Part shown: positions 1 through 64,000 of the stretch, in pieces
Layout: each line of letters starts with the position of its first letter
Position numbering within the stretch: the stretch's first letter is position 1
Assembly: GCA_024280335.1 (NCBI GenBank)
Contig: JAJRQI010000061.1
Coordinates: 62,001-126,000, forward strand
Direction: 5' to 3'
From: Deltaproteobacteria bacterium
GTDB taxonomy: Bacteria; Desulfobacterota; Desulfuromonadia; Desulfuromonadales; Geopsychrobacteraceae
DNA: 64,000 bases
Made by a program: the position numbers and the translations under genes
The notes under the pieces: generated by a model
Databases searched by the model: none
What the model was told of the DNA's origin: nothing
The model's input: only the letters and a program-made list of their open reading frames with translations

Positions 1-306
1 TCTGTTTTTGCCGAGGAGTGGGGCTTCACGGGGAGTGTGCTGCTGCTGTCCGGCTACCTGTTTCTGATTGTTTGGGGGCTTTATATCGCCCGCCGGGCTT
101 CAGATCGCTTCGGCATGTTTCTCGCCATCGGCGTAACCGCGATGATTTTCTGGCACATCATTGTCAACCTGGGGATGGTCATCGGCCTGCTGCCGGTCGT
201 CGGTGTGCCGTTGCCGCTCTTCTCCTACGGCGGCACCAGCATGGTGACCATGATGATCGGTGTCGGCCTGCTGATGAGTGTCAGCATGCGGCGGTTTATG
301 TTCTGA
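1..306 (+). CDS. rodA: RodA/FtsW-family SEDS glycosyltransferase, C-terminal end (partial)
   Basis: The reading frame is open from base 1 and ends at TGA 304-306, so only about 101 C-terminal residues are present. It shows three hydrophobic segments and the SEDS signature PLPLFSYGGTSM followed by a basic tail (MRRFMF). SEDS proteins are multi-pass inner-membrane peptidoglycan polymerases working with a class B PBP; RodA serves elongation and FtsW division. The segment FAEEWGF before a long helix fits RodA or FtsW, and I favour RodA only because no division genes follow. The start and catalytic loop lie outside the window. Confidence 0.85.
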   Translation, partial: SVFAEEWGFTGSVLLLSGYLFLIVWGLYIARRASDRFGMFLAIGVTAMIFWHIIVNLGMVIGLLPVVGVPLPLFSYGGTSMVTMMIGVGLLMSVSMRRFMF

Positions 307-411
307 ACTTTGTCGGGTTTTTGGAATCTACGGTTTGAAAATACTTATCGCTGGCTGAACGATTTCAGTTTGAAAATCGTAATTGGCCATTTGAGCTTCC
401 AGTCATGCAAT

Positions 412-609
412 TTAATTTCCTGTTACGGGTGAGCAAGCGCGAGGAGTTGTCAGATATACCGGGGGGCGGCAGGTAATGACGGCTTGTAGCAGCATGTGCA
501 ACTCATCAAGCCTGATTGTATCTACGGTTAGAAAGCGTCTCCAGATTGGAGGCTTTGTGCCTTTAAGGCTGATCTTCAACTGGTACACCCTGCGAAGTTT
601 CTTGGCCAC
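412..609 (-). pseudogene. Truncated pRiA4b ORF-3-like protein fragment
   Basis: A 65-residue frame whose first 45 residues (VYQLKISLKGTKPPIWRR, then TIRLDELHMLLQAV) match the N-terminus of the plasmid pRiA4b ORF-3 family, which normally runs to about 180 residues or more. After that the sequence loses family resemblance and stops. It therefore looks like a broken remnant, probably left by rearrangement. It lies just downstream of a toxin-antitoxin pair on the same strand, which fits a stretch of accessory DNA between rodA and yidD. No function is assigned. Confidence 0.55.
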
Positions 610-651
610 GAGATATTCTCTTCCTTTTAAAAAACAAAAAAACTTTCAGTT

Positions 652-1026
652 TCAATGTGTTTGTCGCCTAATGCCGAACTCGACCTGAAAATCGTAGGCC
701 TTAACTCGTGGCACGAGTCTTCGCTGATTTTTCTCAAGTTCAACGATCCCATAGCGAGCCATTGTTTTCAGGGTCCTGGAAAGATTGCTTGAAGATCTAC
801 CAGTCAACTCTTCAAGCTCTTTTAGGGATTGTGGGTGTTTTTCCAAAATAAGCCGCAACAGTTCCTGGTTTTCGCTGTTGAGAACCTGTGCCATCGACTG
901 CAGAGATTCAAACCAGACTTTCGGCTCGGCACCGCGAGGAATATATTCACCCTTGGCAATCGCAATCGTTCTATGCTTGTAGTCTTCCCTGGACATGATG
1001 CCGATCTTAACAACATTATCAGGCAT
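652..1026 (-). CDS. TumA-like HTH antitoxin / HVO_A0114-type DNA-binding protein
   Basis: This 124-residue protein has a winged helix-turn-helix in its middle (LKELEELTGRSSSNLSRTLKTMARYGIVEL), preceded by a region often seen in regulators paired with DUF6516 proteins (YIPRGAEPKVWFESLQSMAQVL). The pattern fits the HVO_A0114-family DNA-binding proteins that act as antitoxin and autorepressor beside TumE toxins. It follows the toxin gene by 31 bp on the same strand, so toxin precedes antitoxin. The family call is from memory of motif and neighbour; the HTH itself is clear. Confidence 0.65.
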   Translation of the reverse strand: MPDNVVKIGIMSREDYKHRTIAIAKGEYIPRGAEPKVWFESLQSMAQVLNSENQELLRLILEKHPQSLKELEELTGRSSSNLSRTLKTMARYGIVELEKNQRRLVPRVKAYDFQVEFGIRRQTH

Positions 1027-1057
1027 GGCCTTCTCCTAAAAAAGTTTCTACTGCCGC

Positions 1058-1384
1058 CTAAAAGTCTTCCAGAAGTTGACCGGCAGATTCAAATTCGTAC
1101 TCGAAAACTTTTTCCAGCTGATGCTTGTGGTCCCAAGTCACCTTCCGTACTCCAAATCGCTTCCTTTTGGGCTTGATGCCGTGAGCATTATCAAAACCAA
1201 TCACCCGGCGATTGTACTTGTCATGGAGGGGAAGGCTGTAACTGATTCCATGCGGAATCTGTGCGCTCAGATCAACCCGGTAGGCTTCCATTTTTGTCCA
1301 ATAGCCGTTCTCTAACGGAAAAACTTCACCGTTCAGATTCAGCAGGTTTTCCAGATCAAACGTGTCCAACAGGTAGCCCCTCAC
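1058..1384 (-). CDS. TumE-family (DUF6516) toxin
   Basis: A 108-residue protein with the DUF6516 look: N-terminal YLLDTFDLENLL, central YRVDLSAQIPHGISYSLPLHDKYNRRVIGFDNAHG, then a basic KPKRKRFGVRKVTWDH tail. DUF6516/TumE proteins are small toxins encoded beside an HTH antitoxin, as here. The start is GTG at 1384; no upstream ATG keeps the frame. A short palindrome (1393-1405) sits right before the start and may be the operator. The toxic mechanism cannot be read from the sequence. Confidence 0.65.
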   Translation of the reverse strand: MRGYLLDTFDLENLLNLNGEVFPLENGYWTKMEAYRVDLSAQIPHGISYSLPLHDKYNRRVIGFDNAHGIKPKRKRFGVRKVTWDHKHQLEKVFEYEFESAGQLLEDF

Positions 1385-1392
1385 TACTAAAT

Positions 1393-1405
1393 ATCATCAG
1401 ATGAT
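1393..1405. promoter_or_regulatory. Possible TA-operon operator palindrome
   Basis: ATCATC-A-GATGAT is a perfect 6-1-6 palindrome lying 9 bp upstream of the toxin start codon. TA operons are usually autorepressed from such sites. The position is suggestive but the site is short, so chance is not excluded. Confidence 0.35.
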
Positions 1406-1785
1406 AACTGTATCACTTTACAAATTCTCGGCAAGAAAAAAGCCCATTTAGCCGACTGGTCCAAAGGGGCTCTTCATCATTAAGTCACTATATTTGAGAT
1501 ACAGGAACGGGGACCGCCCCCCCCCTGTTAGGTTAAGTGGCTACGAGGGAACAGCCTAAGTTTCCCCGGCCCGCGACCACCATAACGGGCAAGTCCCTTC
1601 ATGTCATTTCGCAAATTTCCTGTCAAAGGGGGTTGTCATATATCCAAAGAAATTTTGATCGCCCTGCTTTAGCAATGAAGTTATCGGACGTATCTGACGT
1701 CGTCAGGCATCCTTAACTCTGCAATCTTCAGCATTCGGCCTTGGGGAAATTTGATCGATTTTCGCACTGGATTCCGAACACCCAC
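1406..1785. other. Intergenic stretch without recognisable gene
   Basis: About 380 bp between the TA pair and yidD. It contains a run of nine or ten C residues near 1510-1521 within GGGGACCGCC-like sequence but no ORF with coding character and no clear hairpin terminator. It may be residual accessory DNA. Confidence 0.5.
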
Positions 1786-2171
1786 TTATTTTTCCCACCA
1801 GAAATCATTATCCTCCAGTGGATCATAAAAGCGGATCCGCCCCCATTTTTCGATCGGTCGGCGCCGCTCGTGCGGATCGCCTTCGCGGTAGAGTCGGTCT
1901 ACGGTGAGGAAGGTTCCAATGATCGGACCATGTTTGTGCAGTGCCTGCAGGCTGTAGCTGGAGCAGGTCGGATACATCGGACAGCGCGGCCCGTCGATGG
2001 GGGAGATATATTTCTGGAACAGTTGCACGGCCAGTTGCAAGGGGGCACTTTCGACTGACGAAGATTCTCGCTTTGCCTGCTGTTGCGGGACTTCCCAAGG
2101 GCCCCAGTCTTCTGCCGTTGCCTGCTGGCCGCAAAGGCATGCCGTCAATAAAAGCAAACTGGCTAGCCGGA

Positions 2172-2175
<4 letters not shown>
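1786..2175 (-). CDS. yidD: YidD-family protein with N-terminal secretion/lipoprotein signal
   Basis: Residues about 45-115 carry the YidD (PF01809) core: QLFQKYISPIDGPRCPMYPT, then CSSYSLQALHKHG, and a charged C-terminus (RREGDP-like). YidD helps membrane protein insertion with YidC and usually is about 70-90 residues. This one is 129 residues with an extra N-terminus: a short hydrophobic signal and LTAC at residues 10-13, which resembles a lipobox. That would place the domain on the outer face of the inner membrane or in the periplasm, unlike classical YidD. Its start overlaps the rarA stop by four bases, implying translational coupling. Confidence 0.8.
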
Positions 2176-3488
<1,313 letters not shown>

Positions 3489-3623
3489 ACCGGTTCCCAC
3501 GTTGCAGAAGGGCGTCAATGTAGCACGCCGGGACTATTTATGACAACTCTCCAAGTCTTTGAATGCGATAGACTTTAACCCCTGTTTATGGTATCTCACA
3601 GAAGTTTTTATGGTTATTGATTC

Positions 3624-3763
3624 GTAACTATTCAGCACGCTCGAATTTGGTGCTCTGGCAAGGCGCGAGCAGCGCAGAAGCGGAGCATACATGGTTATGT
3701 GAGTATTTGAGCAGCACAGCAACGCCGCCAGAGTACCGAAGGCGGGATGTGCTGAATAGTTAC
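3624..3763. repeat. 140-bp MITE-like element with perfect 15-bp terminal inverted repeats
   Basis: The ends are GTAACTATTCAGCAC (3624-3638) and its exact reverse complement (3749-3763). Inside, CTCTGGC near 3653 pairs with GCCAGAG near 3727, and the two halves are partly palindromic around the centre, so the whole element could fold as a long imperfect cruciform. It has no ORF of its own. It lies in the gap between rarA and NAD kinase. The structure fits a non-autonomous transposable or REP/BIME-like unit; no transposase with matching ends is in the window. Confidence 0.75.
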
Positions 3764-3817
3764 ATTGATTTTAGATGATATCCCTTCCGTAGTCATTTAT
3801 TCACTACTTTTTTCAGG

Positions 3818-4684
3818 GTGGGTGCTGTGCTGAAGAAAATCGGAGTTTACGCAAAAAAAGATCATCCGGACGCGGAGCAGATTGCTCACGATATTTGTGC
3901 TCGTTTGCAGCGCGATACTATTGAGGTGCTGCTGGAAGACAGCCTTGCTGAACAGATTGGTCAGGTTAACGGTTACGGCGAAGATGAAATCCCCGCCCTG
4001 GTTGATCTGATTATCGTCCTCGGTGGTGACGGTACGCTGATTTCGGTGGCCCGGCTGGTCGGCCACCGCGATGTACCGATTTTGGGGATCAACCTCGGTC
4101 GTTTGGGATTTCTGACCGAAGTCACCCAGGCGGAACTTCCCGAAATGCTCGACCGGCTGGTGGCGGGGGAGTATGAAATTACCGAGCGGATGATGCTCGA
4201 TGCTGCGATCCGTCGTAACGGCGAGGTGGTCGGTGAGTACACCGTTTTGAACGATGTGGTGATCAATAAAGGGGCGCTGGCCCGGATCATCGATATGACA
4301 ACCAGTATTGATGGCCGCCATTTAAGTACTTACAAGGCGGACGGTCTGATTATTTCCACGCCGACCGGTTCGACCGGCTATAATCTGGCCGCCGGCGGTC
4401 CGATTATTTATCCCGAAATCAACAGTCTGGTGATTTCACCGATCTGTCCGCATACCCTGACCAATCGGCCGATCGTGGTCTGGAGCAAGTCGGTCATCGA
4501 GATCGAGGTCAAGTTCGAAAATGACGTGGTCTTCTTCACCGCTGACGGTCAGGTCGGGCGCAAACTGTTGCCGGGTGATGTGGTTGAAGTCCGTCGCTCA
4601 GCGGCGCGGACCAAACTGGTCAGCAGCCCGAGCAAGGATTATTTTGAAATTCTGCGCACCAAGCTGAGTTGGGGAGAAAGATAG
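3818..4684 (+). CDS. nadK: NAD(+) kinase
   Basis: It phosphorylates NAD to NADP in the cytosol. The 288-residue protein carries the kinase signature LGGDGTLIS, the NAD-binding region LGINLGRLGFLTEV, and the active-site stretch YKADGLIISTPTGSTGYNLAAGGPI. The start is not certain: GTG 3818 is used, but GTG 3827 (giving MLKKIGVYAKK) is equally good and neither has a strong Shine-Dalgarno. It is followed at 54 bp by recN in the same direction, a common pairing in these bacteria. Confidence 0.95.
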   Translation: MGAVLKKIGVYAKKDHPDAEQIAHDICARLQRDTIEVLLEDSLAEQIGQVNGYGEDEIPALVDLIIVLGGDGTLISVARLVGHRDVPILGINLGRLGFLTEVTQAELPEMLDRLVAGEYEITERMMLDAAIRRNGEVVGEYTVLNDVVINKGALARIIDMTTSIDGRHLSTYKADGLIISTPTGSTGYNLAAGGPIIYPEINSLVISPICPHTLTNRPIVVWSKSVIEIEVKFENDVVFFTADGQVGRKLLPGDVVEVRRSAARTKLVSSPSKDYFEILRTKLSWGER

Positions 4685-4738
4685 GCACTTGCCATAGACC
4701 AGTTAGCTGATAGCTGATAGCTGTTAGCTGGAACCATT

Positions 4739-6412
4739 ATGATTACCGATCTGATTATCAAAAATTTTGCCATTATCGAGAATCTGCACGTCAGCTTCGG
4801 TCATGGTTTTAACGTGCTGACCGGTGAAACCGGGGCGGGCAAGTCGATTATTATCGATGCGGTCAACTTGTTGCTCGGCGGTCGGGCGCGGGGTGAAGTG
4901 ATCCGTACCGGAACCGATGAAGCGTCCGTCGAGGCGGTTTTCGATCTGCAGGCGGAAAACGTTGTTCGTCGGCGACTGGCCGAACTGGGACTGGATGCAG
5001 ATGAGCTGGTCGTGCGACGGCTTGTCTCCCGTTCGGGGGAGAACCAGGTCTTCGTCAACGGTTCCCTGGTACCACTTGCGCAGCTACGCGAACTGACCTG
5101 TCGGCTGGTGAATATCTATGGCCAGCATGAGCATCAGAACCTGCAGCAGGTGGAAACCCATCTGCAACTGCTTGATAACTTTGCCGGGTTGCAGGATCTG
5201 CTGACTTGCTACCGGCAGGCCTTTGAGCAAACCCGGCAGATCGAGCAGCAGTTGGCCCGACTTGATCTGGCCGAGCGGGAACGTCAGCAGCGGCTTGACA
5301 TGTTGACCTTTCAGTCGCAGGAGCTGACAGCGGCCAAGCTGGTTGCCGGAGAGGATCTGGAGCTGGAACAGGAGCGCTCGCTGCTGCAGCATGCTGAAAA
5401 ACTGACCGCCGCCACTGCCGGTGGTTACGAAACGCTTTACGCCGGACAGTCTGCAGTTTGCGAACAGCTTGGCGGAGTAGCCGATCAGTTGGCGGCTCTT
5501 CAGCAGATCGACCCACAACTGGTCGTGCTGGTAGAAACCTTGCGCAGCAGTCTCTACGACCTGGAGGATGTTGCCGGGCAACTGCGCAGTTATACTGAAA
5601 AGCTCGATTTCGAGCCGCAGCGGCAACAGCAGGTTGAAGAGCGACTGGCGGTGCTGGCGAATCTGAAACGAAAATATGCGCCGACGGTCGAGGAACTGCT
5701 TGCCTACCAAGCGAAGATCGCTGAGGACCTCGCGCTGCTCAGCGATGTTGCCGGGCACCGTGAGCAGTTGCAGCACCAGTTGGACTCAGCTCGTGCAGAA
5801 TTGTTGGCCGAGGGGGTAAAATTGAGTCTGCACCGCCGACAGGCCGCTGCTGAACTGGCGATCGCAGTCGAGTCGGAACTGGCTGGATTGGCGATGCCGA
5901 GTGCCAAGTTTGAATTGCGCTTGACCGCATTGGCTGAACCCTCTGCCGAGGGTCTGGAACGGGGTGAATTTTACCTGGCCGCGAATCCCGGTGAAGTGGC
6001 ACAGCCGCTGGCTAAAATTGCTTCGGGCGGGGAACTTTCGCGGATCATGCTGGCCCTCAAGCGTAGCGCACCGGAAGGAGACGGGGTGAGAACTCTGATC
6101 TTTGACGAGGTTGATGCCGGGATCGGCGGCGAAGCGGCGACTGCGGTCGGCGAGAAGATCTGCCGACTGGGACGTACCTTGCAAGTCCTCTGTGTCACTC
6201 ATCTGCCTCAGGTTGCGGCCTTTGCCGATCAACACTATCAGGTCACGAAAGAAGAGGCCGCCGGGCGCACGTCCACCCGTTTACTGCTGCTTGATAACGA
6301 GCAGCAAGTTGCTGAAATGGCGCGCATGCTCGGTGGCGCGCAAATCAGTGAGCGCACCCTGGAACATGCCCGCGAACTGATTGCAAGTTCCAGCGCGCGT
6401 ATTTCCGCCTGA
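4739..6412 (+). CDS. recN: DNA repair protein RecN
   Basis: An SMC-like ATPase for double-strand break repair, 557 residues, full length. The N-terminal Walker A GETGAGKSIIID follows the typical MITDLIIKNFAIIENL start. The middle is rich in Glu/Gln/Leu heptads (about 150-370) forming the coiled coil. The C-terminal half has the signature KIASGGELSRIMLALK and Walker B TLIFDEVDAGIGGEAA, then VTHLPQVAA. The 54 bp before it contains a short degenerate tandem repeat of TAGCTGA units (4701-4730) that obscures any ribosome binding site. Confidence 0.95.
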   Translation: MITDLIIKNFAIIENLHVSFGHGFNVLTGETGAGKSIIIDAVNLLLGGRARGEVIRTGTDEASVEAVFDLQAENVVRRRLAELGLDADELVVRRLVSRSGENQVFVNGSLVPLAQLRELTCRLVNIYGQHEHQNLQQVETHLQLLDNFAGLQDLLTCYRQAFEQTRQIEQQLARLDLAERERQQRLDMLTFQSQELTAAKLVAGEDLELEQERSLLQHAEKLTAATAGGYETLYAGQSAVCEQLGGVADQLAALQQIDPQLVVLVETLRSSLYDLEDVAGQLRSYTEKLDFEPQRQQQVEERLAVLANLKRKYAPTVEELLAYQAKIAEDLALLSDVAGHREQLQHQLDSARAELLAEGVKLSLHRRQAAAELAIAVESELAGLAMPSAKFELRLTALAEPSAEGLERGEFYLAANPGEVAQPLAKIASGGELSRIMLALKRSAPEGDGVRTLIFDEVDAGIGGEAATAVGEKICRLGRTLQVLCVTHLPQVAAFADQHYQVTKEEAAGRTSTRLLLLDNEQQVAEMARMLGGAQISERTLEHARELIASSSARISA

Positions 6413-6434
6413 TTCGATTTTTTGGAGGCCCACT

Positions 6435-6890
6435 ATGATCCGTCATGCACGTATCTCCGATGCGCGGGATATCCACCAATTACTGCTGATTTATGCCAAG
6501 GACGGGCAACTTCTCGGCCGCTCCCTCTCCGATATTTACGAAACCATTCGTTATTTTTATGTGTTTGAAGAGGATGGGAAGATTCTGGGCGTCGGTGCGC
6601 TTGAGATCTGCTGGGAAGATCTGGCCGAGATCCGCTCTCTGGCGGTTGCACCAGGCCAGCAGGGCAAAGGTGTCGGGCGGGAAATTGTTGCGAGTTGCCT
6701 CACCGAAGCACGTGAACTGGAACTCAAACGGGTGTTTGCCTTGACCTATCAACCTGAATTCTTTGAAAAGATGGGTTTTTATGAGATTGAAAAATCGGAG
6801 TTACCCCACAAAGTCTGGGGGGTTTGTCTCAAATGTGTTAAATTCCCGGATTGTGATGAAAATGCTTTGGCGATAGAGCTGTCTGTCTGA
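6435..6890 (+). CDS. argA: Short-form N-acetylglutamate synthase (GNAT)
   Basis: A 151-residue GNAT acetyltransferase starting at ATG 6435 behind TGGAGG. The acetyl-CoA loop is QGKGVGREIV, preceded by IRSLAVAP. The sequence IRHARISDARDIHQLL, YFEKMGF-like segment and C-terminal KCVKFPDCDE match the short N-acetylglutamate synthases that start arginine synthesis in bacteria lacking classical ArgA. It lies 22 bp after recN and probably shares its transcript. Substrate is inferred from family resemblance; generic GNAT is the fallback. Confidence 0.75.
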   Translation: MIRHARISDARDIHQLLLIYAKDGQLLGRSLSDIYETIRYFYVFEEDGKILGVGALEICWEDLAEIRSLAVAPGQQGKGVGREIVASCLTEARELELKRVFALTYQPEFFEKMGFYEIEKSELPHKVWGVCLKCVKFPDCDENALAIELSV

Positions 6891-6924
6891 AGTGATCGAT
6901 TTTGTTCAGAACGGGGCTTTTACG

Positions 6925-7767
6925 TCAAACCTTATGTGCCCCCTGGGTTTGTCGCATCGCTCGTTTGACCCGTGCGGTAAGCCGTATCGGGTTGATCGGT
7001 TTGGCGATGAAATCAAAAAAACCCATTTCAAGCAGCCGTGACTCTTCTTCGGCGGTAGCTTTGGCTGAGAGGGCAATCACCGGAATATCAGCTACCCCGC
7101 GAGTCCCTTGCAGCGCGCGGAACATTTCCTGCCCATCCATCCGCGGCATGATTACATCGGTAATGATCAGGTGCGGGTGGATCTGAATTGCCATTTTTAA
7201 TCCTTCGGCACCATTGTTGGCCTTGTAGACAGTGAAACCTTCTTTTTTCAGTGCTGCTTCGGCTGCAGAAAGGACGATCTCCTGATCGTCAACCATCAGG
7301 ATAATCCAGGAACGATCAGCGGCGTCCGTTTCGATTTCTTTCAGGTAGTGTTTTTTGATTGCTGCTTTGATCTCTTCGGGAGTCGTGACACAGGGAGTGA
7401 TGCGCCGGTCGGTTTTGAATGAAAGATCGCTCTGCAGGTCCATGTCAAGGGGATTGCACATGGCCAGGTGCAGGATTTTACCGTCGATTTTAAGCGGGAA
7501 TATCAGGTTTGTCAGGGCGGTTTCTGCATCGATCAGGTCGAGCACTTCCTGAGGAAAACGATAGCGGGCGATCCCTTTAACATAGGGAACATTGAACTGT
7601 TTAGCCAGTGCTTTGGCAATATCTTCCTCCAGGATAATATCCATCGACTCAAGGATCTGTCCCAGCCGTTTGCCGCTGTTTTTTTGAACGGCCAGAGCTT
7701 TGTCGAGGGTTTCTGGTGTAATAATCCCGGTTTCCAGAAGAATCTCACCCATCCTTTTTCTAGCCAT
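6925..7767 (-). CDS. MshEN domain-receiver domain fusion protein
   Basis: A 280-residue cytoplasmic protein. Residues about 5-145 form an MshEN/GspE N-terminal domain (GEILLETGIITPETLDKAL, then GQILESMDIILEEDIAKALAKQFNVPYV), a fold that in MshE binds c-di-GMP. Residues about 153-275 are a CheY-like receiver with acidic MVDD, phospho-acceptor DVIMPRMDG, and AKPINPIRL containing the conserved Lys. There is no output DNA-binding domain and no kinase next door. It could link phosphorylation to a pilus or secretion ATPase or to c-di-GMP, which is inference. It faces argA convergently. Confidence 0.8.
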   Translation of the reverse strand: MARKRMGEILLETGIITPETLDKALAVQKNSGKRLGQILESMDIILEEDIAKALAKQFNVPYVKGIARYRFPQEVLDLIDAETALTNLIFPLKIDGKILHLAMCNPLDMDLQSDLSFKTDRRITPCVTTPEEIKAAIKKHYLKEIETDAADRSWIILMVDDQEIVLSAAEAALKKEGFTVYKANNGAEGLKMAIQIHPHLIITDVIMPRMDGQEMFRALQGTRGVADIPVIALSAKATAEEESRLLEMGFFDFIAKPINPIRLTARVKRAMRQTQGAHKV

Positions 7768-7966
7768 ATCAGATCCGTTTACGAAGGTTGTGATGTTGAT
7801 TTCTTGTCTAGCAGTCCCCTCCCCACTCGCCGATTTTACAATATTAAATCAAACACATTATACGCATTTTATTTTTAATTGCAAGGCAGAGTTTATCTGC
7901 TGCTGAAAACAGCTGAAGTAAGGCGGATTCTCAAGGTTTTGAGCCGCGATTGTTCGGCATGGAAAT

Positions 7967-10900
7967 TTAGCCGGTGATTTCGGCAGTAGAGAAGATTTTA
8001 TCGAGACTTGCAAACTGTACGCCTTTTTGTTTCATGTGCTCCTCAATTGAAGTGAGGCGTTGTTTTATCTGGTTCTCAGCGCTACTGCGTAAAGCGGACT
8101 TACACGCGGTATTTTCATCCTTAGTCGCCTGCAGTATTTCCAGTGATACTGGTGCTAGTGCGCTCTCCTGTCGTTGTTTGAAGAAATCCTGTAATTGCTG
8201 TTGATACTCATCACCAAAATAGAAAACTTCAGGAACCAGGGCAGTAAAACTTCTGATCGGGATTACATCCTTGCCGATGGCCCGGTAGGCATCAAGGATT
8301 TCCGGCTCCATATCCTGGTAGTTCTGAACCGGCATATACATCCGTTGCAGGTATTGCAGAACCTTTTCGGTTTTTTTGCGATGACCGCCGATAATCACTG
8401 AGGCGCCGATCTCTCCTTTTCTGGCCCCTTTTATCCAGGGGGCACCGGTGATGCCGAAGTCATTTTGGACCGGCAGGTTGAGCAGGGCGGAGAGGGTGTT
8501 GATCGCCAGCGCAAACCCGGCAGAGGGGCCGCCGACGTTGTAGGATGCGGAAAGCAGCTGATGGTGCAATGAATAGCCATCCAGATATTCGCCAAGCAGA
8601 CGAGAGATGTTGAGCTGGGGTTGTAACGACTGCAGATAACTTTCAACCAGGGTCATCGCTTCACGGGAACTTTGATGGGTCATCTGGACGGCTAGGTCCA
8701 GTTCGGCGCCCGCGGCAGAACTGGAAGAAACCGCGCCGGTGACGACAATCTTTTCCGGGTACATCCGGTAGATCAGGGTCGAGGCGATCGGCAGCAGCAC
8801 ACCGCTGACATCATTGGCGCCGACGCCGACGACAAAGCCGACCTGAGGTTCCTCGGACAGTTCGGTTTCCAGAAATTCGTCCAGCTGCTGCTTCCCTTTT
8901 CGCAACGGGCTGCCGGCCAACTGCTGCCCGGCGTTCTGCAGATGCCAGTGGGTTGTCGGGAAGTCGGCATCCGATTTGATCTTCGACAGCCGCGCGATCA
9001 CTTCGTCCAGTCGGTTGAGCAGGGCATCTTCACCTTGCCGGGCCTGTTGGGTCAGCGCGGTCTCGGGCATAATCCCTTCGAGCAGACCGAGCAGAATTTT
9101 ATAGTTGAAGCGGACAAAGCGGGTCTTTTCCTCATGGTCGTCCGCAGCAATTCTCAGCAGTTTCTGGATGACTTCAAGTTCGGTCGTGCGCAGCGAGCGC
9201 ACCTTTTCAGCATAGGCGGTGTAATCGGCCGGAGTTTCACAGAGTGAATTAGCCTGTTTGGTGATCTCCTCAACCGACAACCCTTCCGCCAGGGGGATTC
9301 CCGCCATCTCTTTAGCGATGATGCGTGAACAGTCATCCTCCCGCAGGTGTCCGGTGACGTTGAGGACTTTCAGCCGTTTAGAGCGGATCAGTGCCGGATC
9401 GATAATGTCCAGTCGATTGGTGGTCAGCACGGTGAAGACCCGATAGAGCGGGGTTTCGCCGTCGATGATCGAAAGGAACTTGTTGGTGATCTTGTCGTAG
9501 GGGCTTCCCCCTTGCGCTGAGCGGCGCGGGGCGATCGCATCCCCTTCGTCGAAAAAGACCATCGCCGGAGAAATCATTTTCGCAATATCGTAGATTCGTT
9601 CCAGATTGGCCACCATCCCTTCCAGCGGGCTGTTGGCATCGGTCAGGTCGGAGAGGTTGGCGGCGATATCCTGCACGTCATGATTATCGCCGAGCCAGGA
9701 GCGGACCAAATAGGTTTTTCCCGAGCCGGGCGGGCCGGTCAGCACCACACCTTTTTCTTCGTTGATGTTGTAGAACAGGGCATTGTTGGCCATCTCGGAA
9801 AATTCATTTTTGATATTTCCGATGTAGTCTTTCCAGGCGACCCCGCGGTCCAGTTCGCCGACCACTTTCTTGTAGATTGAGCCGTGGACGTTGCGCGCCA
9901 CCGCCTTCAGGGCATCTCGGACCAGCAGTTGATCATCCAGATATTCGGGGACGAAATGACCTTTAATGCTGATCAGCGATGCGAGCAGGCGGCGCACATA
10001 GGCCGGGGTGATCTTCAGGCTGCGTTGATGAAAAATCGGGTAGAGTTTATCGATGGCATGATCAAGCTCTTCCTCCGACAGATGCGGCCGGCGGCTGTCT
10101 GCAGGGTTCTTGGGTTGATTCCTGCGCCTTAATTCCAGGCAGACAACCTCGCGTAGATTCGCCGGATCCTCCCAGATGTCGTTGATGTCGATGATCAGGC
10201 CACGTTCCACAAAGCGCCTATAGATCGCCGGGTCGAACTGTTCAGGCTGGTCGGTTGTGGCGATCAGGATGCAATCACGGCGGCCGTGGGCGATCTCATC
10301 CAGGATGATGTTGCTGGCATCGATCAGGGTGGTCTGCTGTGATTTGACCGAGCTGCGCTCATCGGGGCGACCGAAGGCAGAGTGGGCCTCTTCCATGTGG
10401 CGCAGGCATAATTGGGCTGGATTGCCCATCGCTTTGCGCAGATAATTCCCCGGCTCGCCGGCAAAAGCGGTCTGGTAATCGTTGGGTGTGATCATCGCGT
10501 AGTCGATCCGTACCCCCTCTTCATCCAGCGTCGAGAGTGCCTGGCTGATCCGGTTGCGAAAAAGATAACGGATCAAGGGGATTCGCGAAAAGAGGCGGAG
10601 TCTGGTTCTTTTGCGCCGTCTTTCAATTCGGACCGCCAATTCCGGATCGACCTGAGTCAGACTGCGCCACAGCGGTTGATTCGCCAGTACAGCGGCTTTT
10701 TTGGCGTTGAGATCGACGACCGGTTTGACCACTGAGGAAAAGAGGGCCTCTTCTATCGCTTGCTTGATCGTCGCGCTTTTGCCGCTGCCTGAGTTGCCGA
10801 TGACCAGAATCAGCGGTGCGCGCGGAGTCTCAGGATCGTCGCTGTACTCTTTGAGGATAAAGGTGTGATAAATTTTGTCGAACATCTGGTAGATCGATTT

Positions 10901-11284
10901 GGGGACGAAGGTGTCGACCGTTTCTTTTTCTAACAGATAGGTCAGGTACTGATGATCCTGCGGATCCAGTTCCTGAGCCAGAATCCGGTTCCAGGCGGCG
11001 GTGGCGTCTTGCGAGCCGGCGGCCTCGAAGCGTTGGTGCCAGTCGTTGAGCAGGCTTGGGTTCTGCAGTAGGGTGAATTTACGTTCTGCTGGCTTGATGA
11101 AGTTTTGCACCCAGAGGAAAAGCCGCTTCAGAACAGATCGATGCGGGTCGTACTGATGTAGACGCCGCAAGACAAACCGCCGCGTTTCATTGCTCCAGCC
11201 CGCTACCAGATTTTCGATCTGCTGGATGCGTGTTTCGGAGAGGCTGACGTGAATCGGTGCTCTGGTTTTACGGGTTTGCGGCAT
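7967..11284 (-). CDS. Double-AAA, LonB-like protease partner of an SPFH protein
   Basis: A 1105-residue protein with two nucleotide-binding modules and a Lon-type peptidase domain. Walker A1 is GNSGSGKS (163-170) with sensor-like ILIATTDQPEQFDPA; Walker A2 is GPPGSGKT (517-524) with Walker B VFFDEGDAIAPRRS and VLTTNRLDIIDPALIRS. The C-terminal domain has GGPSAG with the nucleophile Ser921 and GGHRKK, where Lys971 takes the place expected in LonB-type enzymes. No membrane helix is evident. Its start overlaps the upstream SPFH gene by 17 bp, so the two are coupled. The likely role is ATP-driven proteolysis recruited to a membrane scaffold; substrates are unknown. It is not housekeeping Lon, which has one AAA module. 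Confidence 0.8.
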   Translation of the reverse strand: MPQTRKTRAPIHVSLSETRIQQIENLVAGWSNETRRFVLRRLHQYDPHRSVLKRLFLWVQNFIKPAERKFTLLQNPSLLNDWHQRFEAAGSQDATAAWNRILAQELDPQDHQYLTYLLEKETVDTFVPKSIYQMFDKIYHTFILKEYSDDPETPRAPLILVIGNSGSGKSATIKQAIEEALFSSVVKPVVDLNAKKAAVLANQPLWRSLTQVDPELAVRIERRRKRTRLRLFSRIPLIRYLFRNRISQALSTLDEEGVRIDYAMITPNDYQTAFAGEPGNYLRKAMGNPAQLCLRHMEEAHSAFGRPDERSSVKSQQTTLIDASNIILDEIAHGRRDCILIATTDQPEQFDPAIYRRFVERGLIIDINDIWEDPANLREVVCLELRRRNQPKNPADSRRPHLSEEELDHAIDKLYPIFHQRSLKITPAYVRRLLASLISIKGHFVPEYLDDQLLVRDALKAVARNVHGSIYKKVVGELDRGVAWKDYIGNIKNEFSEMANNALFYNINEEKGVVLTGPPGSGKTYLVRSWLGDNHDVQDIAANLSDLTDANSPLEGMVANLERIYDIAKMISPAMVFFDEGDAIAPRRSAQGGSPYDKITNKFLSIIDGETPLYRVFTVLTTNRLDIIDPALIRSKRLKVLNVTGHLREDDCSRIIAKEMAGIPLAEGLSVEEITKQANSLCETPADYTAYAEKVRSLRTTELEVIQKLLRIAADDHEEKTRFVRFNYKILLGLLEGIMPETALTQQARQGEDALLNRLDEVIARLSKIKSDADFPTTHWHLQNAGQQLAGSPLRKGKQQLDEFLETELSEEPQVGFVVGVGANDVSGVLLPIASTLIYRMYPEKIVVTGAVSSSSAAGAELDLAVQMTHQSSREAMTLVESYLQSLQPQLNISRLLGEYLDGYSLHHQLLSASYNVGGPSAGFALAINTLSALLNLPVQNDFGITGAPWIKGARKGEIGASVIIGGHRKKTEKVLQYLQRMYMPVQNYQDMEPEILDAYRAIGKDVIPIRSFTALVPEVFYFGDEYQQQLQDFFKQRQESALAPVSLEILQATKDENTACKSALRSSAENQIKQRLTSIEEHMKQKGVQFASLDKIFSTAEITG

Positions 11285-12221
11285 CGTTCTCTACCGGTGG
11301 CAATTCAGCGGGCAGCGGCGCAGGCAGAGTGACCGGTATCGCTGAGTTGGTATTGTTTAAGACAAAGGTATTTTGTCCCTGTTGATTCTTCTGGTATGCC
11401 GCCGCCCATTTCTGTTGATTGAGAAAGTTGAACAGGTGGGGCGTGTTGGCACCGCTTACCTTCAGCGCGCGGCTCATCTGCTGAATCGAATCACTGTAGG
11501 CCGCATAAAGTTTTTTCGTTCTGCTGGCCTCAAGGTCAGCAGCGTAGTTTTCCGCCTCGGCAATCAGTTCGCGGCGTTTCTTCTCTTCACTGGCCTCGGC
11601 CAGTTTTTCACCGTAGCGGGTATCGCGCAGCACAAATGAGATCACTTCGATGCCGTACTTCTGTTCCAGCGTCGGTCCGCCCCGGTTGATCGGCTGATCC
11701 TTCAAGGTTCGGTAGATCTGCTCCTTGATCCGGACCCGATCAGAGATCAGTTGGTTGATCGATTCGCTCTGCATGACATCTTTGACAATTCCGTCAAAAT
11801 CAGTTTGCAACAGCGTTTGCGGTGAGCGATTCTCAATCCCCCAACGTTCCAGGTCCTGAATTCTGAAAGTCAGCATGGCACTGGTCCAGAGGGCGACATT
11901 CCCCTTAGACATAATTCGTTGCGGCTCGATGCTGTTGCCCAGATGCAGCTCCTGATTCATCAATGGAACCTCTAATTCGAGACGGGTGAAGATCGGCAGG
12001 CGCAGGTGCCAGCCGATTTCGGTGATCGCCAGTCGTTCGCCCGAGAGCGTTTCCAGGATGATGGCGTAATTATAGCGGACCTTGTAGATGGTTTTGGTCG
12101 CATAGACCAATGCGATGCTGCCGTAACAGAGAACAAAAATCAGCAGGATGACAAAGATCCGCTTAAACAGGTTTTTCAGTCGCGCTCGATGAAGCAGGCT
12201 GGAGTGGACTTCCTGGGTCAC
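11268..12221 (-). CDS. SPFH/prohibitin-domain membrane scaffold protein
   Basis: The chosen start is GTG 12221, which has AGGAGG six bases upstream; an in-frame ATG at 12320 lacks one. The 317-residue product has one N-terminal membrane helix (RIFVILLIFVLCYGSIALVY), then an SPFH domain, a helical AEASEEKKRRELIAEAENYAADLEASR segment typical of HflC/prohibitin oligomers, and a Pro-rich tail (PVTLPAPLPAELPP). Such proteins form large membrane rings. Because it is translationally coupled to a LonB-like protease, it probably tethers or regulates it, as HflKC does for FtsH. Confidence 0.8.
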   Translation of the reverse strand: MTQEVHSSLLHRARLKNLFKRIFVILLIFVLCYGSIALVYATKTIYKVRYNYAIILETLSGERLAITEIGWHLRLPIFTRLELEVPLMNQELHLGNSIEPQRIMSKGNVALWTSAMLTFRIQDLERWGIENRSPQTLLQTDFDGIVKDVMQSESINQLISDRVRIKEQIYRTLKDQPINRGGPTLEQKYGIEVISFVLRDTRYGEKLAEASEEKKRRELIAEAENYAADLEASRTKKLYAAYSDSIQQMSRALKVSGANTPHLFNFLNQQKWAAAYQKNQQGQNTFVLNNTNSAIPVTLPAPLPAELPPVENDAANP

Positions 12222-12426
12222 GTCGGGCCTCCTGGGGGACGGTGCAGCGATCTGTAGAAGTGAGTTAACTTGTCGGAACTTTAATGATAGCAGGATTTTA
12301 GCTGAAATCCAGAGCCGCACGGAGGGGTGTTTTCGCGGTCGACGGTTGCGTCACCGGTCGTTTCGAATAACATGATATGGTTCCCCCTTGATTCTCCATT
12401 TAAACAATTCAGAGATGGGAGGCAGT

Positions 12427-13179
12427 ATGGCGGTCATTAGAGAGCAAATTGATACAGCGGTTAAACTGATAAGATCTGCCGAAACTTGCGCCGCTTTTTC
12501 CGGGGCCGGCATCTCAACGGAATCTGGGTTGGCTGATTTTCGCAGTCCAGGAGGCTTATGGGATCGTTACCGTATCGTCACCCATCCTGAATTTCTGCGC
12601 AGCAAGGAGGCGCGGCTGGAATACTGGCGGATGCGTCGGGAGCTGATCCCGGCGATTCTCAACGCGCGACCCAATCGCGCCCATGAGGTTCTGGCCGAGC
12701 TGGAGCAGTCCGGGAAGTTGCACGGGGTGATAACCCAGAATATCGACGGTCTGCATCAGGCTGCCGGCAGCAAAAATGTCATGGAGCTGCATGGTACCAA
12801 TCGCACCGCCTCCTGCCTGAGCTGCGGGAAACAGTGGCCTATCGAGGATATTCAACAACTGTTGGAAACCGGAGACCTTGATCCGCACTGCGACTTGTGC
12901 GATGGCTTGATCAACCCGGATACGGTCTCTTTTGGCCAGAGTATGCCGGAAGATGTCATGAATGCTGCTTTTCAGGCTGCGCAGAATTGTGACCTGTTGC
13001 TGATGATCGGTTCTTCACTGGAGGTGCAACCGGCAGCGTCGGTGCCGATTGCGGCCTATCAGAATGGGGCAAAACTGATTTTTATCAACAAAACAGAAAC
13101 TGCCAGCGACGATCTGGCAGAATTGCTGGTACGCGGCAGCGCCGGGGACTTTATGGCGGCAGTAATGGAAGAGTTCTAG
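12427..13179 (+). CDS. Sir2-family NAD-dependent protein deacylase
   Basis: A 250-residue sirtuin starting at ATG 12427 behind GGGAGG. It carries the NAD-binding signature GAGISTESGLADFRSPGG, the catalytic QNIDGLHQAAG with the active-site His in ELHGT, two CxxC zinc pairs (CLSC and CDLC), and the cofactor-binding IGSSLEVQPAA and FINKTET. It removes acyl groups from lysine, using NAD. The MRRE segment after the cofactor loop lacks the Tyr-x-x-Arg pair that marks SIRT5-like desuccinylases clearly, so deacetylase activity is more likely. It stands alone, divergent from the SPFH gene. Confidence 0.93.
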   Translation: MAVIREQIDTAVKLIRSAETCAAFSGAGISTESGLADFRSPGGLWDRYRIVTHPEFLRSKEARLEYWRMRRELIPAILNARPNRAHEVLAELEQSGKLHGVITQNIDGLHQAAGSKNVMELHGTNRTASCLSCGKQWPIEDIQQLLETGDLDPHCDLCDGLINPDTVSFGQSMPEDVMNAAFQAAQNCDLLLMIGSSLEVQPAASVPIAAYQNGAKLIFINKTETASDDLAELLVRGSAGDFMAAVMEEF

Positions 13180-13241
13180 GCCCTCTTTGTCTGTGCGCAA
13201 TCCCCACCGAGGGTTGTCGTTGTTGCGTACGAAAAGCCGGT

Positions 13242-15413
13242 TCAGCCCAGGCTGATAACTTCGTCTTTTTCCTGCTTCTGGATGGAGGTCCAGGCGATAT
13301 CCCCCTGGTCTGACGCGCTACTCATCGCTTCCGGAATATCATTGCTGGAGGCGCCCTGTTTGAGCTGGAAGCGCTGCAACATCTGCTGTAACTGCAGCGC
13401 CTGCCCGGAAAGCTCTTCGCTGGTGGCGGCACTTTCTTCAGCGCTGGCAGTGTTCTGCTGAATCACCTGATCAATCTGTTGCAGGCCCAGATTGACCTGT
13501 GAGATACCGCTGGCCTGTTCTTTACTGGCGGCCGCAATCTCGCTGAGCAGATCATCGACTTTGGTGATCGCGCCGACAATTTCCGTCAGTGATGCAGAGG
13601 TTTTTTCTGCAATCCGGGTACCGTTGGCCGCCTTTTCTACCGAGCCTTCGATCAGTTCAGCCGTTTCGCTGGCGGCCTTGGAACTGCGCGCCGCCAGATT
13701 ACGCACCTCTTCGGCAACCACCGCAAACCCTTTACCGTGCTGTCCGGCGCGGGCTGCCTCGACGGCGGCATTCAGGGCCAGCAGGTTGGTCTGGAAGGCG
13801 ATTTCATCGATGACTTTGATGATTTTACTGATGTTCTGGCTGGAGTTGTTGATTTCATCCATCGCCTCGACCATCGCGCCCATCTGCTGACTTCCGGCTA
13901 CCGCTGCTTGACTGGCCTTGGTGGCCAGCTGATTGGCCTGGTTTGCGTTTTCGGCACTCTGGTTGGTCTGCGCGCCGATCTCGTTCATCGAACTGCTGAT
14001 CTGTTCCAGTGACGCAGCTGACCGGGTGGCACCCTCAGAGAGTGACTGGCTGGCCTCTGAGACCTGGCTGCTGCCGGTATTGATCTGTTCCCCCGCGGCC
14101 AGGATCTGGCCGATGATCTCATTCAGATCGGTGCCCAGTTGCCGCAGCGCACTGCGCAGCACATCCTGCTCATCGCGCGGGTTTGCGTCAAAGGTCAGGT
14201 CGCCTTGCGCCAGTTGTTGCAGCGGTTGGACGATCTCCTGCTGCAAACTGTCGGCAAAACGGTCCATCGCCCCTGCCATGCGGCCGATCTCATCATTCCG
14301 GTCGAGGTGCAGCCGCCGTTCGATATGACCTCGTTCCAGTTCTTCGAGCATATTGACGGTTTGCGACAGCGGCCCGGTGATACTCCTGGTCAGGAAAAAG
14401 CCGAGCAGCAGGGCGGTACCGATACCGGCGGCGATGATCAGCCCGAGAACCGTTGCAACCTGATCGGCTGCCTCGGCGGCCTGCTCGGTGTTGCTGTTCA
14501 TGGTCTGTCGTGCTGTTGCGACGATCTTCTGCAGATCCTGCTGGGCTTGGTCCAGCACCGGGGCACTGACCTGCAGGGCGTGGTTTTGCATCTGCCGGTG
14601 TACATCCAGGGCCGCGGCGATCGGGTCGAGGATATGTTGAATCGATTCTTTGACACCTAATACACTCGGCTTGATTTCGAGAGAGTAGGTTTCCTGGGCC
14701 AATTCCGGTTCTTCAATTTCAAAGTAATCGAAGATTGAAACCATCGACTCACCGACGGCTTCGAGTTGCTTCAGCAGCATTTTTTTCGCTTTTACGATGT
14801 GCTCGCTCTGACTCTCCAGCTTTTTTGCCCATTGGCCGATCTCGGTATTTAACGGGTCTTTTTCCACCGAGATTTCAACCGCATCCATGATGTTTTCACT
14901 CAGCTGGATCGCCCAGTTCTGGTAAGAAGAGAGCATCTGCTGGGCTTGCAGTGCCAGTTCCGCCGGGTTGTCGATACGGGCTGCATCGTACTGCTTCGAG
15001 AGGATCAGAAACTCCTGCAATTGCGGCAGCCAGCTGTTCCAGTTGTTGAGAAAGGTTTGCCAGAGGAGTCGTTCTTCGCCCTGCCGCAGCAGCGAATCGA
15101 CAATCGCAATCGCTCGTTCTGCATCAGTGCGGGCTGCTTCGATAAGCTGATACTCATTCTGCCGCTGTTGTAGTGACAGGGTTCCGTCGAGCAGGGTGCG
15201 TTCACTGCTTTTCATCGCCTCAAGCGATTTGTTGAGTGTCAGAATCGCTTCCATGGCAGGGACATCATGCTGGCTGATGGTCGCCAGGTTCTCCTTTAAG
15301 CGTGACGTTCCCCACCAGCCGGTCAGGCCGACCAGCAGGCAGATCAGAGCAACAAAGGAGAAGGAGCCCAACAGCTTTTTTTGCAGACTGACGGAACTGA
15401 AGAAACTGCTCAT
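13242..15413 (-). CDS. Methyl-accepting chemotaxis protein, downstream of a binding-protein gene
   Basis: A 723-residue transmembrane chemoreceptor. TM1 is at about 14-34, followed by a ~290-residue helical periplasmic domain resembling an extended four-helix bundle, TM2 near 325-345 ([20 protein letters not shown]), a HAMP domain ([18 protein letters not shown]), and a cytoplasmic signalling domain with the hairpin tip [20 protein letters not shown]. It follows a phosphate-type binding protein gene by 69 bp on the same strand, so the receptor may read the ligand-bound binding protein. No CheR-tethering NWETF pentapeptide is present at the C-terminus. Confidence 0.93.
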
Positions 15414-15482
15414 AGCCGATCCTTGTTTCTGGTGCGGCCGGCCGCAGGGGTCGGCCGCAGAGGTGCTTTTCTTGACAATCAG

Positions 15483-16268
15483 TTATTTGAAGAACTTCTG
15501 ACCGGCCGGGGAGCGGAAGAAATCGATCAGCTTCTGGACTTCGGGAGTCGGCTCACCGATGGTGATCAGCGCCAGCGGGCGGCTGATATCCTCAGTTTTA
15601 ACAATCTTGCTGTTTAACGGGTTCAGTTTGTAGAAGCCTTCGCTGACGGCCCCGATGGCACCTTTATCTTTCGAGACATGTTGAATCTCCAGTCGGGTAC
15701 TTTTCACGATAGTTGCACCGGCAACGTAGTCGGCCTTCTTCATGACCTTTTTCTGGAAGACGGCGCGGGTGGCGCTGCCGGCATGACTGGTGACAACCTT
15801 GACCGGCAGATCGGGACCGCCGACTTCTTTCCAGTTGGTGACTTCACCGGTATTAAGCTTGGCCAGTTGGGCAAAGGAGAGCGCACTGACCGGGTTGTCT
15901 TTGTTGACGATCGGGACAATGACATCCTTGGCGATCTCATGGAATATCAGATTGTCCGGGATACTGATTTCCTTACCGGCTTTTTTTGCCGCTTTTTTTG
16001 CCGACTTGATGGCGCTTTCCAGCGGGCTGGACGCGGCGGCAACCACGGACTTGCCTTCGATCAGGGCCATCATCCCTTTGCCGGTGCCGACCCCGAGAAC
16101 CTTGATGTTGTCACCGGTGGCTGCTTTAAACGCAGCATTGCCCGGTTCCAGAAAACGCTTTTGGCAGGTGGTCGAGCCCCATACCTTGATGGTGCTGGCC
16201 ATCGCCAGGGAACTCAGCAACAGCATGCAGGCAGAGAGGCAGAGGGTTTTGACACATTGCTTTTTCAT
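15483..16268 (-). CDS. PstS-like periplasmic oxyanion-binding protein
   Basis: A 261-residue secreted protein with a Sec signal peptide (MKKQCVKTLCLSACMLLLSS, cleavage near AMA-S) and a PBP-like fold: IKVWGSTTCQKRF, GVGTGKGMMALIEGK, AASSPLES, VVTSHAGSATRAVFQ. The GSxT and SGSxT-like loops resemble phosphate-binding PstS proteins. No PstCAB genes follow; instead the next gene is a chemoreceptor. It is divergent from arsR1-arsP. A sensor role for phosphate or arsenate is therefore more likely than transport, but the ligand cannot be read from sequence. The ATG has AAAGGAG upstream. Confidence 0.8.
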   Translation of the reverse strand: MKKQCVKTLCLSACMLLLSSLAMASTIKVWGSTTCQKRFLEPGNAAFKAATGDNIKVLGVGTGKGMMALIEGKSVVAAASSPLESAIKSAKKAAKKAGKEISIPDNLIFHEIAKDVIVPIVNKDNPVSALSFAQLAKLNTGEVTNWKEVGGPDLPVKVVTSHAGSATRAVFQKKVMKKADYVAGATIVKSTRLEIQHVSKDKGAIGAVSEGFYKLNPLNSKIVKTEDISRPLALITIGEPTPEVQKLIDFFRSPAGQKFFK

Positions 16269-16498
16269 TACGGAATCTCCTTTGAATTTATTGTCGATGG
16301 TGAAACTCGGGTAAAAGTGGCTCAGAGTGGTTGTCTTGAAATTTTCTCAGGATGGCCCCCTCCTTTTTCGTATTTGCAATTATTAACAAAAGAATCTTAA
16401 TAGTCAGCATTGAATCGATAATATTTCCAGATAAGCGATAGTTGCGTTGATTCAGAAAACTGGACGAAAACAGATCGGCTCTATTTTCTGTAATGTAC

Positions 16499-16533
16499 TT
16501 GACAGTGTGTTAAGTATTTGGCAATATGGCCAA
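16499..16533 (+). promoter_or_regulatory. arsR1 promoter with overlapping ArsR1 operator
   Basis: TTGACA (16499-16504) lies 17 bp before CAATAT (16522-16527). The inverted repeat TTGGC-AATATG-GCCAA (16518-16533) covers the -10 region. The same architecture, TTGGC-AATTAC-GCCAA, recurs at 16900-16915 before arsP. Two copies of TTGGCAATnnnGCCAA around one ArsR gene argue for autoregulation. Confidence 0.65.
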
Positions 16534-16551
16534 CAAGTAAAGGAGGCTGCA

Positions 16552-16881
16552 TTGGACGCAAAACGCAAAAAATATCTGGATGCTCGGGCGAAAGTATTAA
16601 AGGCAATGGCCCATCCCAGTCGGTTGTTCATCATTGAAGAGCTAGAGAAGGGGGAGCGTTGCGTCTGTGAGCTGACCGAAATGATCGGTGCCGATGTTTC
16701 GACCGTTTCAAAGCATCTTACCGTACTCAAACAGGCTGGAATTGTCACTGACGACAAACGCGGTAACCAGGTTTTTTATCAGCTGCGGGTTCCCTGTATC
16801 CTCAATTTCTTCGGCTGCGTCGAATCGGTTCTGGAATCGCAGGCACAGGATCACGCCGCTTCGCTTGCAGTCGGCAGATAA
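16552..16881 (+). CDS. arsR: ArsR-family arsenic-responsive repressor (ArsR1)
   Basis: A 109-residue ArsR/SmtB winged-helix repressor. The start is TTG 16552, with AAGGAGG five bases before it and the product beginning MDAKRKKYLDARAKVLKAMA; upstream in-frame codons run through the promoter. The metal site motif ERCVCEL in helix alpha-3 gives Cys37 and Cys39, the classic arsenite ligands of ArsR. The recognition helix is ADVSTVSKHLTVLKQAGIV. On binding As(III) it should release its operators at 16518-16533 and 16888-16915. It heads the arsP-thioredoxin operon. Confidence 0.93.
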   Translation: MDAKRKKYLDARAKVLKAMAHPSRLFIIEELEKGERCVCELTEMIGADVSTVSKHLTVLKQAGIVTDDKRGNQVFYQLRVPCILNFFGCVESVLESQAQDHAASLAVGR

Positions 16882-16887
16882 TTTTTT

Positions 16888-16915
16888 TTGCCAATCTATT
16901 TGGCAATTACGCCAA
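16888..16915. promoter_or_regulatory. Second ArsR1 operator cluster before arsP
   Basis: Two overlapping inverted repeats: TTGCCAA-TCTAT-TTGGCAA (16888-16906, perfect 7-5-7) and TTGGC-AATTAC-GCCAA (16900-16915). The second matches the site at the arsR1 promoter. They sit between the arsR1 stop and the arsP start, so they could give extra repression of arsP alone. Confidence 0.6.
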
Positions 16916-16930
16916 AAAGGAAACATTGAT

Positions 16931-18238
16931 ATGGACTGGAAATCTGAGTGGAAACCCCTGTTCTGGATAGTCCTGGTCTTTACCGGTTGCTTCTTCCTGC
17001 CGATCGAGATGCCACGCGTGCAGGGCGCGATCATGGAGTCGTTGTCTCTGGTCAAATGGTACGCCCGCGAGCATGTGCTGCTCTGCCTGATTCCGGCCTT
17101 TTTTATTGCCGGGGCTGTGGCCGTGTTCGTCAGTCAGGCGGCGGTGATGAAATATCTCGGGCCAAACGCGAACAAGCTGCTTGCATATGGCGTCGCCTCG
17201 GTTTCCGGAACGATCCTCGCGGTCTGCTCCTGCACCATATTGCCGCTGTTTGCCGGCATCTACCGGATGGGTGCAGGGCTTGGTCCCGCCTGTGCTTTTC
17301 TCTACTCCGGCCCGGCGATTAATATCCTGGCGATTGTTCTCACCGCCCGCATCCTCGGCCCCGAAATGGGGATCGCCCGTGCTCTCGGCGCGATTGTTTT
17401 TGCTGTGGTCATCGGCCTGTTGATGCACTTCTTCTACCGCCACGAAGAGGCCGAGAAAGCCGCACTTGCACCGGTCATGGGCGAAGCCGAGGAGACCCGA
17501 CCGCTGTGGCAGACCGCACTCTACTTTGCCGCGATGGTCGGGATTCTGGTCTTTGCCAACTGGGGCAGAACCGATCAGCTGGACGGCCTCTGGCATACCA
17601 TTTACCTTGCCAAGTGGTGGCTCACCGGCGGTTTCTCCGTTGCTCTGGCGCTGATGCTGACCACCTGGTTCCAACTTGGTCCGCTGCGTGTTCTGCTCGC
17701 CGCTGTTCCAGCACTGTTGCTGGCGATCCTGCAACCGGAGCGGCCGGAACTCGCCTTCACCTTCGGCGTGATCGGCCTGTCGGTTCTCAGCAACTTGAAA
17801 AGTACCCGCGACGGTGAAATGGGCCAATGGTTCGAAGAAAGCTGGGATTTTGCCAAAAAGATTCTGCCGCTGCTGCTGATCGGTGTACTGATCGCTGGTG
17901 TGCTGCTCGGACGACCGGGTCAGGAGGGGCTGATCCCTTCGGCTTGGGTTGCTTCGTTGGTTGGCGGCAACTCACTGGGAGCAAATCTATTTGCCTCGGT
18001 TTTCGGTGCATTTATGTATTTTGCCACCCTCACCGAAGTCCCAATATTGCAGGGATTAATGGGCGCAGGCATGGGCAAAGGGCCAGCACTGGCGCTGTTG
18101 CTTGCAGGCCCGGCGCTTTCATTGCCCAATATGCTGGTCATTCGTAGCGTTATGGGGACAAAAAAGACCGCCGTTTTTGTGCTGCTGGTCATGCTGATGG
18201 CAACCCTGAGCGGGATACTTTACGGAGCATTTTTTTAA
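16931..18238 (+). CDS. arsP: ArsP-type permease (UPF0718), organoarsenical efflux candidate
   Basis: A 435-residue multi-pass membrane protein beginning at ATG 16931 behind AAAAAGG. It has about ten hydrophobic segments and the family core VCSCTILPLFAGIYRMGAGLG followed by GPACAFLYSGPAINILA, repeated in part in the second half (TLTEVPILQGLMGAGMGKGPA). Members called ArsP export trivalent methyl and aromatic arsenicals. The context (arsR1 upstream, small thioredoxin downstream) is the usual one. Other UPF0718 permeases may carry other substrates, so specificity is inferred. Confidence 0.85.
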   Translation: MDWKSEWKPLFWIVLVFTGCFFLPIEMPRVQGAIMESLSLVKWYAREHVLLCLIPAFFIAGAVAVFVSQAAVMKYLGPNANKLLAYGVASVSGTILAVCSCTILPLFAGIYRMGAGLGPACAFLYSGPAINILAIVLTARILGPEMGIARALGAIVFAVVIGLLMHFFYRHEEAEKAALAPVMGEAEETRPLWQTALYFAAMVGILVFANWGRTDQLDGLWHTIYLAKWWLTGGFSVALALMLTTWFQLGPLRVLLAAVPALLLAILQPERPELAFTFGVIGLSVLSNLKSTRDGEMGQWFEESWDFAKKILPLLLIGVLIAGVLLGRPGQEGLIPSAWVASLVGGNSLGANLFASVFGAFMYFATLTEVPILQGLMGAGMGKGPALALLLAGPALSLPNMLVIRSVMGTKKTAVFVLLVMLMATLSGILYGAFF

Positions 18239-18254
18239 TTCAAGGAGACAGATA

Positions 18255-18488
18255 ATGAAAAAGATCCAGATTCTCGGCACCGGTTGTGCCAAATGTGAAA
18301 AGCTCGCGGAGAATGCGAAGCAGGCGGCAGAAAGCCTCGGTATCGACTATCAAATCGAGAAAGTGACCGATCTCAATCGGATCATGAGTTTCGGCGTGAT
18401 GGCAACTCCAGGCCTAGCGGTTGACGGCAAGGTTCTGGTGGCTGGAAAGGTGCCTGGCCCGACCGACATCAAAAAACTGCTTGGGTGA
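18255..18488 (+). CDS. Small thioredoxin-like redox protein (TM0996/MTH895 family)
   Basis: A 77-residue glutaredoxin-like thioredoxin with the CxxC motif GTGCAKCEKLA near residues 10-16 and the cis-Pro region ATPGLAVDGKVL. Such proteins are regularly encoded next to ArsP/UPF0718 permeases, 16 bp away here. It may keep the permease cysteines or the arsenical substrate reduced; that role is inference. GGAG before the ATG supports the start. Confidence 0.9.
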   Translation: MKKIQILGTGCAKCEKLAENAKQAAESLGIDYQIEKVTDLNRIMSFGVMATPGLAVDGKVLVAGKVPGPTDIKKLLG

Positions 18489-18581
18489 GGCAAGGAGGTA
18501 GGGATTGGGATTTGCCTTGTCGGTTCGGCTGGCCGCCGGAATTCTTCACTGTGATAGCGATTGTAACGCTGCAATCAGTCG

Positions 18582-19535
18582 TCAGTCTGTCACGATAATC
18601 TCTAGCCCGGACTGCATACAGAAGTCCTGGCAGAGTCGGCAACCAATGCAGCGTTCGGCAGAAAAGTTCGGGATTGCTCCCGCTTCAGTCGGCGGCAGCA
18701 GGGCACCGGTCGGGCAGATACCGACACAACCGGTACAAGTCCGGCAGTCGGCACGGGTGATCCGCCGGGGGAACAGGTGGTTTTTGCTTTGTTCGAGGTT
18801 GTCCGGGGTTTGCTGCAACACCTGCTGCAACACCTGCAGCAGCAACTGGCGGGACGGGGGCAGCTGCTTGGTTCCGTAGGCGGCCTGCTGCGGATCTGTC
18901 TTTAACCGATCAGCAACGCAGACCCCGGCCCGTTTTGAGCGATTGTGCAGCAGGTTGAAAAATTCACGACGGCTGCAACTGCGTTCCACAAAGTCGAGTG
19001 CTGCGGTATCGAAGATAAGTTCCACCGTTCCAGCTGTTGCCGATTGCCGATTGCCATGCTGCTGAACCGCTTTTTCCAAGGGAACGATAATCGCCGCATT
19101 CTGACATTCTGTACAGGCGGTCAGGTTCAAACGGATTGAGCGGCCAAGCGCCAGAGTTACTGCCAGCAGCAGTTCCGGGTCGGCAAGTATCCCCAGGCAG
19201 GGTAGCCGAGCATGCCCGACTGTTTCCGGCATTGATGAACAGGCCAGTATCGGTTGTTCAATCGCTGTCAACTCCTGCAGCAGAGCAACAAAAGAAATCT
19301 CACTCCCCTGCAGGGCACCTGCGGGACAACTGGCGGTACAGAGCAGACAGCCCTGGCATCGATTTAGGTCCCAGTTCAATCCGTCGTCACGCCATTCCAG
19401 GGCCTTTGACGGGCAGATTTCGAAGCACTGGCGACAGCTCGATTTCGCAAAACGATGGCGCACGCAACTGCCCCGTCGGATCTTCAGCAGATCCTTGGGG
19501 GCCAAAGCTTGAAGTGTGTGCGAACCGGGAAGCAT
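18582..19535 (-). CDS. Multi-cluster ferredoxin-type protein of the arr operon
   Basis: A 317-residue iron-sulfur protein. The N-terminal half has CRQCFEICPSKAL and CQGCLLCTASCPAGAL; the C-terminal half has CRTCTGCVGICPTGALLPP and CIGCRLCQDFCMQSGLEI, enough for four [4Fe-4S] clusters. The middle (about 110-230) has no clear family and contains extra cysteines (LTACTECQN, ERSCSRREF). It starts 2 bp after arrD stops, so it belongs to the arr operon. NapF/MauM-type ferredoxins assist maturation or electron delivery of molybdenum enzymes; the role here is not shown. It has no signal peptide. Confidence 0.8.
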   Translation of the reverse strand: MLPGSHTLQALAPKDLLKIRRGSCVRHRFAKSSCRQCFEICPSKALEWRDDGLNWDLNRCQGCLLCTASCPAGALQGSEISFVALLQELTAIEQPILACSSMPETVGHARLPCLGILADPELLLAVTLALGRSIRLNLTACTECQNAAIIVPLEKAVQQHGNRQSATAGTVELIFDTAALDFVERSCSRREFFNLLHNRSKRAGVCVADRLKTDPQQAAYGTKQLPPSRQLLLQVLQQVLQQTPDNLEQSKNHLFPRRITRADCRTCTGCVGICPTGALLPPTEAGAIPNFSAERCIGCRLCQDFCMQSGLEIIVTD

Positions 19536-19537
19536 CC

Positions 19538-20158
19538 TCAGCCTTTTTGTTGCAGTACGAATTTTTCGGTCAGTTCCGCCAATAAACGATAGAAGTCTGT
19601 TGCAGCGTTTTCCGTGACCCGTTTGCAGAATTCAGCGACCCAGCGTCCCAGATGATTTTTCAGGAAGACCTGTTCAGCATTCGTGTAGCGCCGCAACGCA
19701 ACCTTGTCCTGAGCGGCCAAAGCCTCATTCTGCTTGAAACAGAGCAGGTAGAGGAATTCCAGCTCGACCGTGATGTGATCGGGCATCTCACGAAAATCTT
19801 CGGCAATCGCAAACTCAATCTCGGCATAACAGGCTCTGGCGTTCATGGTCGATTCACCCATGACCACTTTTTCGCCGTCGAGGTAGACCGAGCCGTAAGG
19901 CTTGGCCGGAATCTCAAATGGGCCCAGGAACAGATGACTGTAATCGTACAGCAGTTTTTCCTGTCCGGAATCGCGGAATACCTGGTCCATCTTTTCTGCT
20001 ATGGCTTGCAACGGGCTGTTCGCACCTTTCAGTGCGCCAGCCAGCTGAGTAAATAGATCTTCTTCCAGAAAGTAATCTTCCGGCTGGTAAAAACAGGCGC
20101 TGAGCAGGCGGTAGATAGAGGCTCGGTGTTGATTCTCAGACAGTGTAGGTAGTGACAT
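19538..20158 (-). CDS. arrD: TorD/DmsD-family chaperone of arsenate reductase (ArrD)
   Basis: A 206-residue, mostly helical cytoplasmic protein of the TorD family: RASIYRLLSACFYQPEDYFLEE at the start, YSHLFLGPFEIPAKPYGSVYL in the centre (the family FxGPxxxPxxPYxSxYL motif), and DHITVELEFLYLLCFKQNEAL after it. Such proteins bind the Tat signal of molybdopterin enzymes and hold them until cofactor insertion. Its place behind arrA-arrB makes ArrA the evident client. A terminator-like hairpin separates it from arrB. Confidence 0.9.
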   Translation of the reverse strand: MSLPTLSENQHRASIYRLLSACFYQPEDYFLEEDLFTQLAGALKGANSPLQAIAEKMDQVFRDSGQEKLLYDYSHLFLGPFEIPAKPYGSVYLDGEKVVMGESTMNARACYAEIEFAIAEDFREMPDHITVELEFLYLLCFKQNEALAAQDKVALRRYTNAEQVFLKNHLGRWVAEFCKRVTENAATDFYRLLAELTEKFVLQQKG

Positions 20159-20171
20159 TTAACCTCGCGAA

Positions 20172-20202
20172 AAAAGCTGGTGGGGAAATCCCGCCAGCTT
20201 TT
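20172..20202 (-). terminator. Hairpin between arrB and arrD
   Basis: AAAGCTGGCGGG and its near-complement flank a short loop, and T residues follow on the minus strand. It may end part of the transcripts after arrB or protect the arrAB mRNA, so that the catalytic subunits exceed the chaperone in amount. Confidence 0.6.
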
Positions 20203-20221
20203 GGTTAGTGACCCGGTGAAA

Positions 20222-21004
20222 TTATTTCGTCGGATCGTTATAGCTGCGCACGTAGTAGATATTCGGCTCGGTACCTTCATCTTCCTTGAGCCGTTGCACC
20301 GATTTGCTGTTGGCTTTCAGGGCCTTGCTGATTGCGCTGGCCGGATCGTTCAAATCGCCAAAGATTCGCGCATCGGCTGGACAGGCTTCGACACAGGCCG
20401 GCAGCAGACCAGCCGTGGTGCGATGCTGACAGAGGATGCATTTTTCGACCACCCCGGCGGCGCGCACCGGCTGGTAATCACCCGACTGGTAGTTGTTCAG
20501 ATCGGGCGGAACCGAGCCAACCTTGGCGGCGACCTGAGCCCCAGAGGCGGTACAGCCGGGGATCAGTTCGCTCTTGTCCTGCCAGCGGGCAGTCGTCGAT
20601 TTGCCGTGCAGGTTGAAGCTGATGACGCTGTAATTTTTGCCCTGATTGCTGGTTTCGTCGAGAATCAGCTGGCTGTAGGGGCAAGCATCCTGGCACAGTC
20701 GACAGCCGATGCAGCGATCCTGATTGTGCAGGGTGGTGTTGTCATCCGCCTTGAACATTGCCTTTGGGGTAACCGGGCAGGCCATGACACAGGGGGCGTC
20801 GCTGCAGTGATTGCAGAGGACCGGCATCTGGGTGTAGCGGGTCTGGGGAAAGACCCCTGTGGTCTGCATAACAAAGTCGGCCCAGTTGTGGCTTTGGCCG
20901 TCCGCCCGATCTCCGGTGTTGTTCTCGTTTTTGCAGCCGAGTGCGCAGGCTCCACAACCAACGCACTGGTGCAGGTCTATGACCATTCCATATTTTTTCG
21001 ACAT
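20222..21004 (-). CDS. arrB: Respiratory arsenate reductase iron-sulfur subunit ArrB
   Basis: A 260-residue DmsB/NrfC-type ferredoxin with four cysteine groups: CVGCGACALGCKNEN, CNHCSDAPCVMACP, CIGCRLCQDACPYSQLI and CILCQHRTTAGLLPACVEACP, expected to bind four [4Fe-4S] clusters. It passes electrons to ArrA. It has no signal of its own and should be exported with ArrA through Tat. No ArrC/NrfD membrane anchor follows in the operon, so electrons probably come from a CymA-like cytochrome or another quinol oxidase encoded elsewhere. It lies 28 bp after arrA. Confidence 0.9.
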   Translation of the reverse strand: MSKKYGMVIDLHQCVGCGACALGCKNENNTGDRADGQSHNWADFVMQTTGVFPQTRYTQMPVLCNHCSDAPCVMACPVTPKAMFKADDNTTLHNQDRCIGCRLCQDACPYSQLILDETSNQGKNYSVISFNLHGKSTTARWQDKSELIPGCTASGAQVAAKVGSVPPDLNNYQSGDYQPVRAAGVVEKCILCQHRTTAGLLPACVEACPADARIFGDLNDPASAISKALKANSKSVQRLKEDEGTEPNIYYVRSYNDPTK

Positions 21005-21032
21005 AGTCGTCTCCTCTTAGGGCAGGCGTTGA

Positions 21033-23585
21033 TTAAAGCTTGACGATCTTGACCCGGGTTACCCCACCGTGGCGGGCGGTTGAGCCGCTGAGACGATCAT
21101 AGTCCGCCGGCATCAGGTGGTTATTGCTGCCACCACGGGGGGTCTTGCCGAACTCCAGGGCAGCGACCCGGCCATAGGCCCAGTGCCCCTGGCCGTAGCA
21201 CTTGCTGACGGTCCCTGGACGGATCCCCTCGAAGAGGGTGACGTTCCCCTCGATCGAGGCAACCGGCGAGGTCATCCTGACCTTGTCACCCTCTTTAATC
21301 CCCAGTTTGACGGCATCTTTCGGGTTGATCTTGATGACATCCTCCCAGCTGGCATCACCCGGATCGACCTTTTTGAACTCGTAGTAGGCCGGCAGGTTCT
21401 GCGAACGTCCTTCGCGGTTCAGGCGTGACCGGTACTCCTGGAAAATGAACGGATATTCTGCGGCATCCCCATGTCGGTAGGCCGGCTCATAGTGCGGAAT
21501 GAACGCCTGCTCGCCCTTGGCGGTGTACTTGGCGGTTTCCAGGATATCGTCGATGGTGGTCTTGTGTTTGTCGGCATGTTTATGCAGGGATGCTTTGAGG
21601 GTCTCGCTGTAAAATTCAAATTTGTGGGTTTTGGTCTTCCACTTGCCCCACTTCTTTTTAAACGGATAGGGGTCGGACTGCCAGAGCCCTTTTTTGCGGA
21701 AATCCTCCCAGCCTGCCAGTTTGTCGCCACCTTTGTATTTGCTCGGATCCCAGAAGTTCCGGGTCATGAGTTTGGTGACGTAAAGCGCAAACTCCATGCT
21801 GTTAGTCGGTGACTTGCCGGTCTGCGGATCTTTACATTCCTTCTGGAAGTAATCGAGCATGTTCGGGAAGCCCTTGGCCTTGAGTTTTTCGGCCAGCAGA
21901 TAAGGGACTTCGGTCTCGTCGATGCGCACGTCCCAGAGCGGTTTGACCATCGGTTGCTCGATGGAAACGTAGCTGTGGCGGGCCGCTTTGCTCGGCAAAA
22001 AGGCCCAGCGCTCGAACATGTGGAAGGCCGCCGGCAGGACGATGTCGGCAAACCAGGACATTTCCGCTGCATTGGTCGTAATGTGGGCGAAGAACGGCAG
22101 CTTGCTCAGGGCCTTTTCCCAACGCTCGGAACCGGTGCAGGAGAAGGCGAGGTTGTTCCAGTAACCGATCGCTACTTTGATATCATAGGGATCCTCGTTG
22201 AGAATACCATCCGCGGCATTGTTGGTGACAACACCGCCACCCGGCTTGCCTTTTTTCAGTGCCGGGAATTCCTTGTACCCGCGCTGGTCGATCTTTTTGT
22301 TCTTCTGTCCCTTGGCGGAAATCTCATCGATGTAAGGCTTGAATTTCTCTTTGCGCAGCGGGATGTGGCTGTAGGGCGCCTTCATCTTTTCCAGTACCCC
22401 GCCTTCCGTATCGATGGCACCGACCAGACCGTTCAGGGCGTGGGCAGCAAGGGCCGCGTAGCCGCCGCGAACCTGCATCGAGGCACCCGGCGCCATCCAG
22501 ACCATACAGTTGGGCGCGGCTTTCGCCAGACCGATGGCAACCCGCTTGATCTGCTCGGCCGGAATGCCGCAGATCGGGGCCGCCCACTCGGGGGTACGGT
22601 CCTTCAATTCCAGATTCCACCACTTGACCACGCCATTGGTATAGACCTCGGCAAAGGCTGCTCCGTCGACTTTTTTACCCGAGATGAATCGGTTCTTGCC
22701 GTCTTTGAACTTGCCGACAAACTCCCGACTCCAGAGGCCTTCAGTGAGGATTACATTGGCCATGGCCACCGCCAGCGCACCATCTTCGCCGGGAATAACC
22801 GGCAGCCACTCATGGGCCTTGGACGCGGTAGCCGATAGGCGCGGATCGACCACCGCTACGGTCGCCTGATCTAGCACCTTGCCCCACTTGCGGATCGCCA
22901 CCGGCACCTGTCGGTTCGAAGCGATCGGATCGCCGCCGAACATCAGCACATACTTGGTGTTATCCAGGTCGTAATCCCGATAATCCCAGAACCCTTGGCT
23001 GAAGTAGGAGCCGAACTTTTCCGCCTCGGCACAGATGGCACTATGAGAGATGCTGTTCGGAGTGCCGAAGATTTTCGGCATGGCGTCATAGATAACGTCG
23101 CGCGTGTAGGTGTAGCGACCGCGCATCAGCATGAACTTGTTGGTCTCTTTGCTTTTACGCAGCGCCATCATCTTATCGGCGATGGTGTCCAGCGCTTCGT
23201 CCCAGGAGATCGGCACAAATTTCGGGTCTTCGTTACGCCCTTTTTTCGGGTTGGTCCGCTTCATCGGCACCTTGATCCGATCCGGATCGTACATTTGACC
23301 GAGTGCCAGGTGGCCTCGCGGACAGAGATAACCTTCCGCCGACTTGGAGTTCTGGTTGCCGCGGACCTTGACCACGCGGCCGTCCTGCACCAGCGCTTCA
23401 GCAGAGCACCAGCTGGTGCAGCCCTGACAAGTGGTTGCGACCCACTCGCCCTTGCCCGGTGATTTGGGTTGCGCCTTGGCCTCAGTCATTGCGTTGGTCG
23501 CCGGTTTGGCTGCAACGCAACCGGCCAGAGCCACACCGCCGGTTGCTGCGGATGCCTTGATGAAATCCCTGCGTGACAGTTTCAT
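21033..23585 (-). CDS. arrA: Respiratory arsenate reductase catalytic subunit ArrA
   Basis: An 850-residue molybdopterin oxidoreductase that reduces arsenate to arsenite outside the inner membrane. The Tat motif SRRDFIK (4-10) precedes LAGC (20-23), which resembles a lipobox. The [4Fe-4S] cysteines are 53, 56, 60 and 88 (CxxCxxxC then CPRG). RGRY at 155-158 is the motif that separates ArrA from ArxA, and Cys185 in SHSAICAE is the expected Mo ligand. Length agrees with known ArrA. It heads an operon with arrB, arrD and a ferredoxin and has a sigma-54 promoter 84 bp upstream. Relatives such as polysulfide reductase lack RGRY. Confidence 0.92.
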   Translation of the reverse strand: MKLSRRDFIKASAATGGVALAGCVAAKPATNAMTEAKAQPKSPGKGEWVATTCQGCTSWCSAEALVQDGRVVKVRGNQNSKSAEGYLCPRGHLALGQMYDPDRIKVPMKRTNPKKGRNEDPKFVPISWDEALDTIADKMMALRKSKETNKFMLMRGRYTYTRDVIYDAMPKIFGTPNSISHSAICAEAEKFGSYFSQGFWDYRDYDLDNTKYVLMFGGDPIASNRQVPVAIRKWGKVLDQATVAVVDPRLSATASKAHEWLPVIPGEDGALAVAMANVILTEGLWSREFVGKFKDGKNRFISGKKVDGAAFAEVYTNGVVKWWNLELKDRTPEWAAPICGIPAEQIKRVAIGLAKAAPNCMVWMAPGASMQVRGGYAALAAHALNGLVGAIDTEGGVLEKMKAPYSHIPLRKEKFKPYIDEISAKGQKNKKIDQRGYKEFPALKKGKPGGGVVTNNAADGILNEDPYDIKVAIGYWNNLAFSCTGSERWEKALSKLPFFAHITTNAAEMSWFADIVLPAAFHMFERWAFLPSKAARHSYVSIEQPMVKPLWDVRIDETEVPYLLAEKLKAKGFPNMLDYFQKECKDPQTGKSPTNSMEFALYVTKLMTRNFWDPSKYKGGDKLAGWEDFRKKGLWQSDPYPFKKKWGKWKTKTHKFEFYSETLKASLHKHADKHKTTIDDILETAKYTAKGEQAFIPHYEPAYRHGDAAEYPFIFQEYRSRLNREGRSQNLPAYYEFKKVDPGDASWEDVIKINPKDAVKLGIKEGDKVRMTSPVASIEGNVTLFEGIRPGTVSKCYGQGHWAYGRVAALEFGKTPRGGSNNHLMPADYDRLSGSTARHGGVTRVKIVKL

Positions 23586-23668
23586 GCAGTCTCCTCCTGT
23601 TTGAGGGTTAACGTTAAAGCGGGTAATGGAAGCAACGTTTATTTAATGGACTCTAAACTTTGAAGAAT

Positions 23669-23684
23669 AGCAAGGCTTGTGCCG
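23669..23684 (-). promoter_or_regulatory. Sigma-54 (-24/-12) promoter of the arr operon
   Basis: On the minus strand the sequence is CGGCACAAGCCTTGCT, with GG and GC ten bases apart exactly as in the consensus TGGCAC-N5-TTGCT. It is 84 bp upstream of the arrA start, and the adjacent gene encodes a sigma-54 activator with GAFTGA. The match is strong in sequence, place and context. Confidence 0.88.
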
Positions 23685-23760
23685 AAAGCAAGTTAGTGAA
23701 AAGTAGTGAAATTTCAAGTGGATAGGCAAGGGAGGATTTACGTGATCAGCAGGTAGGTGT

Positions 23761-23772
23761 TACCAAACGGTA
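23761..23772. promoter_or_regulatory. Possible enhancer site for the ArrR activator
   Basis: TACC-AAAC-GGTA is a perfect 4-4-4 palindrome about 80 bp upstream of the -24 element, a usual distance for NtrC-type enhancers. A second GGTTACCG lies near 23831. The sites are short, so the call rests on position. Confidence 0.35.
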
Positions 23773-23847
23773 GCGGTTTTCTGGCTTGCTTGATTTTTCC
23801 TGTCATTGCAGTAGGTTAGAAGCGATTTGGCTGGTTACCGAAAAGAC

Positions 23848-25194
23848 TCAGTTGCGGTTCAGTTTTTCCCAGAGATTTTTTCTGGAGATCCCCAGTCGTG
23901 CCGCTGCCGCAGTTCGATTGTCACCTTCCTCAGCGATGACCATCTGGATAAATCTTTTTTCAAATTTGCGGGTTGCTTCCTTTAAGGGCATATTTGTGTG
24001 AAATCCCTGAATCAGCTCGCTGCCGTTGGTTTGCTGCATGGCGACTTCCGCAGGCAATTCTGTCAGGCTGATGATCTGTCCTGCGTAGAGCACCTGCAAT
24101 CTTTCCAGCAGGTTGCGCAATTCACGAATATTGCCGGGGAAGCGATAGTTTTCCAGCGCCTGCACCGCCTCGGGCGAGAGGATAATCGGTGGCTGGGAGT
24201 ATTGCTGCGAATAATGCCGCAGAATCTCAATAATCAGCATCGGGATGTCTTCGCGGCGTTCCCGCAGCGGCGGGACAGTGACCGGAATGACATTCAGGCG
24301 ATAATAAAAATCCTCCCGCATGCGACCTGCCTTGACCAGTTCCGCAAGGTCCTGATTGGTTGCTGCAATCAGCCGGAAATCGACATTCTGCTCATGTTCA
24401 TCCCCCAGGCGGCGCAGCTTCCGTTCCTGTAGAACCCGTAGCAATTTGACCTGCATCGGCAGGGGGATTTCACCGATTTCATCCAGCAACAGGGTGCCGC
24501 CGTCGGCTTGCAACAACAGACCATCATGGTCGCGTTGGGCACCGGTAAAGGCGCCTTTACAATAGCCGAACAGCTCTCCCTCCAACAAGGTTTCGGGAAT
24601 GGCGGCACAGTTGACCCTGATCAGGGGGGCTTCGGCACGCGGACTGTTTTTGTGGATAAATTCTGCCAGCCGCTCTTTACCGACACCGCTTTCTCCCAAC
24701 AATAAAACGGTCGCCGAGGTCACTGCCGCTGACCCGCAGGTCTGTACCGTTTTTTGAAACAGCGGAGAATGACTGGTCACGAACTGCTCGGCGCTGTGTT
24801 CGGTCAATTGCTGTCGCAGGATATGCAACTGGAAAGCCCGTTCAATCCGCAGCAGCAGCAATTCTACTTTGAACGGTTTGGCCAGATAATCGTAGGCACC
24901 ATCGCGCATGGCGGCAACTGCAGCTTCCACACTCGACTGCCCGGTCATCAGGATTACACTGCAATCAGGTTGTCTGTTTTGCAATTCGTAGAGCAGTTCG
25001 ATGCCGGATATGTCCGGCAGTTTAATATCGATCAGCGCCACGGGGAAACCGTTCTGCCCCAACAGATCAAGGGCTTCCTGCCCATTTTTCGCAGGAAAAA
25101 CCTGATAGCCGGCAGCTTCCAGATTGTCCAGCAGGGTCAGGCGGTGAAGTTGCTCGTCCTCAACCAGCAGTATTGATTTTTTCTCCATGCTCAT
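23848..25194 (-). CDS. NtrC-family sigma-54 response regulator (ArrR)
   Basis: A 448-residue regulator: an N-terminal receiver (ILLVEDEQ, phospho-Asp in ALIDIKLPDISG), a central AAA+ domain (GESGVGKERLAEFIH, GAFTGAQRDHDG for sigma-54 contact, LLLDEIGEIPLPMQ, RLIAATNQDL), and a Fis-type helix-turn-helix at the end (NRTAAAARLGISRKNLWEKL). The ATG at 25194 is just after the arrS stop; ATG 25188 is equally possible. It should be phosphorylated by ArrS and activate the arrA promoter at 23669-23684. Confidence 0.9.
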   Translation of the reverse strand: MSMEKKSILLVEDEQLHRLTLLDNLEAAGYQVFPAKNGQEALDLLGQNGFPVALIDIKLPDISGIELLYELQNRQPDCSVILMTGQSSVEAAVAAMRDGAYDYLAKPFKVELLLLRIERAFQLHILRQQLTEHSAEQFVTSHSPLFQKTVQTCGSAAVTSATVLLLGESGVGKERLAEFIHKNSPRAEAPLIRVNCAAIPETLLEGELFGYCKGAFTGAQRDHDGLLLQADGGTLLLDEIGEIPLPMQVKLLRVLQERKLRRLGDEHEQNVDFRLIAATNQDLAELVKAGRMREDFYYRLNVIPVTVPPLRERREDIPMLIIEILRHYSQQYSQPPIILSPEAVQALENYRFPGNIRELRNLLERLQVLYAGQIISLTELPAEVAMQQTNGSELIQGFHTNMPLKEATRKFEKRFIQMVIAEEGDNRTAAAARLGISRKNLWEKLNRN

Positions 25195-25195
25195 T

Positions 25196-26647
25196 TCAGC
25201 TTTCCAGCGGAATTCTGATTTCGAAGCAAGCACCCGAGTCTGTCTCCAGCAAGTGCAATACTCCACCATGTTTTTCAATTGTACTCAAGCTGAAAGCCAG
25301 GCCGATCCCGGTGCCCTTACCGGCGGCCTTGGTGGTAAAAAACGGAGTGAAAATCTGCTGTTTTAACTGATCCGGAACGCCAGGGCCGTTATCGATCACC
25401 TGGAAACAGAAATCGTCACCTTCAACATAAGAGCGCAGACGGATCTGGCCACAGTTATCCAATGCATCAGCAGCGTTGATTACCAGATTGAGAATCACTT
25501 GCTGTATTTTGCGTGAATCGCATCTGATGCTCAAGGCAGGCGCCTGCCCGGTTAACTGCAGGTCGATCTTTTTCCCCTTGGTTGCCAGGTGGCAGATACG
25601 CATGATTTCGTCGGTCAATGTCTGGAGCTCGACCGCTTCCTTGTTCAGTTCGCCGGCTCGGGAGAGGTCGAGCAACTGGGCGACAATGGCGGCAATCCGT
25701 TCCACTTCATTTTGCAGTAATGGAAGATATCTCTCCAGCATCTCCGGCTTTCTTTGCAGGATCGCCAGCGCACCGCTGATTCCGGCCAGCGGATTGTTGA
25801 TTTCGTGAGCGACCCCGGCAACGATCTGACCCGTAGTCACCAGCCGTTCATTTTCAAGCAGCCGCCCGATGCTTTCATCGCGCTCACGCTCACTTTTGTG
25901 CAGTCTTTTGAGCATCCGACTGAAACTGTTCTGCAATAGGCCAAGTTCATCTCGGCGACGGCTTTCCGGTATTTGAGCAAATTGCTCGCCATCGACTCGC
26001 TCCATCATCTGCGCCAAACCGCGCAAAGGGCGCGTCAGGCGGCTGCCGACAAAGAAGAACAGCAGCAGCGCGCCGGCTGCGAACAGGCAACAGAAACTGA
26101 TGATCCGTACGGCCAGCGCCCGAAGTTGCTTTTGCAGCGGGGCCAGCGGCAGACCGATCCGCAAACCGCCCCAACGTTTGCCGTGAATCGCCAGCGGCGA
26201 ACCGACATCCAGAATCTTTTGCCCTTGCCAAAAACGCTGCTGGACCACCACCGAAGACGCAGCCAGAACCGTCCGGGTCAGGCTGTCAGCCATGATCTCG
26301 CCAAATAGATTGATCTGACTGTGGGCAAGGATTTTCCCTCTGGTATCAGTGACCAACGCATAGGCTGGTCTTAATTGAGGATTATCCATGATGTCGATGA
26401 CAAAATTGTCGAGCAGGCCGCCCTCGGAAACCAGCCCCAGTTCTTCATATAGCAGGGCATTAATAATCGGGATCGCCATGCTGCTGACCAGAACGGTTCC
26501 GGCATCTTCCAGTCGTTGGCGTAACATTTGCCGTTCGTGCGTCCAGGCCCAACTTCCCCAAGCAACTGATATCAGAACCACCAGGCTGCAGGCAAACAGC
26601 ATGAACTTGGTTCTCAGGCTATAAAGCGGCTTTACTGGGGATGACAT
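25196..26647 (-). CDS. Membrane histidine kinase of the arr locus (ArrS)
   Basis: A 483-residue kinase starting at ATG 26647, overlapping the end of arrX by 16 bp. TM1 (FMLFACSLVVLISVAWGSWAW, about 15-35) and TM2 (near 180-203) enclose a ~145-residue periplasmic sensor; HAMP, then HisKA with the phospho-His in VAGVAHEINNPLAG, then HATPase with NLVINAADAL, DNGPGV and GKGTGIGLAFS. A longer frame to 26749 lies inside arrX and adds no recognised sequence. It probably senses arsenate through the ArrX binding protein. Confidence 0.9.
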   Translation of the reverse strand: MSSPVKPLYSLRTKFMLFACSLVVLISVAWGSWAWTHERQMLRQRLEDAGTVLVSSMAIPIINALLYEELGLVSEGGLLDNFVIDIMDNPQLRPAYALVTDTRGKILAHSQINLFGEIMADSLTRTVLAASSVVVQQRFWQGQKILDVGSPLAIHGKRWGGLRIGLPLAPLQKQLRALAVRIISFCCLFAAGALLLFFFVGSRLTRPLRGLAQMMERVDGEQFAQIPESRRRDELGLLQNSFSRMLKRLHKSERERDESIGRLLENERLVTTGQIVAGVAHEINNPLAGISGALAILQRKPEMLERYLPLLQNEVERIAAIVAQLLDLSRAGELNKEAVELQTLTDEIMRICHLATKGKKIDLQLTGQAPALSIRCDSRKIQQVILNLVINAADALDNCGQIRLRSYVEGDDFCFQVIDNGPGVPDQLKQQIFTPFFTTKAAGKGTGIGLAFSLSTIEKHGGVLHLLETDSGACFEIRIPLES

Positions 26648-27516
26648 GATTTTCCGCAGCCCCCCGTTATATTCTCCAGCATCTGCAAGATAGGCTGATA
26701 ATCCTCGGTACTGGCCGGAACGAAGCCGTGACGGAACTCCGGATCCCACTCGGCAAGCATTTTTTGCTGTTGTGGATTCTCAGGATCAATCGCCAGCAGT
26801 GCTCCGGTCAAAGCATCAATCAGCGCTTGCGGTGCATCCCGGCGGACGACGATCGGCACTGCCGGGATCGGCGCTGAACGTGCCAGGATTCTCAATCCTG
26901 ATTCCTGATAGCGGTAGGCGACCACATCCTTGACCGCGCCGGCGTCAAACTGCCCCTTGAGAACCGCCCTGGCAACATCGGTATGGGTGGGCAGATTTTC
27001 ATAGCGGCCCAGGTCGTCCAGATTCACGCCATGTTCGAACAGATAGATTCGCGGAATCAAATTGCCGGAAGTCGAATGAACATTGCCAAAGGCGAAGTTT
27101 TTCCCTTTCAGATGTGCAACCTCTGTTAGGGGGCTTTCCTTGCGCACGATGATCAGGCTGAAGTAATCGGGCTGACCAGATTGGTTGCGTGGACGCAAAA
27201 TCGGCTTGGCACCGAACCCTTGGCTTGCCGCCGCAAAGGTCACATCCCCCAGCGAGGCGACCTGGGTCACACCGGTGCGCAGATGCTCGACAACCTCCGG
27301 ATAGTCACGGGCCAGTTTGAGTTCAAACCGGTACGGGGTGTTTTGCGTCAGGTAATCCATGATCGGCTGGTAGTTCTGGTACATGATCATTGGATTGTAG
27401 CGGGGGATGACGCCGAAGTGGATCAGCGGTTTTTCTGCGGCCGCCGGCGAACCGCCCCAAAGGCTCAGCAGCAAAGCAAAAAAAACAATACTATGCGCTC
27501 TGCAGGATCGACTCAT
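26632..27516 (-). CDS. Phosphonate/oxyanion-binding-type periplasmic sensor (ArrX/AioX-like)
   Basis: A 294-residue PhnD-like protein with a Sec signal (FFALLLSLWGGSPAAA) and the family core IHFGVIPRYNPMIMYQNYQPIMDYL, VASLGDVTFAAA, FAFGNVHSTSGNLIPRIYL, QFDAGAVKDVVAYRY. PhnD-like proteins encoded before an AioS-type kinase bind arsenite or arsenate and present it to the kinase. The C-terminus ends CGKSCHPQ, giving two cysteines that could help bind a thiophilic metalloid, though this is inference. It heads arrX-arrS-arrR and is divergent from arsR2. Confidence 0.85.
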   Translation of the reverse strand: MSRSCRAHSIVFFALLLSLWGGSPAAAEKPLIHFGVIPRYNPMIMYQNYQPIMDYLTQNTPYRFELKLARDYPEVVEHLRTGVTQVASLGDVTFAAASQGFGAKPILRPRNQSGQPDYFSLIIVRKESPLTEVAHLKGKNFAFGNVHSTSGNLIPRIYLFEHGVNLDDLGRYENLPTHTDVARAVLKGQFDAGAVKDVVAYRYQESGLRILARSAPIPAVPIVVRRDAPQALIDALTGALLAIDPENPQQQKMLAEWDPEFRHGFVPASTEDYQPILQMLENITGGCGKSCHPQ

Positions 27517-27532
27517 AATCTACCTCTGGCTA

Positions 27533-27561
27533 TTGACATATATCCGCATAGGCAGATAAGC
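27533..27561 (+). promoter_or_regulatory. arsR2 promoter with ArsR2 operator, leaderless arrangement
   Basis: TTGACA (27533-27538) is 17 bp from ATAAGC (27556-27561). Between them lies TATCCGC-ATAG-GCAGATA (27541-27558), a 7-4-7 inverted repeat with one mismatch, which matches the perfect site at 27934-27951. The start codon is at 27569, so transcription would begin at or just before the ATG and no Shine-Dalgarno is visible. The site is also within the divergent arrX upstream region. Confidence 0.65.
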
Positions 27562-27568
27562 TATCGCT

Positions 27569-27916
27569 ATGAAAAAACTTGCCCAAACATTCAAGGCGCT
27601 CTCCGACGAAACCCGTCTGCGCATATTGGCGTTGCTGACCCAGGGAGAACTTTGTGTCTGTGACCTGATGGCGGTCCTACAACTACCACAATCGACCGTT
27701 TCACGCCATCTCGCTTATTTGCGCAACACCGGTCTGATTGATGACCGACGAGAAGGGATCTGGATGTATTACCGCCTAGAAAATTCGCGACAGATTGTCG
27801 ATGAGAAGTCCTGGCAAAGCCTGCTGGCACAGATGTTACTGCAGCAACAAGCAGAAACTGATCTGGCTGAACTGAAGCAGTACCTTGCACACAAAGACGC
27901 TGCAAGTTGCCGGTGA
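27569..27916 (+). CDS. arsR: ArsR-family arsenic-responsive repressor (ArsR2)
   Basis: A 115-residue ArsR/SmtB repressor of the classical type: LSDETRLRILALL, the As(III) site ELCVCDLM with Cys29 and Cys31, recognition helix LPQSTVSRHLAYLRNTGLI, and wing DRREGIWMYYRL. Its sequence differs clearly from ArsR1, and it is flanked by a different operator family (TATCCGC-N4-GCGGATA) on both sides. It should control the GAPDH-arsJ-acr3 genes downstream and perhaps arrXSR. Confidence 0.95.
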   Translation: MKKLAQTFKALSDETRLRILALLTQGELCVCDLMAVLQLPQSTVSRHLAYLRNTGLIDDRREGIWMYYRLENSRQIVDEKSWQSLLAQMLLQQQAETDLAELKQYLAHKDAASCR

Positions 27917-27933
27917 TTTTTTTGTCGAACTCA

Positions 27934-27951
27934 TATCCGCTCATGCGGATA
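27934..27951. promoter_or_regulatory. ArsR2 operator upstream of GAPDH-arsJ-acr3
   Basis: TATCCGC-TCAT-GCGGATA is a perfect 7-4-7 inverted repeat 18 bp after the arsR2 stop. The same half-site occurs at 27541-27558. It is well placed to repress an internal promoter for the GAPDH-arsJ-acr3 part. Confidence 0.75.
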
Positions 27952-28021
27952 GCCAATTTAAGATTAGGTCGGGCAAGACTCTTTTGATTGTTTGTAAAAA
28001 CAAGACGTTTCTCCAATAAAC

Positions 28022-28090
28022 TACCCCGCAGCAAGCTACGGGGTATCAACAGCCTGCAACCTTTGCTTAGTCGCGCAGCAAGCTGCGGGG
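28022..28090. repeat. Two REP-like palindromes sharing the core GCAGCAAGCT
   Basis: Unit one (28022-28045) is TACCCCG-N10-CGGGGTA; unit two (28074-28087) is CGCAGC-AA-GCTGCG followed by GGG. Both share GCAGCAAGCT and lie in the 208-bp leader before the GAPDH gene. They may be dispersed palindromic repeats or mRNA hairpins. Confidence 0.6.
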
Positions 28091-28124
28091 AATAAAACCC
28101 AACTTTTGATTAAAAGGGAAGTAG

Positions 28125-29132
28125 ATGAGTATTCGTATCGGCATCAACGGCTTCGGCCGCATGGGTCGGCTGGCACTGCGTGCTGCCATAGATTGGCCGG
28201 AGTTTGATATTGTCCATATCAATGAAATCAAGGGCGGGGTGGACTGTGCCGCGCATCTGCTCGAATTCGATTCGGTGCATGGTCGCTGGCAGCGGCAGAT
28301 AGAAAGTGCTGACGGTGCACTGCTGATCGACGGAAAAAGGCTCTCTTTTAGTGAAGAGAAGCATCCTGCTGGCGTGCCCTGGAATGAAATGGGCGTCGAT
28401 GTCGTTATCGAAGCGACCGGCAAGTTCCGCACTGCCGAGCTGCTGCAGCCCTATTTTGATCGCGGGGTAAAAAAGGTGATTGTTGCCGCGCCGGTTAAAC
28501 AGGGGGCGCTGAATATCGTCATGGGGGTCAATGACCATCTGTACGATCCGGCTGAACATCACCTGCTGACCGCCGCCAGTTGCACCACCAACTGTCTGGC
28601 TCCGGTGGTGAAGGTGCTGCACGAAAAGATCGGCATCGAGCATGGGGTGATTACCACCATCCATGATGCGACCAATACCCAGGTGGTGATCGATGCTCCG
28701 CACAAGGATCTGCGGCGGGCGCGGGCAGCGAGTATGTCGCTGATTCCGACCACCACCGGCAGCGCCACCGCCATCACCCTGATCTACCCGGAGCTGCAAG
28801 GCAAGCTGAACGGCCACGCCATCCGGGTGCCGCTGTTGACCGGGTCACTGACCGATGCGGTCTTCGAAATGCAGCGTGAAGTGACCGCCGAAGAGGTCAA
28901 TCAGCTGTTTCATGAAGCGGCCGAAAGCTACCTGCAGGGGATTCTCGGCATTGAAGAACGGCCGCTGGTCTCCATCGATTTCAAGGGTGATCACCGCTCG
29001 GCAATCGTCGATGCGCCGAGCACCATGGTGGTTGACGGTACGCAACTCAAGGTGTTCATCTGGTACGACAATGAGATCGGTTACGCCCACCGGATGATGG
29101 AATTATGCAGAAAAGTGGCATTGTCGTTGTAG
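28125..29132 (+). CDS. Arsenic-island glyceraldehyde-3-phosphate dehydrogenase
   Basis: A 335-residue GAPDH with the NAD-binding start [18 protein letters not shown] and the active-site Cys153 in [11 protein letters not shown]. In ars operons next to arsJ this enzyme uses arsenate in place of phosphate to form unstable 1-arseno-3-phosphoglycerate, which ArsJ exports, giving arsenate detoxification without reduction. The immediate arsJ neighbour and the ArsR2 operator support this role over glycolysis. It is GAP1-like rather than the main gapA, which should lie elsewhere. Confidence 0.92.
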
Positions 29133-29153
29133 GGGCGATCCGCTGGATCGCCC
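29133..29153 (+). repeat. Hairpin between GAPDH and arsJ
   Basis: GGGCGATCC-GCT-GGATCGCCC is a perfect 9-bp stem with a 3-base loop starting right after the stop codon. There is no T-run, so it may stabilise or process the mRNA rather than end it. Confidence 0.55.
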
Positions 29154-29187
29154 GCGCATATAGCAATGACCGAAGCGAGCGAACGTC

Positions 29188-30405
29188 ATGACAGATCTGC
29201 GTAACTACACCCTGGTCACCGCCGCCTACTGGGGTTTCACCCTGACCGACGGCGCGCTGCGGATGCTGGTGTTGCTGCACTTCCATCAGCTCGGCTACTC
29301 ACCGGTGCAGATCGCCTTTCTGTTTCTGCTCTATGAGTTCTTTGGTGTTGTTACTAATCTGATCGGCGGCTGGATCGGTTCTCAGCTGGGGTTGAAAGTC
29401 ACCCTGTTCGCCGGCTTGACACTCCAGGTTATCGCGCTTGGCGCGTTGGCGCTACTCGATCCGAGCTGGCCGGTGCTCCTTTCGGTCGGCTACGTGATGG
29501 GCTGGCAGGCGCTGTCGGGGATCGCTAAAGATCTGACCAAGATGAGCAGCAAAAGCGCCATCAAGGTGTTGATTCCACGGGATGCCGACAGTCTGCTGTT
29601 TAAATGGGTGGCACTGCTGACCGGCTCGAAGAACGCTCTCAAAGGGCTGGGTTTCTTTCTCGGCGGGCTGCTGCTGTCGACCGTCGGTTTTCGCGCCGCT
29701 TTACTGCTGCTGGCCGCCGGCCTGGCGCTGGTGCTGCTGGCCTCACTGATTTTGCTGCCGCGCGAGATCGGCATGGCGCAGAAAATAATCAAATTCAGCG
29801 CGATCCTCTCGAAAAGTCGACAGATCAATCTGCTTGCGGCAGCACGGCTGTTTCTGTTCGGCTCGCGGGATATCTGGTTCGTCGTCGGCCTGCCGGTTTT
29901 CCTCTCCGCCAGCCTTGGTTGGAGCCACACTGAAGTCGGCGGTTTTTTTGCCCTCTGGGTGATCGGTTACGGCGGCGTGCAGGCGTTTACGCCCCGCTTG
30001 CTGAAAAGCGCCCTCGGCGGCGGTACCCCGCGCGGTGGCACCGCCAGCACCGGAGCCTTTGCTCTGGCTGGATTGACCGCGCTGATCGCCGTCGGCGTGA
30101 CCCTGGAGCTTTCTCCCTGGTTGACCGTGGTCGCCGGGCTGGCGCTGTTCGGGTTGATCTTCGCCGTCAACTCCTCGGTGCATTCCTACCTGATCCTCGC
30201 TTACACCGAGGCTGACGACGCTGCTCTCAATGTCGGCTTCTACTACATGGCCAACGCCGCCGGAAGGCTGGTCGGGACCCTGCTGTCGGGGATCGTTTTT
30301 CAATTGTCCGGGCTGGTCGGCTGTCTCTGGATGTCGGCCGTATTCGTGCTGCTGGCCGGGGGGATCTCTTTACGTTTGCCGGCTGGCTTGCAGCGCTCAG
30401 AATAA
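29188..30405 (+). CDS. arsJ: ArsJ, organoarsenical (1-arseno-3-phosphoglycerate) MFS exporter
   Basis: A 405-residue major-facilitator protein with about 11-12 membrane segments. It starts with the ArsJ-typical YTLVTAAYWGFTLTDGALRM and holds GYVMGWQALSGIAKDLTKMS, SKSAIKVLIP and ALLTGSKNALKGLGFFLGG. ArsJ exports the arsenate ester made by GAPDH, which then breaks down to arsenate outside. Its place between GAPDH and acr3 fits. The start ATG 29188 has a weak ribosome site. Confidence 0.93.
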   Translation: MTDLRNYTLVTAAYWGFTLTDGALRMLVLLHFHQLGYSPVQIAFLFLLYEFFGVVTNLIGGWIGSQLGLKVTLFAGLTLQVIALGALALLDPSWPVLLSVGYVMGWQALSGIAKDLTKMSSKSAIKVLIPRDADSLLFKWVALLTGSKNALKGLGFFLGGLLLSTVGFRAALLLLAAGLALVLLASLILLPREIGMAQKIIKFSAILSKSRQINLLAAARLFLFGSRDIWFVVGLPVFLSASLGWSHTEVGGFFALWVIGYGGVQAFTPRLLKSALGGGTPRGGTASTGAFALAGLTALIAVGVTLELSPWLTVVAGLALFGLIFAVNSSVHSYLILAYTEADDAALNVGFYYMANAAGRLVGTLLSGIVFQLSGLVGCLWMSAVFVLLAGGISLRLPAGLQRSE

Positions 30406-30433
30406 GTTTCAGGTGAATTAAGGAGGTGGTTTG

Positions 30434-31492
30434 ATGAGTACAGGACTGACCAAAAAACTCTCATTTCTCGACCGTTACCTGACCCTGTGGATCTTTCTCG
30501 CCATGTTCATCGGCGTCGGAACCGGCTGGCTGTTCCCCGGCATCAAGGATGTCGTCAATGCATTTTCCGTCGGCACCACCAATATCCCGATCGCCATCGG
30601 CCTGATCCTGATGATGTATCCGCCACTGGCCAAGGTGCGTTACGAAGAGCTGGGCGAGGTTTTTCAGAACAGGAAAATCCTCGGCATCTCGCTGCTGCAG
30701 AACTGGGTCATCGGGCCAGTGCTGATGTTCATCCTCGCGATTGTTTTTCTGGGCAATTATCCGGAATATATGGTCGGTTTGATCATGATCGGCCTGGCGC
30801 GTTGCATCGCCATGGTTATTGTCTGGAATGATCTGGCCAAGGGGAACAGCGAATATTGTGCCGGGCTGATCGCCTTCAACTCGGTTTTTCAGGTACTTTT
30901 CTACTCGGTCTACGCCTGGTTCTTTGTCAGTGTGCTACCGCCGCTGTTCGGCCTGCAGGGGGCAGTGGTCGAGGTCTCCATCGGCCAGATCGCCAAGAGC
31001 GTCGCCATCTATCTCGGAATTCCCTTTGTCGCCGGAATGTTGACCCGCTTTACGCTGGTCAGGTCGAAAGGGCGCGACTGGTACGAGCAGAATTTCATCC
31101 CCAAAATCAGTCCGATTACCCTGATTTCACTGCTGTTCACGATTGTGGTCATGTTCAGTCTCAAGGGAGAGCTGATCGTCTCGATTCCGCTCGACGTAGT
31201 GCGGATCGCTATCCCGCTGCTGATCTATTTTGTGCTGATGTTTCTGGTCAGTTTCTGGATGGGAGTCAAGGTGGGGGCCGATTATTCCAAAACCGCGACG
31301 GTCGCCTTCACCGCTTCCGGCAACAATTTTGAACTGGCGATTGCCGTGGCGGTCGCGGTGTTCGGACTCGATTCCGCCGTCGCCTTCACCGCAGTCATCG
31401 GCCCGCTGGTTGAAGTGCCGGCACTGATCGGTCTGGTCAATGTGTCCTTATGGCTGCAGAAGAGATATTTTGCCGAGTCGGCAGGCACCTGA
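30434..31492 (+). CDS. acr3: Arsenite efflux permease Acr3
   Basis: A 352-residue, ten-helix arsenite/H+ antiporter. The start is ATG 30434, seven bases after AGGAGG; a TTG at 30431 is less likely. It has [38 protein letters not shown], the conserved Cys in [18 protein letters not shown] and the Glu-containing [14 protein letters not shown]. It removes the As(III) made by ArrAB or by any cytoplasmic reductase and is the last gene of the ArsR2-controlled group. Confidence 0.95.
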
Positions 31493-31499
31493 CGTAGGT

Positions 31500-31982
31500 T
31501 CAAATAGCGACGCTCACCAAGGTCGGTTCGAGTATTTTGACGAGCACCGCAGGTTCGATTTCGACCAGCAATCCGCGTCGTCCGCCATTGATGCAGAGTT
31601 TCTCCAGCTTCAAGATCGATTCCTCCAGGTAGACTGGCAGATTCTGTTTGCTGCCAAAGGGAGAAATGCCGCCGGTTTGGTAGCCGGTCAGGCGCTCCGC
31701 TTTTTCTGCTGGACAGGGAGTGATCTGCTTAACCTTCAGCTGGCGGGCCAGATGTTTGACGGAGACCTCACAACTGCCGTGCATCAGGATGATCAGCGGT
31801 TGCCCTTGATCCGTTTCCAACACCAGGGTTTTGATGATCATAAACTCATCCACATCCAGCTCGCGGGCGCTGGTTTTGGTGCCGCCTTTCTCTTCATATT
31901 TATAGGGCCGCAGAACAAATCTGATTTTGTGCTTTTTCAGCTCCCGGATTGCTTGCGTTGCCGGGATTTTTTGTTTCGCCAT
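31500..31982 (-). CDS. ybaK: YbaK/EbsC-type Cys-tRNA(Pro) deacylase
   Basis: A 160-residue trans-editing protein that hydrolyses mischarged Cys-tRNA(Pro). The motifs are KIPATQAIRELKKHKI, FMIIKTLVLE with the conserved catalytic-site Lys, and GYQTGGISPFG. The length is typical. It converges on acr3 with only a few bases between and is not obviously part of the arsenic functions. Confidence 0.92.
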   Translation of the reverse strand: MAKQKIPATQAIRELKKHKIRFVLRPYKYEEKGGTKTSARELDVDEFMIIKTLVLETDQGQPLIILMHGSCEVSVKHLARQLKVKQITPCPAEKAERLTGYQTGGISPFGSKQNLPVYLEESILKLEKLCINGGRRGLLVEIEPAVLVKILEPTLVSVAI

Positions 31983-31999
31983 GGGTGAGTTTCTCCAGA

Positions 32000-32725
32000 T
32001 CAGCGCAGCAGCCAGGAAATCGGAATGAAAATAAGGCTGACTGCGGTCAGCAGGCAGCAGAGGTAGGCAGCTCCTTTAAAGAGATTTTCGGTTTTTCGCT
32101 GATCGCGGATGCTGATCGGCATGATCCAGCCCAGACCGACACCGGCGAGCGCACCGCCTAAGTGGGCGGCATTATCGGCACCGATGACAAAGCCGAACAC
32201 AAACGCCATCATCGCCCATTGAAACATGAAATTGCGCCGCTGGATGCCGAGGCTGCCGCCGACCCGGTGGTAGAAGCTGATCGAAAAACCGATCATGCCG
32301 AAGATCGCGCCGGAGGCCCCGACCACCGGGGTGCTCGGGTGCCAGAACAGTCCGGCGAGCGTGGCGATCAGCGCAGAAAACGTGTAGAGGGTCATCAATC
32401 GGGTCCAGCCGATTTCCGACTCGAGCAAGGGGCCGACCTGATAGAGGACCATCATGTTGAAGCCGAGGTGAATAATGCCGCCATGCGTGTAGGCGTAGGT
32501 GAGACAGCGCCACCATTCACCATTGTTCAGCACCAGCGGCCAGTATTGAGCGCCCCAATGAACCAGCAATTGTGTCGGAGGACTGAAAATGGCGCTCATT
32601 CCCAAGCCGATGACGGTACCGTGCAGGACCGTCAGGGTAAAGAGAATCAGGTTTGCATAGATCAGAATATGGACCAGTGAATACCCCTGTAGCCGGTTGC
32701 GCAGAAAGAATTTTTGAGCGTTCAA
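32000..32725 (-). CDS. Rhomboid-family intramembrane serine protease
   Basis: A 241-residue protein with about six membrane helices. The catalytic Ser is in VVGASGAIFGMIGF and the His in NAAHLGGALAGVGLG; HGGIIHLGFNMMVLYQVG has the usual L4-side His and Asn. It cleaves membrane proteins in the bilayer. It lies 18 bp from ybaK on the same strand and may share a transcript. Substrates are unknown. Confidence 0.93.
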   Translation of the reverse strand: MNAQKFFLRNRLQGYSLVHILIYANLILFTLTVLHGTVIGLGMSAIFSPPTQLLVHWGAQYWPLVLNNGEWWRCLTYAYTHGGIIHLGFNMMVLYQVGPLLESEIGWTRLMTLYTFSALIATLAGLFWHPSTPVVGASGAIFGMIGFSISFYHRVGGSLGIQRRNFMFQWAMMAFVFGFVIGADNAAHLGGALAGVGLGWIMPISIRDQRKTENLFKGAAYLCCLLTAVSLIFIPISWLLR

Positions 32726-32862
32726 GATTGACTCCTGTCAATTGAGGAAATTTTTGCTAAATTAACGCAGAAAAAAACATCCGGCAAGTCATGTCGACAG
32801 AATTATAATGGCATAATTACCTGGCAGGATCTTTCTATACATTCAGGAATGAAGGAGTTTGA

Positions 32863-33327
32863 ATGAAAAGGTTGTTGTTCGGTACCAAGGGGTACCAATG
32901 GTTTGAACTTGTGATGGTTGCTGCCTTGACCCTGATGGTCTCTATTTCGGTCGTAATGACGATGATCCATGCCGGGTATGAGCTTTATCTTGTCATGGGT
33001 GGTGGGCTGCAAGACTTTGGGCATGACCAGTTTGTGACCGTCTTCGGCGCCTTCATGACGGTGCTTATCGCCCTGGAATTCAATCACACGGTGTTGCCGG
33101 AGATTTCCAGCGGCACCCCGGTAGTCAAGGTTCGCGCGGTTATTCTGGTGGCACTGCTGGCACTGGCGCGAAAACTGGTGCTGGTCGATTATCATCAGGA
33201 AGAGTACACTTCGCTGATCGGATTGGGGGTGCTGGTGCTGGCTGCGACCGCTGCCTACTGGGTGGTGCGAAAAGATGAACTGGAGCAACATCGAGAAAAG
33301 CAGCAGGGGACGGCCGAAGAGGATTGA
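32863..33327 (+). CDS. psiE: PsiE-family phosphate-starvation-inducible membrane protein
   Basis: A 154-residue protein with four membrane helices and a charged tail. The core IALEFNHTVLPE and VRAVILVALLALARKLVLVD are characteristic of PsiE. Its function is unknown; in enterobacteria it is phosphate-regulated. No clear Pho box is visible upstream, though a TATAAT lies near 32811. It ends in a shared terminator opposite hflC. Confidence 0.85.
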   Translation: MKRLLFGTKGYQWFELVMVAALTLMVSISVVMTMIHAGYELYLVMGGGLQDFGHDQFVTVFGAFMTVLIALEFNHTVLPEISSGTPVVKVRAVILVALLALARKLVLVDYHQEEYTSLIGLGVLVLAATAAYWVVRKDELEQHREKQQGTAEED

Positions 33328-33353
33328 GTTCGGCGGCTGACAAAAGGGTGAAA

Positions 33354-33390
33354 AAAACGGGTTCTCCAGAGCGATGGGAGAACCCGTTTT
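33354..33390. terminator. Bidirectional terminator between psiE and hflC
   Basis: A 14-bp perfect stem, AAAACGGGTTCTCC against GGAGAACCCGTTTT, with a 9-base loop. A-runs and T-runs flank both sides, so it can end both convergent transcripts. Confidence 0.92.
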
Positions 33391-33412
33391 CAGTTGTGAG
33401 TGCTGTGGCTGG

Positions 33413-34336
33413 TTATTTTGCCGATTTCAGATATTTGAAATAATCGGAATCGGTTGAAATAACCAGTCGGCCATTCTTGTTAATGGTTTTTTTGTACGAT
33501 GCGAGGGTGCGTAAAAAGGCGTAGAAGTCCTTGTCCTGATTGTAGGCGTTGGCATAAATCGATGCGGCTTCGGCATCGGCGGCGCCCCGGATTTCCAGCG
33601 CCTTGCGGTAGGCTTCAGAGCTGATCTCCTTCAGCTCGCGCTGCATTTTACCGAGGGTCTCGGCTTTTTCCCCTTCACCCTCGGAACGGTACTGGGCGGC
33701 GACTTTTTTCCGTTCGTTGATCATCCGCTCGTAAACCCGGGTACGCACCTGCTCGACGTAGTTGATCCGCTTGATCTGTACATCGAGCAGCTCGATGCCG
33801 TATTCTGGAGTGCTGGACTGAGCTTCTTTCAGAATCCCGGCCATGATCTCCTCGCGGCCGACCAGCTGATCCTTGGGGATTGCCACGCCATCGACCTCAA
33901 AGCGCTCATCCGGCTGGCCGATATAATCGCTGCCGCGTACCAGCTCTACCAGCAGGCGGTTGGAGACGGCATCGCGGACCACCGAATCGATAATATCATC
34001 GAGCCGGCCCATTGCGCCCCGTTCGGTGGCAACACTGGTGTAAAACAGCAGCGGGTCGGAAATCCGCCAGCGGGCGGTGGTATCGATCCAGATAAACTTT
34101 TTATCCTTGGTCGGGATCTGGTTCGGGTCGCCATCCCATTTAAGGATCCGTTTTTCAAAACGGTTAACATTTTGCACAAAGGGCAGCTTGAAATGCAATC
34201 CTCGGTTGACCACATCGCCGACCGGCTTGCCGAACTGGGTGACAATCGCCTGCTCGGCTTCGTTGACAACGTAGAGGCCGCCACGGGCGATAAGAAAGGT
34301 GACGAAAATCAGGGCAATAATAATCGGTGCTTTCAT
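33413..34336 (-). CDS. hflC: HflC, SPFH modulator of FtsH
   Basis: A 307-residue inner-membrane SPFH protein. A single N-terminal helix (IIIALIFVTFLIARGGLYVV) precedes the SPFH domain with EQAIVTQFGKPVGD, WRISDPLLFY and the helical GEGEKAETLGKMQRELKEISSEAYRKALEIRGAADAEAA-type region (positions about 190-240). HflC pairs with HflK as a large ring around FtsH. It overlaps hflK by four bases. Confidence 0.95.
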   Translation of the reverse strand: MKAPIIIALIFVTFLIARGGLYVVNEAEQAIVTQFGKPVGDVVNRGLHFKLPFVQNVNRFEKRILKWDGDPNQIPTKDKKFIWIDTTARWRISDPLLFYTSVATERGAMGRLDDIIDSVVRDAVSNRLLVELVRGSDYIGQPDERFEVDGVAIPKDQLVGREEIMAGILKEAQSSTPEYGIELLDVQIKRINYVEQVRTRVYERMINERKKVAAQYRSEGEGEKAETLGKMQRELKEISSEAYRKALEIRGAADAEAASIYANAYNQDKDFYAFLRTLASYKKTINKNGRLVISTDSDYFKYLKSAK

Positions 34337-35361
34337 TTGGCCCCCCCTTCCAGTGACTTGCGTAACGGCAGCAGCGGCAAGACGCCGATGTTTTTGTTAT
34401 CCATAATGTAGGTTTCTTCCAGGCGAGGCAGCACCTCTTCCAAGGTTTCCAGGTGGATACGCCGACGGGTGACCTCCGGAGCTTTTTTGTATTCCGTCAA
34501 CAACGCTAGAAAGCGGTTGGTTTCACCACGGGCCTTGTTGATCCGTTCCACGGCGTAACCTTCGGCTTCCTGCAGGGCACGTTTTGCCTCACCGCGAGCA
34601 CGTGGAACTTCGCGATTGAACTGTTCACGAGCCTGGAAAATCAAACTTTCTTTCTGCTGTTCCGCTTCGTTAACCTCGTTGAAGGCGTCTTTAACCGGGT
34701 CGGGCGGAGTCACGTCCTGAAATTTGACGGTGACGATCCGCACACCGATGTCATACTGGTTGAGGGTTTTCTGCAGGTTCAGCTCAATCTCGCTGGCCAG
34801 GGTCGCTCGCGCGGTAGTCAACACCTGGGTGACGTCGGCGTTGCCGATCGCCCTGCGGACCATCGCTTCGGCAATATCACGGATGGCCCCGACCGGGTCC
34901 TTGATATTGAAAATATACTTGAAAGGGTCGGCAACCTGGAACTGAACGATCCACTCGACATCGCTGACGTTCAGGTCACCGGTCAGGGTCAGCGATTCCT
35001 CTTCCAGGCCGCGCTTGCTGAAGGTGGTGCGAATGCCCGGTATAACTGTTCGATAGCCGAACTCCTCCTTAAGCACTCGACCGGTCGGCACCAGATAGAC
35101 CTGCTCGACACCGAAGGGGATTTTGAAATTCAGTCCCGGGTCTGCGAAGCTGACAAATTTCCCGAAGCGCAGTACCACTCCGGTTTCTTCAGTGTCAACT
35201 TCATAGAAGCTGCTGTAGCCGCCGATGACCAGCAGCAGAATCAGGATGACCACCGGGATAAGGCCTTTTTGCAGATTAAACTTGTTCTTCAGATGGTCGC
35301 GGATTTCGACAATCTTTTTTTCCAATTCGTCCCCGGAAGGACCACTTTGCCAATCTTGCAT
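34333..35361 (-). CDS. hflK: HflK, SPFH modulator of FtsH
   Basis: A 342-residue partner of HflC. An N-terminal cytoplasmic stretch leads to a membrane helix (GLIPVVILILLLVIGGYSSF), then VDTEETGVVLRFGKFV, WIVQFQVADPFKYIFNI and VKFQDVTPPDPVKDAFNEVNEAEQQ, all typical for HflK. The Gly-rich N-terminal region of enterobacterial HflK is missing, as in many relatives. It is the first gene of the hflKC operon. Confidence 0.95.
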   Translation of the reverse strand: MQDWQSGPSGDELEKKIVEIRDHLKNKFNLQKGLIPVVILILLLVIGGYSSFYEVDTEETGVVLRFGKFVSFADPGLNFKIPFGVEQVYLVPTGRVLKEEFGYRTVIPGIRTTFSKRGLEEESLTLTGDLNVSDVEWIVQFQVADPFKYIFNIKDPVGAIRDIAEAMVRRAIGNADVTQVLTTARATLASEIELNLQKTLNQYDIGVRIVTVKFQDVTPPDPVKDAFNEVNEAEQQKESLIFQAREQFNREVPRARGEAKRALQEAEGYAVERINKARGETNRFLALLTEYKKAPEVTRRRIHLETLEEVLPRLEETYIMDNKNIGVLPLLPLRKSLEGGAK

Positions 35362-35445
35362 TTTAACCTCATGTGGTTAGATGTTGGCTGAGCAAGCTAT
35401 TACAACAAGGTTATAACAGGTTTTCTTCGCTATGAAAGCAGTAAT

Positions 35446-36624
35446 CTAGAGTAGATCCTTCAGCCAGCCGATCGCGACAAAGGTGCCGACGGCTGAGCCG
35501 ATCGATGAAAAGAGGAAAACCAGCAAGACTCGGGCCAGCCGATTTTGCCACCAACCTTTCAGGGTCATCAGATCGTCGCCGACATGTTCCATGTCGCGGA
35601 CCGTCGGCGCAGCAACAAATGCCTGTACCGTGCCGGTTACAAAACCTGCGCCGATGGTCGGATTGAGCGAGGTGATCGGTGCAGCAACAAAGGCACTGAC
35701 AGCGGTGATCGGATGTCCCAGGGCCAAGAGTACCCCCAGGGCTGACAGCAGTCCATTGGCCAGCACCCAGGCTACCGCCGCATCTGCCAACTGATCCTGG
35801 TTGCCGAACAGAAATCCGCAGATAAACAGAACCACAACAACGCCTGGAATCAGCCAGGGCATTATTTTTGACAGGGTGGTTTTCGGCGGAATGAGGTTGA
35901 TCTCGGCAATGGTTTCAGGGGAGATCTCTTCGCCCTGCAATTGCTGGATGATTCCCGGCAGGTGGGCGGCACCGACCACGGCCATGACCTTTTCACCCGG
36001 CGCGTTACGGATATGGTAGGCCATGTGAATGTCTCGCTCATCGACCAGGATTTCCTTTACCGATGGCAGCAGTTTGCCCATCTCCTCAAGCATATTCGAC
36101 AAGGTGTCGCTTTCGCGCAGTCGGGACAGCTCTGCTTCGCCCAATTCCTGCTTTTCGAACAGACTGCCGAACAGCGCCGCCATTACTTTCATCTTGTGCC
36201 ACAATTTGGTCTTGCGCCAGACGCGCAGCAGGGTGGTGCGGATATTCCGGTCGATCAGTTCCACTTCCATCCCACGTTCTTCGGCATTTTGTGCTGCCGC
36301 GGCGAGTTCGGCACCCGGCTTGACGCCGGTGTGCATGCCCATCCTTTTCTGGTAGGAGGAGAGCGCCAGGTTGACCAGGAGGAAAGGGATCTGCCCCTTC
36401 TTGATCACTTCTTTCAGATTGAGCGATTCCCAGCCCTGCTGATTGATCAGCGACTGGTAGCGTTGTGAATCCAACTCTACACAGACACAATCGGGGCGTA
36501 ACTCATCGATGGCGCGGATGACCGTGTCGACCGATTCTTGTGAGATGTGGGCGGTGCCGACCAGGATGATTTCTTTATCGTCTACCTGCAGGCGGGTGTA
36601 ATCACTAAAAACGTCTTCTTGCAT
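35446..36624 (-). CDS. TraB/PrgY (Tiki/EreA-ChaN-like) family membrane protein
   Basis: A 392-residue protein. The N-terminal ~240 residues form a TraB domain with GTAHIS, VCVELDSQRY and VVGAAHLPGI, the paired GxxH motifs and Glu of the family's possible metalloprotease site. The C-terminal part has about four membrane helices (IMPWLIPGVVVVLFICGFLFG and others). PrgY in Enterococcus inactivates a peptide pheromone, but the role in proteobacteria is not known. It stands 84 bp upstream of hflK on the same strand. Confidence 0.88.
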   Translation of the reverse strand: MQEDVFSDYTRLQVDDKEIILVGTAHISQESVDTVIRAIDELRPDCVCVELDSQRYQSLINQQGWESLNLKEVIKKGQIPFLLVNLALSSYQKRMGMHTGVKPGAELAAAAQNAEERGMEVELIDRNIRTTLLRVWRKTKLWHKMKVMAALFGSLFEKQELGEAELSRLRESDTLSNMLEEMGKLLPSVKEILVDERDIHMAYHIRNAPGEKVMAVVGAAHLPGIIQQLQGEEISPETIAEINLIPPKTTLSKIMPWLIPGVVVVLFICGFLFGNQDQLADAAVAWVLANGLLSALGVLLALGHPITAVSAFVAAPITSLNPTIGAGFVTGTVQAFVAAPTVRDMEHVGDDLMTLKGWWQNRLARVLLVFLFSSIGSAVGTFVAIGWLKDLL

Positions 36625-36880
36625 CGGGGTTCAACCCTCCGGGAACATAGTCCTGGATCCGTGAGTAAACGGTGGAGAAAGAGTGCAAGTGCTTGGATTG
36701 AATAAGTGTTTCAAAAATTCTTAGCTTCACCCAAAGGTTAAGCGGTGATTTTTGGGACGCTTAGGCAATTCAATGACTTGTGCTATTTGCCAGCGGATAC
36801 TCACGGATTTAGGATAGTTGATAATCAGCGCGCAAGTCTAGCACAGTGAGAATTGGGGGGGTACAGATAAAGGGGGTTGG
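36625..36880. other. Intergenic region without recognised gene
   Basis: About 255 bp between the TraB-family start and the terminator of the RNA gene. It should contain the promoter of the TraB-family gene. No convincing ORF or hairpin was found. Confidence 0.5.
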
Positions 36881-36887
36881 AAAAGAG

Positions 36888-36915
36888 AAAAGGCACCTGA
36901 AAAAGATGCCTTTTG
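36888..36915 (-). terminator. Terminator of the structured RNA gene
   Basis: AAAAGGCA and TGCCTTTT form an 8-bp stem with a loop of about 12 bases; on the minus strand a pyrimidine-rich CTCTTTT follows. It is nine bases past the closing stem of the RNA. Confidence 0.8.
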
Positions 36916-37113
36916 CAAATAATCGACTCTCCACGCTGCCGTGGGCCATTGGACTCACATCGAGTATCAGTGAGGTGGGATCATTTGTGGATCCATCAGG
37001 CGTCCCACTCATGAGGTGGGCTGGCTCACCGGATCTCTGAAACGGTCCCGAAATAATGCTATTCCGAGTGGACGTTCTGACCTCACCTGCAGGGCAGAGA
37101 GTCGATGTCATTT
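36916..37113 (-). ncRNA. ssrS: Structured RNA gene, candidate 6S RNA
   Basis: The minus strand carries a perfect TATAAT promoter, a 180-200-nt non-coding segment and a terminator. The ends pair: TCGACTCTC (37105-37097) with GAGAGTCGA (36932-36924), extended by TGCC/GGCA. Inside, a long rod forms (GAGTGGGA with TCCCACCTC near 37008-36970, plus GTGAG/CTCAC), leaving a large internal loop on both arms. A closed terminal stem, big central bubble and long hairpin at this length is the 6S RNA plan, which mimics an open promoter and traps RNA polymerase. Identity by sequence is not proven; an unnamed structured RNA is the fallback. Confidence 0.6.
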
Positions 37114-37119
37114 GTGGTC

Positions 37120-37148
37120 ATTATAGGGAATCCGGCAGCTCTGGTCAG
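37120..37148 (-). promoter_or_regulatory. Sigma-70 promoter of the structured RNA
   Basis: On the minus strand CTGACC (37148-37143), a 17-bp spacer, and a perfect TATAAT (37125-37120). The start would fall near 37113, eight bases before the terminal stem. Confidence 0.8.
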
Positions 37149-37170
37149 TAAAAATAATGTTAGAATTATC

Positions 37171-37314
37171 GTAACTCTTTAGCCGGATGGCCTCGGGGTG
37201 CTCATTCCCAGGGACGCATGAACCCATCCCTGGGGCTTGCTGACGCCATCCTGGCGCCAGACACCCTTGAAATGGGCACCCCGAGGCCATTTCCCGAGGT
37301 ACTGAATAGTTTAC
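37171..37314. repeat. 144-bp palindromic element related in its ends to the 3624-3763 unit
   Basis: Inner arms ATGGCCTCGGGGTGC (37187-37201) and its exact complement (37276-37290) form a 15-bp stem; further in, CCCAGGGA/TCCCTGGG and TGGCGCCA make secondary stems. The outermost bases GTAACTc and gAATAGTtTAC resemble the GTAACTATTC ends of the element at 3624-3763. It has no ORF and lies between the RNA gene and dfx. Confidence 0.7.
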
Positions 37315-37466
37315 GAATTATCCTTGCTGGAAAAAACCCGAAAAGCTGCTATGGTTACTGATCAAGTTATCTATCAGGGTGGTGCGCTAGGAACTTTGCC
37401 CAGAGGGTGCAGCCACCGATTCTATCAAGTTGCTGGGTACAACCGACTTAAATGGAGGAAAGTAAC

Positions 37467-37847
37467 ATGGCGAATCGTCTCGAAGTCTACAAGTGTGATA
37501 TTTGCGGCAACATTGTTGAAGTCATGCATGGCGGGCCAGGCGCCCTGGTGTGTTGCAGCGCAGATATGAACCTGATGACGGAGAATACCGTCGATGCCGC
37601 AGTCGAAAAACATGTTCCGGTGATTGAACTGGGCAACGGCAGTATTACCGTTAAGGTCGGTAGTGTCGCACACCCGATGGAAGAGGCACATTATATCGAG
37701 TGGGTTGAACTGATTGCCGACGGCAAGGTTTATCGTCAGTATCTCAAACCCGGCGAGGCTCCTGAGGCAACCTTTAATATTACCGCTTCGGCAGTAACGG
37801 CTCGTGAATACTGCAACCTGCATGGCCACTGGTCAGCACAATCCTGA
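37467..37847 (+). CDS. dfx: Desulfoferrodoxin (2Fe superoxide reductase)
   Basis: A 126-residue protein that reduces superoxide without making oxygen, protecting anaerobes. ATG 37467 follows GGAGG; an ATG at 37452 lies within the ribosome site. The N-terminal desulforedoxin centre has YKCDICG and VCCS (four Cys ligands). The C-terminal catalytic iron site has the [14 protein letters not shown] histidines and ending CNLHGHW. Both metal sites are complete. It stands alone with a perfect terminator. Confidence 0.96.
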
Positions 37848-37889
37848 GCCATCTCAGGAGAATTTGCGAGTCCATCATGTGTCATTCGC

Positions 37890-37933
37890 AATAAAAATAG
37901 GGCGGCGCCGATCGGCGCCGCCCTATTTTTATT
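37890..37933. terminator. Perfect 44-bp palindrome, bidirectional terminator
   Basis: Two 22-bp arms meet with no spacer at GCCGA|TCGGC; the GC-rich core GGGCGGCGCC is bordered by A5 and T5 runs. It serves dfx on one side and the hox operon on the other. It is unusually long and exact for a terminator. Confidence 0.93.
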
Positions 37934-37952
37934 GGAGCGATGAAGTTGCTTG

Positions 37953-38045
37953 CTAACTGGTCCCGCTGATCCCGAAGACCATCAACAATGTTACAAAGGA
38001 TACGAACAATACCCATAACGGCCAAAGTCTCATCGGTCTCTCCAT
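37953..38045 (-). CDS. Possible 30-residue single-span membrane peptide
   Basis: A short frame after the hox operon, starting ATG 38045 and ending TAG 37953. It begins MERPMRLWPL and continues as one hydrophobic helix (WVLFVSFVTLLMVFGIS) ending GTS. The positive N-terminus followed by a helix is typical of real small membrane proteins. It lies 42 bp past hoxW and just before a terminator, so it would be transcribed with the hydrogenase. No strong ribosome site is visible, and short hydrophobic frames can arise by chance. Confidence 0.45.
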   Translation of the reverse strand: MERPMRLWPLWVLFVSFVTLLMVFGISGTS

Positions 38046-38086
38046 GCTAGAGGGACTTTTCAATCTATAGAAAATATTAATGTTTG

Positions 38087-38536
38087 TCAAGGGAGTATTT
38101 TAGGGTTCTGTATGAATTCAATTGCGTGACGAAATGCTGCGGTTGAATTTTTTTCAGCTGCTGCACTGCGTTGCTCGGTAAATGAGAAATCTTCCCCGGT
38201 GATGGTCAGCAACCAGCCGGGGACCGCACGATCGTAGAGCTGCTCTGCCAGTTGCAGCAACAGTTGCGGCGCGACCTGGTGACCGCAGCTGCCGTTGGCA
38301 TCAGGAATCAGGGGAAAGATGTCGACGGCTGTCGATTGCTCGCGGGTTGCGTCGATAAAGAGTACCGAATGAATCTTAGCAGCGGCAATCTCGAGCGCCA
38401 GCTCCGGAGTTAACTGATGGGCAATAATGATCTTTGCCTGTGCGGCGGAAAGCTGCTCTGCCAGTTTTCCCGCCAGCAGCGGCCCTGCGCCGTCATCGCC
38501 GCGCAGCGGGTTGCCGTAACCGATAATCAGCCACAT
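38087..38536 (-). CDS. hoxW: Hydrogenase maturation endopeptidase HoxW
   Basis: A 149-residue HyaD/HybD-type protease which clips the C-terminal tail of HoxH after nickel insertion. It has GYGNPLRGDDGAGPLLA at the start (with the metal-binding Asp), VLFIDAT in the middle and GHQVAPQLLLQLAEQLY. The start shares one base with the hoxH stop. Confidence 0.93.
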   Translation of the reverse strand: MWLIIGYGNPLRGDDGAGPLLAGKLAEQLSAAQAKIIIAHQLTPELALEIAAAKIHSVLFIDATREQSTAVDIFPLIPDANGSCGHQVAPQLLLQLAEQLYDRAVPGWLLTITGEDFSFTEQRSAAAEKNSTAAFRHAIEFIQNPKILP

Positions 38537-39966
38537 CAGCTGCGCTCGATTTCGTCGAGCAGTTCCCCCTTTGCTGAAATCAGTTTGATCTGCATCGGCA
38601 TCCGTCCTGCTTCGTGGGTCGAACAGCTCAGACAGGGATCGTAAACCCGGATGCCGTGTTCCACCCGGTTGAGTAAACCCTGGTCCAGCTTGCTGCCGCT
38701 GATGAAGCGCTCGGCCAGCTGCTTGACGGTTTTATTCATCGCCAGGTTGTTCTGGCCGGTGGCGATGATCAGATTGACCGCTTCGAGGATGCCGTTGTCA
38801 TCGACCCGGTAGTGGTGAAAGAGGGTGCCGCGCGGCGCTTCACTGACGCCGATGCCGACATTTTGATTGACCCCGGCCTGACTGCGGATGTGGTGGTCGA
38901 TGAGAATTTCGTCGGCGAGGAGCTCTTCAATCCTCTCCAGTGAAAAGAGGATCTCGATCAGACGGGCGTAGTGATAGTAAAAACTGCCGGTGACCGGTTT
39001 CCCTTGGCCGCCGTAGTGGCGAAACTGCCGCAGTTCCCGGTCGGCCTTGGGGGTTCCGGCGAAGTCACAGACGTTCAGTCGCGCCAGCGGGCCGACCCGG
39101 TACATGCCTGCTTCTGGCCCGAGCGGTTTGTAGTAGGGAAACTTCAGGTAGCTCCAGTTCTGTTCCGCTTCAGCGATCAACTGCTGGTAGCTCTCCGGCG
39201 CGGCGCTGTCCTCAAGAACCTTGCCGTCGCTGTCGATCACCCGCAGTTTTCCGTCGTAGTGTTCCAGCCCGCCATCTGCCGCAACCAGCCCCATGAATAG
39301 ACTGGGGAACTCGCCGTAAGCATCGATCTCAGCGCTGAATCGGTCAAGGATGTCTTTCATCAGGTCGAGAGCATTATCGACGGTGGCGTACATTGCGGGG
39401 AGTTGCTTGAGCAGTTCATCCCGCTGCTCGGTCGGGAGTGATTTACGTACCCCGCCGGGGACCGCCCAGGAGGGGTGGACGCTGCGGTCGCCGAGGCTGC
39501 GGATCAATTTTTGGCCGAAGGCTCGCAGGCCGATTCCGGCTCGGGCCAGGTCTGGATCGGCGGCGATCAGACCGGCGATATTGCGCTGGCTTGGGTCGGC
39601 ATCCATCCCCAGAATCAGGTCGGGACCGGAGAGCAGAAAAAAACTGAGTGCGTGGCTCTGCACCAGCTGGCCGTAGTTCATCAAGCGGCGCAGGGCGACC
39701 GCCGGGGCCGGGGTGCGGACGCCGAGAATCATGTCGCCCGCCTTACTTGAGGCCAGCAGGTGGCTGACCGGACAGATGCCGCAGATGCGGGCGGTGATCC
39801 CCGGCATCTCCCAGAAACTGCGGCCGACGCAGAACTTTTCAAAGCCGCGGAATTCAGTCACATGAAAGCGGCTGTCGGCTACTTTACCGTTGTCATCCAG
39901 CTGGATGGTGATCTTGGCGTGGCCTTCAATCCGGGTGACCGGCTCTATGGTAACTGTCTTGGACAT
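38536..39966 (-). CDS. hoxH: Bidirectional [NiFe] hydrogenase large subunit HoxH
   Basis: A 476-residue nickel-iron subunit. The metal ligands are [10 protein letters not shown] (Cys62, Cys65) and DPCLSCSTH (Cys445, Cys448). A tail of about 25 residues after His451 should be removed by HoxW. The sequence and partners place it in group 3d, the NAD-linked bidirectional hydrogenases, working with HoxY as the hydrogenase half. It couples H2 oxidation to NAD reduction or the reverse in the cytoplasm. Confidence 0.95.
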
Positions 39967-39974
39967 TTTAACTC

Positions 39975-40520
39975 CTAGCCGAAGGTACGCATTTCCGGTT
40001 GCAGTTCGACCGGTTGCTTGTTGAGCAGGGCGGTGACCACCGTGGCGATCCGCTCGGGGGCCGGTGGACAGCCGGGCAGATAGATGTCAACCTTGACCGC
40101 CTGATGCAGCGGCAGCGCCTTTTTCAGCAGCGCCGGCAGCACCTTCAACGATTCTGCGCCGATCGGGGCCTGGGCCTCATGATAGACTGCGGTGAGCAGA
40201 TCCTTGACCGGAATCCGGTTGCGCATACTGGTGACGTTGCCGGTAACCGCGCAGTCGCCGAAGCTGATCACCTGTTTGCTGTTGTTGCGGATGGTCCGCG
40301 CCAGTTCGAGGTTCTCGACGTTGGTGACCGCTCCTTCGACCAGGCATATATCGACATCCTGCGGGAATTCTTTGGCATCCACCAGCGGCCCGTAGACCAG
40401 TTCAACCTGTTCGAGTAGGTCGATCAACCGCTCATCCAGATCGAGGAAACTCATGTGGCAGCCGGAGCAGCCGCCCAGCCAGACGGTGGCGAGGCGGATC
40501 TTTTTTTGTTGTTCACTCAT
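39975..40520 (-). CDS. hoxY: Bidirectional hydrogenase small subunit HoxY
   Basis: A 181-residue small subunit with the proximal [4Fe-4S] ligands: [33 protein letters not shown] and [11 protein letters not shown]. It is short, without Tat signal or the distal cluster domain, as expected for HoxY. It passes electrons from HoxH to HoxU. It lies 8 bp before hoxH. Confidence 0.95.
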
Positions 40521-40541
40521 TATGCGTATCTTTCCAGCAGA

Positions 40542-41258
40542 TCAGCGCTGCCATTGACGTTTTTCACGACCATCCAGAATTCGCCGCAGGAAGCTGGCTT
40601 CCTTTTTCATCTCGGCCACCGAGGAGCCTTTGTCGAACAGCGCGCCGGTCGGGCAGACCTCGACACATTTGCCGCAGTCGGTGCAGCTTTCGCTGTCCCC
40701 CCAGGGACGGTTGAGGTCGGTGATCACCCGGCTTTCGACTCCGCGACCCATCACATCCCAGGTGTGCGCACCCTCAACTTCATCGCAGACCCGCACGCAG
40801 CGCAGACAGAGCAGGCAGCGGTTGTGATCGACGCCGTAGCGTTCGTGGCTGGTATCGAGGTTCAATTCAGGGTTCAGGTAGTCGTAGCGGACGTGATCCA
40901 TCCCCAGTTCGGCGGCCAGCGATTGCAGCTCGCAGTTTTCATTACTGACGCAGACCGCGCAGGTGTGGTTACGCTCGGCAAAGGTCAGTTCCAGGATCAT
41001 CCGCCGATAGCGATCGATCTTTTCATTGTGGGTGGTGACCACCATGTTCTCCAGTGCTTCGGTGGTGCAGGCCGGCAGCAGGCGCGGACTGCCGGCCACA
41101 TCGACCAGGCAGAGGCGGCAGCCGCCGCGGGCGCTGAGTCCGTCAAGATAACAGAGGGTCGGCAGCTGGATATCGTGATCGCGACAGGCTTCCAATATCG
41201 ACTGACCGGAGCGGGCACTGACCAGTTCGTCATTAATTGTCAGGGTGATAACCGGCAT
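40542..41258 (-). CDS. hoxU: Diaphorase subunit HoxU (NuoG-like)
   Basis: A 238-residue iron-sulfur protein. It has an N-terminal [2Fe-2S] domain ([22 protein letters not shown]), a His-Cys3 cluster region ([16 protein letters not shown]) and two [4Fe-4S] groups ([13 protein letters not shown] and [16 protein letters not shown]). It links HoxFE with HoxY. Its start shares one base with the hoxF stop. Confidence 0.94.
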
Positions 41259-42961
41259 CAGTGTTCCTCCTTGAAGACGGCGAGCTCTGCGGCATGCTCC
41301 GGCAGTTTCAGCAGCGGGATCTGATCGAGTTGGCAGACCCCGGCCGGACAGTTGTTCTCCTGGATATGGGCCAGATATTCGTCGCGGTAGTAGTGCAGGG
41401 TATTGAGAACCGGATTCGGTGCCGTCATGCCCAATCCGCAGAGACTGGTCTCCTGCACCAGCCGGCAGAGCTGCTCAAGGGTTTCCAGATCGTTCAGCAT
41501 CGCGCTGCCATCCGTGATCCGCGTAAGCAGTTCATACATTTCGACCGTGCCGACCCGGCAGGGGACGCATTTGCCGCAGCTCTCCTCCATGCAGAACCCC
41601 ATGAAAAATTTGGCGACATCCGGCATGCAGCTCGATTCGTTCATAACGATCAGGCCGCCCGAGCCCATGATCGAGCCGAGCTCCTTGAGACTTTCGTAGT
41701 CGACCGGGGTGTCCAGATGTTCGGCCGGGATACAGCCGCCGCTCGGCCCGCCGGTCTGGGCCGCTTTGAATTTTCCGCCATCCGGCAGACCGCCGCCGAT
41801 CTCGAAAACGATATCGCGCAGACTGATCCCCATCGGTACTTCGATCAGTCCCGAGTTGACCACCTCGCCGCAGAGGGCGAAGACCTTGGTCCCCTTGCTT
41901 TTTTCGGTGCCGAAGCCGGCGAACCAGTCGGCTCCCTGTTGCATGATCGGGGCAATATTGGCGTAGGATTCAACGTTGTTGATCAGGGTCGGATAGCCCC
42001 AGAGGCCGCTTTGGGCCGGGTAGGGGGGACGTGGCACCGGTTGGCCGCGTCGGCCCATGATTGAGGTCATCAGCGCGGTCTCTTCACCGCAGACAAAAGC
42101 CCCGGCGCCGATCCGCAGATCGATACGGAAGTTGAAGTTGCTGCCGAGCACCCGGCTGCCGAGCAGACCTCGCCGTTCGGCAGCCTTGATCGCTTTGACC
42201 AGTCGCGCCGCCGCCAGCGGGTATTCGCCGCGCACATAGATGTAGCCCTGCTCGGCACCGACCGCATAACCGGCGATCGCCATCCCTTCCAGCACCCGGT
42301 GCGGGTCTGACTCCATGATGGTTCGATCCATGTACGCGCCGGGATCGCCTTCGTCACCGTTGGCAACGACATACTTGCGTTCGGCCGGTGATTTGCGCAC
42401 CAGATTCCATTTCAGCCCGGTCGGGTAGCCGCCGCCGCCACGGCCGCGCAGGCCGCTCTGCTTGATCTCAGCGCAGACCTCTTCCGCAGACATCTCATGC
42501 AGCACATGGGCGAGTGCCGAGTAACTGCCGCGCGCGATGCCGTGCTCGATCTTTTCCGGATCAATTTCACCGCTGTTGCTCAAAACAATCCGGGTTTGTC
42601 GGACAAAGAAGGGCAGGTCAGCGGGCAGGGCTGTGGTTTCAACCGGCTGGTTCGCGATGCTGTGCAGCAGAATCTCTTTGGCCTGTTCCGGGGTGACCTT
42701 TTCAAAGGTTTGCTCTTCGCCGTCAGCGTTCTTAATTCGCAACAGCGGCCCACGACTGCAGGGCCCCATGCAGCCGGTGGCGACAATTTCCAGATCGGCG
42801 GCCAGATCTTGCTTGGCAAGCAGTTCTTCCAGTGCGGTTTTGACCGGTTCCGCGCCGGCAGCCACACAGGGGGTGCTGTAACAGAGAAAAAGGCGTAGTT
42901 TGAGCTGTTCTTGCCGCTGAAGTTCCTGCGCAGCCTGCTCCGCAAGGCTAGTCGGATTCAT
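41258..42961 (-). CDS. hoxF: Diaphorase subunit HoxF (NuoF-like, NADH/FMN)
   Basis: A 567-residue flavoprotein. The N-terminal ~115 residues are a thioredoxin-like [2Fe-2S] domain ([26 protein letters not shown]). The NADH site is [13 protein letters not shown], the FMN region [14 protein letters not shown], and the [4Fe-4S] ligands [13 protein letters not shown] plus a later Cys in SLCGLG. It exchanges electrons with NAD. It overlaps hoxE by four bases. Confidence 0.95.
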
Positions 42962-43497
42962 ACCTTTTCCTCCTCGAGTGCTGCTTTTTGAGTCGTTTTC
43001 GCTTTGAGCGCAGCAATGACCGATTCGGCAGTCTGCTTGCCGTGAACCTCGCCATCCAGGGTCAACATCGGCGCCAGACTGCAGTTGCCCAGACAGCGGG
43101 CCGTCAGCAGACTCAGATTGCCGTCTTCAGTGGTTGCACCGGCTTTGATGGAGAATTCCTCCTCCAGCCGGGTGACGATCTCCCCGGCACCTTTAACGTA
43201 GCAAGCGGTTCCCAGGCAGACTACGCAGACATGCTCTCCCTGCGGGTCGAGAGTGAAGAAATTGTAAAATGTGGCGACCCCGTAAACCCAGCTAGGGGGC
43301 AGCTTGAGCTGCAGAGAGACGTAGTCGAGGATTTCCTCGTCCAGATGGCCGAAGGTCTCCTGAGCCGTGTGCAGCACCTCAATCAAGGCATCTTGCTGAA
43401 ACTGACATTTTTTCAGCGCCTTGTCGATCAGCTGAAATTTGAGATCATGCCCCGTATCGTCGTTGATCTTTGTCGATGGAGCTGTTGGTGCAGTCAT
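42958..43497 (-). CDS. hoxE: Diaphorase subunit HoxE (NuoE-like)
   Basis: A 179-residue thioredoxin-like [2Fe-2S] subunit. The start is ATG 43497 ([13 protein letters not shown]); the longer frame reaches into the promoter. Ligands are [11 protein letters not shown] and [18 protein letters not shown]; the segment [25 protein letters not shown] is typical. It heads the operon. HoxE presence marks the pentameric hydrogenase as in cyanobacteria rather than the tetrameric form. Confidence 0.94.
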
Positions 43498-43546
43498 AAT
43501 GGCCCCTGTGTTGGATGTAGTGAATGACCAGCAATTCATTAGCGTT

Positions 43547-43575
43547 GATTTAGCAAATCGTGCTGAAATGGTCAA
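43547..43575 (-). promoter_or_regulatory. Putative sigma-70 promoter of hoxEFUYH
   Basis: Minus strand TTGACC (43575-43570), a 17-bp spacer and TAAATC (43552-43547), giving a leader of about 43 bases before hoxE. No sigma-54 -24/-12 pair was found here. Confidence 0.55.
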
Positions 43576-43695
43576 GAAAAATAGCAGATCATGAACCGCC
43601 GGAGAGTAAACGAGGTACGCACTGGTAGAAAACAAAGGATAGACGATCGATCTCGAGTTGCAAGTCAGGACAGAGGAGGTGATTTCCGCAGAAAA

Positions 43696-43724
43696 AAAGG
43701 GCCCCGGAAATACCGGGACCCTTT
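43696..43724 (-). terminator. Terminator of the carboxylase operon
   Basis: AAAGGGCCCCGG and CCGGGACCCTTT (one mismatch) around the loop AAATA; on the minus strand a T-rich stretch (TTTTTTTC) follows. It is 29 bp after the biotin carboxylase stop. Confidence 0.85.
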
Positions 43725-43752
43725 GGGGTTCGTCCTGACGTTGAAAGGCGTA

Positions 43753-46629
43753 TCAGAGAACCGCTTGCAGATACTCGCCAGTGATGGTCTGTTTCTGCTT
43801 GGCCAGCTGTTTCGGGTCGATCTCGACAAATTTTTCGTCCGGGGTGACCTTGAACAGTGGTTGGCCTTTCTGGACAATGGTGCCATCGCCGCCTTCAATG
43901 ATGATCTTGTCGATCGTGCCGGAGAAGGGTGCCGGAACCTTGTTGAACATCTTCATGACTTCAAGAATGAAGAGCGGCTGCCCCTTCTCAAAGTGCATCC
44001 CTTCGCTGACAAAGGATGGCAAGCCGGGAGCTTCCTGGCCGTAGTACATGCCGCCGCCCGGGGTAACGATTTCGTCGGCTTTGGTGGCCGGCGGCGGTAC
44101 CAGGATCTTCTTCATCGCCGCTTGCAGTGCCGGATCGTGCAGATACTCAGGGATGGCGACCTCCAGATCGTCCTCAACTTTGAGATCGTAGAAGTCGGTT
44201 TTGTCGGCAATCATACAGAGCAGTCCGAGCAATTCGTTGCCGATTTCGTAGCCGACATGCGCAGCCTGGATTTGCGTCCAGGTTTCTTGGTCGTAACCGC
44301 CCTGCGGCATATCTTTACTGAGGATTTCGTCAAGCTTGAGGAAATCCTCTTTTCCAATTGCGAACTTCTCGCGCAGTTCAGCATAAAAGGCCAGGGCACT
44401 TTCGAGCAGATCGCGGTCGTGGGTCCAGATAACTTCAGCCGAAGGGGCATCGGCACGCCAGGTCATGTTCAGATACTCGTAGGTTTCCTGCAGAACCACC
44501 AGTGGGTTGCGCAGCCAGATAACCTTGCCAGCTTCGATCTTGAAATTCTTCTGGTTCAGGCTCAACCAGCCGGAGAGCATGTGCGGATCTTTCAGCAGAA
44601 TTTCCATTGGCCGGGTCAGCAGGGTGCCTTTTCGGTCGAGGGTTTCCGAGGCTGCTTTGGCGGCGCTCTCATCTGCCGCATAGAGTTTGCCGTAATGCTT
44701 CTTCATGGCGATGAAAGCATAGATGACATCCAGCTTCTGTGCTTCTTCCTTCAGCTTGCCGACCAGGGTCAGGTAGGGCACGACAAAGCGGGTGGTCGGT
44801 TTGGCCATGACATTGTTGCCGATGAACCAGTTAACCAGGCCGTAATGGAACTCCAGGTTGGTTGCCAGGTTGCTGCCGCGCAGTACGGTGCGGCGAATAA
44901 CTTTCGACAGCTTCTCGTAGCTGGAGAGCCGGTCTTCGTCCTGGGTCAGCAGCAGGGCGATGTTGGAATCGTAGGCACCGGCCAGATGGTAACGCATGAA
45001 CAGGCCGGTATCGGGGTTCGGCGTGCAGATCCCCTGATCATCTCGGATCTCCCCTTCGATCGGCTTGGACCAGTTGCGGATTACGCCGCCGGCGCTGGGC
45101 GACAGTGAGCAGTCGGTAGCGTTGAGGCGGGCTTCGGCGCTGGCGCCGAAACGGGCAATCCGCTCGGGACGCGGCAGGCGCTCCTTGTGTTCGGCGAGCA
45201 GCGCCATCGCTTCGACCAGAGACTCGACAATAAAGAAGTCATTCTGGTCTTTCGGGTTGGTGAATTTGAGGCTGTAGACCAGCTCGGTAACGCGGTGCTC
45301 AACCTGGATCCGGGTGTTGACCTCCATAAAGTAGTGCCGCTCACCATCAACGATACACTCGAAGGTTGATGCCGAGTCGAGACCGACAGCCGTGCCGAAG
45401 CGCTCCGATTCTTCTTCCATCCGCTCAAGGACTTTCAGATCCGATTCCAGGGCTTTCGCCTGGGCTTTCAGGCCGGCTTGCTTGGCCTTGGCGATCTCTG
45501 CGCTCAGCGCTTCCTGGGTGACGGAGATTTCCAGAAGTTTCTGCTCGTGCATCTGCAGCGAGCAGTCACGGCCACCGAGGGCGATTGCCCAGTTGCCGTT
45601 ACCGAGTAGCTGGATCTCGTTGTGCCGGGTCTGCTCGATATTCAATTCAACCAGAACGTTCTTGTTGTCGCCGACGCCGTTGGTTTTGACCTCGTTAAGG
45701 ATTTCGCGAACCAGACCGGGAGCATCAACTGCGGCTTCATTGATCTGCTTGTCGGTCGGCTTTTTGGTCATCAGTAACGAGGCACCGAGAATCCGCTGCC
45801 CTTTACCTCCGCCGCCGCCGATCGCCTTGAGACGAATGCGGGCACCGGGGTAGTTTCTGAACATTGCTGCACATTCTACTTCTACCTGAGCGCAGAGCTC
45901 CTCAATCGAGTAGAGATCCAATCCTTTGTCGTAGGAGGCAAAGAGGATTGCATCGGCCAGGGTTTCCAGGGCGAGTTGCTTATCGTCGAGGATCTTTTTG
46001 GACACACTCAATTTCTGGGCTTTGACCAGTGACAGCAGCTCTTCCCGACTGGGATATTTTTTCAGCAGGGCGCGGGCGGTGACGTTGTCGATACCCGGAG
46101 TTACCGAAACGTTGACCTGCAGCGCCGTCCGTTTGGCCTCATCTTTTTTACCGGCAGCGCGCTGGGTTCCGGAGCAGGGGCCGATAAACTTGAGACCGGC
46201 AGCTTCGAGTGCCGCGACAAACTCATCATCCTCGGCCATAAAACCGTAACCGGCGAAGATGGAATCGTAACCGTTATCATGAGCGGTATCGATGATCTGT
46301 TGGATCCGCTCGACCCGCTCCTCTTTGGACGCCCCGGAGTAGTCAGGCACCCGGTGAACGCGGCTGTTGTCGGTCAGCTGGCGCAGTTCCGGGGAGAGGG
46401 CGTTCGGATAGACGATGGAATCTTTCTCCGAGAGCAGGATGCCGTAATGGCTGATCCCCATCTCTTCATAGACGTCCATCGCTTCTTTACGGATCGGGCC
46501 GCGACAGACGATCAGCGGTTTCAGCGCTTCACAGGAGAAGGAACGGACCCACTCGGAGGAGGACTGGCTTAGTCGACGGTCTTTGTGGATCAGCGGATTG
46601 TTTGCGTACAGGTCTGTATTTTGTGCCAT
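43753..46629 (-). CDS. Acyl-CoA carboxylase alpha subunit: biotin carboxylase fused to biotin carrier
   Basis: A long biotin enzyme of 958 residues if started at ATG 46629 (GGAG nine bases upstream); in-frame ATGs extend to 46680. ATP-grasp parts: LKAIGGGGGKGQRI and MEVNTRIQVEHRVTE. The C-terminal biotinyl domain has FILEVMKMFNKVPAP, with Lys893 modified; most carriers read AMKM, here VMKM. GGRDCSLQMHEQK replaces the common RDCSxQRRxQK. A ~250-residue region joins the two domains, longer than in ordinary AccC/PccA fusions. With the carboxyltransferase upstream it should carboxylate an acyl-CoA such as acetyl- or propionyl-CoA; the substrate is not readable. Confidence 0.85.
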   Translation of the reverse strand: MAQNTDLYANNPLIHKDRRLSQSSSEWVRSFSCEALKPLIVCRGPIRKEAMDVYEEMGISHYGILLSEKDSIVYPNALSPELRQLTDNSRVHRVPDYSGASKEERVERIQQIIDTAHDNGYDSIFAGYGFMAEDDEFVAALEAAGLKFIGPCSGTQRAAGKKDEAKRTALQVNVSVTPGIDNVTARALLKKYPSREELLSLVKAQKLSVSKKILDDKQLALETLADAILFASYDKGLDLYSIEELCAQVEVECAAMFRNYPGARIRLKAIGGGGGKGQRILGASLLMTKKPTDKQINEAAVDAPGLVREILNEVKTNGVGDNKNVLVELNIEQTRHNEIQLLGNGNWAIALGGRDCSLQMHEQKLLEISVTQEALSAEIAKAKQAGLKAQAKALESDLKVLERMEEESERFGTAVGLDSASTFECIVDGERHYFMEVNTRIQVEHRVTELVYSLKFTNPKDQNDFFIVESLVEAMALLAEHKERLPRPERIARFGASAEARLNATDCSLSPSAGGVIRNWSKPIEGEIRDDQGICTPNPDTGLFMRYHLAGAYDSNIALLLTQDEDRLSSYEKLSKVIRRTVLRGSNLATNLEFHYGLVNWFIGNNVMAKPTTRFVVPYLTLVGKLKEEAQKLDVIYAFIAMKKHYGKLYAADESAAKAASETLDRKGTLLTRPMEILLKDPHMLSGWLSLNQKNFKIEAGKVIWLRNPLVVLQETYEYLNMTWRADAPSAEVIWTHDRDLLESALAFYAELREKFAIGKEDFLKLDEILSKDMPQGGYDQETWTQIQAAHVGYEIGNELLGLLCMIADKTDFYDLKVEDDLEVAIPEYLHDPALQAAMKKILVPPPATKADEIVTPGGGMYYGQEAPGLPSFVSEGMHFEKGQPLFILEVMKMFNKVPAPFSGTIDKIIIEGGDGTIVQKGQPLFKVTPDEKFVEIDPKQLAKQKQTITGEYLQAVL

Positions 46630-46696
46630 GGGCTTTATCTCCACTTCCATGGGGTTTAATTTGATCTCGCGATTTTTCATCAATTTTTCTCACTCA

Positions 46697-48421
46697 TCAA
46701 TGGAATTCGCGCTGCACATCCTGCCATTTGGATGGCTTGTAGTGGCGCAGGAAGAAGTTGAGGTTTTCACCCAGAACCTGCCGCAGGTCGGTCGGCATGA
46801 CCAGCGAGGAGATCGAACCGAGCGCCAGGCCCTCTTTCGGATTCATCAGCTCTTTTTCGTAGCGGGTGTTCAGCGCGGTTTCTTCTACCTTGAGCCACTC
46901 GGCCGCTTCCTTCTCGGCATCAGCTTTGGCATCCGCTGCACTCATGCCCGCTGCGGCTCGTTCCTGGGCACCGGCGGCAATCCGTTGCTTGATCGCGCCA
47001 CGCACTTTGCGCAGTTCAGTTTTGTAGACAAATTCTTTACCGGCTGGCCCCATAACCGCCAGACGGGTGGTCGGCAGCGCCAGTACCAGATCGGCGCCGG
47101 TCGGGTAGTTATTGTAGGAGGCATAAGCGCCGCCGTAAGCGTTGCGCAGGATCAACAGGATCCGCGGAGTGCGGACATCGACGATCGAATCGAGCATCGA
47201 GCGACCGGCCTGAACGATGCCGCGCGCTTCCTGCTCGCGACCTGGAAGGAAACCGGTGGTATCTTCCATGAAGATCAGCGGGATATTGTAGATGTTACAG
47301 AAGCGGACGAAACGAGCGATCTTCACTGCCGAATCACAGTCGATCTGGCCGGAAGAGACCGCCGAGTTGTTGGCGACGAAACCGACCACGTTACCGCCGA
47401 GGCGACCGAAAGCGGTAATTGCTTCGCGAGCGCGGGTCGGCTGGAGTTCAAAGTAATCGCCGTGATCGCAGATCTGCTGAATGATGATCGAAACATCGAA
47501 CGGGGTATTGAATCCGGTCGGTGAGTTAAAGGCTTTTTTCAGCAGGGTGTTGATCTCCCAGGTTTTACGGTCGAGAGGATCGCTGGTCTCCTGAAAATTG
47601 GCCATGCTGTAGTTGTTGTCCGGAATGTAGCTGAGCAGGCGAACCGCGGTGCGCAGAGCGGCGGTTTCGTCGGCGACGGAAAGATCGGTGACGCCGGTTG
47701 CGCTGTGAACCTTGGGTCCACCAAGCTCTTCGGGAGTGATGTCTTCACCCAGAACCGACTTGACGACACCCGGACCGGTCAGGCCGAAGAAGGTATCTTC
47801 CGGTTGGATGACAAAGCTGCCCTGACGTGGCAGGTAGGAACCGCCACCGGCATTGAAGCCGAACATGCACATGATGGTCGGAACCACGCCGCTGATCTTG
47901 CGCAGCGCCGTAAATGCCTCGGCGTAACCATCGAGACCGCCGACCCCGGCGGGAACAAAGGCACCGGCCGAATCGTTCATGCCGATCAGCGGGATCCCTT
48001 TTTCACCGGCCATGTTCATCAGGCGGGCAAGTTTCTGGCCGTTGGTCGCGTCGATGGAGCCGGCGCGGACGGTGAAATCATGACCATAAAGAGCCACGTC
48101 GCGACCGCCGATATTCAGGATGCCGGTGACCAGCGAAGCACCATCGAGGTTTTTACCCCAGTTCTGAAACAGAATGTTCGGATCGCTGTCGGTGAGAACC
48201 TTGATCCGCTCCCAGACTGTCATCCGTTGCTTGAAATGCTGCTTTTCAATCTGGCTGATCGGCACCGATTTGATCGGCCGTTGCGCCAGGTCATAGCCTT
48301 CTTTCATGACCTCTTCGTAGCCGCCGGCCTTACCAGCGATTTCACCCGGAATGGTGAATTCGACTTCTTTCGTGGTGGCAAGTGGATTTTGCAATGAGGG
48401 TGTGATTGTTTTTTTTGACAT
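46697..48421 (-). CDS. Acyl-CoA carboxylase beta subunit (carboxyltransferase)
   Basis: A 574-residue crotonase-fold carboxyltransferase with N- and C-terminal halves ([41 protein letters not shown], then [19 protein letters not shown] and [15 protein letters not shown]). It transfers CO2 from biotin to acyl-CoA. The C-terminal half holds an Ala/Lys/Glu-rich helical insertion ([20 protein letters not shown]) just after [10 protein letters not shown], which is unusual. ATG 48421 (MSKK) is preferred; ATG 48430 is possible. It starts the operon with the biotin subunit 13 bp later. Confidence 0.88.
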
Positions 48422-48430
48422 CTCGGGCAT

Positions 48431-48990
48431 CCCTTTACAAAAGATTAATTTGTGCCCGGCTCGGCGGATTCAGGTGCGGTAAGCCGGACGATCCTAAATT
48501 CAGTTTCAGCCGTGTCTATAAAAAAGAAGTGTACAGTAACTTAAAACGGCGTTTTTGACAGCCATTACAAGACAAAAAACCGGCTGAATTGTCAAGGGAA
48601 ACTTTATTTAGGATAAAAAATTACAGGTGTAGTTTAAATCTGTTTTGAATCTGGTAGAAGGATATGGATGCGATGTGGGTGGAGGCTCGGTAAATCGGTC
48701 GCGCATTTTAGTTAGAATGAGCTTCATCTGGCAATGCACTGAATTTACAAAGAAAAGATGAATTGTATGGGAAATGTTTCTGCTGTTCTCTGGTTCTGGG
48801 AGAGTCGATTTCGGTAATTGATCAGACCATTTGACCAATAGAGGGCTTGCCGCAACAGTGAAGATAGAAAAAATAGCAAAAATTACATTATCACTTAAGA
48901 TTGATTGAGGGCTATATCGCTCTCCTTAGACATCGTTTTACCCGCAGGTTTTTTGCTTGCTGGAAATTGTCTGTTTAGGCTTGGGTGAGA
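48431..48990. other. 560-bp intergenic region upstream of the carboxylase operon
   Basis: It is AT-rich compared with its surroundings and should hold the carboxylase promoter: on the minus strand a TTGACA lies near 48595. A 76-codon frame at 48608-48838 has no coding character. I see no riboswitch or tRNA. Confidence 0.5.
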
Positions 48991-48993
48991 CAT

Positions 48994-49034
48994 CGACAGC
49001 GAGGGTGGCGATTTTGTGGCCACCCTCGCTGTCG
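48994..49034. terminator. Terminator after the XRE-cupin gene
   Basis: CGACAGCGAGGGTGGC pairs exactly with GCCACCCTCGCTGTCG across a 9-base loop (16-bp stem). No long T-run follows, so it may partly act as an mRNA end-protecting hairpin. Confidence 0.75.
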
Positions 49035-49042
49035 GGTAGAAT

Positions 49043-49627
49043 TTAAAATATCAGCATCTCTCTCTCTGCATAAATCACAGCAAGGATCGTCGCGGGATCC
49101 TCTCCATGGCATGAAACAACATGGGGTAACTTGGAATCATAATAGATAGAATCTCCAGGGGTGAGGATGTCGGTATGTTCAGAAAGCTTCACCTCAACCT
49201 GTCCTTCCAGTACGAAAATAATTTCTTCTCCGACATGCTGGTTGGGTTCGTAAGGGTCTTCAGAAGGAGTCAGGGTCACAAGAAGCGGCTCCATGTGTCG
49301 GTTTTGTTTCTGGTGCCCCAGAGACTCATAACTGTAACGGCCCGACTTACCGGTAGAACTGAAGCGGGACACGGCTTTTCTGGTATCACTTCTGACGATA
49401 CAAAACGGCGAATCTGCGCTGTCGCCGAAAATTTCTCCCACCGTAACCTCGAAGGTATTTGCCAGGCTGATGATATTTCCCAATGGCGGAGAAATCTGTT
49501 GGTCTTCAATCCCGGAAATAATTTCTGTGGATATCCCGGATCCCTTGGAGACATCCTCTATCGACAACCCCTGTTCGATCCTCAAACCCTTGATTTTTTC
49601 TCCAATAGTACTGTTTTGCTCCGGCAT
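49043..49627 (-). CDS. XRE-family regulator with C-terminal cupin sensor
   Basis: A 194-residue protein: an XRE helix-turn-helix at about 9-65 (IGEKIKGLRIEQGLSIEDVS, then LGNIISLANTFEVTVGEIF) and a cupin domain at about 115-190 (NQHVGEEIIFVLEGQVEV, LTPGDSIYYDSKLPH). This class often controls carbon or fatty acid metabolism by binding a small ligand in the cupin. The upstream position relative to the carboxylase genes suggests those as targets, as inference. Confidence 0.9.
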   Translation of the reverse strand: MPEQNSTIGEKIKGLRIEQGLSIEDVSKGSGISTEIISGIEDQQISPPLGNIISLANTFEVTVGEIFGDSADSPFCIVRSDTRKAVSRFSSTGKSGRYSYESLGHQKQNRHMEPLLVTLTPSEDPYEPNQHVGEEIIFVLEGQVEVKLSEHTDILTPGDSIYYDSKLPHVVSCHGEDPATILAVIYAEREMLIF

Positions 49628-49775
49628 CGTTACTCTCCTTTTAGGAACTTACATGATAGAACATAGCTTTTTTGAGAATTTAATCACCAGCTGTTTTAAG
49701 TGGATACACCTGAAGAATATAATAAATTTCCCTTGAAATAGGCACGTAAAAATTCTAACCGCTGTTTTTATTTGC

Positions 49776-50847
49776 GGGGTCACATCTCAACTATCAACTA
49801 TTTTCCATTTGATCTTCTCGATCATCCCACGCAACGTCTTATCCTTTTCTGCCTTCATCGCACAGCGCTTGCCACACAGGGAAATGGCAGAACCTGAAAT
49901 GCCGCCGAAGTAACGACCAAGCTCGACGCAGGGGAGAGCACAAAATTGCAGTGACAGGTAAATGGCAATCTCGCGGGGCCGATTTCGTTTTTTGCCCTTG
50001 GTAATAATAGCTTCAGGACTGCTGCCCGTTGCCGCCGCAACCGTTGCGACAATCTTTTCCGGTGATATCAGCGGCCGCAGCTTTTTCAGCTGCGGGATCT
50101 CCTTCGCGTCTCTGCCGTCCGACAAAAAGGTCTCCTGAACCCAAAGGACAAAAGATGTGTCTCCCAGAATACAGCCGGCAACACTCTGGTTGTTCGGGTT
50201 TTTCAGGCTGTCCACAGCTGTTTCTTCGACAAAGGCGCGATAGCTCCTGAGTGCCGATTTTGTTTGACTGGAGAAATGAGCCAGCAACGACGTCTCCAGC
50301 CACTCCGGCGTTTCTTTCTCCCCGATAAAAAACGCATAACTGCTCCAGGGATAATCCTGCGGCGCCTCAACTATTTTTGCTTTGACCGGATTCAGGTGGA
50401 TATATCGGGACAGTTGCGTCAGATATTCATCCGCATCCACCAGAACAGCCTTGAACCGTCCCTGAAATAGATGGCCCTGCCGCTGGCGTTTTCGGTTGAA
50501 GTAAGTTGCATAACTGACATTAAGCCACTGGATCGCAGCGCTGAGATTAGCCTCGGGGGTTTCGATCAGCAGGTGATAATGATTCGACATCAGGCAATAG
50601 CTGTGGATGACAATGGCAAACCGTTCTGTTGCAGTTGCTAGATATTCGAGGAATTTCTTGCAGTCGCGGTTTGATTTGAAGATCGGTTCACCAGCGTTGC
50701 CGCGATTGATGACATGGTAGTAAGCGCCGGGGTACTCGATGCGAAGGGGTCTGGCCATAATGTCCTCCGGGAGCAGGAGTGGTGGATGGGGACAATATGG
50801 CCTGTTGGGGGGATGTTGTCAATAGTTGATAGTTGAGATGTGACCCC
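49776..50847 (-). mobile_element. REP-type transposon with perfect 27-bp inverted repeats
   Basis: The left end (49776-49802, starting GGGGTCACATCTCAAC) and right end (50821-50847) are exact reverse complements over 27 bp and enclose one REP-associated tyrosine transposase gene. The left repeat includes the last codons of the transposase, so gene and end are fused. Two further degenerate copies of the end lie at 50940-50966 and 51042-51068. Y1 transposases normally recognise hairpins rather than long terminal repeats, which makes this arrangement notable. Confidence 0.75.
49787..50758 (-). CDS. REP-associated tyrosine transposase (Y1/IS200-like, RAYT)
   Basis: A 323-residue protein. The N-terminal Y1 domain has MARPLRIEYPGAYYHVINRG, the HUH-type NHYHLLIETP, FQGRFKAVLVD and YIHLNPVKAKIVEAPQDYPWSSY with the catalytic Tyr. 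The C-terminal part has a DnaA-like helix-turn-helix (REIAIYLSLQFCALPCVELGRYFG). RAYT proteins cut and mobilise REP palindromes. It is intact and could be active; it lies wholly inside the 27-bp repeats. Confidence 0.92.
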   Translation of the reverse strand: MARPLRIEYPGAYYHVINRGNAGEPIFKSNRDCKKFLEYLATATERFAIVIHSYCLMSNHYHLLIETPEANLSAAIQWLNVSYATYFNRKRQRQGHLFQGRFKAVLVDADEYLTQLSRYIHLNPVKAKIVEAPQDYPWSSYAFFIGEKETPEWLETSLLAHFSSQTKSALRSYRAFVEETAVDSLKNPNNQSVAGCILGDTSFVLWVQETFLSDGRDAKEIPQLKKLRPLISPEKIVATVAAATGSSPEAIITKGKKRNRPREIAIYLSLQFCALPCVELGRYFGGISGSAISLCGKRCAMKAEKDKTLRGMIEKIKWKIVDS

Positions 50848-50858
50848 GTTTGTTGCTC

Positions 50859-50929
50859 AATACCGCCTTGCGTTTGGCCAAATTTTTCGGCACCACTCCC
50901 GACTTCTGGCTGGGTCTGCAGAGCGAATA
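50859..50929 (+). pseudogene. 71-bp exact duplicate of the higA 3' region
   Basis: This stretch is identical to 51600-51670 inside higA. Read in the higA frame it gives the antitoxin end TALRLAKFFGTTPDFWLGLQ and then stops at TAG. The flanks differ. It sits directly outside the right end of the transposon, so it looks like debris of a second antitoxin gene or of an insertion-linked duplication. Confidence 0.85.
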
Positions 50930-50939
50930 GGAGCACAGA

Positions 50940-51118
50940 GGGGTCACATCTCGACTATTAACTATTAAGGCGTAACTCCCTAAAATCACTGTCTCAAAAA
51001 TCGTGACTTAAATCTCACTTCTCCATTTTGGGCACAATTTTAGGGTCACATCTCAATTATCAACTATTTGTCCATGAATTTCCCCAATCATCCCACGCAA
51101 CGCCTTGACCTTTCCTGT
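50940..51118 (-). repeat. Two more transposon-end copies and a relic of a second transposase 3' end
   Basis: Copy three is at 50940-50966 (two mismatches) and copy four at 51042-51068. After copy four, 51069-51118 still resembles the codons of the transposase C-terminus (TCATCCCACGCAACGCCTTG against TCATCCCACGCAACGTCTTA), so a decayed second element once lay here. No ORF remains. Confidence 0.75.
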
Positions 51119-51153
51119 TGACGTATTCCCAAAAACAGTATACATCATCAGGG

Positions 51154-51432
51154 ATGATCAAGAGTTTCCGTTGCAAAGACACTGAATGTCTGTTCGATGA
51201 CAATCTGGTACGTAACTTCAGAGCCATCGAACGGGTCGCACGCCGGAAGTTGTTGATGTTGCATCGTGCTAAAGAATTAACCGATTTGAGAGTGCCGCCG
51301 GGCAATCGCCTGGAGGCACTCAAGGGTGATCGTTCTGGCCAGCATAGTATTCGTATCAACGGACAGTGGCGTGTCTGTTTTTGCTGGAATGATGGTGATG
51401 TCACAGAGGTTGAAATTGTGGACTACCACTAA
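51154..51432 (+). CDS. higB: HigB-type RelE-superfamily toxin
   Basis: A 92-residue mRNA interferase candidate starting at ATG 51154. It has KSFRCKDTECLF, ARRKLLMLHRAKELTDLRVPPGNRLEAL, and IRINGQWRVCFCWNDG, the HigB pattern with the basic residues used on the ribosome. It is 11 bp ahead of higA. A possible promoter is TTGACG at 51115 with TATACA at 51136, partly inside the transposon relic, so the insertion may have supplied or replaced promoter sequence. Confidence 0.92.
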   Translation: MIKSFRCKDTECLFDDNLVRNFRAIERVARRKLLMLHRAKELTDLRVPPGNRLEALKGDRSGQHSIRINGQWRVCFCWNDGDVTEVEIVDYH

Positions 51433-51443
51433 GGAGCATCGTT

Positions 51444-51743
51444 ATGAGTAGTAAATTGGAACTGATTCCGCCGGGAGAAATTCTGTTTGAGGATTTTATG
51501 AAGCCGTTGGCTGTCAGTCAAAATAGGCTTTCGCGGGATATTAACGTTCCGGTCGGTCGTATCAACGATATTGTTCATGGTCGTCGTTCGATAACAGCCA
51601 ATACCGCCTTGCGTTTGGCCAAATTTTTCGGCACCACTCCCGACTTCTGGCTGGGTCTGCAGAGCGAATATGATCTGCGGCGCGCAAAAAGAGATTTTTG
51701 GCCCAAAGAACAGGGCAAAATCCGTTCATTTCCCGCGGCCTGA
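51444..51743 (+). CDS. higA: HigA-type antitoxin
   Basis: A 99-residue XRE-like antitoxin: PPGEILFEDFMKPLAVSQNRLSRDI, then VPVGRINDIVHGRRSI (recognition helix) and TALRLAKFFGTTPDFWLGLQ. It binds HigB and represses the operon. It has GGAG before its ATG. The 3' third is duplicated at 50859-50929. Confidence 0.94.
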   Translation: MSSKLELIPPGEILFEDFMKPLAVSQNRLSRDINVPVGRINDIVHGRRSITANTALRLAKFFGTTPDFWLGLQSEYDLRRAKRDFWPKEQGKIRSFPAA

Positions 51744-51800
51744 AAAAATCTAGAGTGTCAGAGAGGGGCTGTAGCGGTAGTGCTTGTCTGTCGTAGCGAT

Positions 51801-53663
51801 TTACCGGTTCTTTCTTGATCGGTGCCGCAGACGGCTGGACTTTGCGGCCTCGGTTCGATGCTCATTTTTCGTTGCGCGAGCTGGTCGCTTCTCCAGCAGT
51901 TCAGCAGCAATTCCTTGCCGTCCGCACAAGCGCAAGGCTTCCAGAACATCCGCTTTCGATTCCGATTTATGATAGAGCAGCAGCGCCTTCTGCAGGCGCT
52001 TCTCTTTGCTGGCCCGCGGCACGTGCAATGGTTCGCCGGTAAAGGGATCCTTGCCGGTGTGGTAGATGCAGGTCGACAGGCTGCCTGGAGTGGGGGTGAA
52101 ATCCTGTACCTGCTCGACTTGCAGTTGGTGGTGTTTTAAGTAGAGAGCGACGTCGACCATGTCGGACAGTTCGCAGCCGGGATGGCCGCTGATCAGGTAG
52201 GGAACGATTGTCTGTCGCAGCCCCAACTGCCGGCTGCGCTGGCGGAATTTATCGAGAAAATCGCTGAACAGTTTTGCGCCCGGTTTACGCATTACATCGG
52301 TGACCCGGTCACTGGTTGACTCCGGAGCGACTTTCAATAATCCGCCGACGTGGTGTTGCAGCAGGTCATCGAAATACTGTTGCTGAAACTGCAGCAGGTC
52401 GTAACGGATGCCGGAGGCGACAAAGACATTTTTAACTCTATCCCGCTTACGAATTTTACCGAGCAGGCGCACGGCACGTTTGTCGTCGCTGCGCAGGTTT
52501 TTGCAGGGACGTGGGTAGAGACAGCTGTCGCGGCGGCAACTCTTTTCTGCCGCCGGGTTGCTGCAACCGAGCCCGTACATATTGGCGGTCGGCCCGCCGA
52601 CATCGCTTAAGGTGCCGTGAAAACTATTTTCTGCGCTTAACCGATCGATCTCCTGCAGGATCGACTGTTCCGAGCGGGACTGGATGGTCTTGCCCTGATG
52701 GTGGGTGATGGCGCAGAAGGCGCAGCCGCCGAAACAGCCGCGATGGCTGGTGATCGAGTTGCGGATCTGTTCGAAGGCCGGGATTGTTTCTGTATAACTT
52801 GGGTGCGGTTGCCGGGTGAAGGGGAGGGCGTAGATCCGATCCAGTTCCGCCTCGCTCAGTGGCAGTGACGGTGGATTGACGACTAAGGTCCGGTTGCCGT
52901 AAGCCTGAATCAATGGTTTGCCAGACCAGGGGTTCTGCTGTTCACTGGCCAGTTTGAACATCCGGTTGTAGGCATCCAGGTTTTTACTGACTTCGGCAAA
53001 ACTCGGCAGTTCGACGGCATTTTTCGGCTCAATATTGTCGAGCACCGCAGTGCCGCGAAGATCCTTGATTGCGCTGATCTCTTCCCCGGCAGCCAGCCGT
53101 CGGGCCAATTCCAGAATTGTATGTTCCGCCATCCCGTAGAGCAGCAGATCGGCTTTGCTGTCGACCAGCACCGAGCGGCGTACCTTGTCGCTCCAGTAAT
53201 CGTAGTGGGCCAGTCTGCGCAGGCTGGCTTCAATTCCGCCGATCACTGTCGGTAAGCCTTTGAAGGCTCCTTTAACTGCTGCGGTATAGGCGATCACTGC
53301 CCGGTTCGGGCGTTTTCCGGCAACATTCCCCGGCGTATAGGCATCATCTCTGCGGATTTTTTTTGCAGCTGTGTAGTGGTTGACCATCGAGTCCATCGCC
53401 CCGGCCTAGATTGCTGCAAACAGGCGCGGTCGGCCCATCACCTTGAACGCTTGCGGATTTTTCCAGTCGGGTTGGGCGAGGATGCCGACCCGGTAGCCTG
53501 CTGCTACAAGCAGGCGCGCGAGCAGCGAGCTGCCGAAGGCGGGGTGGTCGATGTAGGCATCGCCGCTGATGAACAGGACGTCCAGCTCTTCCCAGCCCCG
53601 GGTTTTCATCTCCTGTCGGTTGGTGGGGAGGCTGTTGTTCTGTACTGAAGATTCAGCGGCCAC
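51801..53663 (-). pseudogene. YgiQ-family radical SAM protein interrupted by one in-frame TAG
   Basis: One continuous frame with a single TAG at 53408-53406. Before it come about 85 residues ending GRPRLFAAI; after it AGAMDSMVNHYTAAKKIRRDDAYTPGNVAGKRP continues the same family. Relatives have Ser or Thr at the stop position (VSAG/VTAG), so TCG to TAG is the likely change. The rest is complete: CFGGCAFCAITHHQG (4Fe-4S/SAM), KVAPESTSDRV and a C-terminal basic tail. The start is probably GTG 53663, overlapping the DUF6485 gene. An internal restart at ATG 53396 would lack the N-terminal domain. YgiQ's function is unknown. Confidence 0.88.
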
Positions 53664-53844
53664 GATCTGCCAGCAACCTTTTGAACGATCGGTCGTAACT
53701 GCGCTCAGCTTCGGGGGAGAAGAAGCAGGCGGTAAATTCACCCTTGCTGCGATGATAGGCGACACATTGACAGCAGTTGCCGCGCCGACTGCAACTGCGA
53801 TAGGTGCAGCGGCAGTTATCTTTGCCGGTTGCTGAGCATTCCAT
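53653..53844 (-). CDS. DUF6485 Cys-rich small protein
   Basis: A 63-residue protein with eight cysteines. The pattern [32 protein letters not shown] (split: [34 protein letters not shown]) matches the DUF6485 family, which likely binds a metal. It ends 11 bp inside the proposed GTG start of ygiQ, so the two genes are coupled. Function unknown. Confidence 0.8.
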
Positions 53845-54018
53845 CGGTCGTTTCCTTTACAGAGTTGTGACGTTGATCTTACCCTGGGATCCATGACTTG
53901 ATAGCACAGAATTGCAATCTTGTCATTCTGGGTCACCTTTTTGTTTGACTGTATCCACGGGGAAAGATTACAAATATAGTTCGAGTGCAACTGGCCCTGA
54001 TTTTCCTAAGTCATCAAA

Positions 54019-54831
54019 ATGATACAGTTAGAAAATAAACGACAGAAGACCGTAAAAAATAAGCAGAAAAAGCCGAACGTCGGCAGTGGCTCCTCGGCAG
54101 ATTCGATCGGTGTTGCTTCGACCTTTGATCGTTTGGAACTGAAGAATTTTTTTGTCAACTATCTGACCATCATGCTGGTCGTCGAAGGGTTGATCTTTTT
54201 CTTCTGCTTCGTTAATCATCTGGCGACGCAGAGCCCGGCATTCCCTTGGAAACCCTATTTGTTTGCCACATTTATCACGCCGATTGCCATCACTTTTGTT
54301 TTCGGTCTGATCATCCTGACCTTCAATAAATACTTTTTCAAGGGTGCGGTGAGTGAGGCTGCCGAAGGTGCCGCTTTCTATTCCGGCTTGAGTATGAATA
54401 AAGGGGATCGCCTGACGGCTTTTTTTCAGGTGGTTCACCGCTTGCCGTTTCTGCTCAGTTTATTGTTGTTGATTGCCGCAACGGCCGTTGCCTACAAGCT
54501 GGATGCTATCGCGCTTTACGCAGCCCAGGCCGGAGCGGCGACGGCTCAGTACCTGTTTTTTACCCTGATCGGTGTGATGCTGGTGGCCGCAATCGGTATC
54601 GGTGTCTGGATGATCCTCAGCTACCGTTTGCGACAGAACAAGCTGACCAGCAGCCATCAGTACCGGATGCAGCTGATGGACCAGTTCGGTATGCTGTTGC
54701 TGGATGACGGCACCATGCTGGATAAGGATGGCAAGGTGGTTTATCAGCAGGAGGGGAGTTTAACCCTCGGCGTCGAGACTGCTGAAGAGATAGAACTGCT
54801 TGAAGAGCTCCGCCCGGTTAAAGAGGAGTAG
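54019..54831 (+). CDS. Membrane protein of unknown function
   Basis: A 270-residue protein with a basic, Lys-rich start (about 1-20) and four membrane helices: near 50-68, 83-103, 143-162 and 178-205. The C-terminal ~65 residues are soluble and acidic (DDGTMLDKDGKVVYQQEG, then EEIELLEELRPVKEE). I do not recognise a family. It ends one base from ilvA, which is convergent. Confidence 0.8.
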   Translation: MIQLENKRQKTVKNKQKKPNVGSGSSADSIGVASTFDRLELKNFFVNYLTIMLVVEGLIFFFCFVNHLATQSPAFPWKPYLFATFITPIAITFVFGLIILTFNKYFFKGAVSEAAEGAAFYSGLSMNKGDRLTAFFQVVHRLPFLLSLLLLIAATAVAYKLDAIALYAAQAGAATAQYLFFTLIGVMLVAAIGIGVWMILSYRLRQNKLTSSHQYRMQLMDQFGMLLLDDGTMLDKDGKVVYQQEGSLTLGVETAEEIELLEELRPVKEE

Positions 54832-54832
54832 T

Positions 54833-56341
54833 TCAAAGAAACATCTGATAGGCCGGATCTGCCGATTCTTCGACAAAACGGTAGCCCAGTTTGTCGAGAA
54901 ATCTGCCCAGCGATGTTGCTTCTTCTGTGGGGATTTCCAGCCCGATCAGTACCCGCCCGTAGTCACCCCCCTGATTTCGATAGTGAAACAGCGAAATATT
55001 CCAATCGGCACCCATGTCGGCCAGAAAACGGCTCAGGGCGCCAGGTCGCTCGGGAAACCAGAAGCGGTACAGACGTTCGCGGGTCGCTTGCGGAGAACGG
55101 CCGCCGATCATGTAGCGCAGGTGGGTTTTTGCCAGTTCGTTGTCGGTCAGATCGATATTCTGGTAGCCTTCGGCCGCCAATCGTGCTGAGAAGGCGTCTC
55201 GCTCTGTGCCGCTGTCGATCGATACCCCCATAAACAGTTGTGCCTGACGGCGATCGGCGAGCCGATAGTTGAACTCGGTAATATTGGCGCCGTCAAGCAC
55301 TTCGCTACAGAAATGGCGCAGAGCGCCCGGTTTCTCCGGGATGGTCACCGCAAACAGCGATTCTCGGCCTTCGCCGGTGAGGGTGCGTTCCGAAACGTAG
55401 CGCAGCCGTTCAAAATTCATGTTGGCACCGGAGTTGATCGCCACCAGCGTCTGACCGCTGAGGTTGTTCTGCCGTACGTATTGCCTGATGCCGGCCATCG
55501 CCAGCGCCCCGGCCGGTTCGACAATCGAGCGGGTGGCCTGATAGACCGACTTGATCGCCCCGCACAGCTCATCGGTGTTGACCCGGACGATCTCATCGAC
55601 ATGCGCTCGGCAGAGGTCGAAGGTCAGTTTGCCGATTTTACGGACCGCAACGCCGTCGGCAAAAATCCCCACCGACTCAAGAGTAATGCGTTTGTTTGCC
55701 GCCAGCGATTGATACATGGCATCGCTGTCGAGCGGCTCGACGCCGATCACCTTTACTTCGGGGCAGAGGGCTTTTAAGTAGCTGGCAATCCCGGCAATCA
55801 GGCCGCCGCCGCCGACCGGGACGAACACCGCATCGATCTTTCCGGCACTCTGTCGCAGCAGCTCATCCGCCACCGTGCCCTGTCCGGCAATCACCAGCTC
55901 ATCGTCAAACGGATGGATGTAGGTCATCCCGGTCTCTTCGGCCAGTGTTGTGCAGCGCTCGGCGGCTTCTGAGTAATTATCTCCGTGCAGAATAACTTCG
56001 GCACCCAACGCCTTGACCGCAGCAACCTTGATCTCCGGGGTGGTGGCAGGCATGACGATCAAGGCCCGCAGCTCCAGTCGTTGCGCGGAAAAAGCCACCC
56101 CTTGGGCATGATTGCCGGCAGAGGCGGTAATCACCCCGCAGGCTTTTTCCGGCTCGGACAGGTGGGCGATCTTGTTGTAAGCGCCGCGCAGTTTAAAGGA
56201 AAAAATCGGTTGCAGATCTTCCCGTTTTAACAGAATACGGTTGTTCAACTCGCGCGACAGGCCGGGGGCCTCTTCCAGCGGCGTCTCAATGGCGGCTTCG
56301 TAGACTTTGGAGGTAAGGATCTGGCGGATCAGCTTCTGCAT
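54833..56341 (-). CDS. ilvA: Threonine ammonia-lyase, biosynthetic
   Basis: A 502-residue PLP enzyme that makes 2-oxobutanoate from threonine for isoleucine synthesis. The PLP lysine is Lys50 in SFKLRGAYNK; SAGNHAQGVAFSA and VPVGGGGLIAGIA bind cofactor and substrate. Two ACT-like domains at about 330-410 and 420-500 (LFAVTIPEKPGALRHF; RFWFPERPGALSRFLADMG) give isoleucine inhibition and valine relief. Length equals the long biosynthetic form. Confidence 0.96.
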   Translation of the reverse strand: MQKLIRQILTSKVYEAAIETPLEEAPGLSRELNNRILLKREDLQPIFSFKLRGAYNKIAHLSEPEKACGVITASAGNHAQGVAFSAQRLELRALIVMPATTPEIKVAAVKALGAEVILHGDNYSEAAERCTTLAEETGMTYIHPFDDELVIAGQGTVADELLRQSAGKIDAVFVPVGGGGLIAGIASYLKALCPEVKVIGVEPLDSDAMYQSLAANKRITLESVGIFADGVAVRKIGKLTFDLCRAHVDEIVRVNTDELCGAIKSVYQATRSIVEPAGALAMAGIRQYVRQNNLSGQTLVAINSGANMNFERLRYVSERTLTGEGRESLFAVTIPEKPGALRHFCSEVLDGANITEFNYRLADRRQAQLFMGVSIDSGTERDAFSARLAAEGYQNIDLTDNELAKTHLRYMIGGRSPQATRERLYRFWFPERPGALSRFLADMGADWNISLFHYRNQGGDYGRVLIGLEIPTEEATSLGRFLDKLGYRFVEESADPAYQMFL

Positions 56342-56604
56342 GGACGACTCCTTAAACGCAATGCGGATTGAATAACATATCTTATTGAATCTTTAAACAA
56401 CACTGATCTGCTGGATGAAAAAAATAAAATACAACCGATTCGGTAATAGTTTATCCCTGGAACTGTATAATCCGAGGAAGTGACAATAGCGTTCCTCATG
56501 ACTGTCGCTGGTTGAAGCGCAGGCACGCCGGAAAATGCACCTTCCACGGATCTTGAGTTCTTGCACGGACTGACGGTGATGGGGCCAACACAGGGGAGAG
56601 TGCC

Positions 56605-57231
56605 ATGAAAAAATTGATCATCCTGTCGGCCGTGCTGATCGCGGGCGTTGCAGCTGTTGGGGCCCAAGCATCGACATATGTTCTGACCGGCTCCGACGCG
56701 AAGCTTCTCTATGGAAGTTTTCAGTATGCGTTGGAGAACAGCCCGACCCGGCAGGCGACCGGTTGGTCGAATGCCGCAACCGGCCTGACCGGCTTGACGA
56801 TTCCGATCGCAACCTATCGCACCTCCGATTGGCAGAATTGTCGGGACTACTTCACCTCGTTGCAGATCGCCGGAATTAATCAGCAAGTTGTCGGCACCGC
56901 TTGCCGACAGCCTGAGGGCTACTGGAAAGTCATCAGTGAACAGCCGATCGGCACCCATCCCAAGAGGGTGCAAAACAGCAACGTCATTGCCGGACATCCT
57001 TCCTGTAGCTCCAAGAGGTCCGTTCAACCTCCGCTGGGGCAGGCAGCTGCCCCAATGTTCCCGCAGACAAAACGGCATTTACATGTAAATCCGCACAACA
57101 ACATTCATGGCAATAAGTATCTGCACGGCAGGCCGCAGAACCACCAGGGGATGCCTCAGGCAAAGCCGAAAAAACAGCAGCTCCGTTATCCTTCAAAGCT
57201 GATTAAACTGGTTGACTATCACGGCGGATAG
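56605..57231 (+). CDS. Secreted surface-antigen-like protein with His/Asn/Pro-rich tail
   Basis: A 208-residue protein with a Sec signal (MKKLIILSAVLIAGVAAVGA, cleavage near QA-S). The middle (NCRDYFTSLQIAGINQQVVG, TACRQPEGYWKVIS) matches the end of the RT0821/Lpp0805 17-kDa surface protein family, usually a 16-residue motif after CREY. The C-terminal ~60 residues are rich in His, Asn, Pro and Lys (HLHVNPHNNIHGNKYLHG) and could bind metals. It has a good AGGGGAG ribosome site. The function is unknown. Confidence 0.75.
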   Translation: MKKLIILSAVLIAGVAAVGAQASTYVLTGSDAKLLYGSFQYALENSPTRQATGWSNAATGLTGLTIPIATYRTSDWQNCRDYFTSLQIAGINQQVVGTACRQPEGYWKVISEQPIGTHPKRVQNSNVIAGHPSCSSKRSVQPPLGQAAAPMFPQTKRHLHVNPHNNIHGNKYLHGRPQNHQGMPQAKPKKQQLRYPSKLIKLVDYHGG

Positions 57232-57316
57232 TGTCGGTGGGATGAAAAACAGGCTGACCGGAGCGGGGGAGATCCCTTGCTCCGGTCGGCCGCTATGGTG
57301 GCTATTGTGACTGGCT

Positions 57317-58372
57317 CTATTCCATGCCGACGAATAGTTTGATGTATTGCAGTCGTTCGTAATCTTCTGGATTTTTGCTGCGGGCCTGGCTCAGTGCACC
57401 GCGGAAGTCACTGAGCTGATTGTGGCCGTGCCTGGTCATCCAGTCCTGGATCTGCTGCTGTATCTTGTCGATCTGCTCGAAGCCGTTGAGGAAGAGGGTT
57501 GAGCAGATCTGTACCACGGTGGCGCCAGCCAGCAAGGCTTTGATGGCGTCATGGCCATCATGAATACCGGTGTTGCCAGCCAGATCGCAGCCGACCTTAC
57601 CGGACAGCAGCGACAACCAGCGCAAGCTGTAGTGGTTTTCAGCCGGGGTGCTGTACGGCATGCCGTGGCACAGTTCCAGCTTGTCGATATCGATGTCAAA
57701 GCGGTAATAACGATTGAACAGCACCATCGCGTCAACGCCCTGCCAGGTTATTTTGCCCACCTCCTTGTTCTGGCCGAACCAGCCGACGCTGTAGGCGGGC
57801 GCTTCAGCACGATCGTGGCTGAGACGATCGGCAAAGTTGGCAAAAGAGGTGAAATTAGGCCCGACCTTCATCGCCACCGGGATGCTTACTCTGGATTTCA
57901 CCTCATGCAGAATACGGAAATATTCATCCACCACCGCCGGTCCTTCCTGCTTGGCGTGGGTCGGCATCAAGCCGATATTCAGTTCGATGGCATCGGCCCC
58001 GGCATGTTGCAGTTTCTTTGCGTAGTCAGCCCAGCGATCGCTGGAGATGCAGTTGAGGCTGGCAATAATCGGTACCGCGACGGCAGCTTTGGCATCGCTG
58101 ACCAGCTGCAGGTAATCTTGCGGCCCCAGTTCGATTCCGTAGCCCTGGATATAATCGTAAGCTTCGCCGCGGCCGGAATAATCAGCATACTGGTTCAGCT
58201 CGTCGGTTTCTGCGGTAATCTGCTCTTCAAACAGCGATTTCAGAATAATCGCTCCGGCTCCCGCCGCGGCGCATTTACGAACCCCTTCAAGGTTTCCCGT
58301 CAGGCTGCTGCTGGCAACAACGATCGGATTCTGTAAGGGGATTCCCATATAGGTGGTGGACAGGTCGGTCAT
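57317..58372 (-). CDS. Dihydroorotate dehydrogenase-like flavoprotein
   Basis: A 351-residue TIM-barrel protein starting at ATG 58372 with GGAG upstream. It has MGIPLQNPIVVASSSLTGN, AIELNIGLMPTH, VAMKVGPNFTSF, and AGNTGIHDGHDAIKALLAGATVVQICSTLF (phosphate/FMN binding). It belongs to the DHOD-like group often found beside pyruvate oxidoreductases, distinct from true PyrD; catalytic Cys or Ser of PyrD is not clear. It may not act in pyrimidine synthesis. Confidence 0.88.
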   Translation of the reverse strand: MTDLSTTYMGIPLQNPIVVASSSLTGNLEGVRKCAAAGAGAIILKSLFEEQITAETDELNQYADYSGRGEAYDYIQGYGIELGPQDYLQLVSDAKAAVAVPIIASLNCISSDRWADYAKKLQHAGADAIELNIGLMPTHAKQEGPAVVDEYFRILHEVKSRVSIPVAMKVGPNFTSFANFADRLSHDRAEAPAYSVGWFGQNKEVGKITWQGVDAMVLFNRYYRFDIDIDKLELCHGMPYSTPAENHYSLRWLSLLSGKVGCDLAGNTGIHDGHDAIKALLAGATVVQICSTLFLNGFEQIDKIQQQIQDWMTRHGHNQLSDFRGALSQARSKNPEDYERLQYIKLFVGME

Positions 58373-58464
58373 GTTCGTCTCCATAGAAATGATTCAGGCA
58401 ACTCGTAGCGAATAAAATCGATTGTATCAGATATTAACGGTCGGCGAGAGTCGATTGTTCTATA

Positions 58465-58836
58465 ATGTCAGGCATGAAGAAACTTCACACCTTTCATCTT
58501 TGGGAACGCCCCCAGGCAGGGATGTTCAAGGAATTGCTGGCAAAGGAGGGGATCACCTGCCTGCTTCGCAATGAACAGCTTTCTACCGCACTTGGCGAAA
58601 TCCCCTTCACCGAATGTTACCCGGAGCTCTGGGTTGTCGACGCGGAAACCTGGCCGCGGGCGAAAATGTTGCTTGATGGCTGGCTTAAGGTTGCCGATCC
58701 GGAAGCGGTCGACTGGACCTGCAGCGGTTGCGGCGAAACTTCAGCGGGAAATTTTACCAGCTGCTGGTCCTGCGGCCGGGATCACGATGGCGAGATGCTT
58801 AGCAATCAGGGGGGGAGATCTTCTGATTCAACCTGA
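58465..58836 (+). CDS. DUF2007-type protein with zinc ribbon
   Basis: A 123-residue protein. Residues about 5-80 resemble DUF2007 (putative signal-transduction, GlnB-like fold): ERPQAGMFKELLAKEGITCLLRN. The end has a zinc ribbon, WTCSGCGE and SCWSCGRD. ATG 58465 or 58474 may start it. Function unknown. Confidence 0.75.
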   Translation: MSGMKKLHTFHLWERPQAGMFKELLAKEGITCLLRNEQLSTALGEIPFTECYPELWVVDAETWPRAKMLLDGWLKVADPEAVDWTCSGCGETSAGNFTSCWSCGRDHDGEMLSNQGGRSSDST

Positions 58837-59097
58837 TACGGCTCCTGTGATGGTCAGCTATCCGGGCTTCGATGCCTACTTGGATGCTGAGGTCATTAAA
58901 AACTGGTGTGACAAGCTTGTCGTGAAACCCTGAACGGTTTTCTCTGCTCCTGACTTAAGCAATTGCCGAGCATTTTTTTTGCCGATGGTGCCGCTTTGCG
59001 CGGTCGGAAAATGGTGTTATGCTTCGCAGGTTGTTTGCGCCGACCGATCTCCCGTAAAATAAATCCATACAACTATTCATTACGAAATAAAGACGCC

Positions 59098-61740
59098 ATG
59101 AAAATTGATAAAAAATCTCCCGAAACGATCCACCTGAAAGACTATAAAACTCCGGCCTACCTGGTCGAGCAGGTCGACTTGACCTTCCAGCTCGAACCCG
59201 CTGCGACCATCGTTCGTTCGCAACTGCAGCTCTACCGAAATCCGGATCGAAACGCTGTCGCCGAACCTCTCTGGCTGGATGGTTGCGGGATGCAGCTGCT
59301 TGCTGTACAGCTGGATGGTCGTGCCTTGACCGCAGCGGATTACCTGCTGACCGAGGAAGGCCTGAGCATCGCCGGGGTGCCGAAAAAATTCAGCCTGCAG
59401 ATTGAAACCCAGCTCGATCCGGCCGGGAACTCCTCGCTGGAAGGGCTCTACCAGTCGAGCGGCAACTTCTGCACCCAATGCGAGGCGCACGGTTTTCGCA
59501 AAATTACCTACTATCCGGATCGCCCTGACGTGATGGCCCGTTTCAGTGTGCGGATCGAAGCGGACCGACAGTACCCGGTATTGTTGAGTAACGGCAACCT
59601 GATCGCCAGCGGTGAGCTGCCGGAGGGTCGGCATTTTGCGCAGTGGCAAGATCCCTTCAGCAAGCCGAGCTACCTGTTTGCCCTGGTCGCCGGCGAGCTG
59701 GTCTGCCTGGAGGATCACTACACCACAACTTCCGGGCGTGAAGTGCTGCTGCAGATCTATGTCGAAGAGCGCAACCGGCACTACTGCGATCACGCGATGC
59801 TGTCGCTGAAAAGGTCGATGCAGTGGGATGAAGAGGTGTTCGGGCTGGAATACGATCTGGATCGCTACATGATCGTCGCCGTCGATGATTTCAATATGGG
59901 GGCGATGGAAAACAAGGGGCTCAACGTCTTCAATTCCAAATATGTGCTGGCCCACCCGGAAACCGCGACCGACAGTGACTATCTCGGCGTCGAGGGGGTG
60001 ATCGGTCACGAGTATTTTCACAACTGGACCGGCAATCGGGTCACCTGCCGCGACTGGTTTCAACTCAGCCTGAAAGAGGGCTTGACGGTTTTCCGCGACC
60101 AGCAGTTCTCTGCCGCGATGAATTCGGCGGCGGTCAAACGGATTGACGATGTCCGGATTCTGCGGCAGCACCAGTTCCCAGAAGATGGCGGCCCGATGGC
60201 CCACCCGGTCCGTCCGGCAGCCTATGTGGAGATCAATAATTTCTACACGGTGACGGTCTATAACAAGGGCGCCGAACTGATCCGGATGCTGCAGACCTTG
60301 CTCGGCGAAGAACGGTTTGTCGCCGGGGTTCAGCTCTATCTGCAACGCCACGACGGTCAGGCGGTGACCTGTGATGATTTCGTCAAGGCGCTGGAGGATG
60401 CCGGGCAGATCGATCTGCGCCGCTTCAAGCGCTGGTATTCACAGGCCGGAACGCCGCAGGTGCAGATCCGCAGCGATTATGATGCTGACAAACAGACCTT
60501 GACCCTGAACATTCAGCAGAGTTGCTTGCCGACTCCGCAGCAGGCGGAGAAGGAACCCTTTCACATCCCTTTAGCGATCGGCTTGATCGCTGCCGACGGC
60601 AAGGATCTGCCCTTGCAACTGGCCGGGGAGTCAGCGGCCGGGGAGGGGACCCGGGTGTTGGAACTGACCGAGGCGCAGCAGAGCTTTACCTTTGTCGGTG
60701 TGCCGCAGTCACCGGTGATCTCACCGCTGCGCGGTTTTTCCGCGCCGGTGCGCCTCGAATGTGATTTCAGTGATGATGACCTGGCCTTTCGCATGGCCTG
60801 TGACAGCGATCCCTTTAATCGCTGGGAAGCGGGACAGAGTCTGGCACTGAAAGAGTTGTTGCGGATGCTCGCCGATTACCGGCAGGGGCGATCGTCTGCC
60901 TTGACGCCCAAGTATGTGACCAGTTGGCGGCAGGCCCTCAATGATCGCAGTGCCGACCTGAGCCTGTTGGCGCAGTTGTTGACTCTGCCGAGTGAGCAGT
61001 ATCTGGCCGATCAGTTGAGCGAGGTCGATCCTCAGGCGATCCGCGCGGTACGTGATCGTGCTCGCCGGCAACTCGGCAGTGAGTGTCAGGGGTTGCTGCT
61101 GGAGCGCTATGAAGAGTCAGCCGCAACGGCTGGTTATTCGCTCGATCCGGTTTCGGTCGGTCGCCGCAGTCTGCGTAATCTCTGTCTGGTGTTGTTGATG
61201 GGGCTGCATGAACAACCGATCACCGATCTTTGCCTGCAGCAGTACCGCCAGGCCGATAACATGACCGATCGGCTCGGCGCATTTGCCGCTATCCTGGACA
61301 GTTCGGCCGATGAGCGGCAATCGATCATCGATGATTTTTTTACTCAGTGGCAGCAGCATCCGCTGGTGATCGACAAGTGGTTCAGCCTGCAGGCGCTGTC
61401 GCACCGCCCAGAGGTCTTTGCGGATGTTGAGCAGCTACTGCAACACCGCGCTTTTACACTGAATAATCCGAATCGCGTCCGTTCCTTGCTCGGCGCCTTC
61501 AGTCAGAATCTGGCTGGCTTTCATCGGGCCGATGGAGCAGGCTACCGGTTGTTGATCGAGCAGATTCTGCTGCTCGATCAGCGCAATCCCCAGGTCGCCG
61601 CCCGACTGGCCGGTCCGCTCAGTCGTTGGCAGCAGTTTGAGCCGCAGCGGCGGGCATTGCTGGAAGAGCAGCTTCAGCGTTTGCAACAGGCGGAGTTGTC
61701 GCGCGATCTGTTCGAAATCGTCAATAAGAGTTTGCAGTAA
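59098..61740 (+). CDS. pepN: Aminopeptidase N (M1 metallopeptidase)
   Basis: An 880-residue cytoplasmic zinc aminopeptidase. GAMEN is at 268-272 and HEYFHNW with the zinc histidines at His304 and His308, the third ligand in LKEGLTVFRDQQF. The start ATG 59098 gives KIDKKSPETIHLKDYKTPAYLVEQVDL, typical of PepN; the longer frame from 58963 is not. The C-terminal ~350 residues are the helical cap. Length equals E. coli PepN. Confidence 0.96.
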   Translation: MKIDKKSPETIHLKDYKTPAYLVEQVDLTFQLEPAATIVRSQLQLYRNPDRNAVAEPLWLDGCGMQLLAVQLDGRALTAADYLLTEEGLSIAGVPKKFSLQIETQLDPAGNSSLEGLYQSSGNFCTQCEAHGFRKITYYPDRPDVMARFSVRIEADRQYPVLLSNGNLIASGELPEGRHFAQWQDPFSKPSYLFALVAGELVCLEDHYTTTSGREVLLQIYVEERNRHYCDHAMLSLKRSMQWDEEVFGLEYDLDRYMIVAVDDFNMGAMENKGLNVFNSKYVLAHPETATDSDYLGVEGVIGHEYFHNWTGNRVTCRDWFQLSLKEGLTVFRDQQFSAAMNSAAVKRIDDVRILRQHQFPEDGGPMAHPVRPAAYVEINNFYTVTVYNKGAELIRMLQTLLGEERFVAGVQLYLQRHDGQAVTCDDFVKALEDAGQIDLRRFKRWYSQAGTPQVQIRSDYDADKQTLTLNIQQSCLPTPQQAEKEPFHIPLAIGLIAADGKDLPLQLAGESAAGEGTRVLELTEAQQSFTFVGVPQSPVISPLRGFSAPVRLECDFSDDDLAFRMACDSDPFNRWEAGQSLALKELLRMLADYRQGRSSALTPKYVTSWRQALNDRSADLSLLAQLLTLPSEQYLADQLSEVDPQAIRAVRDRARRQLGSECQGLLLERYEESAATAGYSLDPVSVGRRSLRNLCLVLLMGLHEQPITDLCLQQYRQADNMTDRLGAFAAILDSSADERQSIIDDFFTQWQQHPLVIDKWFSLQALSHRPEVFADVEQLLQHRAFTLNNPNRVRSLLGAFSQNLAGFHRADGAGYRLLIEQILLLDQRNPQVAARLAGPLSRWQQFEPQRRALLEEQLQRLQQAELSRDLFEIVNKSLQ

Positions 61741-61861
61741 GGGACTGCTGCCCGGAAGGTCGCCGGAACGGTCTTTTTTCACCCCTTTGCTTTGCATCTT
61801 GATTATGGCTGCTCTTTGGGGGTAAGGTATGCGCATAAGGTATCCGCACTAGGGAGTTGAT

Positions 61862-62113
61862 ATGGAAGCTAATATTCTTTATGACTTGGAAGCGCCCAAA
61901 AAACCGGTTAATTTGACCGCGAATACGGATCTGATCCAGCAGGCGAAGAGCTTGGGTATCAACCTTTCCAGCACTTTTGAAAAAGCTGTGACGGATGAGA
62001 TTCGATTGGTGAAAGAAAAACAATGGCGAGAAGAGAGCCGGGAGGGGATTGAAGCATACAATCGTCGGATTTCTCAGTATGGGGTTTTCGGTGCGAGTTT
62101 GAGGAAATTCTGA
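61862..62113 (+). CDS. ccdA: CcdA-type antitoxin
   Basis: An 83-residue antitoxin: RHH-type N-terminal half (KKPVNLTANTDLIQQAKSLGINLS) and C-terminal neutralising arm (KEKQWREESREGIEAYNRRI, then FGASLRKF). The last segment fits the CcdA-CcdB contact. TGA and the ccdB ATG share one base. Confidence 0.94.
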   Translation: MEANILYDLEAPKKPVNLTANTDLIQQAKSLGINLSSTFEKAVTDEIRLVKEKQWREESREGIEAYNRRISQYGVFGASLRKF

Positions 62114-62427
62114 TGCCTCAGCTCGATATATACGAAAACGACGATCCCGCATCACGGGAGGTCATCCCTTTTTTGCTCGATGTACAACACGATCTGCACG
62201 CTGATCTGGGGACACGGCTGGTAATCCCTCTGGTGCGAGGCGTTTCACAACGACAGTGTATCCCGCGACTTTGTCTCCGTTTTTCCATCGGATCAGAGGA
62301 GTTAACCCTGTCTACGCCTGAAATGGGCGCATATCCGGTAGCAAATCTTGGTGGTAAGATAGGTTCCTTGTCGCACCGTAGATCAGAAATACTGGCCGCC
62401 ATCGATTTTCTGCTCAGCGGCTTTTAG
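62113..62427 (+). CDS. ccdB: CcdB-type gyrase-poison toxin
   Basis: A 104-residue toxin: DIYENDDPASREVIPFLLDVQ, RLVIPLV, and ending SHRRSEILAAIDFLLSGF, which preserves the C-terminal poisoning tail (Trp-Gly-Ile in plasmid F, SGF here). It targets DNA gyrase. This is the third TA pair of the window. Confidence 0.94.
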   Translation: MPQLDIYENDDPASREVIPFLLDVQHDLHADLGTRLVIPLVRGVSQRQCIPRLCLRFSIGSEELTLSTPEMGAYPVANLGGKIGSLSHRRSEILAAIDFLLSGF

Positions 62428-62472
62428 GCAGCGCTTACTCACGGATTCAAGTTTACTGCAGGAGAAATTAAA

Positions 62473-63348
62473 TTGCAGGATGTCACAATCATCGGCTGCG
62501 GCGATATCGGTCGTCGGGTCGGCAAAATATTATTGAAGCAGGGGCGTCAGGTTCTGGCTCTGGTCCGTTCGGAAGAGAAAGCCGGAGAGTTGCGAGCGAA
62601 AGGTTTCGCAACCCTGATCGGTGATCTTGATTATCGGGAGGAGACCCCGGAGATTCCTCTGCAGGGGACGCAGCTGTTCTATTTCATGCCGCCGCAGGGG
62701 GGCGGGAAGAGTGATTACCGGGTGCTCAATTTCTGCCGCAGACTTTCGCCGGAAAACGCCCCGTCAAAAGTTGTCTATATCAGTACCAGCGGCGTGTATG
62801 GCGACTGCGGCGGGGCACTGGTCACGGAAGAGACACCGCTCAATCCGCAGACCGCGCGGGCGCAGCGACGTGTCAGTGCCGAAAGTCAATTACAGGAGCA
62901 GGCGCAGCGCCTCGGTTTTGCGCTGATCATCCTGCGGGTGACGGGGATTTACGGTCCCGGTCGGCTGCCGGTTGCCCGAGTGATGCAGGGGCATCCGGTC
63001 CTCAAGCCGAAAGAGGCGCCCTTTACCAACCGTATTCATTCCCTCGATCTGGTGCAGATCTGTTTGGCGGCGGTGGAACGGGGGGAGGATGGCGACATTT
63101 TTAATGTCTGTGATGGCCAGCAGAGCAGCATGACCGAATATTTCACCGCCATTGCCGAGATGCACGATCTGCCGCGACCGAAACAGATCAGCATGGCCGA
63201 AGCGGAGCAGGAGATGAACCCGCTGATGCTCTCCTATCTGAAGGAGTCGCGCCGGATGTCCAATCGGAAGCTGAAGGAAAAGCTGGCCATCGAACTGCGC
63301 TATCCCACCCTGGAAACTGGATTAAAAGCCTGTGGGGAGGATTTATGA
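62473..63348 (+). CDS. NAD(P)-binding epimerase/dehydratase (SDR, YeeZ-like)
   Basis: A 291-residue SDR protein with TTG start 62473 behind AGGAG. It has the Rossmann start TIIGCGDIGRRVGKILLKQG, YISTSGVYGDCGG, FALIILRVTGIYGPGRLP and a C-terminal DVLKE-like helix. The active-site Tyr-x-x-x-Lys is replaced by ARAQRRVSAESQ, as in YeeZ-type atypical SDRs, so catalysis is uncertain. It overlaps the next gene by four bases. Confidence 0.82.
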   Translation: MQDVTIIGCGDIGRRVGKILLKQGRQVLALVRSEEKAGELRAKGFATLIGDLDYREETPEIPLQGTQLFYFMPPQGGGKSDYRVLNFCRRLSPENAPSKVVYISTSGVYGDCGGALVTEETPLNPQTARAQRRVSAESQLQEQAQRLGFALIILRVTGIYGPGRLPVARVMQGHPVLKPKEAPFTNRIHSLDLVQICLAAVERGEDGDIFNVCDGQQSSMTEYFTAIAEMHDLPRPKQISMAEAEQEMNPLMLSYLKESRRMSNRKLKEKLAIELRYPTLETGLKACGEDL

Positions 63349-64000
63349 TCGCCGCTGTGGCCTCTGTGACCCTCAAACCGGTGGCTGGTTTCGTTCGTGG
63401 GTTCAGCTATCCGTTGCGGGCGGCCAAGTTTTTAGTAAAGCAGCCCAGGTTGCTGAAATATGTGGCGATCCCGTTTCTTATCAATGTGCTGGTCTTTTCG
63501 CTGTCGGTCTATTTCGGCCTCGGCATGTTTGAAGGCCTGCTGGAAACCTACGCACCGAGTACCGAGCTCTGGTATGGAGTGATCCTCTACTATCTGGCCT
63601 GGAGCCTGGCGTTGCTGCTGACGACAGTGGTGGTTTTCTTCACCTTTACCCTCATCGGTAATCTGATCGCTTCACCCTTTAACGAACTGCTTTCCGAGCG
63701 AACTGAAATCTTGAAAGTCGGTGGTCTGCCGGGTGAGGAACTCAGTGCTGGACATTTCTGGAAAGAAGCAAAAAACGCCCTGCTGGTCGAGTTGAAGAAG
63801 ATGGCAGTATTTATCAGCGGCATGTTGTTGCTGCTGACCATTAATCTGGTTCCCGGCATCGGTTCCGTAATCTACGCAGTCCTGGCTCCGCTGTTCACCC
63901 TGTTTTTTCTGGTCGTGGAGTATCTGGCCTTTGTTTTGATGCGCAAACAACTCAGCTTTGCCGAACAGCGTCGCTATGTGACCCGGTGTCCGCTGATGAT
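63345..64000 (+). CDS. EI24/CysZ-like membrane protein (partial)
   Basis: The first 218 residues of a gene running off the window. ATG 63345 overlaps the SDR stop (ATGA). About four membrane helices (LKYVAIPFLINVLVFSLSVYFGL, LAWSLALLLTTVVVFFTFTLIG, MAVFISGMLLLLTINLVPGIG, VLAPLFTLFFLVVEYLAFVL) and the EI24 core FTLIGNLIASPFNELLSERTE. CysZ members transport sulfate; many EI24 proteins have no known function. Confidence 0.85.
   Translation, partial: MIAAVASVTLKPVAGFVRGFSYPLRAAKFLVKQPRLLKYVAIPFLINVLVFSLSVYFGLGMFEGLLETYAPSTELWYGVILYYLAWSLALLLTTVVVFFTFTLIGNLIASPFNELLSERTEILKVGGLPGEELSAGHFWKEAKNALLVELKKMAVFISGMLLLLTINLVPGIGSVIYAVLAPLFTLFFLVVEYLAFVLMRKQLSFAEQRRYVTRCPLM

Follow-up and report, generated by a model that had tools for sequence, protein, structure and literature searches.

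A conserved gene pair for an SPFH membrane protein and a Cdc48/p97-type double-AAA protein with a Lon peptidase domain: a candidate membrane proteolysis module

The window analysed here, a 64,000-nucleotide stretch on contig 69 of a 3.59 Mb, 99.5% complete deltaproteobacterial genome, contains a gene for an SPFH membrane protein that runs into a gene for a large protein with ATPase and Lon-type peptidase domains (Table 1). Do the two genes encode a single system and, if so, which class of protease would it contain and how would it relate to the membrane? A sequence-only reading of the locus had suggested that an SPFH ring supplies the membrane anchor and the gating for a soluble, LonB-like double-ring enzyme.

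Table 1 Features of the SPFH-protease locus (residue numbers refer to the respective protein).
Feature	Position in window	Strand	Remarks
SPFH (Band_7) gene	11268..12221	-	317 aa when read from GTG; a single transmembrane helix at the N-terminus, followed by SPFH domain, coiled coil and conserved tail
Ribosome-binding site AGGAGG of SPFH gene	12228..12233	-	
Predicted transmembrane helix, SPFH residues 22-40 from GTG	12102..12158	-	hydropathy 2.73
Band_7/SPFH domain	11529..12080	-	Pfam PF01145, 55.9 bits vs cut-off 23.6
Double-AAA Lon-peptidase gene, 1105 aa	7967..11284	-	17 bp overlap with the end of the SPFH gene
N-terminal helical domain, residues 1-145	10850..11284	-	partly amphipathic helix at 49-66; not p97 N-domain by Pfam
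AAA domain 1 (AAA1), residues 146-390	10115..10849	-	Walker A GNSGSGKS, EE Walker B
Walker A of AAA1, residues 163-170	10775..10798	-	G163, S165, G166, S167, G168, K169 invariant
AAA1 insert, 45 residues, 212-256	10517..10651	-	between Walker A and pore loop
AAA domain 2 (AAA2), residues about 482-690	9215..9841	-	classical AAA, Cdc48/p97 type
Walker A of AAA2, GPPGSGKT, residues 517-524	9713..9736	-	
AAA2 second region of homology TVLTTNRLDIIDPALIRSKRLKV, arginine-finger candidates, residues 618-640	9365..9433	-	nearly invariant
Lon (S16) peptidase domain, residues 804-1020	8225..8875	-	
Predicted catalytic Ser921 in GGPSAG	8522..8524	-	invariant; aligns with GPSAG Ser of E. coli Lon
Predicted catalytic Lys971 in GGHRKK	8372..8374	-	invariant; aligns with Lys of A. 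fulgidus LonB

Both open reading frames and their overlap, between the SPFH stop at 11268 and the protease ATG at 11284, lie where the sequence-only reading had placed them, as do the GTG start, the AGGAGG and the single N-terminal helix of the SPFH gene, with which the N-termini of homologues agree. The longest SPFH frame extends to 12320; the start at GTG 12221 is supported by the homologues, which begin at or near it, and by the AGGAGG a few bases upstream. The product fits the Band 7 definition, a Band_7 domain following an N-terminal membrane segment, and scores below the NCBIfam cut-offs for both HflK (19.1 vs 159.4 bits) and HflC (14.6 vs 134.4 bits). Its AF2 model (pLDDT 62) gives a weak fold match to HflK/C and prohibitin. 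The C-terminal tail, FLNQQKWA-AY-KN-GQNTFVLN, is kept in homologues and appears to be exposed.

Judged by its sequence, the partner is a cytosolic-type protein with two Cdc48/p97-type AAA domains and a C-terminal Lon Ser-Lys peptidase domain. The Pfam AAA model matches it with 94.5 bits, the best stretch being residues 513-639, and the CDC48 subfamily model with E=1.8e-25 (89.4 bits, below the cut-off of 802.65); its best PDB matches are p97 chains, from 1.6e-36. In profile alignment, AAA2 pairs with an archaeal CDC48 at a probability of 99.3 and 31% identity over 199 columns, which span the second region of homology and the arginine-finger positions. This region, LTTNRLDIIDPALIRSKRLKV, is of the classical AAA/Cdc48 form with arginine fingers. 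Since E. coli Lon aligns to the large protein in the peptidase domain only, AAA2 cannot be recognised as an AAA+ domain of the Lon type. AAA1 contains a pore-loop-like element, AGEPGNYLRKA, which in our reading resembles the pore loop of p97 D1 (KLAGESESNLRKAF), and an RR pair at 356/357 as finger candidates. By profile, AAA1 itself is very divergent, and its identification as CDC48 D1 by profile comparison was rejected, the alignment being limited to the Walker A region. A fold search with the AF2 model of the protease (pLDDT 66) matched p97 across both AAA domains, p97 chains being the best match, with alignments of 620-770 columns that superpose poorly as a whole; owing to the low pLDDT of both models, interdomain geometry was left unused. 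The CDC48 N-domain is not among the Pfam matches listed for the protein. As a whole, AAA1 and AAA2 are predicted to constitute a double motor of the Cdc48/p97 type. The two Walker A sites noticed earlier are present and conserved; the description of the protein as double-AAA LonB-like has to be given up for its ATPase part, which is of the Cdc48/p97 type, its second ATPase being a classical AAA domain and not the AAA+ domain of Lon or LonB.

The peptidase domain conforms to the S16 definition, a Lon_C domain with a Ser-Lys dyad (Pfam Lon_C, residues 804-993, 26.3 bits vs a cut-off of 21.1). Its closest solved relative is A. fulgidus LonB (1z0b, E=6e-8). Alignments to this enzyme and to E. coli Lon both place Ser921 on the known catalytic Ser, and the former additionally pairs Lys971 with the Lys of LonB. 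In an alignment of 26 homologues, Ser921, Lys971, Thr946 and the His pair 907/908 are invariant, and these residues together with the GPSAG motif are unchanged down to about 50% overall identity. The dyad seen earlier is therefore intact. Its supposed LonB-like spacing did not hold: a 7-residue insert beside the active site, placed after the TG strand and before the GG-K helix, brings the gap between Ser and Lys to 49 residues, whereas LonA and LonB both have 42 (PMC9569914). Furthermore, an Asp precedes the catalytic Ser in LonB (PMC9569914), whereas here the residue is Pro, a LonA feature, within an invariant GGPSAG. The scores against the NCBIfam models of LonB (TIGR00764, 38.3 vs a cut-off of 516.6 bits) and endopeptidase La (TIGR00763, 44.3 vs 608 bits) are far from either family, and an N-terminal LON domain is not among the Pfam matches listed. 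By its defining features the predicted peptidase is neither LonA nor LonB; the context of its Ser is A-type and its overall sequence is nearest to LonB.

Conserved linkage had been set beforehand as the test of a joint module, and it was upheld. The SPFH gene lies directly upstream of the Lon-like gene, on the same strand, in 76 of 80 loci (some genomes being counted twice; 51 distinct pairs); the remaining four run into the end of a contig or of the stretch examined, which cuts them short. The two genes mostly overlap, by 1-71 bp, which would fit translational coupling. In a sample of 395 genomes across the phylum, profiles of the SPFH protein (matches at E <1e-150), of the full-length Lon-like protein (true matches >1700 bits, all others <95) and of the N-terminal/AAA1 region each match the same 12. 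The trees of the two proteins, built from the 51 pairs, have a distance correlation of r=0.94 (permuted maximum 0.17) and zero conflicting supported splits. On this comparison of genomes, the pairing of the two genes is obligatory and not a matter of chance.

The module is patchy among 60 relatives, and its closest named relatives belong to the Desulfuromonadales, for example Malonomonas rubra. When one genome per species was scanned, 41 loci came up, and every one whose title gives a lineage more precise than Proteobacteria is Desulfobacterota-type; the scan relied on short exact peptides, which distant relatives in other groups could escape. Beyond the pair, no neighbouring gene is conserved across the family, and a larger conserved cluster was rejected, as neighbours differ between lineages. 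There is no SPFH-Lon fusion gene among the homologous ORFs, the long frames being upstream extensions only. An origin from a phage or plasmid was likewise rejected, since the plasmids, phages and viral contigs searched gave no full-length relative, as was a defence system, for which PADLOC matched generic AAA only, and weakly. No conserved match to a heat-shock, sigma-54 or envelope-stress promoter was found upstream of the SPFH gene, and such promoters were discarded as candidates.

As the sequence-only reading had supposed, the protease is soluble in the sense that it has no transmembrane-like segment by hydropathy, its strongest stretches lying in the peptidase core. LonB is anchored by a transmembrane insert in its AAA+ module; the insert of the protease is basic instead. 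The membrane domain of LonB likewise sits within the AAA+ module (PMC9569914). The core of the AAA1 insert, residues 218-250, carries a net charge of +6 to +11 in 26/26 homologues around a hydrophobic centre (SR-P-I-RY-F), and its length of exactly 45 residues and its positive charge are kept while its sequence varies. The insert is a candidate for contact with lipid or nucleic acid. Near residues 49-66 lies a helix whose amphipathic character is seen in this lineage. We infer that the protease touches acidic lipids peripherally.

Ahead of its transmembrane helix, the SPFH protein has a basic tail about 20 residues long. K/R residues are richer on the N side of the helix in 46/51 homologues, and both flanks are basic, which makes the topology assignment weak. 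As it stands, the charge bias mildly favours an N-in orientation that puts the SPFH domain in the periplasm, where that of HflK/C also lies. In that orientation, direct contact with a cytosolic enzyme would be confined to the tail of about 20 residues or to shared substrates, which weakens the earlier idea that an SPFH ring gates the protease.

Considering (i) the linkage in 76/80 loci, the co-occurrence in the same 12/395 genomes, the congruent trees, the gene overlaps and the lack of any other family-wide neighbour, which support one functional unit, (ii) the invariant Walker, arginine-finger and Ser/Lys residues and the similarity to p97 and S16 proteins, which support an ATP-driven protease, and (iii) the invariably basic insert of a protease that has no transmembrane helix of its own, next to an SPFH protein with one helix, which supports a membrane partnership, we propose, with a probability of roughly 0.6, that the pair forms one functional unit in which an inner-membrane SPFH scaffold works with a dedicated ATP-dependent protease to remove membrane proteins. 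The protease would form a hexamer of three stacked tiers (AAA1, AAA2 and peptidase) and would dock on the inner leaflet with its N-terminal side and with the basic insert of AAA1. The SPFH oligomer would demarcate or hold a patch of membrane and confine substrates there, and both ATPase rings would pull the confined membrane proteins out and pass them to the Lon chamber for cleavage. Alongside HflKC-FtsH, such a unit would make a second SPFH-AAA protease system, with a p97-type motor and a Lon peptidase in place of the motor and metalloprotease of FtsH. A wider and tentative reading sees it as a bacterial, one-polypeptide counterpart of the p97-proteasome route, a Cdc48-type double ring permanently joined to a Lon chamber that, docked on the inner leaflet under a substrate-selecting SPFH cage, may extract and destroy membrane proteins.

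Several observations weigh against the proposed unit. The charge bias suggests a periplasmic SPFH domain with contact limited to a short tail, the AF2 models are weak, the predicted active site has the 7-residue insert beside it, and linkage and congruent trees are also expected from an operon whose products never meet. A common operon might serve to co-regulate the two genes, for instance in envelope stress, while their products act separately, the SPFH protein organising lipids and the protease degrading soluble proteins; a predicted periplasmic SPFH domain, with its small contact surface, would suit such a division. We consider it rather unlikely in view of the all-or-none co-occurrence across the phylum sample, the conserved gene overlap and the changing neighbours.

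The SPFH protein could also be a substrate or negative regulator, not the scaffold, of a peripheral or cytosolic quality-control enzyme. Its conserved, exposed-looking C-terminal tail would agree with this, and there is a precedent in the stomatin-specific protease PH1510, which according to PMC3795559 cleaves its stomatin partner, the operon pairing of SPFH genes with NfeD/protease genes being described in PMC2636767. PH1510, however, belongs to the ClpP-like membrane serine proteases and has no AAA rings, and two unfoldase rings would seem superfluous for clipping a tail, which makes this relationship an unlikely one. The insert beside the predicted active site, which shifts the Ser-Lys spacing, and the very divergent first ATPase raise the question of whether the large protein might be an unfoldase or chaperone with an inactive Lon domain; the invariance of both dyad residues, of Thr946 and the His pair, and of GPSAG in homologues down to about 50% overall identity makes that highly improbable.

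The proposed SPFH-protease unit shares with HflK/HflC-FtsH the pairing of SPFH membrane protein(s) with an AAA protease and the weak fold match of its SPFH model. It differs in having just one SPFH gene, which scores far below the cut-offs for HflK and HflC, and a double-AAA protease that lacks a transmembrane helix and carries a Ser-Lys Lon peptidase, whereas FtsH is a zinc protease. Archaeal LonB (MEROPS S16.005) is the closest solved peptidase relative and also has an insert in its AAA module; the large protein departs from it in its two AAA domains, the second a classical Cdc48 one, in the absence of a transmembrane helix, and in the residue before Ser and the dyad spacing given above. With Cdc48/p97 it has tandem AAA domains and the similarity of AAA2 in common; the fused C-terminal Lon peptidase, the very divergent AAA1 with its basic insert, and a list of Pfam matches that does not include the p97 N-domain set it apart. 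SPFH-NfeD pairs, including stomatin with a PH1510-type protease, likewise form a conserved operon, in some cases with a serine protease (PMC2636767, PMC3795559), yet there the partner is not homologous to the protease described here.

We found no description of the SPFH-protease pair or of a Cdc48-Lon fusion in the open-access literature, in keeping with the earlier suggestion of an undescribed module. For SPFH subfamilies, the available part of a 2009 survey describes operons with NfeD and an interaction with FtsH, and it mentions no Lon partner; the architecture table that a 2008 survey gives for prokaryotic Lon proteins (PMC2605481) has no double-AAA form, so that the Cdc48-Lon domain architecture is missing from it. 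SPFH-AAA protease systems as such are already known from HflKC-FtsH; what would be new among them is the Cdc48-Lon protease partner. If the proposed unit is real, it would be a second SPFH-protease pair unrelated to the first, which would point to SPFH cages as general partners of membrane proteolysis and would provide an independent case for testing what the SPFH cage does.

The genome contains three other SPFH genes, among them an hflKC-like pair in the window, where separate Band_7 matches at about 33674-35202 fit hflC/hflK, and six Lon_C genes. Besides the 1105-residue gene, the latter comprise three high-scoring genes (frames of 782, 571 and 809 aa), which lie outside the window on contigs C72, C20 and C29, and two weak matches. 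An AAA match on another contig fits FtsH by length and aligned region and is a candidate for that gene. As other Lon_C, FtsH-like and SPFH genes are present, the SPFH-protease pair would be an additional system and not a replacement, which bears out the earlier view of an extra system separate from true hflKC.

The next gene downstream, about 200 bp from the protease gene (6925-7767, - strand), encodes an N-terminal MshEN-type c-di-GMP-binding region (NCBIfam 64.3 vs a cut-off of 38) and a C-terminal response-regulator receiver domain; in several close relatives, the module is followed by a gene of about 280-310 aa from one similarity cluster. On the other side, the SPFH gene is adjoined by a divergent sirtuin (Sir2) gene (12388-13179, + strand), which scores 264.9 with the CobB model, below the cut-off of 320, and passes a general deacylase model. 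The gene beyond it (13242-15413, - strand) encodes a methyl-accepting chemotaxis protein, which has a HAMP domain and a sensor of the four-helix-bundle type.

Follow-up and report, generated by a model that had tools for sequence, protein, structure and literature searches.

A Y1 transposase gene between matched terminal inverted repeats in a Geopsychrobacteraceae genome fits the TIRYT/TIRtron class and probably moves with both of its ends

A 64,000-nucleotide stretch of contig JAJRQI010000061.1 from a bacterium of the Geopsychrobacteraceae (here called the window) carries a single-tyrosine (Y1) transposase gene enclosed by perfect inverted repeats, which we regard with good confidence as a TIRtron: a minimal mobile element in which a single Y1/HUH transposase gene lies between two terminal inverted repeats of ~27 bp. 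We document the architecture of this locus, its conservation among homologues, the predicted fold of the protein, the edges of similarity in two comparisons, the presence and absence of one homologue, and the solo copies of the repeat. Each end of the window element has the GGGGTCAC box on its outer side, followed by a short linker and a tandem pair of 7-bp units. In the proposed mechanism the transposase would recognise both ends, its tyrosine would cut one strand, and gene and ends would move as a unit. Solo copies would be ends that were mobilised singly or left behind, much as REPs are thought to be moved by RAYTs. We suggest more tentatively that the ends may be recognised by base sequence (box and 7-bp units) and not as a REP hairpin, perhaps aided by a DnaA-type domain on duplex DNA. 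The likelihoods attached below to rival readings are not mutually exclusive.

TIRYT/TIRtron is a named but little-studied class, of which the window element is a further member. According to the main text of Di Nocera et al. (2013; PMC3733652), a TIRYT is a Y1 transposase gene with long flanking inverted repeats, many of them with GGGGWSAS; some repeats overlap the 3′ end of the gene (3'ov), and such repeats form moderately abundant families in some genomes. Quentin et al. (2018; PMC6006769) describe in their main text a TnpA-REP subclass 2.1 with a Bac_DnaA_C/HTH C-terminal domain and no REP found nearby, which ‘probably corresponds’ to TIRYT and for which further analyses are called for; these authors did not settle if the target is read by the C-terminal domain. 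The window element fits the class in its Y1/HUH domain, its DnaA-type C-terminal domain and its GGGGWSAS ends, and judged by domains and ends it probably belongs to subclass 2.1. The protein is a Y1/HUH transposase of the TnpA-REP type, and its C-terminal DnaA_C/HTH domain is recognisable at a Pfam score just below the cut-off. The long terminal inverted repeats are unrelated to GTAG REPs, with no GTAG on either repeat strand, and GGGGWSAS, found in some members of the class and not in all, is present as GGGGTCAC at both ends of the element. GTAG-tagged short palindromes flanking the gene, the mark of a RAYT/REPtron, were not found in the window with one narrow pattern (GTAG-N9-CTAC, 0 matches).

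The window element shares gene, inverted repeats and 3′ overlap with the TIRYT/TIRtron of PMC3733652. No mention of the 7-bp units was found in the main text of PMC3733652 or PMC6006769; Figure 9 of the former shows repeat sequences. RAYT/REPtron systems (TnpA-REP, 4er8) have the same catalytic fold and likewise show solo repeats elsewhere in the genome, whereas the window element has no GTAG-tagged palindrome and carries an extra DnaA-like domain. IS200/IS605 elements (IS608, ISDra2) have the same Y1/HUH fold, and the main text of PMC6006769 describes their ends as recognised via subterminal hairpins; the ends of the window element are inverted repeats instead. A preliminary description of the locus, made from the letters of the window, had called its form unusual, a view overtaken by the arrangement documented in the main texts of PMC3733652 and PMC6006769 and by its frequency among the homologues sampled below.

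A repeat search of the window returned two arms, complementary at 28/28 positions and 1018 nt apart (Table 1), and the 323-aa ORF between them matches Y1_Tnp (PF01797; Pfam, E 4.5e-15). The transposase gene between perfect inverted repeats, as first described, is thus borne out; the perfection of the repeats stands and their stated length of 27 bp does not, the true arm being 28 bp with one base more at the outer end. The repeat reads GGGGTCACATC-TCAACTA-TCAACTA-TT. The left repeat, at the 3′ end of the gene, had also been said to run through the transposase stop codon, and TGA (49789-49787) does fall within it. The upstream copy lies 63-90 bp 5′ of the start codon, a possible promoter position, and the 3′ repeat read outward has stops in all three frames; both would suit repeats that serve mainly as operators and terminators, the DnaA-like domain binding the upstream copy for autocontrol and the downstream copy ending transcription or translation. 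We consider this very improbable, as it leaves the solo copies, the matched ends and the similarity ending at the edges unexplained, and the window repeat has no hairpin.

Table 1. Positions of the element, its parts and neighbouring repeat copies in the window
Feature	Position	Strand	Remark
3′ terminal inverted repeat (gene orientation)	49775..49802	+	CGGGGTCACATCTCAACTATCAACTATT
5′ terminal inverted repeat	50821..50848	-	perfect complement of the 3′ end
Y1 transposase gene (TIRYT), 972 bp, 323 aa	49787..50758	-	ORF and Y1_Tnp match
Tandem 7-bp units TCAACTA TCAACTA, 3′ end	49787..49800	+	
Mirror of the TCAACTA tandem units, 5′ end	50823..50836	-	
Catalytic domain, residues 1-190	50189..50758	-	
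DnaA domain IV-like domain, residues 231-323	49790..50068	-	Pfam, profile search, model
75-bp copy of higA interior, 74/75 (98.7%)	50858..50932	+	between element and solo repeat
Solo repeat copy (93%)	50940..50966	+	
Repeat copy fused to transposase relic	51042..51117	+	80-83% identical to 49777-49851

Several pieces lie beyond the 5′ repeat. Within the copy fused to a relic, the repeat proper covers 51042-51068, and the relic consists of the final ~20 codons of another transposase on the minus strand, ending in LRGMIGEIHGQIVDN and a stop. It directly adjoins a higB-higA toxin-antitoxin pair (51118-51743), inside which lies the source of the higA copy (51599-51673), 741 bp from the copy; none of the window's four motif copies lies inside the copied piece. 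A second case of a 3′-end relic was seen in a congener (G001:C270:5135-5359; L038, L111), where the repeat is joined to only 225 bp of transposase 3′ end, 83% identical. The solo repeat and a tail of ~50 bp (50936-51015, 80 bp) recur at 98% in G000:C10:18596-18675, and with repeat and tail shared by two places, some solo copies evidently bring extra sequence along.

In the transposase, the NCBIfam model REP_Tyr_transpos scores 79.3 bits, just below its cut-off of 80, and Bac_DnaA_C matches at E 1.3e-6 with 28.7 bits, below the curated Pfam cut-off of 31.5. The HUH motif is H60-Y61-H62 (50573-50581), and the codon of Y119, the presumed catalytic tyrosine, lies at 50402-50404; H60, H62 and Y119 are invariant in 60/60 aligned sequences. 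A profile of 14 homologues compared with PDB sequences gave 6 matches at E<=0.001, all of them DnaA. In an AlphaFold2 model built from the 60-sequence alignment (mean pLDDT 90.9, pTM 0.69), residues 1-190 fit TnpA-REP 4er8 (Z 16.9, 2.3 A, 157 aligned) and residues 231-322 fit DnaA domain IV 1j1v (Z 17.5, 1.1 A, 92 aligned). Cleavage of the HUH/tyrosine type is likely, as predicted from this fold. In the DnaA-like part, R262 ahead of the AIYL helix is kept in 43/60 sequences. DHTTV, which we take to be the base-reading motif of DnaA, aligns to residues 288-292, the last three of which are mostly S (37/60), A (44/60) and V/I (59/60). These residues would be consistent with a domain in which the DnaA fold is retained but a different sequence is read.

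Homologues were gathered from 60 genomes (same genus, family and order) and from the best 80 of 585 confirmed places in named genomes. A filter for a closed frame, a profile match starting within the first 15 positions and a start codon passed 143, which became 133 distinct genes after duplicates and genes too near a contig end had been dropped; sources include Desulfuromusa, Geotalea, Brocadia, Nitrospirota and Omnitrophota. When 130 bp upstream were compared with 60 bp downstream, an ungapped inverted match with a score of at least 13 was found in 100/133 sampled homologues versus 16/394 mismatched pairs, 1/133 with the downstream part read backwards (uncomplemented) and 3/133 as direct repeats. 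The limit of 13 was picked after the table had been seen; limits of 10 and 20 give 105/133 versus 69/394 and 58/133 versus 1/394, respectively. The non-zero scores of mismatched pairs stem in part from the GGGTCA box, which different elements have in common, and GGG[AT][CG]A is present in 76/100 left and 78/100 right repeats. The arrangement of the locus is therefore not special to the window.

No inverted pair was detected at a score of at least 13 in 33/133 sampled homologues. Among these 33 are eight 313-aa homologues of one kind (L095-L099 and L101-L103), which would serve naturally as a group for comparison. In L201 (Phycisphaerales) each gene end is a ~75-bp palindrome of two inverted repeat copies, the two ends being nearly identical, and this is a double-ended, REPIN-like form of the TIRYT system.

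Perfect pairs with letters unlike those of the window were found in L141 (27 bp), L142 (26 bp) and L143 (27 bp); L141 comes from Desulfuromusa sp. BB21 and coincides with G019:C98, from a genome in the family of the window. These bear on the recent insertion that the preliminary description had offered as one of two alternatives: perfect ends persist over long divergence, and recency does not follow from perfection. A reading in which the repeats are perfect only through a very recent insertion or a local inverted duplication would agree with the 28/28 identity and with the disturbed neighbourhood, with its 75-bp higA copy and transposase relic, but each of the diverged relatives L141, L142 and L143 has its own perfect pair, and the right (3′) copy spans the gene end in 89/100 homologues with a pair. 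From these sequence comparisons the reading appears largely refuted, and we give it hardly any credence. Although elements diverge from one another, each keeps its two ends alike, which points to selection or to continual correction.

The inner part of the repeat has a period of seven. Period tests kept 81/99 repeats, 1/100 having no recognisable anchor and others being shorter than 19 nt. In these 81, bases seven apart agree at 370/747 places (0.50) versus 0.28 in shuffled repeats, a z of 13.7 that takes elements as independent; relatedness was handled by thinned sets of 60, 30 and 19 elements, for which z is 11.2, 9.6 and 5.9. Period 8 shows a smaller excess (z 3.2), and no clear excess was seen in the 81 repeats at periods 2-6 or 9-13 (top z 1.1, at 13); for the adjoining 16 nt on the inner side of the repeat, z at period 7 is 1.8 (98 elements). 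A match of at least 5/6 at period 7 is present in only 32/81 repeats, at period 8 in 11/81, and at periods 5, 6, 9 and 10 in 2, 0, 2 and 2 of 81. The units vary by element (TCAACTA, TTGACAA, CTGAAAG, TCATATG, GTCATTA and others), and agreement between the paired copies of a single repeat is 0.49-0.55 versus 0.37-0.40 for copies from different elements, a level reached by 0, 0, 0 and 1 of 1000 permutations (81, 60, 30 and 19 elements).

By itself, the 27-bp window repeat does not fold into a hairpin (dG 0 for both strands), so that REP-style recognition through a hairpin inside the repeat is not supported for the window element. This agrees with the earlier view that the locus is not of the standard REP/RAYT form, and the different mode of recognition proposed with it is plausible. 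Folding of the longer left end is no better than that of shuffles (z 1.23 and 0.47 for the two strands), and that of the longer right end is somewhat better than that of most shuffles (z -2.0 and -1.9). The hairpin test among homologues kept 89/100 repeats, with palindromic-end L201, L186 and repeats shorter than 18 nt out; mean folding z was -0.36 versus -0.04 for the adjacent control, and small stems (dG < -2) were present in 34% of repeats versus 10% of the control, a mild excess at n=89.

Which protein domain varies with the inner repeat was assessed with a Mantel-type test on 79 elements. Inner-repeat similarity correlates with the catalytic, middle and DnaA-like domains at rho 0.36, 0.32 and 0.25, and the partial rho is 0.18, 0.10 and 0.10 (permutation p 0.001, 0.008 and 0.012). 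The idea that the DnaA-like domain is singled out as the reader of the inner repeat was not borne out in these 79 elements, and since the test shows no preference for that domain, the reader role is not claimed for it. A sequence-specific, duplex-binding step via the DnaA-like domain is nevertheless an attractive candidate. We put forward tentatively, and with some doubt, that the ends are read as sequence and not as hairpins: the fixed outer box would be the cut mark, and the element-private 7-bp pair, matched at four places (two per end), would be read on duplex DNA by a re-tooled DnaA-type domain. If true, DnaA-style origin recognition and HUH single-strand transposition would be combined in one hybrid system.

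Copies of the repeat are scattered. With at most 3 mismatches, the motif has 4 matches in the window versus 0 in each of 100 dinucleotide shuffles, the 27-mer has 11 in the whole genome (backward control 0), and a 26-base pattern variant has 12 in the 3.59-Mb genome (reversed control 0). These 12 copies comprise two that flank the gene, two within 220 bp beyond the 5′ repeat and eight on other contigs. The genome holds one close full-length transposase, the other five matches having 28-36% identity. At the same mismatch limit the motif is present in 10/60 genomes searched, own included, and four of the ten (G000, G030, G019 and G012) have it together with a transposase at 61-100% identity; absence of the transposase from the remaining motif-bearing genomes is weak evidence, as these genomes are incomplete or diverged. 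Two inverted repeat copies 4.4 kb apart enclose several ORFs at G000:C42:448-4933 (L106), including small pairs that by eye resemble nucleotidyltransferase/HEPN-type pairs, and the interval is a possible candidate for a composite element.

The preliminary description had held that repeats found without the gene at many places would be independent REP units. Literally such repeats exist (10/12 copies), but pairing with the gene is conserved, and the two descriptions, as scattered units and as element ends, both apply. A REPtron-like reading takes the gene as settled and not moving as a unit, the repeats as singly moved satellites, and the inverted pair as kept beside the gene. The 10/12 copies that do not flank an intact gene and the one close full-length gene would suit it, and the main text of PMC6006769 says that REPtrons do not seem to move as one unit; the inverted pair in 100/133 homologues is compatible with the TIRtron and the REPtron-like reading alike. 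We hold the REPtron-like reading to be unlikely, given that similarity in L046 and L141 ends at both repeat edges with unrelated flanks and that the L046 element is absent between both flanks in four congeners.

These edges come from blastn comparisons with four close homologues. Nucleotide similarity to L046 (80% identity, another genus) spans window positions 50846-49776 and then stops, and similarity to L141 (70% identity over the element, a third genus) spans 50846-49774, in each case stopping no more than two bases from the repeat edge on either side. In L142 similarity starts at 50852, 4 bases past the left edge, and fades inside the gene at 49884; in L075 it starts at 50846 and fades inside the gene at 50126. 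The right edge is thus evident in 2/4 close homologues. Among flanking ORFs of at least 60 aa in seven close homologues and the window, over flanks that are short (about 140 to 2,000 bp), nothing was common except the transposase and overlapping frames, with the exception of L144/L145, where one 61-aa match is mostly an antisense overlap with the gene 3′ end.

The L046 element is absent between both homologous flanks in 4/8 congeners (G024, G032, G060 and G027), in which the flanks are 95-165 bp apart; the remaining four match the L046 site on the right flank only. The 145 bp to the right of the element in G030 have no match in G024, three of the four element-less congeners are also without the next ~700 bp, and the left flank in G030 stops, by eye, inside an arm of a terminator-like hairpin, which is intact in G024. 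With the right side of the L046 site rearranged, this is an absence and no clean empty site. For the window element no empty site was found among 9 congeners (48700-52500 compared). Seven of the nine match part of this interval, mostly right of 51.8 kb and outside the element; the exceptions are a higBA-like match in G004, the 225-bp transposase 3′ end in G001, 110 bp in G005 and short transposase or repeat fragments. Comparison of the L141 neighbourhood with 13 congeners yielded nothing usable, and a search of plasmids returned 24 records, all below 60% identity.

From the edges in L046 and L141 and the absence at the L046 site, the gene and both ends probably move together as a unit. Edges, unrelated flanks and the L046 absence are three lines of sequence evidence for this, and none is final. 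The single close genomic copy speaks against easy movement, unlike that of a busy IS.

The 133-homologue sample supports the proposed link between the DnaA-type subclass 2.1 and inverted repeats, which the main text of PMC6006769 says needs confirmation. Besides this support, the present analysis adds evidence that gene and ends move as a unit, and it offers the 7-bp units as a candidate recognition site. Box and 7-bp units together offer a concrete candidate site for a DnaA-like domain that has so far been unexplained, and make its role directly testable.
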